From: Basidiobolus meristosporus CBS 931.73 | Taxonomy: Eukaryota > Basidiobolomycota > Basidiobolomycetes > Basidiobolales > Basidiobolaceae | Direction of reading: 5' to 3' | Length of the DNA stretch: 64,000 nucleotides | NCBI GenBank assembly: GCA_002104905.1 | Contig: MCFE01000075.1 | Span: 119,341 to 183,340 of the forward strand | Shown here: piece by piece, positions 1 to 64,000 of the stretch | Numbering within the stretch: the stretch's first letter is position 1 | Layout of the letters: each line of letters begins with the position of its first letter | Program-made: the position numbers and the translations under genes | Notes under the pieces: model-generated | Told to the model about the DNA's origin: nothing | Databases searched by the model: none | The model's input: the letters and a program-made list of their open reading frames with translations, nothing else

Positions 1-1990
1 TTATGTTTGTGTGCATTGATTGGCTATTGCTTCTTTTTCACACTTCTTACTTCCTGACTCAACTATTTCTCTTACTTTTCATGCATACAAATTGATTTAT
101 TTATGTTGAAACTTCATTTGTATCTCAATTGCCAATTTTATTGACCTATGCTAGTCCCTATACCCTACACTAACATTAAGCCCAACCCCACACTCAACAA
201 GTAACTCCATTAAAATCCACCACTCAAGAAGCATTTCTGCTGTAATGCTCTGGTTCCATGACATTGGCAGGAAACCAATGGCTTTATGCCTCTGTTCATT
301 CACCGGCTCCTACACTGGTCTTCAACTGGTACTGCAAGGTCTAACCCCTTATTGGCCAGTCTTTGCAATGAATCCTTGCAATGCTTAAGTGTGTTTTCTT
401 GAGCATTGCTCTTGAAGAATTGCTGCAACCTCCTAGTGTGCCTGTTAATGTACCAATATTCCACTGAAATCATTGTGATAGTCTTTTGAGTTCTGGAAGC
501 TGTGGCCTTCTCTGTCAGTGGAATCTGTACTTCTCAACAATGGAGAATGTGAAGGCTGTGGTAGACAAATGGCCTTATTTGGTAAACTCATCTATCTTGC
601 TGGATTGTAGCTCAACTGTCTGTGCTTCCACCTCTTGTGAAAACAGCTGTTTTCTTGTTGGTAATTCTTCTTGTGTCTGATGGGACTCAGTCTGTTCTGG
701 GCTTGTGGCATTAATTGCCAAGAACTGCAGTTTCTTTTGCATGCTTCCCTGTCTCAGGCTTGGGTAGACATTTTTCCCTTTACCTTTTCCTTTATCACTG
801 CCAGGTCTTTCACTGCTACTTTTTCTGAGTGCTTCTTGCAATGAACCACATTTTCTCCTTTGAAATTCTGCTTTGATGCATCTGTTTTGGCCTGCTTGTT
901 ACTTTGTGGCACTCTTCTGGCAACCTGATGTTTTTTTCTCGCTTATTTCAAACTCTCTACCATTGTTGTGACAGGCTCCTGTAAAAACTGCTGGTTTTAT
1001 CACTGCCAGGTCCTTCACTGCTGCTTTGAATGAGTGCTTCTTTAGTGGTATTACACTTTTTCCCTGATAATTGTGGTGCTGGTGCATCTGTGTCTGCCTG
1101 CTTGTCCCTAATTGGCACTCTTCAAGCTACCTGACATCTCTTTGACACTTGTGTGGAGCTTTCAGCCCTGCTTGTATTGGCTCTGGAGGAAGCCGCTGGT
1201 TTTTAGCCATGGAACCCTTGCTCTTCTGCCTTTGTTAATTTCTGCTATTCTTAAGATACTTCCTTAGCATATCAATGATGGCCCAAAATCTGTTTGCCTA
1301 TTTGAGTCCAGGATAATGCTTGTAGAACCAGTCAAGTGCATTCTGCTTGGGCTTGAGTTCTTGATGGTCCATTGGTACACCAGCCTTAAGGTGATGGCAT
1401 GCCAGACTTCTGACAGCCTCATGAATATTAGCCCACTCTTCATTATTGCACTCAATGTCTTCATGGATCTTCAATGTGTTTTGATTTTTAGGCTTTGGTA
1501 TAAACACCACATTGTCTCCCTCCCATGCTGTGATAGGTTTCTTTGCAATAATTATCTTTGGGCTCTGCAGTTGTGCTTCATAGACTGTAAGGTGTTCCTC
1601 TGCTGTTACATTGGGAAATGGCTCAATTCTTAGCTGGGACATTGAGCTACTTGAGTTCCTTCTTTGCAGCAACAATAATGCTTTCTCTACCTGGGATACT
1701 GATTGCTCTATATGTATTATCCACTCATCCTGTTTCTGGACTATTTCCTGATTTCTCTGGGCCATTGCATCTATCCTATCAGCTACTGTACCTAATTGCT
1801 TCATTAATACCTTGGTATGAACTGACAACATACTTGTAAATATGAGTGGTTATGATGTCATGACAGCTACTTGCTGGTCTTCAACTGAGGGTACTTTATT
1901 TGCTACATTGTCATCTGCCTGATCATAATAGTCAGCATGTGCCTCTGCAGAGGCTCTCAATTGCCTACTTGACTGAGAGCCTGAGGATTA
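1..1990 (-). mobile_element. Repeat X, copy 1 (decayed, minus strand)
   Basis: CpG-poor repeat whose sequence recurs inverted at about 6.6-8.5 kb and in the same orientation at 56.04-57.37 kb. The minus strand holds broken pieces of one protein. A piece at 1831-1298 has a heptad-like coiled-coil start (residues about 1-60) and then a domain containing HLKAG and KHYPGLK; other pieces lie at 841-575 and 1087-899. Frame breaks and stops separate them, so this copy is not functional. I do not recognise the family: a Gag-like or transposon accessory protein is possible. The copy runs off the left window edge; position 1 corresponds to about 56,268 in copy 3. The right limit is approximate. Confidence 0.6.
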
Positions 1991-2539
1991 TGCATTATTA
2001 CATTTGGTGGGCATACTGTTAACATGGTCTTTTTTGGATGTAGCCCCACTTATTGCAATGAATGTCAAAGCAAGCTGTTGTCCAGTTATTCTTCTGCTGC
2101 CATCAGCAGTGGGGTTTGGTTGGGAACCAGACAACCTTGCTTTATTTTTTGGCAGCATATATAGGGAAGTGAATCAAACCAAAGGGGAAATGGTGTTACA
2201 TATACATGTGTATGTGGTGCCACAGCTTTATTTATAATGCTTACTATGGCAGGTCATCATTGAATCTTATATTCATGTAGGTGCAATGTCTCAAATACAA
2301 GACTTTCTTAAACTTGTGTGATTATTGACCCAAAAGTGACATAATAGTGTTACATTGTTGAAGGTCAAACTGTTTGCCCCATGGACAAAACTACTTTGAT
2401 TCAGTGCCATAAGTGAAAAGAAAAAAGACCAGGTGGCTATTGTAGCAAGCCTCTCAGCCATGAAGCATGCAGACAGCATAGGAAGTATTACAAGGATCAC
2501 AGCCAGTGTTTTGCCACACAAGTCATATTTGACCATTCA

Positions 2540-4590
2540 TCAGTCACTACTGTACAAACAGTATCTTGCCAGCCAGTTGATACTTCTATATTAGCACCTG
2601 GTCAGCTTTGTCACCTTGCGCAAACTGAGTCAGGTGAGTTTATGATGTCTTTAGGCTCACCACAGCCTTCTGAATATGGAATGCAGAGTGATAGCTCTGA
2701 CAAAGAAGGTTTATTGATGGATTGTGAGCCTACCTCCCCTAACAACAGTACCATGCATGAGCCCAGTCAAATCTCAACATGCAATGAGACAACACCTATT
2801 GAAACAACTGCCAAGGATACTTTATGGAGCCAAGTGAGCCTGGTAATTCATCTACTGGTGAATGATGTAATGTTGTGGCTAGAGATGTGGCGTGTTTCCA
2901 CTAATATTAGTTAAGGGGGCTGTGAGGATTTATTACTACTTCTTGCCAAAATCATTCCCGGATGCAACTTACCACCTACATGGTACAAGTGGACAACTGT
3001 CATGCGGCTGGTAGCATATGACCCAGAGACTGTCCTGATTCCAGCATGTGTTAAAAGTTGCATGGCATTCACATAAAAAAATGCTACCATTGCAATGTGT
3101 CCAAATTGTAAGGAATCCACCACCATGAAGGGAAAACATTGTTTACACTCCAGATATATTCCAGTAATACCCCATCTAAAGAAGTGTATGCAGTACAACA
3201 AATATTGCAATGCTATATAGTACTGCACTCAGTATCAATCAAGTGCAAACATATCTAATATACTCCATGGCAACCATTACAAACAGGTAAGAAGCAAGGG
3301 CTACTTTGAATGAATATATGACCATGCCTTTGCCTTAGCACTAGATAGATTCTCATTAAACAAGTACTCTACTAGCAAATCCTGCTGGCCACTGATTCTC
3401 ATCAATCTGAATCTGCTGCCCATCTTACGGTATCAGAGCAAAAATCTGATGGTAGTCTCACTGGTATCTGGGCCTAAATCACTATCCAACCTGGATAGCT
3501 ACCTGTATCCACTGCTAGATAAATTTTGTATGCTTTCCAGCAGTCTAACAGTAAATGACTGTCATGTAGAAGTGCATATTATTATCTGCATTGGAGATAC
3601 CCCAGCCATCAGCATGATGGCAGGTTTTTCTGGGTGCAATGGACAGTATTGCTGTCAAATGTGTGAGATCCTGGGGATTTACTCCATAACTCACACACAT
3701 TATTATTGGCCAAACACCAATGCTCAGAACATCATCTTCCAACAGAGAGAGTATATAGCAGTCAGCATGCAATTGCAGCAAAGTCAGCTAGTCATAAGCC
3801 ATTGGCCAGAATATGGAATCAATTGGAAACCAGAGATACTTAACACAGAGGGTATCTGTTGGCGCAAAAGCTTTCCACTGGGAGCAATGCATTTGCTTTT
3901 TAACAATATCCCTATACTGATGACCAAGTTGTTCATGGGACATTTCAAGCTTAATGAGCCCTTTGATATACCAGAGAAATTTGAAAGAATTTGCAAGATA
4001 TTACAGAATATCTGATACCCTAGGTACTTCTCACAGGCTCCAATCAACATTCTTATGCATATGTAACAATACAAATGCAAAGACTGGATGAACTGGATAT
4101 GCATTTATTCAAGTGGCTTTCCAAACCCATTCTCACCAAGAGTACATAGGAGGCATTGTAGGTCATATGTGGACATTGTAGGAATACCTATCCAGAAGCA
4201 GATCACTAATGCCAACTTGACACATCTACAGCTGCTGTGCAAGGAATTTGTAATGGGATTTGAGCGGCTATACTACAAACATAAAGCTGAACACAAAGAT
4301 CTCTGCCACTAATGTATTCATTCTCTACTCCATCTTGCTTGGTGTGTGGAGAATATTGGACCTTGCTTCACCTTTTGGGAGTTTTCTATGGAGCAGATGT
4401 GTGGGGAGATAGGAAGACTAGTCAAGTTGCAGGTACTACCATATCCCAATCTCATCAAGAATATTACTTTTAAGTCTGTCATGGATGTGATGAGCTGGCA
4501 TATGGAGGACAGCCAGGAAGAGTTGGAAATACTGAGGACAGATGTACACATTGAGACACCAATGCCTATGGCATTAAGAAGTTAAGCAGC
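2540..4590 (+). pseudogene. Decayed Tnp2-type (CACTA/EnSpm) transposase
   Basis: Broken plus-strand reading frames follow the order of a Tnp2 transposase. At about 3100-3200 there is CPNC followed by SRYIPVIPHLKK, the usual region before the catalytic core. At 3449-4015 comes GPKSLSNLDSYLYPLLDKF, then a GDTPA motif and a Cys-rich CNGQYCCQMC segment that normally reads as the GD.PA...C..C block. At 4250-4585 come FERLYYKHK, a histidine/leucine-rich HSLLHLAW-like stretch and GPCFTFWEFSMEQMCGEIG, matching the C-terminal part. Several stops and frame changes separate the pieces, so it is a relic. An N-terminal acidic, Ser-rich piece at 2642-2914 may belong to the same protein. Terminal inverted repeats were not located. 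Family assignment rests on motif order and is fairly secure; borders are approximate. Confidence 0.65.
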
Positions 4591-6580
4591 CCCAATGCAT
4601 GGGTTATCAGCTAAGTAATGCAAAGTTGGGTTGGGTGCAACAAGCAACTAACTTTTATCAGGAAAACTCTACCAAGGTATGCCAGATTTCTCATGGTCAC
4701 AAGCCAACTTCTACACCATTCAACATGGAATTCTTGCAAACAAGAGCTAGAGCACACCTATAAGAGGGACTAGAATCTAGCAGGGAGAAGGAATATATTG
4801 GCTAAATACCAAGAATTTTTTTGTGGATATTCAGGAGGTAGTCATGGCAGAAGTAGCTACAACAAAGCATATGTTTGCAAGATGTATATATTACAAGCAG
4901 TAAAAGGTATATGGCAACTTTGCAAGTAGCACACTAAAGAGCTGTAAAGTTGAGGTAATAGAAGTATGTCAATTGCGCAGGTGTGTGCATTTGTAGAGGT
5001 TAATAAGCAGGAGGCCATAGTGTTTTTTACTTGAACTATATGTAGAATACCCAAGGCAGTAGTGGGTCAGTAAATAAAGAGGGGTGATTCTGCAGTGGAG
5101 TATATGAATTGCACAAGGGGAGGTAGAAAAAGGAAAACCATTTTGTAAATTGGTATGGTAGCATTATACAGAACTAGCTGTAGGCCACCATACTGCTGTA
5201 ATATTGCCATCAGAGTTTTGCTATGCGGCCATTGATCTACCATCAAGTTTTTTGCCATATATGACAATTGGATGACCTGGATGGTCAGATCCTTTTAAAA
5301 TAGTTGTAGAGTACATCAAGACAGCAACAATGCCATGCAATTATTGTCACAGTACCAATTGAGTCCCATCAAGTTTTGTAACCTTATTTGGTGGTAAAAT
5401 CAGCAAAACACTGTAGTGGGGTCACAGTGAGGCCCACTGACAGATGTTCTCATTCCCATATTTTCTACTTCCCTATTTCTCTACTACACTTATTTTAGTT
5501 TTATCCTGTTTGTCATACTTGACCAGTACTATCCCAAAAGCTGGCGGACTACCACACCTGCTTACCTTATTGCATAAGTTATACCTCACTTTATGTAAGA
5601 TTACTATCTATAAGTGCTTCTATATTAGGCAAGTACTTGCGCCAGTACCTGCAATACATGGTTAGCCCATGTCACCATCCCTATCATTTCTATATCAAAT
5701 AGGGTATCCCTATGTTACACAGGTTTCAGGGTACAGATTTCTGATTGGTTGGATGTGCTGTGCCTCTTAGAGCCTTCTGGCACCTACTTAGAGTACTCTT
5801 AGCTCATTCTGATGTCATTAAGATCTCTATTGATCTCTGGAACCTTCTGGAACACCATGATTAGTAATCATTTAGCCAGTGAGAAAAGTATATAAGGGAG
5901 GTAATCCCTCAACAATAAATCATCATCCCTTTTATCAATATACCAATTTTTTGATTAGTGTGATCACTGCTGCCTGCTGCTACCTGAGCTTCCAACCTAA
6001 AACCACAGGACACTCCCAGGAAACTTCACTGACAGCCAACTGACCTTGAAGGCACTACTTGTGAGGAATACTCAGAGTAGGTATCATTTGTTATATTTGA
6101 TTCTTTCCCTAGTTTGTTCTTGTACAGGCAAAGATACTTTTCTGTCTTTGTAACTATTGGCCACAGCTGCATTCTTTTCAAGTTGCTGCTGGTGGAGTTT
6201 ACAGTTGTTTTGACTTTGGAAGCTTTAGTACATTGTCATCTTAAAGGATGCTGAGCCCAGCACATACTTTTGTTAAGATGCCAACTAAGTTGGGGATTGT
6301 AGCTCAATAGTTTTCCCTTGACAAGCTTGTGGCTTTATTCCCCTTTGCTTTACTGTAGTGATATAACCCAGGTATTCCCAGCAAGCTTTTGCCTAGGGTT
6401 GTTGCACCCAGTGAATGCCCACACACAAAACACTCAAGAAGTGTTGGACAAATCTCTCCCTTGGACTTATACACCACCACAATGCCGTTCTGGTCTTGTC
6501 ACTACATCATCAAGAGGGTCACTAATTCTAAGCTGTTGGTATTATGATGGACTCCAAACAGGATCCTAATGGCTGATCTG
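4591..6580. other. Repeat-rich stretch, no gene recognised; possible LTR inside
   Basis: AT-rich, CpG-poor DNA with no credible coding region. Around 5668-6060 the layout resembles a long terminal repeat or retroelement promoter: TATATAAGG at about 5890, AATAAA about 30 bases downstream near 5922, and a leader after it. I did not find a second copy or a primer-binding site in the window, so an LTR is only a suggestion. Confidence 0.3.
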
Positions 6581-6589
6581 GATTGGATC

Positions 6590-8522
6590 CACCTGTGGGA
6601 CCAAATTATTTTTCATAGGGTTTACTACAAAGAATGAACTGAAGAAGCTCAATGTCACAGCTAATATTGAGCCATTTCCAATTATAACAGCAGAGGAACA
6701 CACTACAGTCTCTGAAGCACAACAACAGTGTGCAAAGATAAAGCCCACAGAAAAACCTATTAAATCATGGGAGGGAGAGACTGAGGTGTTCATATCAAAG
6801 CCTAAAAATCAAAAGGCTTTGAAGATTCATGAACCTGTTGAGTGCAATGATGAAGAGTTGTCTAATACTCAAGAGGCCATTAGAAGTCTAGCATGGTATC
6901 ACCTTAAGGCCAGCATGCCACGGGACCATCCAGAACTCAAGGCCAAGCAGAATGTGCTTGACCTGTTCCACAAGTATTATCCTGGATTCAAGCAAGCAAA
7001 CAGAGTTTGGGCCAGCATTGGCATGCTAAGAAAGTATCTCAGGAACATCAGAGACTAGCAAAGGCAGAAGAACAAGGGTGCCACAGCTAAAAACCAGTGG
7101 CATCCTCAAGAGCTTGTTACAAGCAGGGCTGAAAGTTCCAAACAAATGGCACAGAAGCATCTGGTAGCCAAAGAGTGCCAGTAAGGGACATGCAGACAGA
7201 CACAGATGCATCAGTGCAGTATTCATCAAGGAGAAAATGGTAGCTCAATTCAAGAAGTGCTCAGCCTCAGTAGCAGTGAAGGACTTGACAGTGATAAAGC
7301 CCCACAGCTTCATCAGCTTCCTGTCACAAGCAAGACTGGAAGTTCCAAATAAGTGATAAAGAAATGTCAGGTTGCCATGAGAGTGGTGGCAAGGGACAAG
7401 CAGGCAAAACAGATGCACCAGTGCAGCATTCATCAAGGAGAAAAAAAGCACAATACAAGCAGCGCTCATGTAAAGTAGCAGTGAAAGACATGGCAGTGAT
7501 AGTGGTAAAGGTGAAGAGACTAAAGTCTACCCAAGCCAGAGTCAGGGAAGCATGAGAAAAAGCTACAGTTCCCACCAATTAATGCCAACTGCCCAGAATA
7601 GGCCAAATCCCATCATAGCCAAGAGTTACTAACAGGACAAAAGCTGTTTTCTTAAGAGTCAGAAGCACATCCAGTTGAGCTACACACCAGTGAGGTAGAG
7701 TAGTTTGCAGAGAAAAGCAATTTCTCTACCACTACCCCCACATCCTTCATTATAGACAGAGTGGAGATCCCACTGACTGACAAAGAAACAAATTCAAGAA
7801 CTCAAAAGGTTATCACAATGCCTACAGTGGAATTTTGGGCCATTAACAGGCACCCCCAAGAGGTTGCAGCACTTCTTCAAGAGCAGTGCTCCAGAAAATG
7901 CACTTGAATATTCCAAGGATTTATTGCAAAGAGTAGCAGATGAGGTGCTAGACTTTTCAGTGCTGGCTAAAGACCTGGATGTATGGGAACCAGTGAATGA
8001 ACAGTGGCATAAAGCTTTAGGGTTCCTGCTGAAGTCATGGAAACAAGGTGTTACAGCAGAAAAATATATTGAATGGTGGATTTTAATGCAGCTACTTGTT
8101 GATTGTGAGGTTGGGCTTGATGTTAGTGTTGGGTATAGGAATTTGTATAGGTCAATACAATTGATAATTTAGGTACAACTGAAGTTCCAATGGAAGTAAA
8201 TCAATTTGTATGCATGAAAAGTAAGAGAATTGGCTGGGTCAGGAAGTAAGGAGTGTGAAAAAGAGGTAATAGCCAACCAACATGCACAAACATAGGGGGT
8301 GATTGAGTGTCTGGGATCAGCAAGTGAGACAATTGGCAGAGGACCAATCAAAATCCACTTTTGTGTTGTTGTGAATAATAAGTTTGACCAAGTTTGTTGT
8401 GAAATCTGGGGTGCAATTATTTTTCAATAGTCTTTGCACATAATCCTGACAGGATCAATACCTCTTAGTCATGGGATGTTAATTTTGTGACAGCCTTTTG
8501 AAGGGATCATCACATTTATTTC
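6590..8522 (+). mobile_element. Repeat X, copy 2 (decayed, plus strand)
   Basis: Inverted relative to copies 1 and 3. In order it carries a domain at 6786-7058 (KPKNQKALKIHEPVECNDEE and later HLKASMPRDHPELKAK, close to the copy 1 peptide), low-complexity Ser/Lys-rich linker pieces at about 7360-7560, and a C-terminal domain at 7864-8172 (starting MQHFFKSSAPENALEY). It then reaches a non-coding end at about 8395-8522 that is the reverse complement of 56,041-56,160. Stops interrupt the frame. The far end abuts copia RT sequence. The order of pieces shows that X once encoded a protein of several hundred residues; function unknown. Confidence 0.6.
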
Positions 8523-9463
8523 TTTAAGGGCAAAATCCAGCCTATGTAAGAAGTTCAAGATGTCTGATCTAGGAGAACTCAGTAACTACTTAGGAATACA
8601 GTTCCTCATAGACAGAAGCACCCAGACTATCACCCTGGGCCAGTCCAAGTATATTAAAGATATACTAGAGATGTACCAAATGAAGGACTATTAACTGGCA
8701 GCTACCCCAGTGGAGACAAACCTTAACTTGGTCAAAACTCAACCAAATCAAGAGAGCTTGGGGCCATCTGATAGCCCTGACTTTTCTTATCAATCTAAGG
8801 TTGGTAGTCCAATGTATATCATGCTTGGAACATGTCTCATATTCAGTGGAAGTTGTCAGCTAGCATAATCAGAACTATGGATCTGATCATATTGCAGCAG
8901 TTAAGTGGATTTTTAGATACCTAAAAGGAACTGCTGATATCTGCTTAAGGTACACCCATAAGGGTTCAGAACAGGATCTTGTGGGCTACTCTGAAGCTGA
9001 TTGGGGACAATATTTGGAGGACAGAAGATCCACCATAGAATACACCTTTCTTTACTGTAAAGGAGCAATTTCATGAAATTTAAGAGAGCAACCAACTGTA
9101 GCACTTTCTACCTCAGAAGCAGAGTATATGGCAGCCTGTGAGGCTAAAAAAGAAGCAATGTGGCTAAGAAAGCTTTTCAAAGACTTAGGCTTTTGTCAAA
9201 AATCACCAATTACTTTATTTCAACATAATCTAGGATGTATATAGTCAGGTAGATGACCAACTTTTCATGCTAGAACTAAGCACATATATATTAGACATTA
9301 TTTCATACATGAAGCTATAGAGAATAACTTGGTCAACTTAGCTTACTGTCTTCAGATGAAATGATTGCAGGCATATTTACCAAACCATTAGCTAAACAAA
9401 AATTTGATTATCTTAGGTCAAAATTAGGACTAGTCAGTATGAACATTTGGTTGAGTGGGAGTA
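8523..9463 (+). pseudogene. Ty1/copia reverse transcriptase-RNase H relic
   Basis: Frame-broken plus-strand remains of the C-terminal half of a copia polyprotein. Readable pieces include KMSDLGELSNYLGIQFLIDR (RT end), YIKDILEMYQMKDY, then the RNase H region with a degenerate GYSEADWGQYLEDRRST, QPTVALSTSEAEYMAACEAK, and near the end NHARTKH-like and IFTKPLAKQKFDYLRSKLGL pieces. Gag, protease and integrase are absent here. Stops and frameshifts make it non-functional. An LTR follows directly, as expected for a 3' end. Confidence 0.8.
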
Positions 9464-9895
9464 TTGTAGAAGCTTGGAACTCCACCTAGATATTCACCTT
9501 GCTTGGTCACTTAGATCCTTACCTACAAGTCTTAGTGAATACTTCCCAAATTCCTTTTTGGTACTTAGAATATTTTCACCAAAATATCAGGTACCCAGAA
9601 CATGAAGATTAGATAAGTTGTTCAAGCAGCCCCAAGCTTTGCACACATGTTCTTGGGATCTTCCTAAGCCTATTCTACATGCTTGTTATGCCAAGACCAT
9701 GTAAAAGTATAAATACTACTTTTACATTCAATAAAATATTAAGTGAAAACCACATAGACTACTTGTTCTCCCAATCACTTCCAATATCTCCAAGACTCTT
9801 ACCACTTTCATATTTTATATATCATCAAGCAAAAACCATATGATCAACTTATTCCCCCAATCACTTCGGATATCTCCACGACTCTTACAACAGCT
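9464..9895 (+). repeat. Copia LTR (3' LTR of the relic)
   Basis: Starts TGTAGAAGC just after the GGGAGTAT tail of the coding part and ends near CTCTTACAACA, giving the usual TG...CA ends. A related LTR copy with the same middle section (GCCAAGACCATGTAAAAGTA) and the same end lies at 55,311-55,647, and an inverted fragment at 54,999-55,146. AATAAA is present near 9730. Internal divergence between the copies indicates an old insertion. Confidence 0.7.
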
Positions 9896-10255
9896 ATAGC
9901 ATGCAATAATGTAGAAACGATATGAGCTTTTGTATGAACCAGGAAAGCTTAGAGATTGCTAGGAAGCTGAGTGGGAAGTGGGAGCTAGTGTGGCCCTGTG
10001 GATGATTGAGTGGCATGGGAATTGCTTCCAACAAACAACTCATTAAAACGACCTTTGGAGTTGCCGAGCCAATACGTGATCATCGGCACAATACGATCCG
10101 GACCCATGCATAAAAATCTCATAGCCGCAGAGGGATCCTCATTCTGGAGCCTTGAGATGACCACCTGTCGATCACGTGATCCTCCGGGGGATGAGCAAGC
10201 GAACTAGGTGAAGTCAAAATTTTGCCCAACCTCCGCATTGAATTCACTAGCCGAT

Positions 10256-10626
10256 ATGAGCAGCCAAGCAGAGGCCAACAGCAACGCAACCACGTACAAG
10301 CCCTTGGACCGTGCGGCACGAAAGAAGTGCTGGGCAGCGAGGGACAAGTTCTTCGAGGCGTTGGACGAGAAAGCCATCGTGGACCCGGCGGACCCGCAGG
10401 TGAGACAGAACGAGTCGCTGGTTGAGAAGGAGAAGGCCTTCAAGGAGGCGTGTCCATTGAGCTGGGTAGGTCACTAGAACACCAAAACTCAACCCTCACC
10501 CTCCAACTAACCGGTTCTTCCCGGGGCCCTTTCTCTCTCTAGTTCGATCATTTCAGCCGACTCCGCGTACAGGAGGCCAAGATCAACGAATACAAAACCC
10601 TGATGAACAACCCCAAGTTCAAATAG
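10256..10626 (+). CDS. COA6: COA6-like cytochrome c oxidase assembly factor (two conserved Cys missing)
   Basis: Two exons, 10256-10465 and 10543-10626, joined by a GT-AG intron with a pyrimidine-rich acceptor, give 97 residues. The pattern CWAARDKFFEALDE ... FKEACPLSW|FDHF follows Coa6, an intermembrane-space CHCH protein that helps copper delivery to Cox2. Known Coa6 proteins carry four cysteines (C-x9-C and C-x10-C). Here only the first (CWAARD) and last (ACPLSW) remain: the second is Ala (EALDE) and the third is replaced, probably by Leu. By CHCH topology this keeps the outer disulfide and loses the inner one. A start further upstream would need a GTG codon, so the ATG at 10256 is preferred. 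Length and intron position fit the family; retention of function is uncertain. Confidence 0.8.
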
Positions 10627-10994
10627 CCCCGTCCGCACCCCCTCAAGCCCATTTCCTTTCGCCCACCCCGGTGGGAGTTTACCGCCACCCAACACCCAAA
10701 ACAGCATATATAAAAGCCTTCAAGTGGAGCCAAAACCTCGGTTGTTGGGTCGTGGGTTGCTCGGTATATGTACCAGCTGGCAACTGCAGTTTAATGGAGC
10801 AATATGGTGGTGGTACGGTATGAAATCCGCTTGATGTACAATACATAGATTCATCTCGATCATTCAAGGACGAGGCAGGGTTTATAGACTAGATGTGCAC
10901 GTAGTAGCAAGGAGGATGGGATGGGTGTTACATGGGTGTTTCGGACATAAATGATGTCAACAGCAAACGGGTCCGCGCAAGGATGGCACCCGCT

Positions 10995-11894
<900 letters not shown>

Positions 11895-12317
11895 GAGAGG
11901 CGGTCAGCTGCGTAATCGAGGGGAAGCAAAATTCCATGTTGCTGATCTCGCATAAACCGGAGGTTATCTTGAGCGGCGATTTAGGCGACCAAGGTTAAGT
12001 CCCTCGTGTGATCGGGGAACGCGTAGCAGACTCGGTACGTGCGATGGACCGTTTCACTCAATAGAGTTATTGCTCGCCAAATCAAGCCCCGGGATTTCCA
12101 AATTCGGGAGAAAGCCGAGAGTGATCCAGGGTGACCGCTGACCATTGGTGGTGGAGCACCTATTTTTGGATGCGCAGGCAGGAAAAAAAGCGATTCTCGT
12201 GTGAGCGCGACATACAAAACCAAGTCCCCCCCAGGCCCGGCTTGGTTTCCAAAAGGTGTGGTTGAAACGGAGAGTATCCCAAGGGTTATTCAGCAACTCA
12301 GTTTATTGTTTGGTGAA
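11895..12317. other. Shared upstream region of two divergent genes
   Basis: About 420 bases between the minus-strand phosphatase and the plus-strand DBF4 gene. No coding pattern or RNA gene recognised. It presumably holds both promoters; a first exon of either gene could lie here. Confidence 0.4.
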
Positions 12318-14576
12318 ATGGGTAGGTCTACACTCTCTTGCTATGGTGAAGTTGCCCAGACAAGTGCCGTTTGGGACCAACCAAACTGCAACTTCCGAAC
12401 ATCCAGAAAGAGAGTAGTAGAAGCAACCTCCGACAGTGGTTCGGAGCAATCTGATTCGGTTCGGGTGGTTAAAAAACCGAAGCGAATGAAACCCTCGCTG
12501 GACAAAGTTTCCCCGAACGCGACACCCAAGTCGAGCGCGCTCGACGTCGCGGTTTGGGCCAAGGCTTATCGTAAAGCGTTCCCAAATTTCCTCTTTTATT
12601 TCGACCAAATCGACGAGAATGTCAAGCAACAGCTTGCTCCCCAGATTCGGCGACTCGGTGGGGTGAGTGTCATAGGAAACTTTTTTGGGTCAGGCGGGCA
12701 GTGAGAAACTAACGTCTTGCTGTGTAGAGAATGGAGCCCTTCTTCTCGTCAAAGATCACCCATCTTATTACCTGTCAAAGCAAGTCCAATGAATCTCGGT
12801 ATATGAGCCCCAGTAAGTCGTCTCGAGCCTTCCCTATGTCCCCAACTGCATCCAAGGTAACCATGCACATTCGCCTCGGTGTTCTTCTCAGAAGCTAACC
12901 TTCCACAGACGTCCGTTGCCTCTGAATTGGCTCAGAAAGCCAGTAAATGGGGAATCAAAGTATGGACCACCCAGAGTAAGCACATCCCTCACCCAACATC
13001 ACTCCAACCACAACTCACACATCTCTAGAGCTTTTCAATGTTCTTCGCCACCTACTCAAGTCACCTATGAGCAGCCTTTCTCAGCCATCCAAGCCATTGA
13101 CCGACGTGCTGCGGGACGAGAAGATGTTTGGGATAAGCACACACTCGTCATTATCAACGAACTCTTCGAACGTTCATTTCCTCAAGCAGATCTACCTGTT
13201 GGTGGAAGATACAACGAAGGCGCACCGGCCCATAGCAGTACGGGAGTATTTCGGCGGCGGCGGTGGCATCACGTGGCCCAAGATATACCGCAACACCGAG
13301 GGGAAATGTCCGTTTATCAAATACGAAGAGGAGCCGAAATCCTCGAAAACCCCGCAGATCTCCAGCAGGCATCTGAACTCCAACACGGCTGCCACCCCAC
13401 AGCCAGCCACGCCCATTTCCATAGCCACCAAGCCGAGCCCCGTCATAGTGATTCCCAAGAAGCCTGGGTACTGTGAGAACTGCCAGGCCAAATTTGCTGA
13501 TCTGGAGGAGGTAGGCGTTGATTGGCACGCATGCCGGTGACCTGCTCGCTAATTATCCACCCATCTAGCACGTGCACTCCCCGATTCACTGCAAGTATGC
13601 CCTGGACAACAGCAGCTATGTTGAGCTTGATGCAATCCTGGAGTCTGTCACGCGCAAAGCTGCGCCAAGTCTCCCGGTGGAAAGTCCAGAGTCCGACTCG
13701 GAAAGCACAGTTTCCAGCATAGTGTCTGGCCCAGCCCAAGAGTACACCGACGTCTACCAGACAACCAACGATGAGGGTGATCTGAGCGATGAAGGCTATG
13801 CTTCCCTCAAAACCATCTCCGATAGCGAACCTACCGGGGACCAATCGGCCACTCAATACGACATCAAGGAGCCAACTCCCATTCTGGGTGACCACTCGGG
13901 ACCGACTGAAGATGATCCGAGGGTCTCATGCGACCATCAACAGCACCCCTTAGAAGGAACCCTCGCAGCTGAGGTCGAGAACTTCGATCTGGATCCGTAC
14001 TTCACCATGGAACAACCTCAGCTGTACAACCCACCACAACGGCATGACTTCCAGTCCACACAATTCGCCCCAGAATATATGGCTCAACCATTCCATGACC
14101 AACATTACGCTCAGACCGACTATACTCTTCACCAAGTCCCAACCCAGGAAGAAATCTATGCGGCGATTCGAGACTTCCAACAATATGTTCAAGGAGACGA
14201 GTGTGCAGTTCCCGCCCTCGAAGAGACTCTCTACCCGCCAAGTGTAGAGCCTACCTACGATGCACTATCCGCCAGAGAGGCACTCTACTGCCCCCAGGTC
14301 AATTACCAGCCCATGAGCGGATACCATGAACAGCCTTTGTCGTATGGCACGGGGAACGACTTTCTTCCCAACGGGGGATTCCTGAAGCCTAACCAACGCA
14401 TGAGCATACAAGAGCTACTGCTGACGGATGTCGGCTATTTCCTGAACAACGGCTATCCCACGACACCCCAAGTGGATACTTGGTACCCCGACAACAACAA
14501 CAACAACAACAATCATCATAATCACCAAGCCAGCTACCTCCACAGCTACGTGAACAGCCAGTTCTCTGTACCATAG
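12318..14576 (+). CDS. DBF4: DBF4-type regulatory subunit of Cdc7 kinase
   Basis: Five exons (12318-12662, 12728-12856, 12909-12975, 13029-13510, 13569-14576) give 676 residues. Dbf4 binds and activates Cdc7 to fire replication origins. Three family motifs appear in order. Motif N is a BRCT-like block with FLFYFDQIDENVKQQL, then RRLGG|RMEPFFSSKITHLIT across the first intron, and SELAQKASKWGIKVW in exon 3. Motif M follows (IYLLVEDTTKAHRPIAVREY, then WPKIYRNTEGKCPFIKYE). Motif C is the DBF zinc finger, PGYCENCQAKFADLEE|HVHSPIHCKYA, split by the last intron, with its Cys-Cys-His-His set intact. The long C-terminal exon is acidic and Gln/Tyr-rich, with an Asn run encoded by an AAC microsatellite near 14490. 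A GT-like site at 12812 was rejected because the frame stays open to the better donor at 12857. The start is the first suitable ATG. Confidence 0.9.
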
Positions 14577-14782
14577 TATATGCCCCCTTTCCTTGTAGAT
14601 TTCCCTCACCTCCCGTATGGTTGTACTATTACGCAAATAAACCGATTCAATGAATGCGATGTTGAAACATGTGGAGATTTTATTCTAAGTAGTGATGGGA
14701 GAGGCAGGGGACCCAAATGGAGACAAATAGATGCGTGAGTCCAAGATATAGTATGCTGGGGAGAATCATGCGGTCGGTTCTT

Positions 14783-15484
14783 TCACAAGCGAACTCCGGA
14801 CTCGCGCACCTCGCGTTGACTCTCCAGTTTGGCCTTTCGGATGCTTGTCAAGTCGACCAGATCGAACAATCTCTTGGTTGGCTCATCCTTGTTGTAAGGG
14901 AGTTTGTCGTTACGGTCGTAGGTGATGCCCATGTACTTGCGATCAGGTCGCTTGGGATCGACATAGAACTGAACGTATCCGGGCTGCAGAGCGAAAAGGG
15001 TGTGGTCTTTACCGATGCCAACCTAAGAGGATTTACTACGTCAGGTCGTTGCTCAGCATGGTTCAGCCACAGCTAAGGAGAGAGATACTTACGTTCAAAC
15101 CAGCATGGAACTTGGTACCGCGTTGTCTGACAAGAATGTTACCGGGAACAACAAATTCACCTAAAGAAAGCCGGTCCAAGTTAGACTTGACCTATTCTGG
15201 GTTCACTACCGTTCGACGTAGACGTACCCCCGAATTTCTTCACTCCCAAACGTCTACCAGCGGAATCACGACCGTTCTTGGAGGAACCACCGGATCTCTT
15301 TGTAGCCCATCTGACTTGGATACCGCCTAATGTGCTAGAGGTTACAACAAATGCCAGGCCAAAAACCGCGCGTGCTATCCGCCGACTTACCAATGATACC
15401 GCCAAAACCAGGGTTCAGCCCCTTGGAAACGTTGGATAGAAGGCCGACAGAGCTGCGAGCTGTATTCAACAGGAAACCCGACAT
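14783..15484 (-). CDS. MRPL27: Mitochondrial large-subunit ribosomal protein bL27m
   Basis: Four minus-strand exons, 15484-15391, 15326-15228, 15160-15093 and 15022-14783, giving 166 residues. The bL27 core is plain: [20 protein letters not shown] then [46 protein letters not shown]. bL27 sits near the peptidyl-transferase centre. The first exon, beginning [16 protein letters not shown], is Ser/Arg-rich and lacks acidic residues, consistent with a mitochondrial presequence. A longer start at 15550 is open, but the 15484 ATG gives the better presequence. The C-terminal extension after the core (from [17 protein letters not shown]) is usual for mitochondrial forms. The gene lies tail-to-tail with DBF4, about 200 bases apart. 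Confidence 0.92.
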
Positions 15485-15771
15485 GTCAAATAGAGTAAAA
15501 CGGATAAGGTGTAGGGAAAACGAGCAAGTCTGGTTAGTGAACTCGGTCAAATGGAAAGAGCAATTTTTTTCCCGGATCGTACCTTGCCAAACCCCACCCC
15601 CACACGTTCGATCAATCTAATACCTAATTCCACCATGTCCAGGATGTTGCTTAAATTCATGGAAGATCGTCTAGTTTGGGCAGCTTTCTTGATGTTTCAA
15701 CTAGACTTTATTAAACACTACAAAACTTCACATCGTATGGAATTGCTTTTATATTATGCACAGATCAATCC

Positions 15772-18700
15772 TTAGTTCTTCTTTCTGAAAGAGCCAAAGC
15801 CAAACTTCTTCGAGTTTCCTTCACTAGCCTCACTGTTGATTGTTGCGGCGTCCAAGGGGATGCTCGAGTTCATTCCGCCCTCAGGAGTGAAGTCGATGCG
15901 GAGCTTGATGTGTCCCTTTTGAGGATTGTTCAGTGGGACGATAAACTCATCCGACATGACGTTGCTGGCAGGATGCACACGATCCCAAACATCCAATTCG
16001 AATTCACCCAAGGTGGAGTCTTGCAACAGGTTGTGGTCCCGCACCGAGAAGTGTAATCTGACGCGAGATCCGTTGGTAGGGAGGGTGAAATGCTCGTTCC
16101 ACACTGGCGTCAAGGTCTTTTTAATCACCTTGGTTTTGTGCAACACCTTCCTGCCCCATCTAACCTTGATATATGGATCGCATGCACTATTGCTGTCGGA
16201 TGCTGACACATTTTGTCCGTCCACCACTGTGATGGTTAGGGTCCCAGGCTGACCGGTAGATTCAGTTCCAAACGTTTCCGGCCCACTGTCCGCGGTAAAA
16301 TCACTGGCGGCCTCAGGAATGGAATCAACAGACTCGCCGGGAGTCACTGGTGTTGCCACCGTTTCAACAGGAATGCTGGTGACTGCTGGGGCCACGACGG
16401 GGCTAGGGTTGTTCACCTCAGGAGCGACGGGTGGGGCTACTTCTGCGCCATGCTCGGACTTCTTCTTTCCCATTCCAAAGAGTCCCATGGCACCACCCAC
16501 AACGGATTTACCTGCGCCTAGGGTACCACCAACAACAGATTTACCTGCACCGAGGGTACCACCGACAACAGATTTACCTGCACCGAGGGTACCGTCAACT
16601 ACTGACTTCCCAGCGCCTAAGGTTCCCCCAACAACGAATTTTCCAGCTTCGAAAGTTCCTCCGACTACTGACTTTCCAGCCCCAAGGGTACCGCCAACCA
16701 CGGTGGCAGCACCGCCTAGCGCAGCACCTCCAAGTGTTCCTTTACGGTCAGACAGCATTCGACCCACGTGCTCAGGAGTGAAGAGCAAGCGTAAGGTTAG
16801 GCTACCTTGGCCGGTGGTGAGTGGGAACTCCTTGGTGCACTCAACCATTGGCTCTAAATCCTTGGCATTGATTTGCAGACTGCCTAGGAGTTCTTGAGAT
16901 TGGAATTGGTTCCAATCAAAGATTTCGAACAAAAATACATCCTGGTTGCGTGCCATTAATGGTGCAGTGAATTCCTCATTAAACTCCGGATTCAAGTTCT
17001 TCTTGATGGTTTTCGATTTGAAAACCTTCTCATCATTCACCTTCACTCGGACGAAAGGATCGCTAAAGCCGCTAGAATCGACAGATGCCAGATTGCTGGC
17101 TTTGATGATCTTGACGGCAACCACACCCTTGTTGGTAATGCTTATTGCTTCATCGATCTCCATATCCACAGGAGTGAACTTGAACGCCAGTTGAATCTTT
17201 CCGGCGTGATTCTCAAATTCGTACCACGAGGATTCAGTGGAGTTGGATTTGGTTAGCAAGTCCAAAATGTCAGGTACAGGGATGGTTGTACGTGCAATCT
17301 CAGTACCACTTTCGTTGGCTTGACGGAGTAGCACGGAAATCTTGGTGAACAGGCTCTCCTGAACGAAGGCTTCGCATTCTTCGTTGAATATAGGGTCAGT
17401 GACCTTCTTCTTAACAGCCGTACGGTGAACGACATTATACTCGTTGTTGTTGATTAGAACTTCGGCAAAACAGGTATCCAACTGTTTCTTGGTTTCTTTG
17501 GTGCCTCCAATCAGAACCGACAACAACCCAGTGCTGAATCGGGTATAATCAATGGGCTCGGGTGCTGTTTCTTCCAACTTCTCCACAGCCGCAGTTTCGT
17601 TGATCTCTCCCTTGTCTGTCGTAACTTCTTCCTCGTGCTTCTCCTCAGAACGAGCAATTGGATCGATGGGGTAGAAATGAGCTTTGAAGTGAATAGTTCC
17701 GCGGTCCTTATTCTCCAACTGAATTACTTGCTCATATTCCTTGACTTCACCTTCACCGTAATAACCTTCGGCGACCTGAGGTCCCAGTAACTCGGAGACA
17801 TTAATCGAAGTGCTTCCCATCAATGTATCCTTTGAGTAATTATCCCAGTTGTACACCTCCAGGACAAATGTTTCCCTGGGGTTGCGTACTCCAATGAAGT
17901 GAGTTTCATTCCAGATGGGATTCAGGTTATCCTCAATGACTTCGGTTCGGGCCTTCTGCTTGTTGGCCACTGAAACGATCACGTAAGGATCGGCTTTCCC
18001 GATAAGATCGGTGTTCTTCAACTTCTTTGCGGAAATCAACTCCAGGCGGACTGCGCCGATCGGAGGAGCAAGTCGACCAGCCGACAAAACCCCTCCTTTG
18101 ATGACGACAGGTCTCCAAACAAAGGACATTCTAACCTTGCCGGATGAACCATTTAGATTGTACCACGGGTTCTCGCTGTTCCTCTCAATGGCCTCAGCCA
18201 GGGAAACGTTGAAATTGCCAATGACAGGATCGGTTGTGAATGCGCTCTCATCAAGAACATCCACACCAAAGACCGCGCTCTCCTTGTCACTGATAAACAT
18301 CTCGATACTCTTCTCCCACAAAGGATTACTCTTTTTCTTGATGACTTGAGTTTTAAGAATGCTGTTGTTGTTCAACTTAACAACACCATACGCATTACTG
18401 GAGGGGAGGTCCTTGGCTTGGTGGATGAACACCTTGAGAACACCACTGTTGGATTCCACAGGAGACTCTGTCCCATCTTCGTTTTTAATGGGCGGGACAA
18501 CGGGGAAATAGCTGACGTCATATAGCAATTCTCCGCACTGCTTGCCACCCTCTCGGATGACCTTCCCAAGGATATCAGATTGCTCGGGAGAATCGCTTAG
18601 AGATGACAAATCAAAGGAGACTGTACCCAAGCTGCGATCTTTCTGGACATCCTCTTTATCGTAAATCTCCAGGTTTAGTGCATCGGCAATGCTGTGTAGG

Positions 18701-20241
18701 AGGATATAATAGGTTTCGTCCCAAACTGGATTGACGGTATTATCTTTGACCGAGGTTCGGGCAAGCTCAGCGCGGCCATTGCATCGCAGAACAACGTAGG
18801 GATCGGACATACCAATCAGCTCTAGGTTTTTGAGATTCCTGGCACTACGAACGTTTACCTTCAAGACACCCACCGCAGCATCCATGTCTACACCACTCAT
18901 CAACTGCTCCACGTCAAGAGTGAATACGTTTGGTGCATACATCATCGGACCTAATATAGCATTGGTTTGATCCCTAATAAAGGTTTGCAAACCTGGGATG
19001 TGGGCAATATCGAAACCAAAGGTGTCGCCGCCAAGAGGTTTCAACACGTAATCAATAACTGGCGGCTCCATGAAACTCACATCTACAGTTTTGACGTGGG
19101 GGAAGGTACTCATCAGGTGGAGAGCGATTCTCATCCTTCCCTTGAAGGCAAAGTCTTCAACCAACACGGGCATACCAGCGCCAACGAATCCCTTGCCTAC
19201 GCGAATCTCCAGGCAAATCTTGGGGTTGGTCTTCTTCTCCAGCTCACGCTTGGTCAGATCCATAATGTCATTCGGAGTGAAAGAGAATTCCCACTCCATT
19301 TCTACTTTATCTTCGTCATCGTTGAGCAATGTTTTAACGGAATCCACTCTTGGAGCCTTGGTGCCCAAAGTGAAGTGAGAAAGGCGAAGAGAGTCCAAAA
19401 AGCCTGGGGTGTTTTCAGCCAGCACTCCATCGCCAATTTCCACCACGGTGGCCGAAAGGACTGGCTCGTAGATAAGCCAGAATTTACTGACAAAGCTGTT
19501 CAACCATTCGGTTGACTCGGCATCTTGGAACAGCTTGTTGGTAGCCAGCTGACGTGTGATATCATCACGGACATTACGACGATGACGCTGCACGGAGTTA
19601 GCATAATACTGTGTGCCAAAAGCGATCACGATCAAGCACCACCCAAAACCAAAGTACAAACGGGACACAAGGAAGCCACCCAATACTAAGGTGACGATGG
19701 CAATATAGTTCTGCCACTCTTGACCACTGTATTTACTTATGTAGTCTGCGTTAGACTCGCGCCAGCCAAGCACTGGGGGAGGAAGTTCTTTCTTAGGCTT
19801 GACGGCAGCTTTGCCCTCATTCACCTGAGCTGGCTTTGAAGATTCGGCTGCAAGGGGTGGTTTAGTTTCGGAATTTTTTTCGTTGCCCGTAGGTAGCGTG
19901 GCATCACTGATTAAAGTTTTGGCAGATGGGCCATCCAAGAGAGGATTGTTTACGGTTACGTCGGAGACGCCAGCGGCCTCTTTGGCTTTCCTTGCCTTCT
20001 CTTCCGGGGTGTCATGGGGATCAAACGTATGAACCGGCGCCTTAGAATCGGACATAATTTGATCAGCCTCCACGCGAGCCTCAGCTACGCGTTGCTCAGT
20101 AGAAACCTCGGGCTCCGTGGTGGCCTGGCTTACATCTTCAGCAGGTAGACTGGGGAGGACTTTCTCTGGTGCGTCCGCACTGGAGACTGGAGGGGTGGGT
20201 TGGATCGGCTGGTTCAGCTCAAGACCAGCTTCGTTTGACAT
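15772..20241 (-). CDS. Tricalbin / extended synaptotagmin (ER-plasma membrane tether)
   Basis: A single uninterrupted minus-strand frame of 1,489 residues. Residues 1-160 are an acidic, Ala/Pro-rich cytosolic lead. A hydrophobic hairpin at about 178-212 (YIAIVTLVLGGFLVSRLYF and WCLIVIAFG) would anchor it in the ER. An SMP lipid-transfer domain follows at about 240-440. About six C2 domains come next; several have the DPY(I/V) calcium-loop pattern (SDPYVVLRC, ADPYVIVSV, SDPFVRVKV, CDPYIKVRW) and the fourth is degenerate. Fungal Tcb proteins link the cortical ER to the plasma membrane and move lipids. Between the fifth and last C2, about seven tandem 11-residue units of the type VVGGTLGAGKS form a glycine-rich segment encoded by a 33-base repeat (16478-16700). 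The final C2 ends close to a Lys-rich tail. It is intron-free, unlike nearly all its neighbours. Confidence 0.93.
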   Translation of the reverse strand: MSNEAGLELNQPIQPTPPVSSADAPEKVLPSLPAEDVSQATTEPEVSTEQRVAEARVEADQIMSDSKAPVHTFDPHDTPEEKARKAKEAAGVSDVTVNNPLLDGPSAKTLISDATLPTGNEKNSETKPPLAAESSKPAQVNEGKAAVKPKKELPPPVLGWRESNADYISKYSGQEWQNYIAIVTLVLGGFLVSRLYFGFGWCLIVIAFGTQYYANSVQRHRRNVRDDITRQLATNKLFQDAESTEWLNSFVSKFWLIYEPVLSATVVEIGDGVLAENTPGFLDSLRLSHFTLGTKAPRVDSVKTLLNDDEDKVEMEWEFSFTPNDIMDLTKRELEKKTNPKICLEIRVGKGFVGAGMPVLVEDFAFKGRMRIALHLMSTFPHVKTVDVSFMEPPVIDYVLKPLGGDTFGFDIAHIPGLQTFIRDQTNAILGPMMYAPNVFTLDVEQLMSGVDMDAAVGVLKVNVRSARNLKNLELIGMSDPYVVLRCNGRAELARTSVKDNTVNPVWDETYYILLHSIADALNLEIYDKEDVQKDRSLGTVSFDLSSLSDSPEQSDILGKVIREGGKQCGELLYDVSYFPVVPPIKNEDGTESPVESNSGVLKVFIHQAKDLPSSNAYGVVKLNNNSILKTQVIKKKSNPLWEKSIEMFISDKESAVFGVDVLDESAFTTDPVIGNFNVSLAEAIERNSENPWYNLNGSSGKVRMSFVWRPVVIKGGVLSAGRLAPPIGAVRLELISAKKLKNTDLIGKADPYVIVSVANKQKARTEVIEDNLNPIWNETHFIGVRNPRETFVLEVYNWDNYSKDTLMGSTSINVSELLGPQVAEGYYGEGEVKEYEQVIQLENKDRGTIHFKAHFYPIDPIARSEEKHEEEVTTDKGEINETAAVEKLEETAPEPIDYTRFSTGLLSVLIGGTKETKKQLDTCFAEVLINNNEYNVVHRTAVKKKVTDPIFNEECEAFVQESLFTKISVLLRQANESGTEIARTTIPVPDILDLLTKSNSTESSWYEFENHAGKIQLAFKFTPVDMEIDEAISITNKGVVAVKIIKASNLASVDSSGFSDPFVRVKVNDEKVFKSKTIKKNLNPEFNEEFTAPLMARNQDVFLFEIFDWNQFQSQELLGSLQINAKDLEPMVECTKEFPLTTGQGSLTLRLLFTPEHVGRMLSDRKGTLGGAALGGAATVVGGTLGAGKSVVGGTFEAGKFVVGGTLGAGKSVVDGTLGAGKSVVGGTLGAGKSVVGGTLGAGKSVVGGAMGLFGMGKKKSEHGAEVAPPVAPEVNNPSPVVAPAVTSIPVETVATPVTPGESVDSIPEAASDFTADSGPETFGTESTGQPGTLTITVVDGQNVSASDSNSACDPYIKVRWGRKVLHKTKVIKKTLTPVWNEHFTLPTNGSRVRLHFSVRDHNLLQDSTLGEFELDVWDRVHPASNVMSDEFIVPLNNPQKGHIKLRIDFTPEGGMNSSIPLDAATINSEASEGNSKKFGFGSFRKKN
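16478..16700 (-). repeat. 33-base tandem repeat coding 11-residue Gly/Val units
   Basis: In-frame minisatellite inside the tricalbin gene. About seven units follow VVGGTLGAGKS, with variants GTFEAGKF and VVDGTLGAGK. Synonymous differences between units suggest it is kept at the protein level and is not a recent expansion. Confidence 0.85.
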
Positions 20242-21390
20242 TGTTGAATCAAGTCAATAGATAATACTACCTAATGAGTGAAAGAGTGCAAGAAAAGAAA
20301 AAGGTCGACAACAGCTTATTAAAAGTGGAACAATTTATGCATTTCCAAATCAGGTACCGTGTGTTGCCGCGGGAGTACTTCGTCATCACACCCTATTTGT
20401 TGATCACGCCAATATTCCTTGGAGATATTCGTGGCTCAACTACCCAAAAATGCAGTATCGTGATCGCTTTTGTATACCTGTATGAGGTGTAGCCACTCAT
20501 ACCTAGTGGAAATACCAAGCAATACCCGTCAATTGACACCTTGGACAGTGTCATATGCAGCTGTAAGACTCCAATCCTTACCTTCTGCAAATGCCTTCAA
20601 ACATAGGTCAATCCAGCCTGATTGGTGTATCCAAGGAACGATAAAATATGTACTAGCTTTAAGAAGCATATCTAAGTGATCTGGGGTCTAATAATATCCA
20701 TACGAAGTTAAGTAGTCCATCTGGTTGTTATCCAACTAGGCACGCGCCACCAGTCTGCGTTGCAATGACCAATTGTGAGGGCACGAAATATGTTTAGTCT
20801 ATCACAGTAACAGAGGTGGAACCAAATTCGCCCATCTACGGCTTGGCGTAAAGAAAATTCCAGGTGTCCTCCAGCCAATTACGGATCTTTGCTCCGAGAA
20901 TCCTATTTCGCGACTCGTTGCTAAATAAATCGACCTAAATGTCTCGTATTTAAAATATGACGAACGTTCCCAATTAGCCATCGTTTAGTGAGCGGATTCA
21001 GTAAATTCGGATAATTATTTTATCTGGATGCATTCCATGATCTACGAACCCTAAGACTCCTTCCATATATAGATGATTATCATGCGGATTTGTATCAGGA
21101 TTCAGTCCAATCAACCGCGCGTGTTTGGAGAACTATTTTATTAGACAGCCCTCTCACTATTCTTTACGTGCGATATTCATCGACAATGACAGAGGAAATA
21201 TTATGAATAGCCTAGTCATATTGATTGTTAACGTGTTAAAATAAACCAATTAAATGTAAACAAACTTTAGGAACGAATAAATTGGATAATCCCGCCCTGC
21301 GGTAAAGAAAAAAAATTCGGCCTACAATGAATTTCATTAATTTGTTACGTTGGCAGACTTGACGTCTTGACTATACCTCGCTCAGTTGAA
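20242..21390. other. AT-rich intergenic region
   Basis: About 1.15 kb between two divergent genes (tricalbin to the left, CNS1/TTC4 to the right). No coding or RNA gene recognised. It presumably holds both promoters. Confidence 0.4.
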
Positions 21391-22714
21391 ATGTCTGTTC
21401 CTGGACCGGATCAACAACGCCCGGATTGGGCTATGTCTGAGGAGCACATCCTCGAAGAAATGAATAAAATCCCACTCTTTATGAATGATTTACCAGAGGA
21501 TTCGGAGGAGAATGCTACTTTGCTAGCTTTACAGTCCCTTGCTTATGACGGAACTGCAGAAGGTATATATCGATGATTTTACCGTGTCGTCAAATGGTAG
21601 ACTAACCCGGAAATCGCTCTCAGAGGTTGCTGAAAATTTCAAAAACCAAGGAAATGATTGTTTCAAAGAGGGAAAACACAAGTATCAAGATGCCATTAAA
21701 TTCTATACCCAGGCATTGGAAACCGATTGTGGGGACAAAGAGCTTATGGCTACATGTTATACCAACCGTGCCGCTGTCAATTTGGCACTTGGTAAGTATT
21801 TCACAGCTATTAATGGTTGGAATGGAGTATTGATTTTGTTTGTTTGGTATAGAGAATTACGGGCGTGTTTTGAATGATTGTGCTGCTGCACTTGGCATCA
21901 ACCCCCGTAACGTGAAAGCCCTCTATCGCTCCGCCAGAGCCCTATGTGCTTTAGAGAAGTATTTGGAAGCCATCGATTGTTGCGACTGGGCACTTAAGGT
22001 TTGTGTTTATTTGGGCGATAGTATAATTTATATGTATGGATCTAATATATTATCGAATGTATGGTATAGTTTGAGCCCAATAACAAGGCTGTCTTACAGG
22101 AGAAAGAGCTCTGTATCAAGAAGAAAGACGAGAAGGAGCAGAAAGAGTTAAGGAAACAGGAGCGTGAGCGAGTAGAAAGAGAACGCAAAGAAAAGATCGA
22201 TCAAGCTGTCAAGGTATATGGGGGGGGGTAACCATATATCCTGTGTGTCCTTTCTAAATCTAATCATATCTAGGCAAGGAATATTCAACTTGAATCAAAT
22301 CTCAAGATGGAGTATGAGTGGCAGAACGATTCTCCCCACACAGTTGTACTGAATGAAGAAACGAACCAACTGTCATGGCCAGTCTTCTTTTTGTATCCGG
22401 AATACAAGGAGAGTGACTTTATCGCTGCCTTCGATGAAACCAACACGTTCATGGATCATCTCGAGGTGATGTTGGAAGAACCAGCACAGTGGGATGTTTC
22501 CAGATCCTACAAGCCAAGCACTGTAGATATCTACTTTGAGTATCACCCCAAGAGCGCAACAAAGCCTGCTATTATCAAGGTAGGCAAAAAGTGCGCGTTG
22601 AAGGCAGTACTCAGTCACAGCAAATACATTGTTCAAAACGGTATCCCCTCCTTCATGGTTGTTCCCTCCTCAGGAAGCTTCCGGGAAGAATTTTTGGCCC
22701 GTTACAAGAACTAG
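21391..22714 (+). CDS. CNS1: CNS1/TTC4-type TPR co-chaperone of Hsp90
   Basis: Five exons (21391-21562, 21624-21791, 21853-21998, 22070-22213, 22274-22714) encode 356 residues. The N-terminus has MNKIPLFM, typical of Cns1/TTC4. Three TPR motifs follow (NFKNQGNDCFKEGKHKYQDA, ATCYTNRAAVNLALENYGRV, VKALYRSARALCALEKYLEA), then a charged coiled helix (KKKDEKEQKELRKQERERVE). The C-terminal wheel domain contains WPVFFLYPEYKESDFI and ends at GSFREEFLARYKN. Cns1 is an essential Hsp90/Hsp70 co-chaperone that supports eEF2 folding. Introns of 60-71 nt have clear GT-AG borders and consistent phases. Confidence 0.92.
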
Positions 22715-23138
22715 TTTTGCAGCTCTAGAGAATCTTCCTCAGCACTAGTTGAAGTCGATTGATTAGCTCATAAATAAAATAATTAATCACTCTATTTCTG
22801 AATGCTTGTATGCGCATATCTAAACCAAACATGTGATGAATAAGCCATGTAACATGGATGCATACAGCTAGTTTGCACATGAGGAAATTGGTTGTTTCCT
22901 AACCAAGTATTTCCACACAGTGCAGCAATGTACATTTAGATATAGCAATATACAACTTAACGAGTAAGATTAAAAATTATCCAGATCATTCGGATCTTTC
23001 TATAGGTGCGCACATTACTATATGGATCATTCCGAAGTCTATCACATGACCTATTGGGGTTTGCAATAGTCCATACCAAGTCTCGTTGTTCACACATTAA
23101 AATATCTCTTTCGCAACTTGGGCTAGTATTAAGTTAAG
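22715..23138. other. Intergenic region
   Basis: About 420 bases, AT-rich, with AATAAA-like signals just after the CNS1 stop (ATAAATAAAATAA near 22770). Nothing else recognised. Confidence 0.4.
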
Positions 23139-24937
23139 ATGGGCTGCGTACTTAGTTGCCTTTCGATGCAAATTTGCTCATGCTGCACCTCTGCTGCGTG
23201 CTCTTGTGCCTCTAAAGTGTTTAAAATTCAAGGCTCGATAGCCACCAGACTTTCCTATGCGGTAAGGACGATTTACCAACGACCTCAATTTTCCCAGTGC
23301 TCAACAGAATTTTGGTTAAATTTAGGCGATGTTCCTGATTTCTTCCTTGGTTAGTATTCGATTCAGCAAGTGTTTAACACTTTAGTAAATCCCTAACAGG
23401 ATTCTTATGAATGAATGTTTGTAGCTGTCATGGATCATGCTTAGTGACTGGGCAAGCAGCAAATACGAAGCTATCACTTACGGGTATTTAACCATCAATT
23501 GCCCAGACAACAATTGCTACAAAACCTATGCGGTAAGCTAGCTATTTCCTGAAGTCAAAGCACTTTATTTTTGTTTGCTGACTTATCGTTGCGATTTCAG
23601 ATCCATAGGATTTGCTTTGCTCTCTCCTTGTATCACTTGATTTTAAGTGCATTGGTATGGAACGTTAACGACAGCCGTGAGCCGCGCGCCACCATCCAGA
23701 ATGGGTCAGTTACACGGGGTATTATTCGCCACACCAAAATATTTACTGACTCTATGTTTATTTTCCTAGTTGGTGGGGACCTAAAGTATTTGTCTGGCTT
23801 CTCTTAACCGTGGTAGCGTTTTTCATTCCCAATCAATTCTTTGCCTTCTGGGGAAATTATATCGCCATCATCGGAGCGTCAATCTTCATTCTTGTACAGC
23901 TTGCACTTCTCGTCGATTTTGCACATAGTTGGAGCGAGTCATGCATCGACAAATGGGAAAATGACAGTAACGACAAGTGGAAGTACATCATTGTCGGTTC
24001 ATCTGTTGGAATGTATATCATCGTGCTGGTGTTAATCGGACTCATGTATGCCTACTTCGGGAGAAATGGCTGCGGCTTGAACCAATTCTACATCACGTTT
24101 AACTTGGTTCTCTGTGTTCTCATCACTTTCCTTTCGGTTCATCCACAAATCCAAGAAGCTAACAGCAAATCTGGACTGTCACAAGCTTCCATGGTTGCCA
24201 TCTATTGTAGTTGGTTGATTTTAAGTGCTGTGATGAATGAGCCAGGTGTAGGCCACTGTAATCCCATTCGTAGTGGGGCCCCTCGTCATACAGCAGTTCT
24301 TTTTGGCGCTCTCTTCACCATTGTGGCCATTGTATATTCCACATCCAGGGCCGCCACCCAAAGTAGCTCGCTTATCAGCCCTACCGATTATGACCCAGTT
24401 AACTCGGCTTCGGCGGTTCCATTGATCGACAGCCAGCCTGGAAGAAGCCAAGGAATGAAGTCAGAAGCGCTAATGGCCGCCATAGAAAGCGGGTAAGTTA
24501 AAGTGAATTTACTGGACCCCGAACCTATCGGAACGAAATATTGATCTTCAACACTTCCAGAGCTTTGCCTGCTTCCGCTCTAAACAGTGGGGAACATTCC
24601 GACGACGAAGATGAAGAATCAGCAACTGCTACAGATGACGAAAAGCACGGATGCCAGTACAACTATACATTCTTCCATGTCATCTTTGCCATTGGGGCTA
24701 TGTATGTGTCTATGTTGTTAACCAACTGGAATAGTATCAAGCAGGACGAGTATGTGATCATTGGTGCCAGCTGGCCCGCAGTCTGGGTTAAAGTGGTTTC
24801 CTCATGGATCTGCTTTATTCTGTACAGTTGGTCACTCCTCGGACCAATTCTATTGCCTGACAGGGTACAGTACTTTGATTTATGTGACCTCGCATTTAGC
24901 AACTAACCTTTGCATTGCCTCGTAGGATTGGAATTAA
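23139..24937 (+). CDS. SERINC/TMS1 family multi-pass membrane protein
   Basis: Seven exons: 23139-23261, 23326-23349, 23425-23532, 23601-23704, 23770-24492, 24561-24864 and 24926-24937, 465 residues. The start MGCVLSCLSMQICSCCTSAACSC is the SERINC signature, followed by TRLSYA. A 24-base exon (AMFLISSL) and the next (LSWIMLSDWASSKYE) restore the first membrane helix. Later parts include IHRICFALSLYHLILSALVW, a string of hydrophobic helices, and QASMVAIYCSWLILSAVMNE, diagnostic for the family. The last exon codes only Asp-Trp-Asn and the stop. SERINCs are endomembrane/plasma-membrane proteins with lipid-scramblase activity, first linked to serine-lipid synthesis. A Glu/Asp-rich loop near the sixth exon start is cytosolic by analogy. 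Confidence 0.9.
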
Positions 24938-25269
24938 TCCGGCTATCGCCCTCCCCCCAAATTAGTTCAGCCAGTCCCCATTTTTGTGTAATCTCCTATC
25001 GATACTAAATCCCCATGAAGCTCAATAAATCGCTAAATAATTCACCACAGTTGGTTGTAAGGTTGTACAGAGATTATTGGGTGACCCGACTCTAAGCCAC
25101 CTGGTAATGCGGAGAAGCTCAACTGACAGATAAATGGGCACTTTCTACAAGCCACGAACATGGGAGGTTTATTGAATTGGAAGCATGAAATGGGAATCAG
25201 AAATTCTTTGTACAGCACTTGAATCTAACTGTTGATGCATAGCAAAATGGTGAAATGATGCAAAGTAGC

Positions 25270-26711
25270 TTAAACCAAGACCTTGTAGCGCTCGTAAGCC
25301 TCCTTGTGGAGCTCTTCACGATGGTCTGGATGGGCAATGTCGATCATGGCTCTGGCTCTCTCCAACAGATTCTTGCCGAAGAGGTAGGCATAGCCATACT
25401 CGGTAACGATGTAGTGAGCATGGTATCTGGAAGTGACCACACCAGCGCCGGGCTTGAGGGTGTTGACAATCTTAGAGTTGCCAACAGCATCTGGGTTACC
25501 CTTCACGCGAGTGGTTGAAGGAAGGCAGATAATAGGAATACCACCCTCACTCAAAGCGGCACCACGTTCGAAGTCGACTTGACCTCCGACACCGGAGATG
25601 TGGCGAGTACCGATGGAGTCGGCGCAAACTTGACCAGTGATATCAACTTCAACAGCAGAGTTGATGGCGGCAACCTTGGGGTTTCTAGCAATGACAACAG
25701 GGTCATTGGTAACGCTGACGTCGACGAAGCTGACTTCCGGGTTGTCATCAATGAAGTCATAAAGAGTCTTGCTACCGACAACGAAAGAGGTAACAACCTT
25801 GCCAGGCATGAACTTCTTGTTTCTGTTGGTGATGACGCCACTCTCCATGAGAGGGATGAGGCCTTCCTGGAACATCTCGGTGTGTACACCCAAGTTCTTG
25901 TGGTTAGTGAGGGCGGCCAAGACTGCATTGGGAATGGAACCAATACCCATTTGGAGGGTGGAGCCATCATCAATGAGGCCAGCAATGATTCTACCGATGT
26001 CACGATCCTGTTGATTCATGGAGCCGCTGAAATGCTCTGGGAGCTTCTCGTCAACATCAGGGACAATATAGTCGAAGTTGTTGATGTTGATCAATGCATC
26101 ACCGTGAGTACGAGGCATGTTAGGGTTGATCTGAGCAATAACGATATCGGCAGTTTCAACGGCAGCGATGGAAGTACAGGCTTCAACACCAAGGGAGACA
26201 TAACCATGCTTGTTTGGTGGGGAGACGTTGAGAAGCGCCACGTTAGGACGGGTAATGTTGCGGCGCATCAAGGCAGGAAGTTCACTGAGGAAGGTTGGTA
26301 CGTAGCTACCGATACCAGCTTGAACAGCCTTTCTTTGGTTGGGACCGACGAAGAAGTTGTTGACGAAGAAAGCTTTCTTCATTTCCTCGAGACTGGGAGG
26401 AACGGCAAATTGATCCTTCATTTCAGTGGTGGCAGTGAGGGGGCAGCAAGGGTTGGGGCTTCAATATGAATGTGGATGCACTCGACATTCTTCAACTCTT
26501 GGTAACGTTGGGCAAGGGCAAGGGAAAGAGCACGGGGGAAGGCAGCAACGCCATGAAGGTAAACGCGGTCATTGTCCTTGACTACAGAGACTGCCTCCTG
26601 GGGGGTAACAATCTTGGGGGTCTTCTTGGTAAAGAGAGTGCGCTTGGAGGTAGCGTACAAGGCTCTGTTGAAGGAGCCGACACGAATAGCAGAATGACGC
26701 AAAGAATTCAT
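25270..26711 (-). CDS. Mitochondrial acetyl-CoA hydrolase / 4-hydroxybutyrate CoA-transferase family protein (apparent frameshift)
   Basis: Minus strand. The first part (26711 to about 26457) starts MNSLRHSAIRVGSFNRALYA, a basic, acid-free presequence, followed by PQEAVSVVKDNDRVYLHGVA of the CoA-transferase fold. The second part (about 26456-25270) carries FVGPNQRKAVQAG, LGVEACTSIAAVETADIV, MGIGSIPNAVLAAL and GGQVDFERGAALSEGG, and ends in HREELHKEAYERYKVLV. These fit the Ach1/4HB CoA-transferase family, which moves CoA between short acyl groups in mitochondria. The two parts are in different frames. The join falls at HIHIE followed by CCCC, where relatives read E-G-P: one missing G would restore it. 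No intron fits. It is either a real lesion or an assembly error. Confidence 0.8.
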
Positions 26712-27561
26712 TTCGAAACCAATGTACGTCAACAACGGATTACGCATTGAGGTTATATACATCATCGAACGGTCGAGAACGGTCTAAACCATTTAGAGAA
26801 ATCGGCACTCTGCCCGTGGGGAACCGAATTTTTTTATTTCCAGCATCCACAATGATCATCCTGAACCTAAGTTTTAAAGTGCGAGCTCCAAAATACTTAA
26901 CATAATTAGCAGAAGGATTCAAATCAAAGGCCGTTTTGGACCGCAACCGAGCTAAGCGAATCATGTTTAGAAAAGATAGCCGTACCACTACAGCCAATTG
27001 TCATGCGTATGCTTAAGTCCAAAGAGGCAACTATTTTGGACAATGTAGTATTCCTCAGCCACGCTCGTGGGGAACAAATCTATTGGAAGTAGACAATTAA
27101 TGAGCCACTAAGATCTTGACTTATTTGTTTATCAGGAACTTTCAAAAGTCCGATCCCTTCTGCTTTCAAGTGGAGCTGGAGCTTCAGTTTTGGACAACGA
27201 TGCTAGAGCTTAGGCATGGTCATTGGTTCTATGAAATACCTGAAATGCCTGCAAATAGTGAAGCTCCCAATCATGTATAAAAATAGTGAAGCTGTCAATC
27301 GTGTATAAAATATAATATACAATTCGCTCGTGTAGCGTGATGGGCCAATGGATGCCGCTTATTTTCGATGGCCGCCTCGAAGCCCGTCACAATGTATTAA
27401 CAGATATGGATAAAAATAAGACCTTCGTTGCTATCGCATGGTTGCACGCAGTTGGTTCGTGGTAACTCTGAAAACACCCATCTCTTCCAATGGCTTCAAT
27501 GGCAGTTAGCTAGCGAACGTAAAGATAGCTTACAACGTTTAGTAAAAATAGCAGCCAGGCT
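26712..27561. other. Intergenic region / unresolved 5' end of the GT34 gene
   Basis: About 850 bases. The left part is the presumed promoter of the minus-strand CoA-transferase. The right part should contain the promoter and first exon of the GT34 gene, whose ATG I could not fix. Confidence 0.35.
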
Positions 27562-28622
27562 TTGTATAAAGCATCGAGGTCATTGTCGGCCAACGTCAAA
27601 CAGCACGATGTCGGTGACTCTCAGACGTTCGTATTCCAAGGATGGCGGGCTTTGCGAGTTCAACGTTTGCCAAGGCGATATTGCTTGATTGGACTCTTCC
27701 TTCTTCTGATCATTACCATTGCATTAATCCCTAATTCACACAAGGCCAGCGCGGCCCGGCGGGCAAAATCGGTGTTGGGCTTTGATGCCGATCCAATGGA
27801 AGGTCCTCTACCCACGGTGCGCCCCGAAGAAATCGCAGTGGTCGTTGCTTTCAACAATGCCGAATCCCACTACTTGCCTCGATCCGCACACAACAAGGAG
27901 GAGTATGCCAAATTCCATGGATACCACTACATTGAAGATGGCATATATGACACTTCCCGACTTCCCGTAAGCGCCTGTATACATGACCCTTGCTGTTCCT
28001 TGATTGACAAACCATTGTGTAGGCTTGGGGGAAAATTCTTACCCTTCTCAAGTACATGAAGAGCTATCCCGAGATCAAATGGTTTTGGTGGATAGACATC
28101 GATACTGTGATCTTGGATCCGTTTGTCAAGCTTGAGGAACATATCCTGGGCAACCTCACCCAACCCAAGTACGCCGATAAGGACTTTGTGATATCCTGGG
28201 ATTGCAATGGCATGAACGCTGGTAGCTTTATGATCCGAAACTCGCCCTGGTCGGTCGATTTCTTGCAGCGGGTTTATGCTCCGGAGTTTGCTCATCGGTT
28301 TGGCTACGCGGAGCAAGGGGTTTTCCAGTACCTCTACCAAACTGACGAAGAGGTTGCCAACCACTTTTACTTCGTCAACCAGCGAAAATTCAATGCATTC
28401 CCGCCCGAGGCCTGCGGGGAAATGGACACCGTCCACACTTACCGTGAGGGTGATTTCCTTATCCACTTGGCCGGTTGTTGGGTAAAGTCACGGAACAATT
28501 GCAAAGAGCGGTTCAATGAGTTCTGGAATCGGAGAATCCCCGCCCCAGTGAGGAATGGGGCCCAGCTTACCCAAACAGTTCATGAGCCGTTCCCCACTTT
28601 TGATGCGAGTCATTCGGATTGA
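27562..28622 (+). CDS. GT34 family glycosyltransferase (Mnn10/Gma12-like), start unresolved
   Basis: Two visible exons, about 27562-27966 and 28023-28622. A basic stretch followed by CLIGLFLLLIITIALI forms a type II signal anchor. The catalytic part has VVVAFNNAESHYL, NKEEYAKFHGYHYIED, AWGKILTLLKYMKSYP and WFWWIDIDTVILDP, with the DxD metal-binding motif as DID. Later come NGMNAGSFMIRNSPWS, EQGVFQYL and HLAGCWVKS. GT34 members are Golgi alpha-1,2-galactosyl- or alpha-1,6-mannosyltransferases that build N-glycan outer chains. No ATG opens this frame upstream of the anchor. An ATG at 27608 is in another frame, so a short upstream exon or a frameshift is likely. The catalytic domain looks intact. 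Confidence 0.85.
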
Positions 28623-28907
28623 CATTCATCATAGATCATCTCGAGTATCGAAATAAACTGCACCGTTGTAAATCTCCCTTTATTCCGACTTTTTACAAAT
28701 AGTACAGAGATTTCGGTCGGAGCAGTAGGTGGTTGTATTAAATAGAAAAAGTGAATATTATCTGTAGCAGCGCGAAAATGTTGAATAAACAGGAAGAGAA
28801 GTGTCTAGCAGAAGTGAATGTTGGCCTCAATGAAAGCGTTGAGAAGTCTAGAACAGATGGTATCGTAAGAAACGCCGCCAAGGGTTGCAATTGCAAATGC
28901 CAAAAAC

Positions 28908-30333
<1,426 letters not shown>

Positions 30334-30823
30334 TAGTGTAGAAAATTGGCTTCAGTCCAATGCGCGGTATGAATGAACGGGAGTTCCGACGGGTCGCCCG
30401 AATCGGACCATTCCATAGTCATGGAAAAAAAGAAAAAAAATGGAATTTTCATTTTTTCACTACGGCCGTTCCAAGCACATAGCACGGAATGCGGGGAATC
30501 TTGATTAGTCTTGGTTAACCTTGACATACTCTCCTCCAGAAGAACCGATGCAGATGGTTACTGAACGCCAGGCTCAATCTGATAAAACCCCAAACTTGAT
30601 CGATTAATCGAACTGCTTCTATGCTGGCCACTCAAGATTTTATGCATTCGTAAAATTTTCATCTCATTCTTCCTTTTGGGCAGTTTCCGGGGAGACCGAT
30701 TTCATGATTGTCGGTTAAAAGACATACTGCTCTGTGTTGCGTTGTGGTAATAGAATTCGGTGGTTTTAGGTTACAAGTAGTCGAACGTTACGGAAGTGAA
30801 TCTCTTGCATCCTCCTCATTAGT
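30334..30823. other. Shared upstream region of DIM1 and the PPR gene
   Basis: About 490 bases between divergent genes. No further gene seen; it presumably carries both promoters. Confidence 0.4.
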
Positions 30824-33277
30824 ATGTTACGACCGTTCCCGGTACTAACCAGACGGTTTGGTGTCGCTCCTCGCTGTTGCGCCACAAGAGTCACGTATTC
30901 CTTCAACCAGCGAGCAAAAGCTCTTTTTGAGCCTTCTTTACTCTCTGCAAAACCACGTTTCTCAAGCTATGTGGGTCAAGCTCAAAGCCATTCTATACAT
31001 CATTCTCGAGAGCGATTTCCGCAGCACGCCTCCTCCAATTCTGCGGCCACACCCGAACCACTGATAAAAGCTTTGAAAGCTAAGGATAGAAAGGCAGTAT
31101 GGGAGGCGTTCCTGACAGCAAAAGAGGCCCTGATAAGTCCCGAGCATTACTCGAGGCTTCTTACTTTACTTGGCCACAGTCGTTCCAAAGGTAGAATAAT
31201 AATAGAGTCCATGAAGAAAAATGACGTCCAATTCAGCACGTCCCAGCAATACGTTCCATTGATTTCGTTTTATGAAAGGCACGGAGAGACGAGACAGGCG
31301 GATACACTTCAGCAAGATCTTAAGCAGCAGGGCTTACGGTTCAACACACATGCATACAACACACTAATCGACCTCGTAGGTGGCAGCAAGCCTTATCGAG
31401 CCTTCGAGATTTTCCAGGCCGCCTCGAAGAACGAATTTGTCCCGAACCGAGCGACGTTTCATATACTACTTCGCCTCTGCAAAAAGCATAGCTTCAACGA
31501 TCTGATTTCCAAGGTCTATTCCAACATGCGGGAATCTGGGTTCAAGCCATCGCTGATGACCTACAACATCCTTCTCGATACCTACACCAAGCTTCACCAA
31601 TTCAAGAAGGTGGACGAGCTCCACAAAGAAATGAAGGCAGAGGGCATTGCACCAGACGTGTTCACCTTTTCCATTCTTCTGAATGGATATGCTTCGCGAA
31701 GAGACTGGAACTCAGCTGTACGATTGTATGAAAAGATGCGCGCCCAAAGCTTCGTCCCCGATACAATTGGATTCAACTCGTTGATCAATGTGCTCACCAA
31801 AAGTCAACACACTGACCGGGCAATGGTGCTCTATCAAGACATGTGCCGGCTGAAAATACCCCCAACGGTCGTCACCTTTTCGTTGCTCATCAATGGTTTC
31901 CTCAAAGCCCAGCAATACCAAAAGGCTCGTGATCTTATGGACGATATGCTCAGCCGCAACATCCAGCCTGATCACGTGCTATACAACTCGCTCATCCACG
32001 GATTTGGCCAATCGGGGGATCTCGATTCAGTTTTCAAGCTGGTGGAGGAGATGAAAGGCCGCGGGCTTTCGCCAGACGTCGTCACGTACTCATCCATCAT
32101 TCGGTGCTATACAAGTGGCAAGAAAATCGACAAGGCATTGAAGGTCTACAGGGACATGTTAAGTGCCGGGGTTCGCCCCGACACTGTGATCTACTCGATT
32201 CTCCTTGATGCCTGTGGGAAACAGAAGAACATTGAGATGGTGAAGGAGTTGCACCAGGACATGCTATCAAACAGAGTTCCGTTGAATTCGGTCATCTATT
32301 CCAGCCTTATCCAGACATACTCCAAGTGCATGCCGCTGCAACAAGTTGTGGATCTTTATGAGGAGATGCGGAGGCGCCACATCCAGCCAGACACCGTGGT
32401 ATACACCAACCTGATCCAATCGTTTGGGGAGCACTCGCAGATGGATCAGGCCCTCGGCATCTACAAGGACATGCTGGATTCGTCGATAAAGCCCTCCTTG
32501 GTGACCTTCAACGTGCTGATTGACGTTTGCGCCAAGCAATCGGATGTCTTTCGAGCATACGACCTTTTTGTGGAAATGAAGAAGTGTGGAATTGAGCCTG
32601 ACGTGGTGTCGTATAACTCTCTCATCAACGCGTACGTCAAGAACCTTGATCTGGTGAGAGCCCAGCGTACTTTCGATGAGATGACGGCGGCCGGGCTTAG
32701 CGCATCTGTAGTAAGCTACAATACGCTGATCAATGGATATGCCAAGAAAGGGGATTATGAGAGAAGCCTGGCCCTCTATCAGGAGATGATCAGCAAGAAC
32801 ATCGCAGCCAACTCCCATTCCTACTCCATCATCATGCATTGCTATTCTCAGATGGGCAAAGGGGCTGCGGTCATTGACCTCTGGAAAGCTGCCAAAGCCT
32901 GTTCCTTCCCTCCATCCACATTCAACAGCACCATCTCGGTGTTACTAGACTCGTGCGGCTACAACGGTGACTTGCGAACGCTCCAATCGACCTGGCAATC
33001 GCTTAAATACGAGAGGTTTTCCCTTGACGAGAACAACTTCAACTCTTACATTGAAGCACTCTGTCGTCACTCGGCGATACACGAAGCAATCCGGGTTTTC
33101 ACCGAGGAGATGTCACTTATGGAGGTCAAACCAAGTGTCAAAACATGCCGTACATTGCTCACGCCACTCCACCATCACAAACGAACCACAGAAATCCATC
33201 AAGTATACCATCATTTAAAAACACACTTCCCCCAACTGTACTCTGAATTCCTGAGAGAATCCAAAATTGTACACTAA
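30824..33277 (+). CDS. Long pentatricopeptide-repeat (PPR) protein, probably mitochondrial
   Basis: Single-exon frame of 817 residues. The first 40 residues are Arg/Ser-rich with no acidic residue until about position 36 (MLRPFPVLTRRFGVAPRCC), a likely mitochondrial presequence. From about residue 110 to 790 it consists of P-class 35-residue PPR motifs, of which about 17-18 can be made out, with the typical cores TYNILLDTYTK, TFSILLNGYA, VTYSSIIRCYTSG, VIYSSLIQTYSK, VSYNTLINGYAKKG. The positions that set base preference (often Asn/Thr/Ser near helix A and Asp at the last position) are present, so it should bind RNA in a sequence-specific way. No SMR, DYW or other C-terminal domain is seen. 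Target transcript unknown. Organelle RNA stabilisation or translation is the usual role, by family. Confidence 0.9.
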   Translation: MLRPFPVLTRRFGVAPRCCATRVTYSFNQRAKALFEPSLLSAKPRFSSYVGQAQSHSIHHSRERFPQHASSNSAATPEPLIKALKAKDRKAVWEAFLTAKEALISPEHYSRLLTLLGHSRSKGRIIIESMKKNDVQFSTSQQYVPLISFYERHGETRQADTLQQDLKQQGLRFNTHAYNTLIDLVGGSKPYRAFEIFQAASKNEFVPNRATFHILLRLCKKHSFNDLISKVYSNMRESGFKPSLMTYNILLDTYTKLHQFKKVDELHKEMKAEGIAPDVFTFSILLNGYASRRDWNSAVRLYEKMRAQSFVPDTIGFNSLINVLTKSQHTDRAMVLYQDMCRLKIPPTVVTFSLLINGFLKAQQYQKARDLMDDMLSRNIQPDHVLYNSLIHGFGQSGDLDSVFKLVEEMKGRGLSPDVVTYSSIIRCYTSGKKIDKALKVYRDMLSAGVRPDTVIYSILLDACGKQKNIEMVKELHQDMLSNRVPLNSVIYSSLIQTYSKCMPLQQVVDLYEEMRRRHIQPDTVVYTNLIQSFGEHSQMDQALGIYKDMLDSSIKPSLVTFNVLIDVCAKQSDVFRAYDLFVEMKKCGIEPDVVSYNSLINAYVKNLDLVRAQRTFDEMTAAGLSASVVSYNTLINGYAKKGDYERSLALYQEMISKNIAANSHSYSIIMHCYSQMGKGAAVIDLWKAAKACSFPPSTFNSTISVLLDSCGYNGDLRTLQSTWQSLKYERFSLDENNFNSYIEALCRHSAIHEAIRVFTEEMSLMEVKPSVKTCRTLLTPLHHHKRTTEIHQVYHHLKTHFPQLYSEFLRESKIVH

Positions 33278-33608
33278 CAGTCGCATATGCACATTCCTCC
33301 ACACTAACATTGCTCCCTCCTACGCATTTTTGCCACATATTTTCATTCCATTTCACCAATCCCCCTTTATCTGCAACTCATTTCTCATCCATCATCCAGT
33401 TACTTGCCTTTAGCTTTCGTTGTAATATAGGATATGATATGCGTGATTTACCCAATTAATAAATGGCGCTTCATATGTTTAATGATTCACCAGTGGATCA
33501 CGTTAATCGGCAATTCCCATAAAAAAAATATGCTTCATATTTTCAATTTGCCCTCCGACCGGCTTTTACCCGTTCGTCCAGCTTTCTAGCGACCCAAGTA
33601 TTTGAAGC

Positions 33609-34390
33609 ATGGTGGTAAGCAGCGGCTGGTTGGTGCAGGCCATTTCAGCTCTAACTCCGTTGAATCCCACAGAAAATCAACCTTTTGTTCAAAGCTGAGC
33701 TTGTCAACGTAACCGATCTTCGACCAGAATCCGACGATTATGACTGGCATTTCAAGGTTGGATTTGTAGCTTGCTGTTTATTCTCCTCCACAGGGCACTA
33801 AATGGGATGACCACGAATGTAGATCAAGTGCAACAGCTGCCACGAGGTTGACCAGAACTGGATCACCCTCAACTTCACGGAAACCTCGGACGTTTCAGGC
33901 AGCCGTGGAGAAGCCCATCTCGTAATGCGTTGCAAGTTCTGCAAGAGAGAAAGCTCAGCATGTATAGTATCGTTATCCCAACTCCAGCCTGGTTTTTGGC
34001 GTACTTACAAGAAGGAAACCCTTTAGCTTTTGATGAATCCCAGAAGGTTCGACCATACACCATCGACGACTCAGGATCCTTTGCCAGACTGGTTACTCTG
34101 GATTGCCGTGGCCTCGAACCTGTGGAATTCGAGCCTAGAGTAAGTTCTATATTGCGCATCCTCTCTGAGTTGCGAACTAAGTTTTTTGGACCAGGATGGC
34201 TGGGTATGCAAGGGAGCCGAGTCCAATACTCCCTTCCAAGAGATCGACTTGACTGACCAAGAATGGGCAGATTACGATGATAAGGTAGGTAACCTAGCGG
34301 ACTCTTATTCCAACGGTCTACTAACGAACTATTTAGGCCAACGACGAGGTTAGTATCATGGAAATCGAGGCGAAGTTCGAAAAAGCATAA
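33609..34390 (+). CDS. CZIB / UPF0587 (DUF866) zinc-binding protein
   Basis: Six exons (33609-33614, 33673-33756, 33823-33961, 34027-34139, 34195-34284, 34337-34390) give 161 residues, close to the usual 160. The first exon is only ATG GTG. Key parts are INLLFKAELVNVTDL, IKCNSCHEVDQNWITL with the first CxxC, MRCKFCKRES with the second CxxC, YTIDDSGSFARLVTLDCRGL and EPVEFEPR|DGWVCKG. The four cysteines bind zinc, forming a compact beta fold conserved in eukaryotes. The human C1orf123 protein is the reference member; its role is not well defined. Introns are 58, 66, 65, 55 and 52 nt with consistent phase. Confidence 0.92.
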
Positions 34391-35082
34391 TCATGGTCAA
34401 GCGAAGAGCAAACGGCACATTCATCAATAAACTGAATGAAGAATAATCGAGATTATCGATGGTGGATAGAGACCAATGCACCCGCTCTAACACTGCAAGA
34501 TGCAAATGTTATAGTTCGGAACCTGGTGTTATCCTTTTATTTATCTAGTACGAAACATGGGGTGTATTCGCACTGGCTATTTTGGCTGGAGTGTCTTGTG
34601 CTTATGGTTTGGCCGAAAGGTTGCTTAAATAAATAGTGATATATATATATATATGCTTAAGTAATAGTGTTATATATGCATATGGGTTGCTCTATTTCTA
34701 TAATTGACAGGTGACGTGTGAGATGGTCGAGTCTTAGCCAAAGTGAGTCTGGCTAAGGGGAGTTAAAATGCGTTCCCATCACAGACCCGTGTTTGCGACA
34801 AGCGAGAACCGCGAAATATATCAACAACACAGTAATCAATCCATCTATCTATGTTTATCAATTTTTTCTCATTCGATATAGCAATGCAATTGTTGTGAAA
34901 TTATGACCTTGACTCTACTTAATTTAGTCAAGTACTCCGAGTTTGCCTATCCTCTAGAACTCACCTTCGCCGAGGGAATTTCTCTGAACATTTGCTCAGC
35001 TTTTCGTTTCCAAAGTTACCCGAAAGCTTCTTTTTTTGGCCATATATTTCAGTTCTCCAGGATACACTGATCAAACCCCGAG
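34391..35082. other. Intergenic region
   Basis: About 690 bases, AT-rich with a TA microsatellite near 34640-34656. No gene recognised; it should contain the Ras promoter. Confidence 0.4.
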
Positions 35083-36134
35083 ATGGTCTTATACAAGTTG
35101 GTTGTTCTTGGTGATGGTGGTGTTGGAAAGGTAGTGAGTTCGTCTGTTATGGAATCGTGTTTCTTGCCATATGCACTAGTCTCTTACGTTACAAGTTGGC
35201 CAGACACTAACTATAATACCCCTTCCTCTAGACGGCGCTTACTATTCAGGTTGGTCTTTAAGATGAAGTTGGTCGAAGTCTTACCATCGTGAGCTATACT
35301 TTAACCTTCCCATTATATTTCGTCTACTTTTCGGGTTTTTTGTCGTAACAGCTGTGCTTAAATCATTTCGTGGGTCAGTAGATATGTATTTCAAATGCAT
35401 ATGCTTTTGCTGGTCTAATCGATTCTTCTTCCTCGAAAACCATGCTTTTTGATATACAGAGGTATTTCGACGTGCTGATCTCTTTAATCTTGCGTTGTGA
35501 TATTCATTTTTCTCTCTTGCTACAACAGACATACGATCCCACTATAGAAGATTCCTACCGTAAACAGGCCGTCATCGACGATCAGTCGTGTATGCTTGAG
35601 GTGCTCGATACCGCGGGCCAAGGTAAGACAAAGCTCTGACCGGGTTTGTATTTAGTCGTCAGTAGGTTAACTTCGTTCCCCAGAGGAATACACCGCATTG
35701 CGAGACCAGTGGATTAGGTCAGTAGTTTGATATCACATTTTTAATTCAGCCGTCTTGGTGACTTATCGCTTATCAGAGATGGAGAAGGGTTTTTGGTGGT
35801 TTATTCCATTTCTTCACGTTCTACGTTCGAACGTGTAGAAAGGTTTAGAGACCAAATCATTCGCGTCAAAGATACCGAAAGGGTCCCAGTAATGCTAGTA
35901 GGAAACAAATGTGACAAGATCAACGAGCGAGAGGTTTCTAAAGAAGAGGGGCTTGGGATGGCACGGAGACTTGGCTGCGAGTTTATCGAAACTTCAGCAA
36001 AGACATCAGTGAATGTCGAAAAATCCTTCTACACCATCGTACGAATGATCCGTGCCGCGCGGGAAGGTAGCCAAAGGGTCGGAAACAATCCTAGCGAGAA
36101 AAAGAAGAAGAAAAGCAAATGCCTCATCTTGTAG
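35083..36134 (+). CDS. Ras2/Krev-type small GTPase with a putative 2-nt exon
   Basis: Proposed exons: 35083-35130, 35232-35249, 35352-35373, 35460-35461, 35529-35622, 35684-35717 and 35777-36134, total 576 nt, 191 residues. Switches and nucleotide motifs are complete: GDGGVGKT (P loop), YDPTIEDSY (switch I), [15 protein letters not shown] (switch II), NKCD and ETSAK. A polybasic EKKKKKSK precedes a CAAX box ending CLIL, so prenylation and membrane attachment are expected; a terminal Leu favours geranylgeranylation by general rule. LCLNHFV and [17 protein letters not shown] resemble the fungal Ras2 class rather than Ras1. Joining exons 3 and 5 directly gives a frameshift; a 2-nt exon AG between clear splice sites restores the conserved VETYDPT. 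Confidence 0.88.
35460..35461 (+). other. Putative two-nucleotide microexon of the Ras gene
   Basis: Context reads ATATACAG, then AG, then GTATTT. The flanking introns would be 86 nt (35374-35459) and 67 nt (35462-35528), in line with the size of neighbouring introns. A CTAAT branch-like motif lies in the first and CTGAT/TTAAT in the second. G plus AG gives GAG (Glu) and keeps the frame into ACATAC (Thr-Tyr). Confidence 0.55.
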
Positions 36135-37881
36135 CAGTAGTGTCTCGCCACTCCTAGAGACTTCCTCATCTTACCTCGTTTACCACCCTTTCCCCCAACA
36201 AAAAGCTTTTGCTTGATCTCTACCTCAACAATGCTATCCAAGTGGGTGACCAATCCCTCCCTACATCCTCTTCAAGTTTCAACCGCCCAACCTGACCTGA
36301 CCTTGTCCCGAGTGAAGATTGTTCCCCGTGCATGGATTTTGTTGATCTATCTTTTGTCCATTCAGCTTTCTTCCCCACTCTAGCGCCATTTGTTAATTTA
36401 TCTCCGTATGAACAAAGTGTTTGATAGTGTTCTAATGTCGGCAAATAGTAATATTCGAGCAAATCGTGTGGCCATTGTCCGTTGCGGAAGTGGCATCAGT
36501 GTAGCTATATCACACGAGCATTTGTTGTGGTGATCTCTTTGTGTGAAGTGATCAGATAAATCATTTGTTTGAAGGACGTCGGAATAAGAAAATGATCATC
36601 CGTGGCCCCTTCTGTAGTTCGCCAAACCCGTCAAGCGATAGGGAGGGGCGGGCGACCATGCAGGCAAATTAGGAATCGCTCGTGGTTAAGGGGTCAGGTA
36701 TTTATTTAGCTCGCATTGTTTCCATTATCAAGGACCCGGTGTCATTATACTCGCGACGCTTCTTTGTGACAATTTGGATTGTTGGCGTTTGCGAACACAT
36801 GGAATGATTACTGCTGGCCTGGGAATGGCATGATGAAACAAGGTGATGTTCCAAATCAGGACGGTGGCCCCCTTTTCTCCTCTACCGGTGGCCCCTAAAA
36901 GACATCAGGTGTTGTCGATGCTAGCATATTAACGTCTCAGGGGGAACGCAACAGCCAATGAGAGCCTCCACACCCGGCCTCCAGACGAGTCGTGCCCAAG
37001 CAGCGACCGAGCCTCTTAAACCGCTGCTGACAATATCGCAGATCGAACAATAACGCTGGTTCCAAAATGGAAATGAGCCAGCATTATCGATTCGTGACTG
37101 TCATGGCTCGACCAATGGCCGGAATTGGGACTTTGTTCGCTGGCTAAGCCATCACCTGGTTGGTGATACACAATCCGTACTGCACATGATCCTCTCATCG
37201 AGATGTGTCGGGTTTTTTCTCAAACGATTCATTTGAAAATCGAAAGTACAAGCCCCTTCGAGTCATGCACTTCAAAATCCCGACGCTGAACACTGCAGGG
37301 AAAAGGGGCCCATTTTCTCGAGAAGCAGCGGATCACGTTACTCCATGACGAACACCTCCATCCTCGGCGAGGATTCATCTCCCAGTCCATCGAATGCCAT
37401 GTCTTGGTGATGAACGCCAGCCACCCCATGCCCACCACCAGGTGGAAAATTTCCGTTGATTAGAGTTTGATAAAATTCTCCTCGATGACCAAGCAATCCC
37501 AGTCAAACCATTAGCTGTACAGCAAACAGGTTCTATTTTCTAGTAAGTCGCATCGAATTAACAAACAGGTTCCTGATCCAAATTCGACACCACACTTGAC
37601 ATTCCTAAATTCCCTTGATATAGAGAGCAGCCCCTCACCCAGGCTCGCTCATTAAGCTCTAATCAGACCCCTAATTCGACGCATCCTCTCTGAGATCCAA
37701 CATCAGCATATCCCTAGATGTAGCAGGTTCATGTTCTCGGATTCAGAATCGCCTATATAAGCCGCTGCTACCCCTCAATATCCCTCAGATCCTCGAATAT
37801 TTATCTCTGAGCTTCGTGACCCACCTGATTGTTTTGGGCACCACCTTCCCATCACGTTCTTCTGCCTCCTGATAGAATATT
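36135..37881. other. Long intergenic region upstream of the KilA-N gene
   Basis: About 1.75 kb with no credible gene. It contains several CCCCT-type motifs (for example near 36868-36897), seen as stress elements in some fungal promoters, and TATATAAG near 37756. A long regulatory or untranslated leader for the KilA-N gene is plausible but unproven. Confidence 0.35.
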
Positions 37882-38948
37882 ATGAATTCTCCTGTTGTCG
37901 CCACCTCCCACGTACCCTTTCCCTCGGATAAGCATAAAGTCCACTGCGCGAAATACTCCACCTCGCTGGACCCGAGAGGGTATATCCCTGTGTACGAGTT
38001 TACATTGAATGAGCAGCCCATCCTGTGGGACAGAGAGACCGGTTACGTTTACTGGACTGGCATTTGGAAGGCCATTGGCCGGGAGAAGAGTGAGATTGCC
38101 AAGCTGGTCGACTCCAACCCCGAGCTGTCCAAAGATGTCAAGAAGATCCGTGGGGGATTTTTGAAAATCCAAGGCACATGGTAAGCAGCCGTATTCCCTT
38201 CTCCGTCAGTCCACGCGGGATACTCACCTCCTCCCCCTTTCCCCTTAGGCTTCCCTTCGACCGTGCTTACGAGTTGGCCACGAGGACCTGCTGGTACATT
38301 TCGGAGGATCTGGTCCCGGTGTTTGGTCCCCAGTTCCCCAAGGATGTCCTAGACCCGTCCCATCCTAACTCCTCATCCCGTGTCCCCATGTCTATGGAGG
38401 AGCGGAAGAGCAAGGCCGCCGAAATCGCCCTTGCGAAACAAAAGGCAAAGATATCCAAGGCTGGCATGGTCAGTCCCCCTGAAACACCCAATCTCAGTGG
38501 AGAAGAAGGCTATACACCAAAGAAAGCCCCTGGCGCTCCAAAACGCAAGAGAGACACCAGCAAGAAGTCCCCCAAGAGCACGGATGACGCCGACAAGGAC
38601 TTCATCTCGGTGCTTACCAATGGAGTCAACGGGTCTTCCATTGCATACCAGACCCCAGTGACCTACACATTCCACGCATCGATCTTCCCAAAAAAGTCCG
38701 GAATCATCAGATCCAAGCAGCCCAAGCGTAGACGGGTCATGGACGAAAACTACAACACCAAATTCGTGGAAGATCCCAAGGAGCTGAACGATGCAGTGAT
38801 TGCTAGCCTGTGTCTGCAGAAACTCTCCCAGGATGACGGCTCTCGCCCGCTGAATGAGATAGTATGCGTGGCGCCCACATCATTTCTTATCGGGAAGCAC
38901 GAGTTCCGCTTTATCAATGAGCAATACCGCTTGAAAGCGCAATGCTGA
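37882..38948 (+). CDS. KilA-N/APSES-domain DNA-binding protein
   Basis: Two exons, 37882-38180 and 38249-38948, encode 332 residues. The APSES/KilA-N domain covers about residues 30-135: GYVYWTGIWKAIGREKSEIA, VKKIRGGFLKIQGTW|LPFDRAYELATRTCW. Fungal members include Swi4/Mbp1, StuA, Xbp1 and Bqt4, which regulate cell cycle, development or stress genes or anchor telomeres. After the domain come a basic Lys/Arg-rich stretch (KKAPGAPKRKRDTSKKSPKS, a likely nuclear signal) and a second basic cluster (RSKQPKRRR). No ankyrin repeats and no C-terminal membrane segment are seen, so the Mbp1 and Bqt4 architectures do not fit; a StuA- or Xbp1-like factor is more likely. The intron splits Trp 100, a position inside the DNA-binding domain. 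Confidence 0.85.
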
Positions 38949-39954
38949 AGGATCCGCGATTCGCACCAGCTCTCCAACCGCCCCCCTCCAATGCGGCCAG
39001 TTTATTGGCCGTTGGGTATTTACGATGCTCCGACATACTGTTCCCCTCGAATGTTACCTTACATCATCCTTCATAATCATAATCCTGCAGGAGAGGCTGG
39101 TAGTTCCCCTCTATTTCGCTTTCCAGAGCTATTTTGTTGACCAGTTGAGGAAATGTTCACGTTGTATATAGCGCTCTCCCTTCCTCCCCTCCCCCACCTC
39201 CGGCAGGGAAGATACCAAACCCTCCTTTCAAAAATTTAGACCTTTCAATGGCCCTTCCACTAGAAATCTATATACCTTTCGTCGGATTAGTGTGACGATA
39301 TGAGCCCGAGACCAACCTTCCCTATCTTCATCTCGCATGGTGCTTCTTTTCAAGATATTGTCAGTTTAGTTTAGAAAACGTTTCGGAATATATAAAAGTA
39401 CTGGAAAGAACATGGATTCCCCAATATTGGCACACCGGTATGGAGCCTGTGTCGTCGGGACAAATGCTATGGCTCACGCGGGACACATCCCACAGGATCT
39501 CTCCGAAGCCCACCGCCAGCTCATACCAGATTCCATCAGGATTCCTTGGTAAATGCCTGGACACCTGCGACAATCCCTGTATGGATAGAAAACCATGGAA
39601 TTTCCCGCACCACCGGGACAAAATAGGAAAGCCGTTTGATGGGGAATCGAGAGGAAATCCTGGCTTATCTGTCACGTAACGTGCACGGAGAAATCCATTG
39701 GATGAAAATGAACCAATTCGGTGGAGAATAGAAACACTATATATACCATGGTTTGGGACATTTATCCATCAGCACGGCCAATTCGAGCGCTCCCAAATAG
39801 GGGGAGATTTTGAGAAATGGGTCACTAAAAAAAAAGTCTACTACCAGGGGAATGGGGGCAGAGCAGGGGATGAAAAAATTGTTGGCTTTAAATTAACCAT
39901 TGGATGCGTCATGGGCCTGCCACTGTTCTCACTAGAGTAGTTCACTTATTCAAC
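38949..39954. other. Intergenic region with promoter-like signals for the next gene
   Basis: About 1 kb. No gene recognised. TATATATA at about 39738-39746 and TTTAAATTAA at about 39888 lie 50-220 bases before the next start and could serve as core promoter elements. Confidence 0.35.
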
Positions 39955-40503
39955 ATGTCCAGCTTCGATCAAAAGACTCTTCAGAAGGTTATCAAGGAAG
40001 GTGGTAAGAGAGGTGTCGAGATCCAAGGTGTCGCCGAGATGGGTGGTTTGGAATTCTTCTGCACCAAGCTCGATGAGCCCAACGGTAACGTTGAGCTTTT
40101 GGTTGAATCCATGAAGGCCATGAACGCCGAGGTCGATCCTAGCGAGGAGGAGCGCAGAGGTGGTTCCGGTGCCGTCGGTAAGATGATCTTCTCCATCAAC
40201 AACGAGAAGGTCGCCGTTGTCGCTTACGTCCCCAAGGACAAGGCCGACAAGATTGACATCAAGGACTGGCTCTTGGCTGCCCTTACTCCCTTCGATGGCA
40301 AGGTCTTGTCTGTTGAAGGTGATATCGCTACTGGTGAAATCCTCGCCAACCCTGACAAGGGTGTCTTCACCCTCAAGGTCAGAGATGAGGCTCTTCCTTT
40401 GGCTATTGCCTACCTCAGATCCAAGGGTCTCTTCCCTGAAGCCGACTCTGACTCCGACTCCGATGTCGCTTTCGGTGATGACTTCGACTTCGATGCTTGT
40501 TAA
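39955..40503 (+). CDS. Unidentified 182-residue protein with acidic tail, codon-biased
   Basis: Single exon. I do not recognise the family. The chain begins MSSFDQKTLQKVIKEGGKRG, has a repeated alpha/beta-like pattern (GKMIFSINNEKVAVVAYVP, IDIKDWLLAALTPFDGKVL, GVFTLKVRDEALPLAIAYL) and ends in an Asp/Ser run (ADSDSDSDVAFGDDFDFDAC). No signal peptide or membrane segment. Codon use is strongly restricted (AAG for Lys, GGT for Gly, GTC/GTT for Val), unlike most neighbours, which suggests high expression. An in-frame ATG at 39904 would add 17 residues. The 39955 ATG is preferred because biased codon use starts there and the upstream residues look like leader. It is probably a small abundant cytosolic protein; function unknown. 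Confidence 0.75.
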   Translation: MSSFDQKTLQKVIKEGGKRGVEIQGVAEMGGLEFFCTKLDEPNGNVELLVESMKAMNAEVDPSEEERRGGSGAVGKMIFSINNEKVAVVAYVPKDKADKIDIKDWLLAALTPFDGKVLSVEGDIATGEILANPDKGVFTLKVRDEALPLAIAYLRSKGLFPEADSDSDSDVAFGDDFDFDAC

Positions 40504-42367
40504 TTTTTGTACTCTTTACCAAACCCAATTGTTACAAAAACGAATAATAATAAATTTATTCATTAATAAGCGAACCACTTCGCGTCTCCCACCAATCGAT
40601 GTTGATGCCAATGCACCTGATTCTAGTTTGCTATCGCTGACACACCCTATGGGGTTTACCAGATGCACCATTTGTGAAACTGCTCGTAATGTCGGACTTG
40701 CAACACGAGAGGCATCGGATGGTCAATGACTTCGGGGTGGATAGGGAGCCTCTGTTTACTGCGCTCTACTTTGAATCCTTCAAGGCGAAGACTTTTCCTG
40801 TAGAATCACGCGCTTGCAGACAGCTGTCTATAATCGAGAAGAAATAACCCTTCTTCACCCAGAAGTCGCGTGGACGAGCAATTCAGGATTTTGTGATGGT
40901 CTTGAATGTCGTGAAGATCAGTGAAAGGAGGCAAAAACACAACATAAAAAATCAGACCGTACGAGTCAGCCTATGGTATATTCTCGCCCAAGCCCTTGGC
41001 TGGTTGGGGAGTGCCCGGAATCGACACGAGTATGATATACCACATTCTATGGGGTAATTCATGCGGCCTCGCTGCAATGTCGGAGTGTATGCGCCATACG
41101 TATCGTGACATGCTAGCAGTTCTATAGCATCGCAGCAACTAGAGGCATGAAGGTTTCCCCATTTCTAGGTGCGCCACACGATAACGACAACATTTATCCC
41201 AAGATCACTGGTTGATGTTTCATGCTTGAAATAGATCAAACGATACCCATCTACCAACACAACAATGGTTCGTCCTCGCCTTCAATTGAAAACCACCACG
41301 AGAGAAGTGCATACTATCGATTGCATATAATCGAGCCCATCTATCCCTCAACGATTACAAGCGATAGATTCATTTCATGCACATGGAGTGATGGCAGTTG
41401 TGATTCCAACACTTATGGCTTGGTTTGCTGAGCATCTGCGACACATCACGGAACCAAGTCCCTGGTTTTCTCTGAGGCCGATCGGGCGATTCTATGACAT
41501 CATGAGAGCAAGGAAAACATTGTACTGTATGGTATGCTGGAAGGCAATGCCTTTAAGCCAATCCATGGCTGTACGTGTGTGAATCACTATTGTATTCAAT
41601 GAACTCACCTCTCGCGCTAGTCCCGGAATAGAGCCAACGGAAAAAATTCTTCCGGCGTACCTTGAATCCTTGCTGCCTGCATGGATCGTAGATCCGTCAA
41701 ACATGCCTGTATGCGGCAAACCTAAGCCCTCCCATGCTGGCCAATTGCCACTGTGGCTGGGAATGGCAAAGGGGGCCGGGGGCGGCGGAGATCCTTTGTC
41801 CGGCTCTCTTGGCAGTGTCTCTACATCTCTTACGAGCGCGTTTCAATGAACGTTGTAGTGGAGGAAGTTTCAGAGGCCCAGAGGGTTGTCAAATTCACGG
41901 GATTCCAGTGAGATAGTAATGTCTGGAGTCCAAGGTGAGATGTATCAACGGTTATGTCATCTCTGAAACCATTAAAAATAAAGTTTATGCGATAGCTATC
42001 TTCTTCATATCAACCAAATCACACCCGGGGATGGCATACTGGCCAACTGGATCCGTTGGATAAGTGGAAGCACGCATATCATACTAAGTTTTGTCATTAA
42101 GCCTGCATGAATCTCCAAAGGGTGGAGTATTTGAAGTGGATGTACTACACTTGGAAACCTTCATGTTATATATTTCAATACCACGATTATACGAAGCTCG
42201 CTTTTTTACATAAATTTATGATGCCTTTATGACGACACTGGCAGATTTGTAACGGTGTCAAAACCAAAGGTCTGTATATAACTAGCTGGCGGGCGATATC
42301 TGTAGCTGCACAGTTGTTTCTCTCAAACTCCTATCTTTACAGATTTCAATACTGTTCAGATCAAACC
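40504..42367. other. Long intergenic region
   Basis: About 1.86 kb. AATAATAAATTTATT just after the previous stop is a likely 3' end signal. Otherwise no coding pattern, RNA gene or repeat was recognised on either strand. Confidence 0.4.
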
Positions 42368-44072
42368 ATGAATACCACTAGCCGCGACTCTAGATATAAA
42401 GTATTCGACAAGTATGCGCTGTTTAGCAACTTCACCGCACTCATCGCGGGCCTGAATGCAGGGTACAACTCTGGCGTGCCCAATATTTCTCAGGATGTGA
42501 TCCTCGAGTGTCCCCCCGCCACCACCGGGGCCTATTTCCCCGACTGCCTGCCGATGGAGCCACTCGTCTGGTAGTTACAATTGAGATCCACCACATTAGC
42601 CGAATGCAAATGACTAACCATTTATGCGATTAGGGGCTTTGCCGTGGGCGTGTTCGCGATCGGTGGCCTGATTGGGAGTATAGGTGCAGGATATATAACA
42701 AGCACCATTGGACGTCGAAACACGCTCTTGTGGAATAACGTGGTTTTTGTGGCTGGAGGCTTGGCTCTGGCAATGTCGACCACAACCGTCCTATTTGTGA
42801 TCGGTCGTCTCTTGGTGGGGATTGGCAGCGGGGTTGCTGGAGTCGCCATCCCCACATACATCGCTGAGACATCCACAAATCGCATGAGAGGCACTATGGG
42901 CATACTATTCGAATCCTCGCAGATGCTCGGCATCTTGCTGGCTCAGGCGTTTTGTCTATTCTTCAATGGCGTCCCAGGGTGGAGATGGCTGATGGGTGCG
43001 ACGATTGCCCCTGCCGCCATTCAGGCCGTATTGCTTTGCTTTTGCAAAGAAACCCCTCGCTATCTCATCATGACCGGCAGACTTGACGAGGCCAAAGATG
43101 TTTTGGAGAAGCTTCGATTCGGATACGATACCGAAAACGAGTTCCAGGAGATGTTGGATGCCCAGCGAGGTGATAGTTCCACTCCTACCAGCTCTACTCA
43201 GCTATGCTCAAGTAATCCTAGCACCTGTGTCTTGGATAGTGATAAGGAGTATGAGGAGAAAACCATCATCCCATGCGAGGGCTTAAAGGGGAAATCGCTC
43301 ACTGAAGTCACCGAAGAGGAGAGGCAAGAGGTTACTGTGGTGACCGCTCTAAGGCCTCTTAACATACTGGACGTGCTTCGGGACCGTTCCCTCAAGAAAT
43401 TCAGCATCATCAGCATCATCCTATTCGCCTTCCAGCCTCTGTCCGGAATCATTGGAATTATTTATTACTCGCAAAGTATTTTCAAAGATGTCTTCGGTGC
43501 TGAGAAAGCGTCCTACGTCACAATTGGCATTGCCATCATCAACTTGGTAATGACCTCGGTTTCAGCTGTGATCATTGCTCGCACCGGTCGCAAGCTTCTC
43601 CTCCTGATCAGTGCTAGTGGGATGGCAGTCATGGCGGTGACCATGGTACTTGCGTCCCTATACAATATCGAGATGCTGGTGGTCGTCTCATGTAAGATTC
43701 CAAATTCTATCAGATGGATATATAGAGTTTTCCCTAACATCCAGGCCTCTTTTTTCTCAGCACTTCTCTACGTTGCTGCCTTTGCTATCGGAATGGGCCC
43801 AGTGACCGTCACCATCATCCCAGAAATCATGCCAACCGTAGCGGTCAGTGCAGTTGTAGGGGCTGCAACAAGTATAGGATGGATGTAAGTTGGCACATGA
43901 ATTCATTCGTGTGGAGTATCACAATGCTAATGTAGCTTCTAGCGGTACATTCTCCGTCGGCCTGATCATTCCTACCATGAAGCAGTACATGGGCTCCTAT
44001 ACTTTTCTTGTCTTTGCAGTTATCAACATCATCGCCACCATTTTCATCAAAATGTTTGTGCCCAATGCATAA
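42368..44072 (+). CDS. MFS sugar transporter (sugar porter family)
   Basis: Four exons (42368-42570, 42634-43691, 43761-43884, 43943-44072) encode 504 residues with about 12 membrane helices. Sugar-porter marks are GLNAGYNSGVPN in helix 1, GAGYITSTIGRRNTLL (the GRR loop), RLLVGIGSGVAGVAIPTYIAE, TMGILFESSQMLGILLAQ, KETPRYLI (variant of PESPRYL) after helix 6, and IARTGRKLLLL in the second half. The central loop is long and acidic. The usual C-terminal PETKG is missing; the protein ends IFIKMFVPNA shortly after the last helix. Intron 3 (43692-43760) is 69 nt and has no stop in frame, so retention would insert 23 residues inside the membrane domain. It probably imports hexoses or related polyols; the substrate is not readable. 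Confidence 0.88.
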
Positions 44073-44485
44073 TCAAGTCTCATCAAGATATCGAAAAACA
44101 TATGAAGCACTAGACAATGACTACCATCAAAAGCTTGTAAATAAGAGAGAGCATCAATCATAATTCATATATATCTTCCATCAATAAATGCCGGCTTCTA
44201 TCTCAGCTTTTGCCCTCGGTGGCTTAGACGACCTGGATTCCATTGGCTTCTTCAATGCCTTTTCCTCCAACGGATTTGGGGCTTTGAGCAATCATTCGAT
44301 GACTCTGCTAATTTAGCAACATATGACCTTCAGTCATTCCACTAGTCTACACACGTCAATAAGAATAAAGTGACTTGCTAGATCTTGGGCTGTATCTGCA
44401 TACTCGAATGACCCACAATGCTTGGCATCCACCAAATGCTCGAAGTATTTAACGCGAGTGTAAAATCCCAAGCAGTTAGTCCGAT
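44073..44485. other. Intergenic region
   Basis: About 410 bases; AATAAA near 44183. No gene seen. Confidence 0.4.
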
Positions 44486-44959
44486 ATGTTGCTCAAATTC
44501 ACTCTCAGTTCTCTTCAATTTCTTCTTTTTGCGAGCATTATCGGCGCACAAACCGGTGTTCAGAGCAACACATATACTAACACCACTTCCACAGTATGGG
44601 TGACCGCCACCTCCTCATTCGATTCTGATGACACAACCATTACCTCAACTGTGACTGAGACTGCTACAGAACCTTTTACCCAAAGTACTCCTACTGCCAG
44701 CTTTGATACCACTGTTACTGTCACTGTCACAGCCTCCGAGCGTCAATCTTCTGCACACGTTTCCTACACCACCGTGACACAAACAGAAGGCTCCATGTGC
44801 ACAGCCACGGTACATCCCTCTGACTCATGTCAACATGGCCAGTATCGTTGCAACGGAGATGACTTTGACCAATGCGTTTATGGTAAATGGGTTACACGAC
44901 AATGTGCAAGCGGCACCAAATGTCGCCCATCCAAGAAGATCTATATTCTTTGCGACTGA
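44486..44959 (+). CDS. Secreted Ser/Thr-rich protein with C-terminal CBM19-like chitin-binding module
   Basis: 157 residues, one exon. Residues 1-21 (MLLKFTLSSLQFLLFASIIGA) form a clear signal peptide. Residues about 25-105 are Thr/Ser/Val-rich (TSTVTETATEPFTQSTPTAS) and should be heavily O-glycosylated. The last 50 residues have the CBM19 cysteine pattern: C..GQYRCNGDDFDQCVYGKW, then RQCASGTKC and a final Cys two residues from the end. CBM19 modules bind chitin and occur at the C-termini of fungal chitinases. Here the catalytic domain is absent, so it is likely a small cell-wall or secreted chitin-binding protein. No GPI signal is seen. Confidence 0.8.
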   Translation: MLLKFTLSSLQFLLFASIIGAQTGVQSNTYTNTTSTVWVTATSSFDSDDTTITSTVTETATEPFTQSTPTASFDTTVTVTVTASERQSSAHVSYTTVTQTEGSMCTATVHPSDSCQHGQYRCNGDDFDQCVYGKWVTRQCASGTKCRPSKKIYILCD

Positions 44960-45304
44960 GCCATGGTCCACGAGTTGAAATTTGAATTATTGCTTTTTAA
45001 TAAATTGCCAAGTCTGATCTGCACACAATATCCACCTGGTTTCCCACCGAAAAATCATCGTCCTGGGAATGTCTGATCGATATCTACCTCTCAGATCTAA
45101 TACCCGACCCGTGTGAAAGTTGGTGGTGAGAACTTGCATCATTGGAGCAGATATGATATGGAGTGGACAGACAGCAGTCACATGTGCCTTATGGGCACCA
45201 ATTGATTCTATCCACACAAACTGCTAATCTTCTCATGCTCACATGATGATGCGACAATATAAATTAACTGTGTCTATCAATGGTCTCGATAATCATCTGA
45301 CAAA

Positions 45305-46606
45305 ATGAAAGTTTCCAACGGAGCCGCTCCTGAAAAATCCCTTCGCATAACCCTTTTATTCTCAGTAAACGATGGAGTCGGTGCCCTTGATGAGGCCCTC
45401 AAGGTCATCAACGCACTTAACGTTTCTTTGACCCGTATCGAATCGCGCCCCAGCAGCACTAGCGACTGGGATTATGACTTTTTCGTCGACTTCTTGGCTA
45501 GCGAGCTAGCGACTGTTGAAACTGTTGTCAAGTCCCTGGAAAAGGTATCCGGAAATGTCAAGGTAGTCAGCACTGGAGCCACCAACCCTGCTGGGAATAG
45601 CACTCCTTGGTTCCCGAGAAAGAAGTCTGACTTGGACAGCTTTGCCGACAAGGTGCTGGAGATGGGCGAAGAGCTGAGCTCAGACCATCCAGGCGCCAAG
45701 GACCCTGTGTACCGTGCTCGTCGTGCCGAGATCACTCGTATCGCCCGTACTTACCGCCATGGAGAGCCACTGCCAAGAATCGATTACACGGAACAGGAGG
45801 TCGCCACATGGGGGGCAGTTTTCCGCAAGCTTACGGCAATGTACCCAACCCACGCCTGTCGTGAGCATCAGTACGTGTTCCCGTTGTTGGTGGAGAACTG
45901 CGGGTATCGTGAGGACAATATCCCACAAATCGAGGATATCACACGGTTTTTGAAGGATTGCACAGGGTTTACTCTGCGCCCGGTCATGGGATTACTCACA
46001 TCAAGGGATTTCTTAAACGGCCTTGCGTTCCGAGTGTTCCATTCCACACAGTACGTTCGTCATCACTCAAAACCCCTGTACACACCTGAGCCCGACTGCT
46101 GCCACGAGCTTTTGGGGCATGTGCCGTTATTCGCAAATCAGGATTTCGCTGATTTTTCACAGGAAATTGGTTTGGCCTCACTAGGTGCCAGCGATGAAGA
46201 CATCGAAAAGTTGGCCACCATCTACTGGTTCACAGTGGAATTCGGCCTGTGTAAGCAGGGCAACGAAGTCAAGGCATTTGGGGCTGGTCTACTGTCCTCC
46301 TTTGGAGAGCTGGAATACTGCCTTTCAGACAAACCCACAACGCTACCATTCGACCCATCCAAGGCTGCAGTTCAAAAGTACCCCATCACAGATTACCAGC
46401 CAGTATACTTCGTTGCTGAGAGTTTCAAAGACGCCAAAGAGAAGGTGCGGGAGTTTGCTCGTAGCCTGAACCGGCCCTTCGACGTTCATTACAACCCCTA
46501 TACCGAAACCGTGGAGATTCTGGACACTCGTGATAAAATGGTTAAATACGCGCACAACATCAAGAGTGATCTGCAGACTCTAGTCAATGCATTGGAAAAG
46601 TTATGA
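45305..46606 (+). CDS. Phenylalanine 4-hydroxylase (aromatic amino acid hydroxylase)
   Basis: 433 residues in one exon. Residues 12-95 form an ACT-like regulatory domain ([20 protein letters not shown]). The catalytic domain starts at [10 protein letters not shown] and has the iron ligands His267 and His272 ([12 protein letters not shown]) and Glu312 ([13 protein letters not shown]), spaced 45 residues from first His to Glu as in the animal enzymes. The biopterin and substrate regions [11 protein letters not shown] and [11 protein letters not shown] are conserved, and the end ([11 protein letters not shown]) forms the tetramerisation helix. It converts Phe to Tyr with tetrahydrobiopterin and oxygen. 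The FGLCKQ context fits a phenylalanine hydroxylase rather than a tyrosine or tryptophan hydroxylase. Such enzymes are absent from most ascomycetes but known in several early-diverging fungi. Confidence 0.93.
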
Positions 46607-46788
46607 GTAGAAGTGTTTATAGTCCCTAATAAAATCTCCATAACGATGACATTTAGTGTTTATATTTCCTGAGCTCTTCATAACGATGACATTGGATACT
46701 CATGATCGAATGGGCGAATACACACACAACATTAAGAGCTTATAGTTCCTAACAAAATCCTCATTTATTTGCACCGGTTAGAGATATA

Positions 46789-48924
46789 TCATGCATGTGA
46801 ATGGTCATATGATTGCTTCATGAGCTGGCTGATGCTTTCGACCCATTGCTGGGCGTTTCCAGTGGGGTCCTCGAAGTAATGGGTTTTGTTGGGCTGGAGA
46901 ATGCGGTCAGTAACGAGAGCCAAACAGTAGAGGGGATTGGGTAACTCACCGTATGTACAAAGAAATGTTTCTTATTTTTATATTCAGGGAGCAGACGTTT
47001 GGACCAGGCGATCTCTCCCGCTTGAGTCATCTTCTCCTCGTTGATGTAGATCAACCGTGGGAAGTCCGTTAGAAGCAGAACGCGCTTCTTGGAGAACAGC
47101 CCCCGTCGCTTAGTCAGCTTGCCGCATCTGACGATCAGCTCCGACTCCAGTAGGAAAGGAGACCTATTAACGGTTGGTTCAATATCCATACACACAATGC
47201 GATGCCGTTCTTACCATTTGGATTTTCTTTGCGCTTCGAGCTTTTGCGCCCTATCCGGGTCATTGGCCTGGTCGATCGAGGCTCTTGGTTCCTGGAATGG
47301 ATCCTGCTCGGTCAATGAAGGCTGTGTAGGTGGATGGGTGTAGTCTGGCTCTGTGCTACGCAGCTCCTCGGCATTGTGTTCTGGGTTGGGCGGTAAGTAA
47401 GGAACCAACTTGGGTGCCTCTTGCTTATGAAGATCGTTCCAATCTATTCCCTCGAAGAACGGATGCTTTTTCAGCTTTTGGATACCATCCGAGTCACATC
47501 CCAGGCGTTGCTGTGGATCAGCGACCTGCCACGAAAAACCACGTTAGCTCACTGGCCGCGATTCGAACTGGACGAGACGAGCCTACCAGCAACCGCTCGA
47601 CAAGATCTTGCGCGGTTTTTGGGAATCCCACTGGGAAGCTGTATTCTAGTTTGATGATCTTTTGGAAGGTCTGGTACTCGTTTGCTCCTTTAAATGGCGG
47701 TCTTCCAGCTAGGAGCTGATACAAGATGCATCCCAAGGCCCAAAAATCTGCGCTATCTAGGAGTTAATAAACCGTGGAGGATAGTCGGTAACCACAATTA
47801 CCAACCTTTTACTGACTTCTTTGTCGGTCAACAGCTCAGGCGAAACGTATTCGGCTGTACCCACAAACGAACTGGCTCTCCCCTCCACTGGTGAAGAATG
47901 TTACTGGCAACAATCTAAGATTCTGGCGTGGCTAGGGGAACTTACTCAGCTCATCAGATGCGGCCTCTGGGGGGTCGTCCACCATCTTTGCAGTGCCAAA
48001 ATCGGTCAATTTAATGTGCATCTTGTGATCAAGAAGAATGCTGCATGCAATGAAATTAGCAGACATTTCAGCTGTAATCGATTTGGTGAGCAGTTACTTT
48101 TCCGGCTTTAGATCCCTGATTAGACAATAAACATGAGCTTGCGTTATTTGTGTAAGTCACCATGCCAATCTCATACCTGTGAATGATTCCTTGCGAATGA
48201 ATGTATTCCATAGCAGTGATTATCTCGGCTGCGTAAAAGCGCGTGCACTTTTCATCAAATGAGCCAAGCTTTACAAAGTGATAAGAGAGTGAGCAACGAA
48301 AGAGATGCGCTTCACTGATCTAATGGTTGGATACCTTTCGGATGTACGAAAGGAGCTCTCCATTCTGAGCGTAATCTAGGACGTAATCTGTGAAGCGGTA
48401 GTCAAGGAAGTACTCTATTCTTGTTTGTGAAGTGAAAACTGGTTGGCAAAATGGATACACAAACTCGAGTTGTCTTGAAAAGTGAAATGCAACCGGACGA
48501 TGAAGGGATGATGCAGCTTGCTCAAGGTACTCTTCTCGATGGTAACGTATTTCACCTTCTTCTCCTTTATAATGTGTCGCTTGTCCAGTACTTTTACCGC
48601 AAACTCTCGACCTGTATTATACTCCATTGCCGAATATACCTATTCGTCAGAGGGCTCAGCAGTGAATTGCATTTGATGTTGTATGAGAAGGCCTACTGTT
48701 GAATATGAACCTTCTCCAAGCACACGTCCAAAGCTGAAGTCTTTGGGAGTTCTCTTACGAGAAGCAGACGAAGAAGTTGCCTTGAGCTTAGTGGTAGGCT
48801 CAGGACTCTCTTCCTGTGCTGAAGAAACGGTGGGAGACTCCTTAGGAAGGCATCTCTCCTCCTGGTCTTCAGCAGGTTGCTTTGAATCGGTGCTTGAAGA
48901 AAGCTGTTGTGGCGTCTCGTGCAT
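46789..48924 (-). CDS. PDK1-type protein kinase (3-phosphoinositide-dependent kinase) with C-terminal PH domain
   Basis: Eleven minus-strand exons (48924-48697, 48639-48459, 48387-48335, 48268-48177, 48115-48098, 48040-47946, 47887-47813, 47756-47587, 47525-47215, 47163-46950, 46893-46789) give 513 residues. The kinase has FGRVLGEGSYST (Gly loop), EFAVKVLDKRHI (catalytic Lys), IIHRDLKPENILL, TDFGTAK and the activation loop GRASSFVGTAEYVSPELL, all as in PDK1/Pkh. The C-terminal PH domain has ELIVRCGKLTKRRGLFSKKR and LLLTDFPRLIYI. PDK1 phosphorylates the activation loops of AGC kinases (Akt/Sch9, PKC, S6K). Keeping a PH domain resembles animal PDK1 more than budding-yeast Pkh1/2. One exon is only 18 nt. 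It is divergently transcribed from the AAA ATPase gene, about 240 bases apart. Confidence 0.92.
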
Positions 48925-49167
48925 CCTTTGGAGTAAGGCTACAGAATCTTTACTTTGAAGACAGGAAAAGCTTGGACCAAATAAGGATACTTTGGTGAGA
49001 CCTTAACAGAAAATCAAGTGTGCAATGTAGTGTTTGCTGTCTATTTACTTTCCCTACAAATCCATCTAATAATCCATTGAATATTTATTCAATCAAAATC
49101 ACCATAGTATTTTTATTTTACTTGCCATGATTTCCCTTCGGAATCCTGTCCTTGTCGTTCGCGAAAT

Positions 49168-52411
<3,244 letters not shown>

Positions 52412-53149
52412 ACCAAAAGCTGGTCATTAAATGATCCGTTGCAGAAGTGCTTATCTGGATCAGGCAATAGATCAGGCAATATCCGATAAAGATAGAAATT
52501 CTAGAGTCGTGGAGAACGGCAGAGAGTGGCTGACTATTAGTGAATATATGAATAAATTAATCATGCACTCGCACACTCCATTTATGTCATAACCAGCCAA
52601 CTGTCACCCACTTACGTATATATTAGATGGTGATGTATTTATAGATTGGTAGCCATAATAGGATATGATGCAATCCTAATGTTTGATCACATTAAGCTTG
52701 TATAGTTTAATAGCGTTTGTTGACATTGGATATGGTAGGGTCTAGCGTTTCTGGAAGATCATTTGTTTCCTTGCGTGGATGTTGTTACCGTATTGCTCGC
52801 GTCTGCGTAGACGTTGTTACCGTATTGCTCGCGTCTGCGTAGACGTTGTTACCGTATTGCTCTCAGCACCACTCTTGAACCCACACCGCCAACATCAGAC
52901 CAATCATACTCGTCATAGACTCCAGTCTCCTTATTGTGAGCGTGATAGTCATACATACCTACCCAGGCCAAGCAAGTACAGATCTATTGATCTTACTATA
53001 TATGGAAGGAACTTTCGTAGCTTCCCAACATCTGTATACATACTAATCAACTTCCATTTTTCTCTTTATAAAACCACGAGGTGCTGTCGCCGATGCCTAT
53101 TCTACCCTTGCCTTTCTAATTTTTCGGTGTACATCGACCTGTCACATAG
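52412..53149. other. Upstream region of the GH17 gene
   Basis: About 740 bases. It holds the 33-base tandem repeat noted separately; otherwise no gene or RNA seen. A 19-base near-duplicate occurs just after the AAA gene stop (ACCAAAAGCTGG at 52390 and 52413). Confidence 0.4.
52779..52862 (+). repeat. 33-base tandem repeat, about 2.6 copies
   Basis: Unit GTTGTTACCGTATTGCTCGC followed by GTCTGCGTAGAC, repeated with almost no change. Nearly identical copies imply recent duplication. It contains CGTCTGCGTAGACG, a partial palindrome. It lies about 290-370 bases before the GH17 start. Confidence 0.85.
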
Positions 53150-54358
53150 ATGTCGAGCTCACGTATACAAGAGCCGCAAAACTCTTATAATCCATATAAC
53201 ACACGCCAACCCGATAACCATGGGAGGTTCGTCCCAAGTTCAAACAACGCTTGGTCAAGAAACGGTGCCCAGTACGAAATGAAGCCATTAGACCCCGCAT
53301 ACAACGGCCAAGGGAATTTCCACCGATTTGTTAGCTCAATTCGAGGCTCGAAAAAAAACAAAACATGCTTCTTCATAGGGCTGTTCATCTTCATACTAAT
53401 CCTTGGTGGTGCCATAGCCGCTGCCGCCATTCTGATACCCAAGAGTCGAAAGGACAAAACCATTCATTACGAGACCGACGCTGACGGATACATCGTGTGG
53501 AACAAAGATCCATCCTTGGTCCGTTCGTTCTATGGGATAGGATACACTTCGGAAAGCTCGCAATATCCTTATTGCGGTCTTACTCAAGAAGAGGTGATCG
53601 AGGACGTCAAGATCCTTTCCCAGCTGACACACCGTATCCGTCTCTACGGTATGGATTGTCACCAGGCCGAGTATACCCTAGAGGCAGTAAGACGCTTAAA
53701 AGCAGATACCAAGGTAACATTGACCATCTGGGTTGACGACAATGATGTTACATACAAGCGTCAGTATGATGAGTTCTTCCGGCTCCTGCAGAAATATGGC
53801 ACCAATTATATTGACGCAGTATCTGTTGGCAACGAAATGCTATTCCGCGAAGAAGTCACTCGAGCCAAGCTCTATCAGTATATTGCCGACGTTCGCTCCA
53901 AGGTTCAGAGCTTGGGGTACAACATCCCTGTTTCGACCACCGAGCTTGGAACCAACTATAATGCTGAATTACTCTCAAAAGTGGATGTTGGTATGGCGAA
54001 CATTCACCCTTACTTCGGAGGAACCACGGCTGAGAATGCTGCCAACTGGACTTTCACCTACTTGGAGGAAGAAGTCAAAATCAACGCTAAACAGGGCCAA
54101 GATGTGATCATTTCTGAGGTTGGCTGGCCAACGGAGGGCGCGTCCGAAAAATCTGCTGTTGCTAGTGTGAAGAACCAGCAAAGGTTTATGAACGATTTCG
54201 TTTGTGAGGCCAACAGAAGAGGAGTCAAATATTACTGGTTCGAAGCGCTGGACTTGAAATGGAAGACCAAGACGTGGACTGTCCTAGAGGGACATTGGGG
54301 AATGTTCGATGAGAAGAAAAAGGCCAAGATCACGCTACCCAATTGCCCACTAGAATAG
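53150..54358 (+). CDS. GH17 family glucan endo-1,3-beta-glucosidase, type II membrane anchored
   Basis: 402 residues, one exon. A basic cytosolic lead is followed by a signal anchor at about 73-96 (CFFIGLFIFILILGGAIAAA), placing the catalytic domain outside. The GH17 domain starts near residue 127 (FYGIGYTSESSQYP). The acid/base Glu229 is in AVSVGNEMLF and the nucleophile Glu323 in VIISEVGWPTEG, both in the family context. RIRLYGMDCHQ and ANIHPYFGGTTAENA are further GH17 marks. It resembles fungal Scw/Eng-type or Bgl2-related cell-wall enzymes that cut or rearrange beta-1,3-glucan. The type II anchor is found in several filamentous-fungal members. Confidence 0.92.
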   Translation: MSSSRIQEPQNSYNPYNTRQPDNHGRFVPSSNNAWSRNGAQYEMKPLDPAYNGQGNFHRFVSSIRGSKKNKTCFFIGLFIFILILGGAIAAAAILIPKSRKDKTIHYETDADGYIVWNKDPSLVRSFYGIGYTSESSQYPYCGLTQEEVIEDVKILSQLTHRIRLYGMDCHQAEYTLEAVRRLKADTKVTLTIWVDDNDVTYKRQYDEFFRLLQKYGTNYIDAVSVGNEMLFREEVTRAKLYQYIADVRSKVQSLGYNIPVSTTELGTNYNAELLSKVDVGMANIHPYFGGTTAENAANWTFTYLEEEVKINAKQGQDVIISEVGWPTEGASEKSAVASVKNQQRFMNDFVCEANRRGVKYYWFEALDLKWKTKTWTVLEGHWGMFDEKKKAKITLPNCPLE

Positions 54359-54374
54359 TATGTACCTACCACTT

Positions 54375-54391
54375 TAACCCCTAACCCTAAC
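54375..54391 (-). repeat. Short interstitial telomere-like motif
   Basis: TAACCCCTAACCCTAAC, about 2.5 CCCTAA units, 17 bases after the GH17 stop and just before the mobile-DNA block. Its G-rich strand is on minus, opposite to the array at 57-64 kb. Confidence 0.5.
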
Positions 54392-54998
54392 ACTAATTTA
54401 TATGCCTTACAAGATTGGAAGTTCCCGTTTTTGTGTTGTGGAGCATAAATGTATTTTGTACCACCAACAACTCTATAATAACCAGTGCTATTTATATACA
54501 TGTATATTTTCTCATGGATAATTGTTAGAATATTGAATAATAACCTGGGATTTGGCTCGTGCTAACCAATATTTTTTGTGGTGTAGTTAGGAAAGGCACT
54601 ATTGATATCAACACTTTCAGTGCTACTTTTCAGAAGGGTATTAATATTTTCATGTAGATTTTGGAAGGCTCTATGCAGAGTTTGGCGCCATTTGGGTTGG
54701 TTTGTAGCTGATGGTTAATCCCTTGTCTTTCTGAAAGCAAAGAAAACTGCAGAAGGTCTTCTAGTATAAGCAGGACCTAGGAGGCCTAATTGTTATAACT
54801 GAGAACAGTAAACTGGTAGCAAATGGTGCCAAGGAGAGGAGTGGGTAGGCCAATAGAGCACAAAGCAGGGGACATACCAACTGCTTACAACTATGGTAAG
54901 GTTTTAGGGAGTATTGAAAGTGGCTTAGTGAACTAGAAGAATTTATAATGCTCACTTGGTATTTATTGAGCTTAGATAAGCTGTTTGTACTTCAGGAA
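54392..54998. other. Transition region, no gene recognised
   Basis: About 600 bases marking the change from CpG-containing gene DNA to CpG-poor repeat DNA. No coding region supported. Confidence 0.4.
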
Positions 54999-55146
54999 GC
55001 TTAAACTTGCTGTAAGAGTCTTGGAGATATTGGAAGTGATTTGGGAGGACAAGTAGATTATGTGGTTTTCACTTGATGATTTATTGAATATAAAAGTAGT
55101 ATTTATACTTTGACATGGTCTTGGCATTACAAACACATAGAATAGG
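54999..55146 (-). repeat. Copia LTR fragment, inverted
   Basis: Reverse complement of the last part of the LTR at 9464-9895 and 55311-55647 (shared CATGGTCTTGGC and AGAGTCTTGGAGATATTGGA). It is truncated where the LINE fragment begins. Confidence 0.65.
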
Positions 55147-55310
55147 TTTAGAAGGAGGCAGCTGGGAGCTGAAGTTGTAGGAGGAGTAACAGCCAGTAGC
55201 TTGTGGAGTGCCTGTTTTGCCAGGATAATTCTCTTCTTCAGGTGTGCTCCAGAGTCTAGTCCAGTAGGAAGGAAAGCAATGCCAAGATGTGTAGCAGATG
55301 TTGTAAAATC
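55147..55310 (-). pseudogene. Internal LINE reverse-transcriptase fragment inside copia sequence
   Basis: About 164 bases match the type A LINE RT C-terminal region (compare 58046-58200). The minus strand reads HLGIAFLPTGLDSGAHLKKR then ILAKQALHKLLAVTPPTTSA. It lacks the 3' end hairpin and any TTAGGG border, so it arrived by another route, such as recombination or repair patching. Confidence 0.7.
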
Positions 55311-55647
55311 TGTAATTCCACCTAAATATTCACCTAACTTAGTCACTTAGAGCATTACCTTCAAATCCTAGAGAATGCTGACCAAATTTCTTGTCAGGAT
55401 TTACTTAGAATATTTTCACCAAAATACCAGGTACCCAGAACATGAAAACTCTCAAAGTTGTCCAAACAGCCCCAAACATTGCACACATGTTCTTAGGACC
55501 TTTCTTGACCTACTCTACTTGTTTGTTAAGCCAAGACCATGTAAAAGTACAAATACTACTTTTACATTCCATTAATCATTAAGTGAAAAACACATAATCT
55601 ACATGTCCTCCCAATCACTTCCAATATCTCCAAGACTCTTACAACAG
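55311..55647 (+). repeat. Copia LTR (5' LTR side)
   Basis: Begins near TGTAAAATCTG and ends CTCTTACAACA. It is related throughout to the LTR at 9464-9895, but shorter and diverged. It is followed directly by copia integrase sequence without gag or protease. Confidence 0.7.
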
Positions 55648-56040
55648 TGTGGACCTATGCAAGATTTATCCTTAGGTGGGATGAAGTATACAATCATTTT
55701 TATTGATGATTATACAAAATTCACATGGGTCTACTTCATGGAGAAAGAGGAAGAAGCTCTGTCTAATTTCAGGGAGTTCAAAGCCATGGTGGAGAGAGAA
55801 ACTGGTGAAAAATTCAAGAAAATATGCTCTGACAATGGTGAAGAATATAGCCCAGAACTCTTCATCCACTTCTGCAAAATTCATGGGATAAAGCAAGAGA
55901 CAACTGTACCATACTCCCCACAGCAAAATGGAGTAGCAGAACATGCAAACAGACCAATAATTGATATGGCAAGATCTATGATCCATGATCAAATATTATC
56001 CTATAATTTTTGGGTGGAATCAGTTCCCTATGAAAAATTA
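55648..56040 (+). pseudogene. Copia integrase core fragment
   Basis: Plus-strand frame with MKYTIIFIDDYTKFTWVYFM, a later CSDNGEEY and PYSPQQNGVAEHANR, the D-D-E integrase core (third acidic Glu in GVAEHANR). It lacks the N-terminal zinc part and stops where repeat X begins. It is an internally deleted relic. Confidence 0.8.
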
Positions 56041-57366
56041 TTGAGATGATCCCATCAAAAGGCTGTCACAAAGTTAATGTCCCATGACTGAGAGGTACTG
56101 ATCATGTCAGGACTCTGTCTAGAGGCTGTTGAAAAATAATTGCACCCCAGATTTCACAAAAAACTTTGTCAAAATTTCTCATCACAACAATATGTAAGTG
56201 GCTTTTGATTGGTTCCCTGCCAATTTGCTCACTTTCTGATCCTGGACACTCTATTGCCTCCTACATTTGTGTGAATTGATTGGCTATTGCCTCTTTTTCA
56301 CACTCCTTACTTCCTGACTCAACTGTCTCTTACTTTTCATGCGTACATATTGATTTATTTCCGTTGAAACTTCAGTTGTACCTCAATGGCCAATTGTATT
56401 GACCTATACTAGTCTCTATACCCTACACCAACATTAAGCCCAGCCCCACACTCAACAAGTAACTCCATTAAAATCCTCCACTCAATAAGTATTTCTGCTG
56501 TAACGCTCTGGTTCCACAACTTTGGCAGGAACCCAACGGCTTTATGTCACTGTTCACTCACTGGTTCCCACATGTCCTGGACTTCAGCTGGCACTGCAAG
56601 GTCTAGCTCCTCATCTGCCAGTCTTTGCAATAAATCCTTGCAATATTCCAGTGCATTTTCTTGAGCACTGCTCTTGAAGAAGTGCTGCAACCTTTTGGTG
56701 TGCCTATTAATGTTCCAAAACTCCACTGAAGGCATTGTGATAGTCTTTTGAGCTCTTGACATTGTAGCCTTGTCTGTCAGTGGGATCTCCACTCTGTCAA
56801 CAATGGAGGCTGTGGAGGCTGTGGTAGACAAATTGCCTTTTTCAGCAAACTCATCTACCTTGCTGGAGTGTATCTCAACTGGCTGAGCTTCCAACTCTTG
56901 TGAAAACAGCTGTTTTCTTGTTGGTAATTCTTCTTGGCTATGATGGGATTCAGTGTGTGCCTGGCTTGTGGCGTTAATTGGCAAGAACTGCAGTTTTTTT
57001 TGCATGCCTCCCTGTCTCAGGCTTGGGTAGACATTTTTCCCTTTACCTTTTCCTTTATCACTGCTACTTTGTCTGAGTGCTTCTTGTAAAGAACTATGTT
57101 TTCTCCTGGATAAATTCTGCTCTGACGCATCTGTTTTGGCCTGCTTGTCCCTTGCTGGCACTCTTCTGACAACCTGATGTTTCTTTTCATCTTGTTTTGA
57201 GATCTCAACTGTAGTTGTGACGGGCTCCTGTAAAAGTGGCTGGTTTTTATCACTGCCAGGTCCTTCACTGCTACTTTGACTGGGTGCATCTTGAGTGGTA
57301 CTACGCTTTTTCCTTGATAAATGTTGTGCTGGTGCATCCATGTCTGCCTGCTTGTCCTTAATCGGC
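56041..57366 (-). mobile_element. Repeat X, copy 3, 5' end cut and capped with TTAGGG
   Basis: The non-coding end at 56041-56160 is the reverse complement of 8395-8522. The minus-strand frame at 57366-56547 gives the longest uninterrupted X protein piece (about 275 residues): Lys/Ser/Gln-rich repeats such as DAPAQHLSRKKRSTTQ, then ELEAQPVEIHSSKVDEFAEK and, near the end, VEFWNINRHTKRLQHFFKS. The element stops abruptly at 57366 after ATCGGC and is followed by TTA plus ten G. Copy 1 continues past the same point with other sequence, so this copy was broken here. Confidence 0.6.
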
Positions 57367-57379
57367 TTAGGGGGGGGGG
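57367..57379 (+). repeat. Telomeric junction 1 (TTA plus ten G)
   Basis: TTA followed by G10 joins broken repeat X to the 3' end of retroelement unit 1. It is the innermost border of the array. Confidence 0.8.
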
Positions 57380-58421
57380 AGACAGTCACCAACAGGTGAA
57401 ATCTTTATTTCAGTTGAAACAAAGAAGCCAGCGCTACTGTTGTAGCTTTGATATAAGAGTGTGTAGCTGAGGGGAATTTGTAGGTAAGTTAATAAGAAGT
57501 GATGATAGTTCTTCAGTGCTCAAGACACTGTTCAGTGGGAAGGGGGGTAGCAAGAGAGGTACAAATGACTTGTGAACAACATTAATGAGGGGAATATGAT
57601 AAGGATTGATATTCATCATAAAGGGAGTGTGCTGCTGCAGATATTGCTGCCAAAGGTCTGTCAAGTACTTCAGGTAGGCCAGCTTGGGTTTTTCTGACAG
57701 CAGAATATAGTGAGCAAACTTCTTGACTTCAGGATCTCCAAGTATAGTTCTCCAGCAGGAGTCAGGTGTAGTGTGGTGTGTTCTCTTCCAGGCCTTAATC
57801 AGTGGGTTGTTGCAGTGGTGAAGTCTGAGGTATAATCTGGTTCTAAGGTAGAGAAGTCTGAGCTTATAGGGCATAAACCCAAAAGCACCAAGAATAGCAT
57901 GTCTGTAGGGGCATTCAGGCAAATGAGGCACCAAGGAGGTAATACACCATACTGCAAACTTGTCAAGCTTAGTGCAGTCTCTAGAAGTAAGAGAGAGAAG
58001 TGGTAAGCCAAATTCCAGGACAGGGAAGACAAACTGCTTGAGTAGAAGGAGGCAGCTGGGAGCTGAAGTTGTAGGAGGAGTAACAGCCAGTAGCTTGTGG
58101 AGTGCCTGTCTTGCCAGGATAATTCTCTTCTTCAGGTGTGCTCCAGAGTCTAGTCCAGTTGGAAGGAAAGGAAAGCCAAGATATGTAGCAGAAACCTGAG
58201 CAGGTAGAGTGGAGTTCTCCAAGTTGATGGGAGAGCCCAAAGGTATTGTCTTTGCAATGGAAAGCTGGAGATTATTCTTCTGCAGATACTGGTGGATGGT
58301 CTGGGAGTCTTGTTGCACATTGGAGGAGGATATTCTGATGTCATCAGCAAAGAGAGTAACCAGGCAGTCAGCTGAGAGTCTTGGGAAATCATTCAGGAAG
58401 ATGGCAAACAGTATAGGACCA
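57380..58421 (-). mobile_element. Array unit 1: type A LINE, RT C-terminal part
   Basis: Minus strand, 5' truncated. The coding part (58421-57434) runs from GPILFAIFLNDFPRLSADCL through LFADDIRISSS (the FADD catalytic motif of RT) and a C-terminal region with RTRLYLRLHHCNNPLIKAWK to the stop. No zinc knuckle or RNase H is seen after RT. The 3' end has the shared box at 57421-57430, AAATAAAGATT and the TCACC/GGTGA hairpin. The 5' cut lies inside the RT, before GGGTTAG. Confidence 0.9.
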
Positions 58422-58434
58422 GGGTTAGGGGGGG
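58422..58434 (+). repeat. Telomeric junction 2 (GGGTTA plus seven G)
   Basis: Single telomeric repeat plus extra G between units 1 and 2. Confidence 0.85.
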
Positions 58435-60845
58435 AGACAGTCACCAACAGGTGAAATCTTTATTTCAGTTGAAACAAAGAAGCCAGCGCTACTGTTGTAG
58501 CTTTGATACAAGAGTGTGTAGCTGAGGGGAATTTGTAGGTAAGTTAATAAGAAGTGATGACAGTTCTTCAGTGCTCAAGACACTGTTCAGTGGGAAGGGG
58601 GGTAGCAAGAGAGGTAAGAATGACTTGTGAACAACATTAATGAGGGGAATATGATAAGGATTGATATTCATCATAAAGGGAGTGTGCTGCTGCAGATATT
58701 GCTGCCAAAGGTCTGTCAAGTACTTCAGGTAGGCCAGCTTGGGTTTTTCTGACTGCAGAATATAGTGAGCAAACTTCTTGACTTCAGGATCTCCAAGTAT
58801 AGTTCTCCAGCAGGAGCCAGGTGTTGTGTGGTGTGTTCTCTTCCAGGCCTTAATCAGTGGGTTGTTGCAGTTGTGAAGTCTGAGGTATAATCTGGTTCTA
58901 AGGTAGAGAAGTCTGAGCTTATAGGGCATAAACCCAAAAGCACCAAGAATAGCATGTCTGTAGGGGCATTCAGGCAAATGAGGCACCAAGGAGGTAATGC
59001 ACCATACTGCAAACTTGTCAAGCTTAGTGCAGTCTCTAGAAGTAAGAGAGAGAAGTGGTAAGCCAAATTCCAGGACAGGGAAGACAAACTGCTTGAGTAG
59101 AAGGAGGCAGCTGGGAGCTGAAGTTGTAGGAGGAGTAACGCCCAGTAGCTTGTGGAGTGCCTGTCTTGCCAGGATAATTCTCTTCTTCAGGTGTGCTCCA
59201 GAGTCTAGTCAAGTAGGAAGGAAAGGAAAGCCAAGATATGTAGCAGAAACCTGAGCAGGTAGAGTGGAGTTCTCCAAGTTGATGGGAGAGCCCAAAGGCA
59301 CTGTCTTTGCAATGGAAAGCTGGAGATTATTCTTCTGCAGATACTGGTGGATGGTCTGGGAGTCTTGTTGCACATTGGAGGAGGATATTCTGATGTCATC
59401 AGCAAAGAGAGTAACCAGGCAGTCAGCTGAGAGTCTTGGGAAATCATTCAGGAAGATGGCAAACAGTATAGGACCAAGCACAGAGCCTTGAACCACTCCA
59501 TTAGGAACTGAGAACACAGCTGATTGCTCACTTGGGTGCAGAATTCTTGCTTGTGGATCCAGAAACAGAGACCTGACAAGGAGGGTGAGAGAGGTACTGG
59601 AGAAGCATTGCAACTTGGACCAAAGCAGATTTCTGTCAACTGAATCAAAGGCCTTAGTAATATCAAACAGAACAGAGGGATACTTGCACTGGAGAGAGTG
59701 ATCTTGGCTAAGTATGACTGCATATTCCAAGGAGAGGCCAGGAACAAAGCCAAACTGTGCAGGATGAAACTTGAGGGAGTCAGAGTAGAGCTCCTGGGCA
59801 AGCAGAAGCTCAAACACCTTTCTGCAGGTGGGCAGCAGAGATATTGGCCTGTAGGAGCTAGGATCCAGGTGCTTTCCTTTACCCTTGTACAGTGGCAGAA
59901 CATTTGCAAGGGACCATTCCTCAGGAGTAGAAAGCTGGGCTGAGCATTGCTGAAACAGTGGAAGCTGAAGTGCAGACATGGCCTTGGTACTAGTCTTCAG
60001 AAGCTCATAAGAGATTGTGTCCACACCTGGAGCAGTAGAGTTGGGAAGCCTCTTGAGCACATTATGGATTCTCCTTTGATCAAGTGCAAGTGGGATGGGC
60101 AGAGTCTTGAAGTCAGGATGAAAGCCAGGAGTTGAGTACTGCTTTGTAGAGAAGAAGATGTTAGCCAGCTGTTCTGTTGAAGGTAACTTCCTGGAAGAGG
60201 GCCTCATTGCCCTGTAGAGTCTTGATACTGTTCTTGTTATAGAGTTGGAAGATTGCAGAGGCAAAGAACTCATAATATGATCCCAGAGCTGAGTATGCAG
60301 AGTGTGGTGAATTGCCTTGGAGTGGTGTATTGCTGTCAGGAGGAGTTTCTCTGTTTTTGGGTTAGGGAAACTCAGGTAGCTTTGTTGCATGGCTGAAACA
60401 ATGGATTCCCATTTTCTTGAGGTAACAGCAGTAGTGTTGCATGGTAGTGAGAGGGAGGCAGACACCAGAATCAGATGCTTCACAAAGAGCCAGGCATAGT
60501 TGAGATCATCTGGCAGAGAAAGTAGCAAACTGGCAAGCTTCAAGTAGTTCCCAAAGTCTTTCTTCTGATTCTTGGTAGCTTTGTGGGTGAGCACAGTAAG
60601 TTTTAGCAGCTTCCTCTTCACAACTGGTTGCATAGAAAGGGACCAGGCTGGGTGGTCAGAGGCCCTCAAGGATCCTAGCTCAGCTCCAGAGAATTGCTTA
60701 ACTTCATTCACAAAGTAGAGGGCAGCAGCAGAAGGGCAGATCCAGTCAACACATCTTTTCTCAGATTGAGCACCTAGTGCTAGCAGGTGGCTTTCTCTCA
60801 GGAAGTTCAGTAGGAATGTAGACCTTGGCTTCATTCTTGCAGTGA
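58435..60845 (-). mobile_element. Array unit 2: longest type A LINE copy
   Basis: About 2.4 kb, 5' truncated. The RT frame (60834-58489) has one nonsense codon at 59211-59209, where other copies read Gly of LPTGLD. In order: RASDHPAWSLSM near the start resembles the SDH end of an APE-type endonuclease; then a linker; RT motifs SYRPISLLPTCRKVFE, AQFGFVPGLSLEYA, VLFDITKAFDSVDRNLLW, GVVQGSVLGPILFAIFLND and LFADDIRI; then the thumb-like C-terminal region. So it is an APE-class LINE (jockey/Tad/I-like group), not a Penelope element, which normally lacks this endonuclease. A 3' UTR of 54 bases ends in the shared hairpin. Confidence 0.9.
58489..60834 (-). pseudogene. LINE ORF2 (endonuclease end + reverse transcriptase), one stop codon
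   Basis: Coding part of unit 2, about 780 codons, open at the 5' end because the element is cut there. The upstream part of the endonuclease is missing, so activity of this copy is not expected. Interrupted only by the TGA at 59209; the frame continues unchanged on both sides, which points to a young copy. Confidence 0.85.
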
Positions 60846-60858
60846 GGGTTAGGGGGGG
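60846..60858 (+). repeat. Telomeric junction 3 (GGGTTA plus seven G)
   Basis: Joins the cut 5' end of unit 2 to the 3' end of unit 3, which belongs to a different family. Confidence 0.85.
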
Positions 60859-61519
60859 ATGATAATCACCACAGGGTGAAATCTTTATTTAAATCATAAA
60901 TAAAGAAGCCAAATTTGAACATGAATATTTGAGATGCAGTAAGCCTACAAGATAAACTTGGACTTTGCTGTATCCCAAATATCCTCAATACTGAAGTCAA
61001 GTGGAGAATGTAGCAAAACTGCCTGCTCACTGTAGTGTTTCTTGAGGAAGTTTGTGACTTGAAGGGAAGGAGAGTTTTTCAACAAGCTGGTAAACCTTTT
61101 GAGGAGTTCTTTTTCCAGAGAGAATGGAACAAAGAGTGGAATGTCCAAATGATGTCTGAATATATGCTCTGAGAGCTCCCAATCCAGCATATTTTTGACT
61201 TCTTCTGTAAAATCTTCAACAATATCTTTGTCAAGAATAACTTCCAAGAGATCCCTGGCAATGTACTGAATGTTAATAATCTTAGGCATATGAATACCTA
61301 GGTCCTTGAGGTAGTTTCTTTGTTCTGAAATTGGGAGATAGCCAGCATTTCTGAAATAGCAAACAGCCCAATTGGCAGTGGGAGGAGTATCAGGGCTGAC
61401 AGGGAATCTTCTTCTGGCTTTAGGGTGCACTGGCTTAGGTGACTGTCTTATTGAAAGAGCAGCTGGCTTTGGATGAGCTTGAAGTGCTTGGGAGTATGTC
61501 TGAGTATGAATAACAGGAG
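60859..61519 (-). mobile_element. Array unit 3: type B, ORF1-like only
   Basis: About 660 bases, 5' truncated. The minus strand encodes an open-ended protein of about 190 residues (61519-60945) with a Pro/Lys-rich lead (KPVHPKARRRFPVSPDTPPT) and a folded part containing NWAVCYFRNAGYLPISEQRN, IINIQYIARDLLEVILDKDI, FTSLLKNSPSLQVTNFLKKH and LLHSPLDFSI. A stop and an 86-base 3' UTR with hairpin follow directly, so no RT lies downstream. It is homologous in outline to unit 7. Probably a nucleic-acid-binding ORF1/Gag-like protein (inference). Confidence 0.8.
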
Positions 61520-61534
61520 TTAGGGTAGGGGGGG
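61520..61534 (+). repeat. Telomeric junction 4 (TTAGGGTA plus seven G)
   Basis: One repeat plus a shortened TA-G7 between units 3 and 4. Confidence 0.8.
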
Positions 61535-61678
61535 AGACAGTCACCAACAGGTGAAATCTTTATTTCAGTTGAAACAAAGAAGCCAGCGCTACTGTTGTAG
61601 CTTTGATACAAGAGTGTGTAGCTGAGGGGAATCTGTAGGTAAGTTAATGAGAAGTGATGATAGTTCTTCAGTGCTCAA
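61535..61678 (-). mobile_element. Array unit 4: short type A 3' stub
   Basis: 144 bases of the type A 3' end (hairpin, poly(A) signal, the box and the last codons), cut at GTGCTCAA and capped by GGGTTAG. Confidence 0.88.
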
Positions 61679-61688
61679 GGGTTAGGGG
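61679..61688 (+). repeat. Telomeric junction 5 (GGGTTA plus four G)
   Basis: Separates unit 4 from the type C stub. Confidence 0.8.
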
Positions 61689-61860
61689 AGGGAAAGTCAC
61701 TAAAGTAGGTGAAATCTTTATTTGATTTCAGACAAGTCTAACTACAAATAAAGAAGCCAGCTGGGAATCGAAGATTCCCAAAGTAAATACTAAGTTGAAT
61801 ATGAATATATCTAAGCTAAAGTTAAGGCAGTATCCCAGAGTACACTGGAGTTCAGGTTCA
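61689..61860 (-). mobile_element. Array unit 5: short type C 3' stub
   Basis: 172 bases nearly identical to the 3' end of unit 7 (62951 onward), cut at GGTTCA. Its hairpin stem has one changed base (CACT for CACC). Confidence 0.85.
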
Positions 61861-61897
61861 GGGTTAGGGGGAGACAGTCACCAACAGGGGGGGGGGG
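61861..61897 (+). repeat. Telomeric junction 6 with a 15-base aborted copy and an 11-G run
   Basis: GGGTTA plus G5, then AGACAGTCACCAACA (61872-61886), which is only the outermost 3' end of type A, then G11, then a new full type A start. No TTA lies between the stub and the next unit. Confidence 0.85.
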
Positions 61898-62913
61898 AGA
61901 CAGTCACCAACAGGTGAAATCTTTATTTCAGTTGAAACAAAGAAGCCAGCGCTACTGTTGTAGCTTTGATACAAGAGTGTGTAGCTGAGGGAAATTTGTA
62001 GGTAAGTTAATAAGAAGTGATGACAGTTCTTCAGTGCTCAAGACACTGTTCAGTGGGAAGGGGGGTAGCAAGAGAGGTAAGAATGACTTGTGAACAACAT
62101 TAATGAGGGGAATGTGATAAGGATTGATATTCATCATAAAGGGAGTGTGCTGCTGCAGATATTGCTGCCAAAGGTCTGTCAAGTACTTCAGGTAGGCCAG
62201 CTTGGGTTTTTCTGACTGCAGAATAAATTCTGCAAACTTCTTGACTTCAGGATCTCCAAGTATAGTTCTCCAGCAGGAGCCAGGTGTTGTGTGGTGTGTT
62301 CTCTTCCAGGCCTTAATCAGTGGGTTGTTGCAGTGGTGAAGTCTGAGATATAATCTGGTTCTAAGGTAGAGAAGTCTGATCTTATAGGGCATAAACCCAA
62401 AAGCACCAAGAATAGCATGTCTGTAGGGGCATTCAGGCAAATGAGGCACCAAGGAGGTAATGCACCATACTGCAAACTTGTCAAGCTTAGTGCAGTCTCT
62501 AGAAGTAAGAGAGAGAAGTGGTAAGCCAAATTCCAGTACAGGGAAGACAAACTGCTTGAGTAGAAGAAGGCAGCTGGGAGCTGAAGTTGTAGGAGGAGTA
62601 ACAGCCAGTAGCTTGTGGAGTGCCTGTCTTGCCAGGATAATTCTCTTCTTCAGGTGTGCTCCAGAGTCTAGTCCAGTAGGAAGGAAAGCAAAGCCAAGAT
62701 ATGTAGCAGAAACCTGAGCAGGTAGAGTGGAGTTCTCTAAGGTGATGGGAGAGCCCAAAGGTACTGTCTTTGCAATGGAAAGCTGGAGATTATTCTTCTG
62801 CAGATACTGGTGGATGGTCTGGGAGTCTTGTTGCACATTGGAGGAGGATATTCTGATGTCATCAGCAAAGAGAGTAACCAGGCAGTCAGCTGAGAGTCTT
62901 GGGAAATCATTCA
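61898..62913 (-). mobile_element. Array unit 6: type A LINE, RT C-terminal part
   Basis: About 1 kb. Intact frame 62836-61952 and on to the cut; same content as unit 1 (DDIRISSS near the cut, then the C-terminal region). The 5' cut is at CATTCA, before GGGTTAG. Differs from units 1 and 2 by scattered substitutions, mostly outside indels. Confidence 0.9.
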
Positions 62914-62950
62914 GGGTTAGGGGTTAGGGGTTAGGGTTAGGGTTAGGGGG
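62914..62950 (+). repeat. Telomeric tract 7, about five repeats
   Basis: GGGTTAGGGGTTAGGGGTTA followed by two TTAGGG and a final TTAGGGGG. The longest telomeric run in the window; TTAGGGG variants are mixed with TTAGGG. Confidence 0.95.
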
Positions 62951-63913
62951 AGGGAAAGTCACCAAAGTAGGTGAAATCTTTATTTGATTTCAGACAAGTC
63001 TAACTACAAATAAAGAAGCCAGCTGGGAATAGAAGATTCCCAAAGTAAACACTAAGTTGAATATGAATAAATCTAAGCTAAAGTTAAGGCAGTATCCCAG
63101 AGTACACTGGAGTTCAGGTTCATGGGGGAGTGAAGTAGATAAGCTTGAGAGATATAATAATCTTTTAAGAAGTGGGTAACAGCAGGTGAAGGGGAGTTTT
63201 TGATAAGTGAAGTGAATCTTGAGATCAGAGATTCCTCTAATGAGAAGGTCTTGTAAACTGGAGAATCAGGAAACTCTTTGAAGGCATGGTCAGTAGGTTC
63301 CCAGTAAAACTGGTCAGAGACATTTTGAGAGAATTGTTTAGCAATACTTTTGTCAAGTACTACCTCCAGAGTGTGATGGTTGATAAATCTCATGTTGACA
63401 ATCTTGGATAAGTTGTAACCTTGTTGCTTGAGATACATCCTATGCTGAGATATGGGAATAAACTCCACATTGGCAAAGTAGCAGACAGCCCAGTCAGTAG
63501 CAGGAGGCAAATCAGAAGTGGCAGGAAACTTTCTTTTGGTCTTGGGAGGAGCAGCAGGATGTCTTGAGGAAGCAGGAACAGACTTTTTGACAACTTCAGA
63601 GTAGGAAGAGTGAGCAGGAGCAGATGATTCTTGAGGAGTCTTGTTGGCAGGAAGAGTTGTCTCAGGGACAATAGATTCTTGCAGATCAGAGAAGGCAGAA
63701 AAGAGCTTTTGAACTTGTTTCTTGAGTAGAGCATTTTCAGCTTCAACAAGTGCAAGCCTTTCCTCAAGGAAAGAAATCTGAAGGGAATGGAGTGAAGGCA
63801 TAAGAAATAAGAAGAAGAGGGTAAGATGGGGTGGGTGGGTGGGAAAATTAGCAGGGAGAAGAGAAGGAAGGAGCAAAAATTCCAGAAGTCAGAATTTATA
63901 GATGGATGGACAA
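62951..63913 (-). mobile_element. Array unit 7: type C, ORF1-like only, perhaps nearly full length
   Basis: About 960 bases: 122-base 3' UTR, the ORF1-like gene, and about 110 bases before its likely start. No RT sequence. It may be nearly complete at the 5' end because the frame has its own ATG, but the promoter region cannot be judged. Confidence 0.85.
63073..63801 (-). CDS. ORF1-like coiled-coil protein of the telomeric retroelement (type C)
   Basis: From the ATG at 63801, 242 residues. It starts MPSLHSLQISFLEERLALVE and continues as a Leu-rich coiled coil to about residue 45 (ENALLKKQVQKLFSAFSDLQ). A Ser/Pro/Lys-rich linker follows (HPAAPPKTKRKFPATSDLPP), then a folded domain shared with unit 3: WAVCYFANVEFIPISQHRM, VNMRFINHHTLEVVLDKSIA, FTSLIKNSPSPAVTHFLKDY, LLHSPMNLNSS. 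A coiled coil plus a basic linker and a compact domain is the usual layout of LINE ORF1 proteins, which trimerise and bind RNA. No CCHC knuckle is seen. An upstream in-frame start at 63876 adds a hydrophobic Pro/Phe lead and is less likely. Confidence 0.75.
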   Translation of the reverse strand: MPSLHSLQISFLEERLALVEAENALLKKQVQKLFSAFSDLQESIVPETTLPANKTPQESSAPAHSSYSEVVKKSVPASSRHPAAPPKTKRKFPATSDLPPATDWAVCYFANVEFIPISQHRMYLKQQGYNLSKIVNMRFINHHTLEVVLDKSIAKQFSQNVSDQFYWEPTDHAFKEFPDSPVYKTFSLEESLISRFTSLIKNSPSPAVTHFLKDYYISQAYLLHSPMNLNSSVLWDTALTLA

Positions 63914-63926
63914 GGGTTAGGGGGGG
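63914..63926 (+). repeat. Telomeric junction 8 (GGGTTA plus seven G)
   Basis: Joins unit 7 to unit 8. Confidence 0.85.
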
Positions 63927-64000
63927 AGGAAAGTCACCAAGTGGTGAAATCTTTATTTACTTATGACAAGTATCTAAAGAAGCCAAGTTAATCTGAAGTT
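63927..64000 (-). mobile_element. Array unit 8: type D 3' end, runs off the window
   Basis: Only the 3' end is visible: hairpin with loop AAGT (plus strand), ATCTTTATTT and the AAAGAAGCCA box, then sequence unlike types A-C. A fourth family, or a diverged type C. Confidence 0.8.

What the first reader, a model, noticed from the sequence alone, without database searches (positions are those of the whole stretch)
57367..64000. Head-to-tail array of telomere-attached retroelements in a fungus
Eight units plus one aborted stub lie in the same orientation, each joined by its RNA 3' end to TTA plus a G run and cut at its 5' end just before new TTAGGG repeats. The G-rich strand points right, so the array faces a chromosome end. 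The 3'-end-inward orientation is that expected if the chromosome's own G-strand 3' end primes reverse transcription, as in Drosophila HeT-A/TART, rotifer Athena elements and, with a different enzyme type, Magnaporthe MoTeRs. Here the RT is LINE-type with an APE-like tail. I do not know of a described system with this combination.
Basis: partly seen in the sequence, partly recalled or inferred. Interest (0 to 1): 0.93.

Follow-up and report, generated by a model that had tools for sequence, protein, structure and literature searches.

The report
Telomere-capping LINE, gag-only and SINE-like elements
Chromosome ends of a fungus (almost certainly Basidiobolus meristosporus) carry stacked retroelements whose RNA 3' ends point inward and are joined to about one telomere repeat, which suggests that they copy themselves onto the bare chromosome end beside telomerase, with another enzyme type than the fungal telomere elements found in print.

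Summary
The window is the last 64 kb of a contig and ends in eight same-orientation units plus a stub. The genome holds 1,748 exact copies of the shared 15-base tail core. I read 141: 122 have TTAGGG within 50 nt of their RNA 3' end, against 19 of 354 control stretches. On contigs over 40 kb, 74 of 77 lie within 25 kb of the end they face; the three exceptions are in C726 and C558. Contig C424 (312,558 bp) has a unit directly under the TTAGGG cap at both ends, facing outward. Tail families: A, a LINE with ORF1, UGA-CUA, ORF2 and an N-terminal APE-like endonuclease; B and C, ORF1 only where read; D, a 523-bp SINE-like unit. They share a 3' hairpin and C-run. A telomerase domain is encoded. Best reading: the G-strand 3' end primes reverse transcription and telomerase re-caps the cDNA. 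It works like MoTeR/HeT-A arrays, but no C-terminal restriction-like endonuclease was found and telomerase is kept. Whether telomerase, template jumping or a nick makes each junction is unresolved; no structure model or clade tree was obtained. New variant of a known kind.

The parts
57367..57379 (+). Base of the array: TTAGGGGGGGGGG joined directly to a broken interspersed repeat (..AATCGGC|TTAGGG)
   Evidence: the three other genomic copies of this repeat that I read continue past the point
57380..58421 (-). Unit 1, family A (LINE), 5'-truncated, ORF2 C-terminal part
   Evidence: 98.8% to the A reference cut from L049
58422..58434 (+). Junction tract GGGTTAGGGGGGG
58435..60846 (-). Unit 2, family A; carries RT (RVT_1) and the C-terminal end of the APE-like endonuclease; ORF2 frame interrupted near 59209 in this copy
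60859..61519 (-). Unit 3, family B: ORF1-type frame (within 60945-61547) beside the tail, 5'-truncated; no RT between ORF1 and tail
61535..61679 (-). Unit 4, family A, short
61689..61860 (-). Unit 5, family C, short
61872..61886 (-). Aborted stub of a family A tail; the next unit grows on it through a G-run without TTA
61898..62913 (-). Unit 6, family A, 5'-truncated
62914..62950 (+). Longest telomeric tract in the window array: five TTAGGG, some with an extra G
62951..63913 (-). Unit 7, family C: ORF1-only unit (frame 63073-63876)
63914..63926 (+). Junction tract GGGTTAGGGGGGG
63927..64000 (-). Unit 8, family D (SINE-like), cut by the contig end

Best explanation
A telomere-resident retroelement consortium. 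The autonomous element (family A, about 4.56 kb) encodes ORF1 (by eye a CxxC zinc-ribbon-like motif and a coiled coil, then a C-terminal domain) and, after a single in-frame UGA-CUA, ORF2 (APE-like endonuclease plus LINE reverse transcriptase); ORF2 would be made as an ORF1-ORF2 fusion by stop readthrough (inferred). Its RNA ends in AAUAAAG..UUUCACC-loop-GGUGA..CUCCCCC; the enzyme recognises this hairpin (inferred). The C-run, and probably a trailing UAA, pairs with the G-rich 3' end of an eroded or broken chromosome whose last bases are about one TTAGGG, and that 3' end primes first-strand synthesis (inferred from the layout). The cDNA grows outward, often stops early, and telomerase caps it with TTAGGG from a seed of a few matching bases (inferred). 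The next erosion exposes a new short seed and the cycle repeats, which gives head-to-tail arrays. Families B and C (ORF1 only where read) and D (SINE-like) carry the same hairpin tail and are presumably copied in trans. Shown by sequence: anatomy, orientation, terminal location, junctions of about one repeat, caps, repeated 5' ends. Inferred: end priming, readthrough, trans copying, role of telomerase.
For: Core copies 1,589 + 159; 122 of 141 read have TTAGGG within 50 nt, 74 of 77 on contigs over 40 kb are near the end they face. 103 of 116 parsed junctions (of 118 tallied) hold one or no TTA unit next to the G-run (21 none, 82 one, 10 two, 3 three), G-run 3-11, while terminal caps are 156-247 nt at 11 of 17 ends. 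The window array starts inside a repeat that continues in the three other copies read. Of 71 junctions whose proximal unit I could identify, 52 units are truncated and 19 reach a repeated 5' end (15 D, 4 A). Genome-wide 214 exact D 5' ends, 170 followed at once by TTAGGG. C424 has a full-length D directly under the cap at both ends. Overlap between cDNA end and telomere phase averages 2.47 nt in 38 truncated junctions against 0.75 simulated; no simulated mean of 5,000 reached it. TGA CTA between the ORFs in 16 of 16 loci; first Met of ORF2 at residue 142; UGA-CUA suffices for readthrough in Ustilago maydis (PMC4207609, passages). D126, N128, D171, D201, H202 of the endonuclease are invariant in 31 aligned proteins. 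TCACC arm of the hairpin in 113 of 118. Telomerase_RBD match over the cut-off at C880 in two pieces, one with a TAG inside.
Against: The endonuclease's second half is conserved (57-74 identical of 113-130 residues in four relatives), which suggests that a nick may still be used; pure end priming would not need it. 14 of 52 truncated junctions have extra bases between unit and telomere phase; leaving them out of the seed mean favours the result. 21 of 116 junctions lack TTA next to the G-run and 19 of 141 tails lack TTAGGG within 50 nt, one of these with only 6 nt of flank. Internal arrays exist: C726 and C558. Ten of 23 contig ends read have no cap. Recombination between ends can copy arrays; I did not separate that from new additions. 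No expression or enzyme data.
Confidence: 0.6

Rival explanations
1. Template jumping: the TTAGGG at each junction is not made by telomerase but copied from the RNA 3' end (..CUCCCCCUAA), as the reverse transcriptase jumps from the 5' end of one RNA to the 3' end of the next, or primes on any 3' end with a few matching bases.
For: The commonest junction is exactly one TTA plus the G-run (82 of 116); full-length D ends are followed at once by TTAGGG in 170 of 214 copies; junctions with TA, A or only G before the run, and the stub-to-unit junction, need no telomerase.
Against: 13 of 116 junctions have two or three TTA units, the window has one tract of five repeats, and the outermost unit at 11 of 17 ends carries 156-247 nt of TTAGGG. 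Breaks inside a genomic repeat and inside LTR-like sequence (by eye) are chromosome breaks, not RNA 5' ends.
Confidence: 0.2
2. Target-primed insertion by the APE-like endonuclease into duplex telomere repeats, as in Bombyx TRAS/SART, with later loss of most repeats on either side.
For: APE-type residues are conserved, and TRAS1 endonuclease nicks telomeric repeats (PMC7265360, passages).
Against: SART1 needs at least three repeats (same passages), but 103 of 116 junctions have one or none. At the column of the catalytic Glu the lineage has Asp (3 of 3 that cover it), while 25 of 25 other covering proteins have Glu. The window array begins on broken non-telomeric sequence.
Confidence: 0.13
3. 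Arrays spread mainly by recombination or break-induced replication between chromosome ends; retrotransposition onto ends is rare or ancient.
For: MoTeR arrays expand this way (PMC7367193, passages); L042 has two successive A pieces of about 120 bp with nearly the same break, followed by a third longer one.
Against: Truncation points of the units are scattered and tail families alternate; D 5' ends are precise and recur on many contigs; the 80 RT matches scored are 98-100% identical and 78 have no stop in the matched stretch.
Confidence: 0.07

Closest known systems
MoTeR1/MoTeR2 of Magnaporthe (Pyricularia) oryzae; also FoTeR (Fusarium) and Cnl1 (Cryptococcus)
   Same: Fungal. MoTeR: head-to-tail arrays, 5' ends nearest the chromosome end, TTAGGG tracts from half a repeat to more than 20, truncated copies, internal relics, a non-autonomous partner, host with TERT (PMC7367193 and PMC8381367, passages). 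FoTeR: 5' end toward the terminus (PMC12857005, abstract and passages). Cnl1: arrays at chromosome arm ends flanked by telomeric repeats (PMC12810828, passages).
   Different: FoTeR, MoTeR1 and Cnl1 are grouped by a restriction-like endonuclease domain. Here two ORFs, an N-terminal APE-like endonuclease, no CCHC or PD-(D/E)xK pattern found after the RT, and ORF1-only and SINE-like partners.
HeT-A/TART/TAHRE of Drosophila
   Same: Elements stacked on the chromosome end; a gag-only element (HeT-A) alongside an RT element (passages); 3' end inward (recalled).
   Different: Drosophila lacks telomerase; here TTAGGG caps and a telomerase domain are present. No oligo(A) is seen at the 3' junctions printed.
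TRAS/SART of Bombyx
   Same: Non-LTR elements with APE-type endonuclease tied to telomeric repeats.
   Different: They insert inside the repeats, and SART1 needs three or more (PMC7265360, passages); here mostly one repeat or less per junction.
Athena elements of bdelloid rotifers
   Same: Telomere-associated retroelements.
   Different: Penelope-like and endonuclease-deficient (PMC3846280, start of abstract in the listing); here the RT is LINE-type with endonuclease motifs.

Membership tests
Non-LTR (LINE) retrotransposon | RVT_1 reverse transcriptase related to LINE ORF2p | tested here: met
   Pfam RVT_1 2.6e-25, above cut-off; best PDB match L1 ORF2p 5.3e-13
APE-type LINE | N-terminal EEP endonuclease with catalytic residues | tested here: inconclusive
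   PF14529 and PF03372 match below cut-off (0.0023, 0.011); GDxN, D171 and SDH residues invariant in 31; Glu column is Asp in the lineage; lineage-only profile finds no PDB AP endonuclease at E<=1, the mixed profile of 31 does (1vyb 1.7e-22, 1wdu 6.9e-9)
MoTeR/CRE group | C-terminal CCHC plus restriction-like endonuclease | tested here: not met
   no CCHC-like or PD..(D/E)xK pattern after the RT (simple patterns); none in Pfam
MoTeR/CRE group | terminal head-to-tail arrays, 5' end outward, joined to TTAGGG | tested here: met
   with exceptions C726 and C558
HeT-A/TART system | replaces telomerase; no short telomere repeats | tested here: not met
   TTAGGG caps, Telomerase_RBD at C880
HeT-A/TART system | gag-only partner copied in trans | tested here: inconclusive
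   ORF1-only C units in 8 of 8 fetched copies plus the window; the eight were picked from the better of 148 hit rows; trans copying not tested
TRAS/SART | insertion inside telomere repeat tracts (SART1: three or more repeats) | tested here: not met
   103 of 116 junctions have one or no TTA unit
TRAS/SART | R1 clade | not tested
   no labelled clade references on hand; no tree built
Athena / Penelope-like | PLE-type RT, endonuclease-deficient | tested here: not met
   LINE-type RT and endonuclease motifs
tRNA-derived SINE (family D) | tRNA-like head with A and B boxes | tested here: inconclusive
   ARAGORN none; Rfam with E<=1 gave one chance-level snoRNA match and no tRNA; a B-box motif as I recall it (GGTTCAAATCC) is present by eye in L042 and L150

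The most novel reading that the evidence does not exclude
A second, independent invention in fungi of chromosome-end extension by retroelements, in which an APE-type LINE, ORF1-only elements and a SINE-like RNA are all copied onto the bare G-strand 3' end and share the upkeep of chromosome ends with telomerase. The SINE-like unit under both caps of C424 would be a SINE used as a chromosome-end extender, and the ORF1-ORF2 fusion by UGA-CUA readthrough an unusual expression mode for a LINE.
Probability: 0.45. Interest if true: 0.88.

Novelty: new variant of a known kind. Interest (0 to 1): 0.74.

Why it matters
The fungal telomere elements that I found in print (MoTeR, FoTeR, Cnl1) belong to one group with a restriction-like endonuclease; [quoted passage not shown] An APE-like lineage in Basidiobolomycota, with ORF1-only and SINE-like partners and with telomerase, would show that a HeT-A-like layout can arise beside a telomerase. 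The genome offers over a thousand tails to test whether end priming, telomerase healing or template jumping builds such arrays.

Tried and rejected
Considered and set aside: assembly artefact (same junction logic on many contigs and at both ends of C424); a single repeated element (four tail families in the window, further variants elsewhere); TTAGGG by chance (19 of 354 control stretches). Tried without result: ARAGORN and Rfam on the D unit; a PDB match for the endonuclease with the lineage-only profile; structure prediction of ORF2 (no job ever started). No clade tree was built, for want of labelled references. My first pattern for junctions parsed 61 of 118; the second parsed 116. A script stopped on an index error after printing the junction tallies; the simulation was rerun with those tallies typed in. 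My pattern missed L115, which on rereading also has TGA CTA.

Literature: searches. 'Basidiobolus' with 'telomere' gave 3 papers, with 'retrotransposon' 9 papers, 7 listed; no listed title or abstract start describes such elements, and of these I read passages of PMC10234402 only. The library holds open-licence papers, so absence is weak. Facts on HeT-A, A/B boxes and LINE groups not tied to a call are recalled.

Full report
Place and organism. The window is G000:C1035:119341-183340, the right end of a 183,340-bp contig of an 89.0-Mb, 1,311-contig genome. Two close relatives of the ORF2 protein bear names, both of Basidiobolus meristosporus CBS 931.73 (K493DRAFT_353650, 98% identical over 26% of the query; K493DRAFT_348252, 64% over 44%).

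The array. From 57367 to 64000 there are eight units and a stub, all with the coding sense on the minus strand and the RNA 3' end on the left, toward the chromosome body. The first unit is joined by TTAGGGGGGGGGG to a repeat that the search found at 39 other places among 40 scored candidates (of 4,285). In the three other copies that I read, the repeat runs on past the junction point. So the base of the array looks like a broken chromosome end.

Genome-wide. The 15-base core shared by the tails occurs 1,589 times forward and 159 times reverse. First tally: 118 unique copies, namely the first 100 listed (contigs C1-C83), the 8 of the window and 10 in other fetched stretches. TTAGGG lies within 50 nt on the RNA 3' side in 86 of 100, 8 of 8 and 8 of 10; in control stretches of the same flanks in 19 of 354. 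With 23 tails read later in stretches fetched for other reasons, the count is 122 of 141, one of them with only 6 nt of flank. On contigs over 40 kb (77 copies, 27 contigs) 74 lie within 25 kb of the end they face; one copy in C726 (59 kb) and two in C558 (98 kb) do not. Independently, 80 RT matches were scored among 868 candidates; I know contig lengths for 43 rows, 37 of them on contigs over 40 kb, and 36 of these are within 8.4 kb of the end they face; the exception is C726. The C726 copy has the usual style (A tail joined through TTAGGGGGGG to a D 5' end). C726 and C558 look like internalised relics, as described for MoTeRs (PMC7367193, passages).

Both ends of a contig. C424 (312,558 bp) starts with (CCCTAA)n, then a full-length D unit on the minus strand, and ends with a full-length D unit on the plus strand followed by TTAGGG repeats (138 and 204 nt of perfect repeats). 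Against this, C80 and C979, fetched in the same call, have no cap at either end. In all 13 of 23 contig ends read are capped (11 of 17).

Family A. As found in L049 it is about 4.56 kb, with ORF1 of 523 codons (stop to stop, first Met at codon 22) and ORF2 of 922 codons, separated by one TGA followed by CTA in the same frame. TGA CTA is present in 16 of 16 loci examined (15 by pattern, the sixteenth on rereading). ORF2 has no Met before residue 142; one relative, P0001, is listed with a Met at the start of ORF2, so readthrough need not hold for all. UGA-CUA is sufficient for readthrough in Ustilago maydis (PMC4207609, passages). ORF2 has RVT_1 above cut-off and two endonuclease families below cut-off. 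Five endonuclease residues (D126, N128, D171, D201, H202) are invariant in 31 aligned proteins. At the column of the catalytic Glu (residue 33) L049, P0001 and P0003 have Asp, while 25 of 25 other proteins that cover it have Glu. A profile of the lineage alone finds no solved AP endonuclease, so the domain is diverged; the mixed profile of 31 does, in part because of its other members. Simple patterns found no C-terminal CCHC or PD-(D/E)xK motif.

Families B, C and D. Family C carries one frame of 271 codons beside the tail in 8 of 8 fetched copies and in the window; the eight were chosen from the better of 148 hit rows (144 of 560 candidates scored). Its protein matches the C-terminal part of A's ORF1 (35% over 163 residues) and B's (48% over 153). 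All eight C copies show at least the start of a second copy of a 5' unit of about 101 bp, six of them two or more units with their TATA-like motif (period measured in L152). These may be promoter monomers that buffer against 5' loss (inference). Family D is a 523-bp unit without a stop-free stretch over 59 codons and with a precise 5' end: 214 exact matches of that end in the genome, 170 followed at once by TTAGGG. A B-box motif as I recall it is present; tRNA tools found nothing.

Tail. The families share, in RNA sense, AAATAAAGATTTCAC, a loop, GGTGA and a C-run. The core itself was my search key, so only the far arm is evidence: TCACC is in place in 113 of 118, with loops of different length and sequence between families. 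Five tails fold into the hairpin, z-scores -3.83 to -0.36, the last not distinct from shuffles. The set contains a typing error and is illustrative.

Junctions. In 116 parsed junctions of the 118, the number of TTA(GGG) units next to the tail is 0, 1, 2, 3 in 21, 82, 10, 3 cases; the G-run varies from 3 to 11. Terminal caps are 156-247 nt at 11 of 17 contig ends; 6 have none, the window's among them. In 71 junctions the proximal unit is recognisable: 52 truncated, 19 at a repeated 5' end (15 D, 4 A). In 38 of the 52 truncated junctions the cDNA end shares on average 2.47 nt with the telomere phase, against 0.75 in a simulation on A and C sequence; no simulated mean of 5,000 reached it. The 14 with extra bases were left out, which favours the result. 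This fits either telomerase seeding or microhomology priming by the element's own RT.

Mechanism. The 3' end inward, the C-run facing TTAGGG, the variable G-run, truncation at the outer end and the junctions of about one repeat are what is expected if an eroded G-strand end primes reverse transcription and telomerase re-caps the product. A telomerase RNA-binding domain over the cut-off is encoded at C880 in two pieces, one with a TAG inside the match. Template jumping would explain the one-repeat junctions equally well and is not excluded; an endonuclease nick in long telomere tracts fits less well.

Novelty. The layout is that of MoTeR, FoTeR and Cnl1, which are grouped by a restriction-like endonuclease, and resembles HeT-A. 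The combination found here (APE-like LINE, ORF1-only and SINE-like partners, UGA-CUA between the ORFs, telomerase) was not met in the searches named in Tried and rejected. I file it as a new variant of a known kind.

Noticed in passing
window 55149-55298: A 150-bp fragment of the family A ORF2 region (97.3% identical) lies outside the array, without tail or TTAGGG beside it by eye; a relic or repair patch.
   Followed up: partly
window 56026-57366: Interspersed repeat found at 39 other places (40 candidates scored), broken at the array base; the neighbouring frame 55603-56049 reads by eye like a Copia-type integrase fragment.
   Followed up: partly
whole assembly G000: Telomere repeats are strongly biased to one contig strand (7,428 forward, 81 reverse for four repeats), as are the tails (1,589 to 159); probably contig orientation in the assembly, cause unknown.
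   Followed up: no
L151-L158: Tandem 5' units of about 101 bp with a TATA-like motif and an internal CCTAACCC in the ORF1-only family C, reminiscent of promoter monomers.
   Followed up: partly
L042 3460-5810; C1 near 323355: LTR-like sequence (Gypsy-like by eye in L042) inside array units, broken off directly at the next TTAGGG junction: a sign of erosion within arrays.
   Followed up: partly
L047, L048 5' region: The family A 5' leader contains two internal CCCTAA repeats (GCGCGCAACCCTAACCCTAATTTTG).
   Followed up: no
window 54379-54390: Two telomere repeats in reverse orientation (CCCTAACCCTAA), internal.
   Followed up: no
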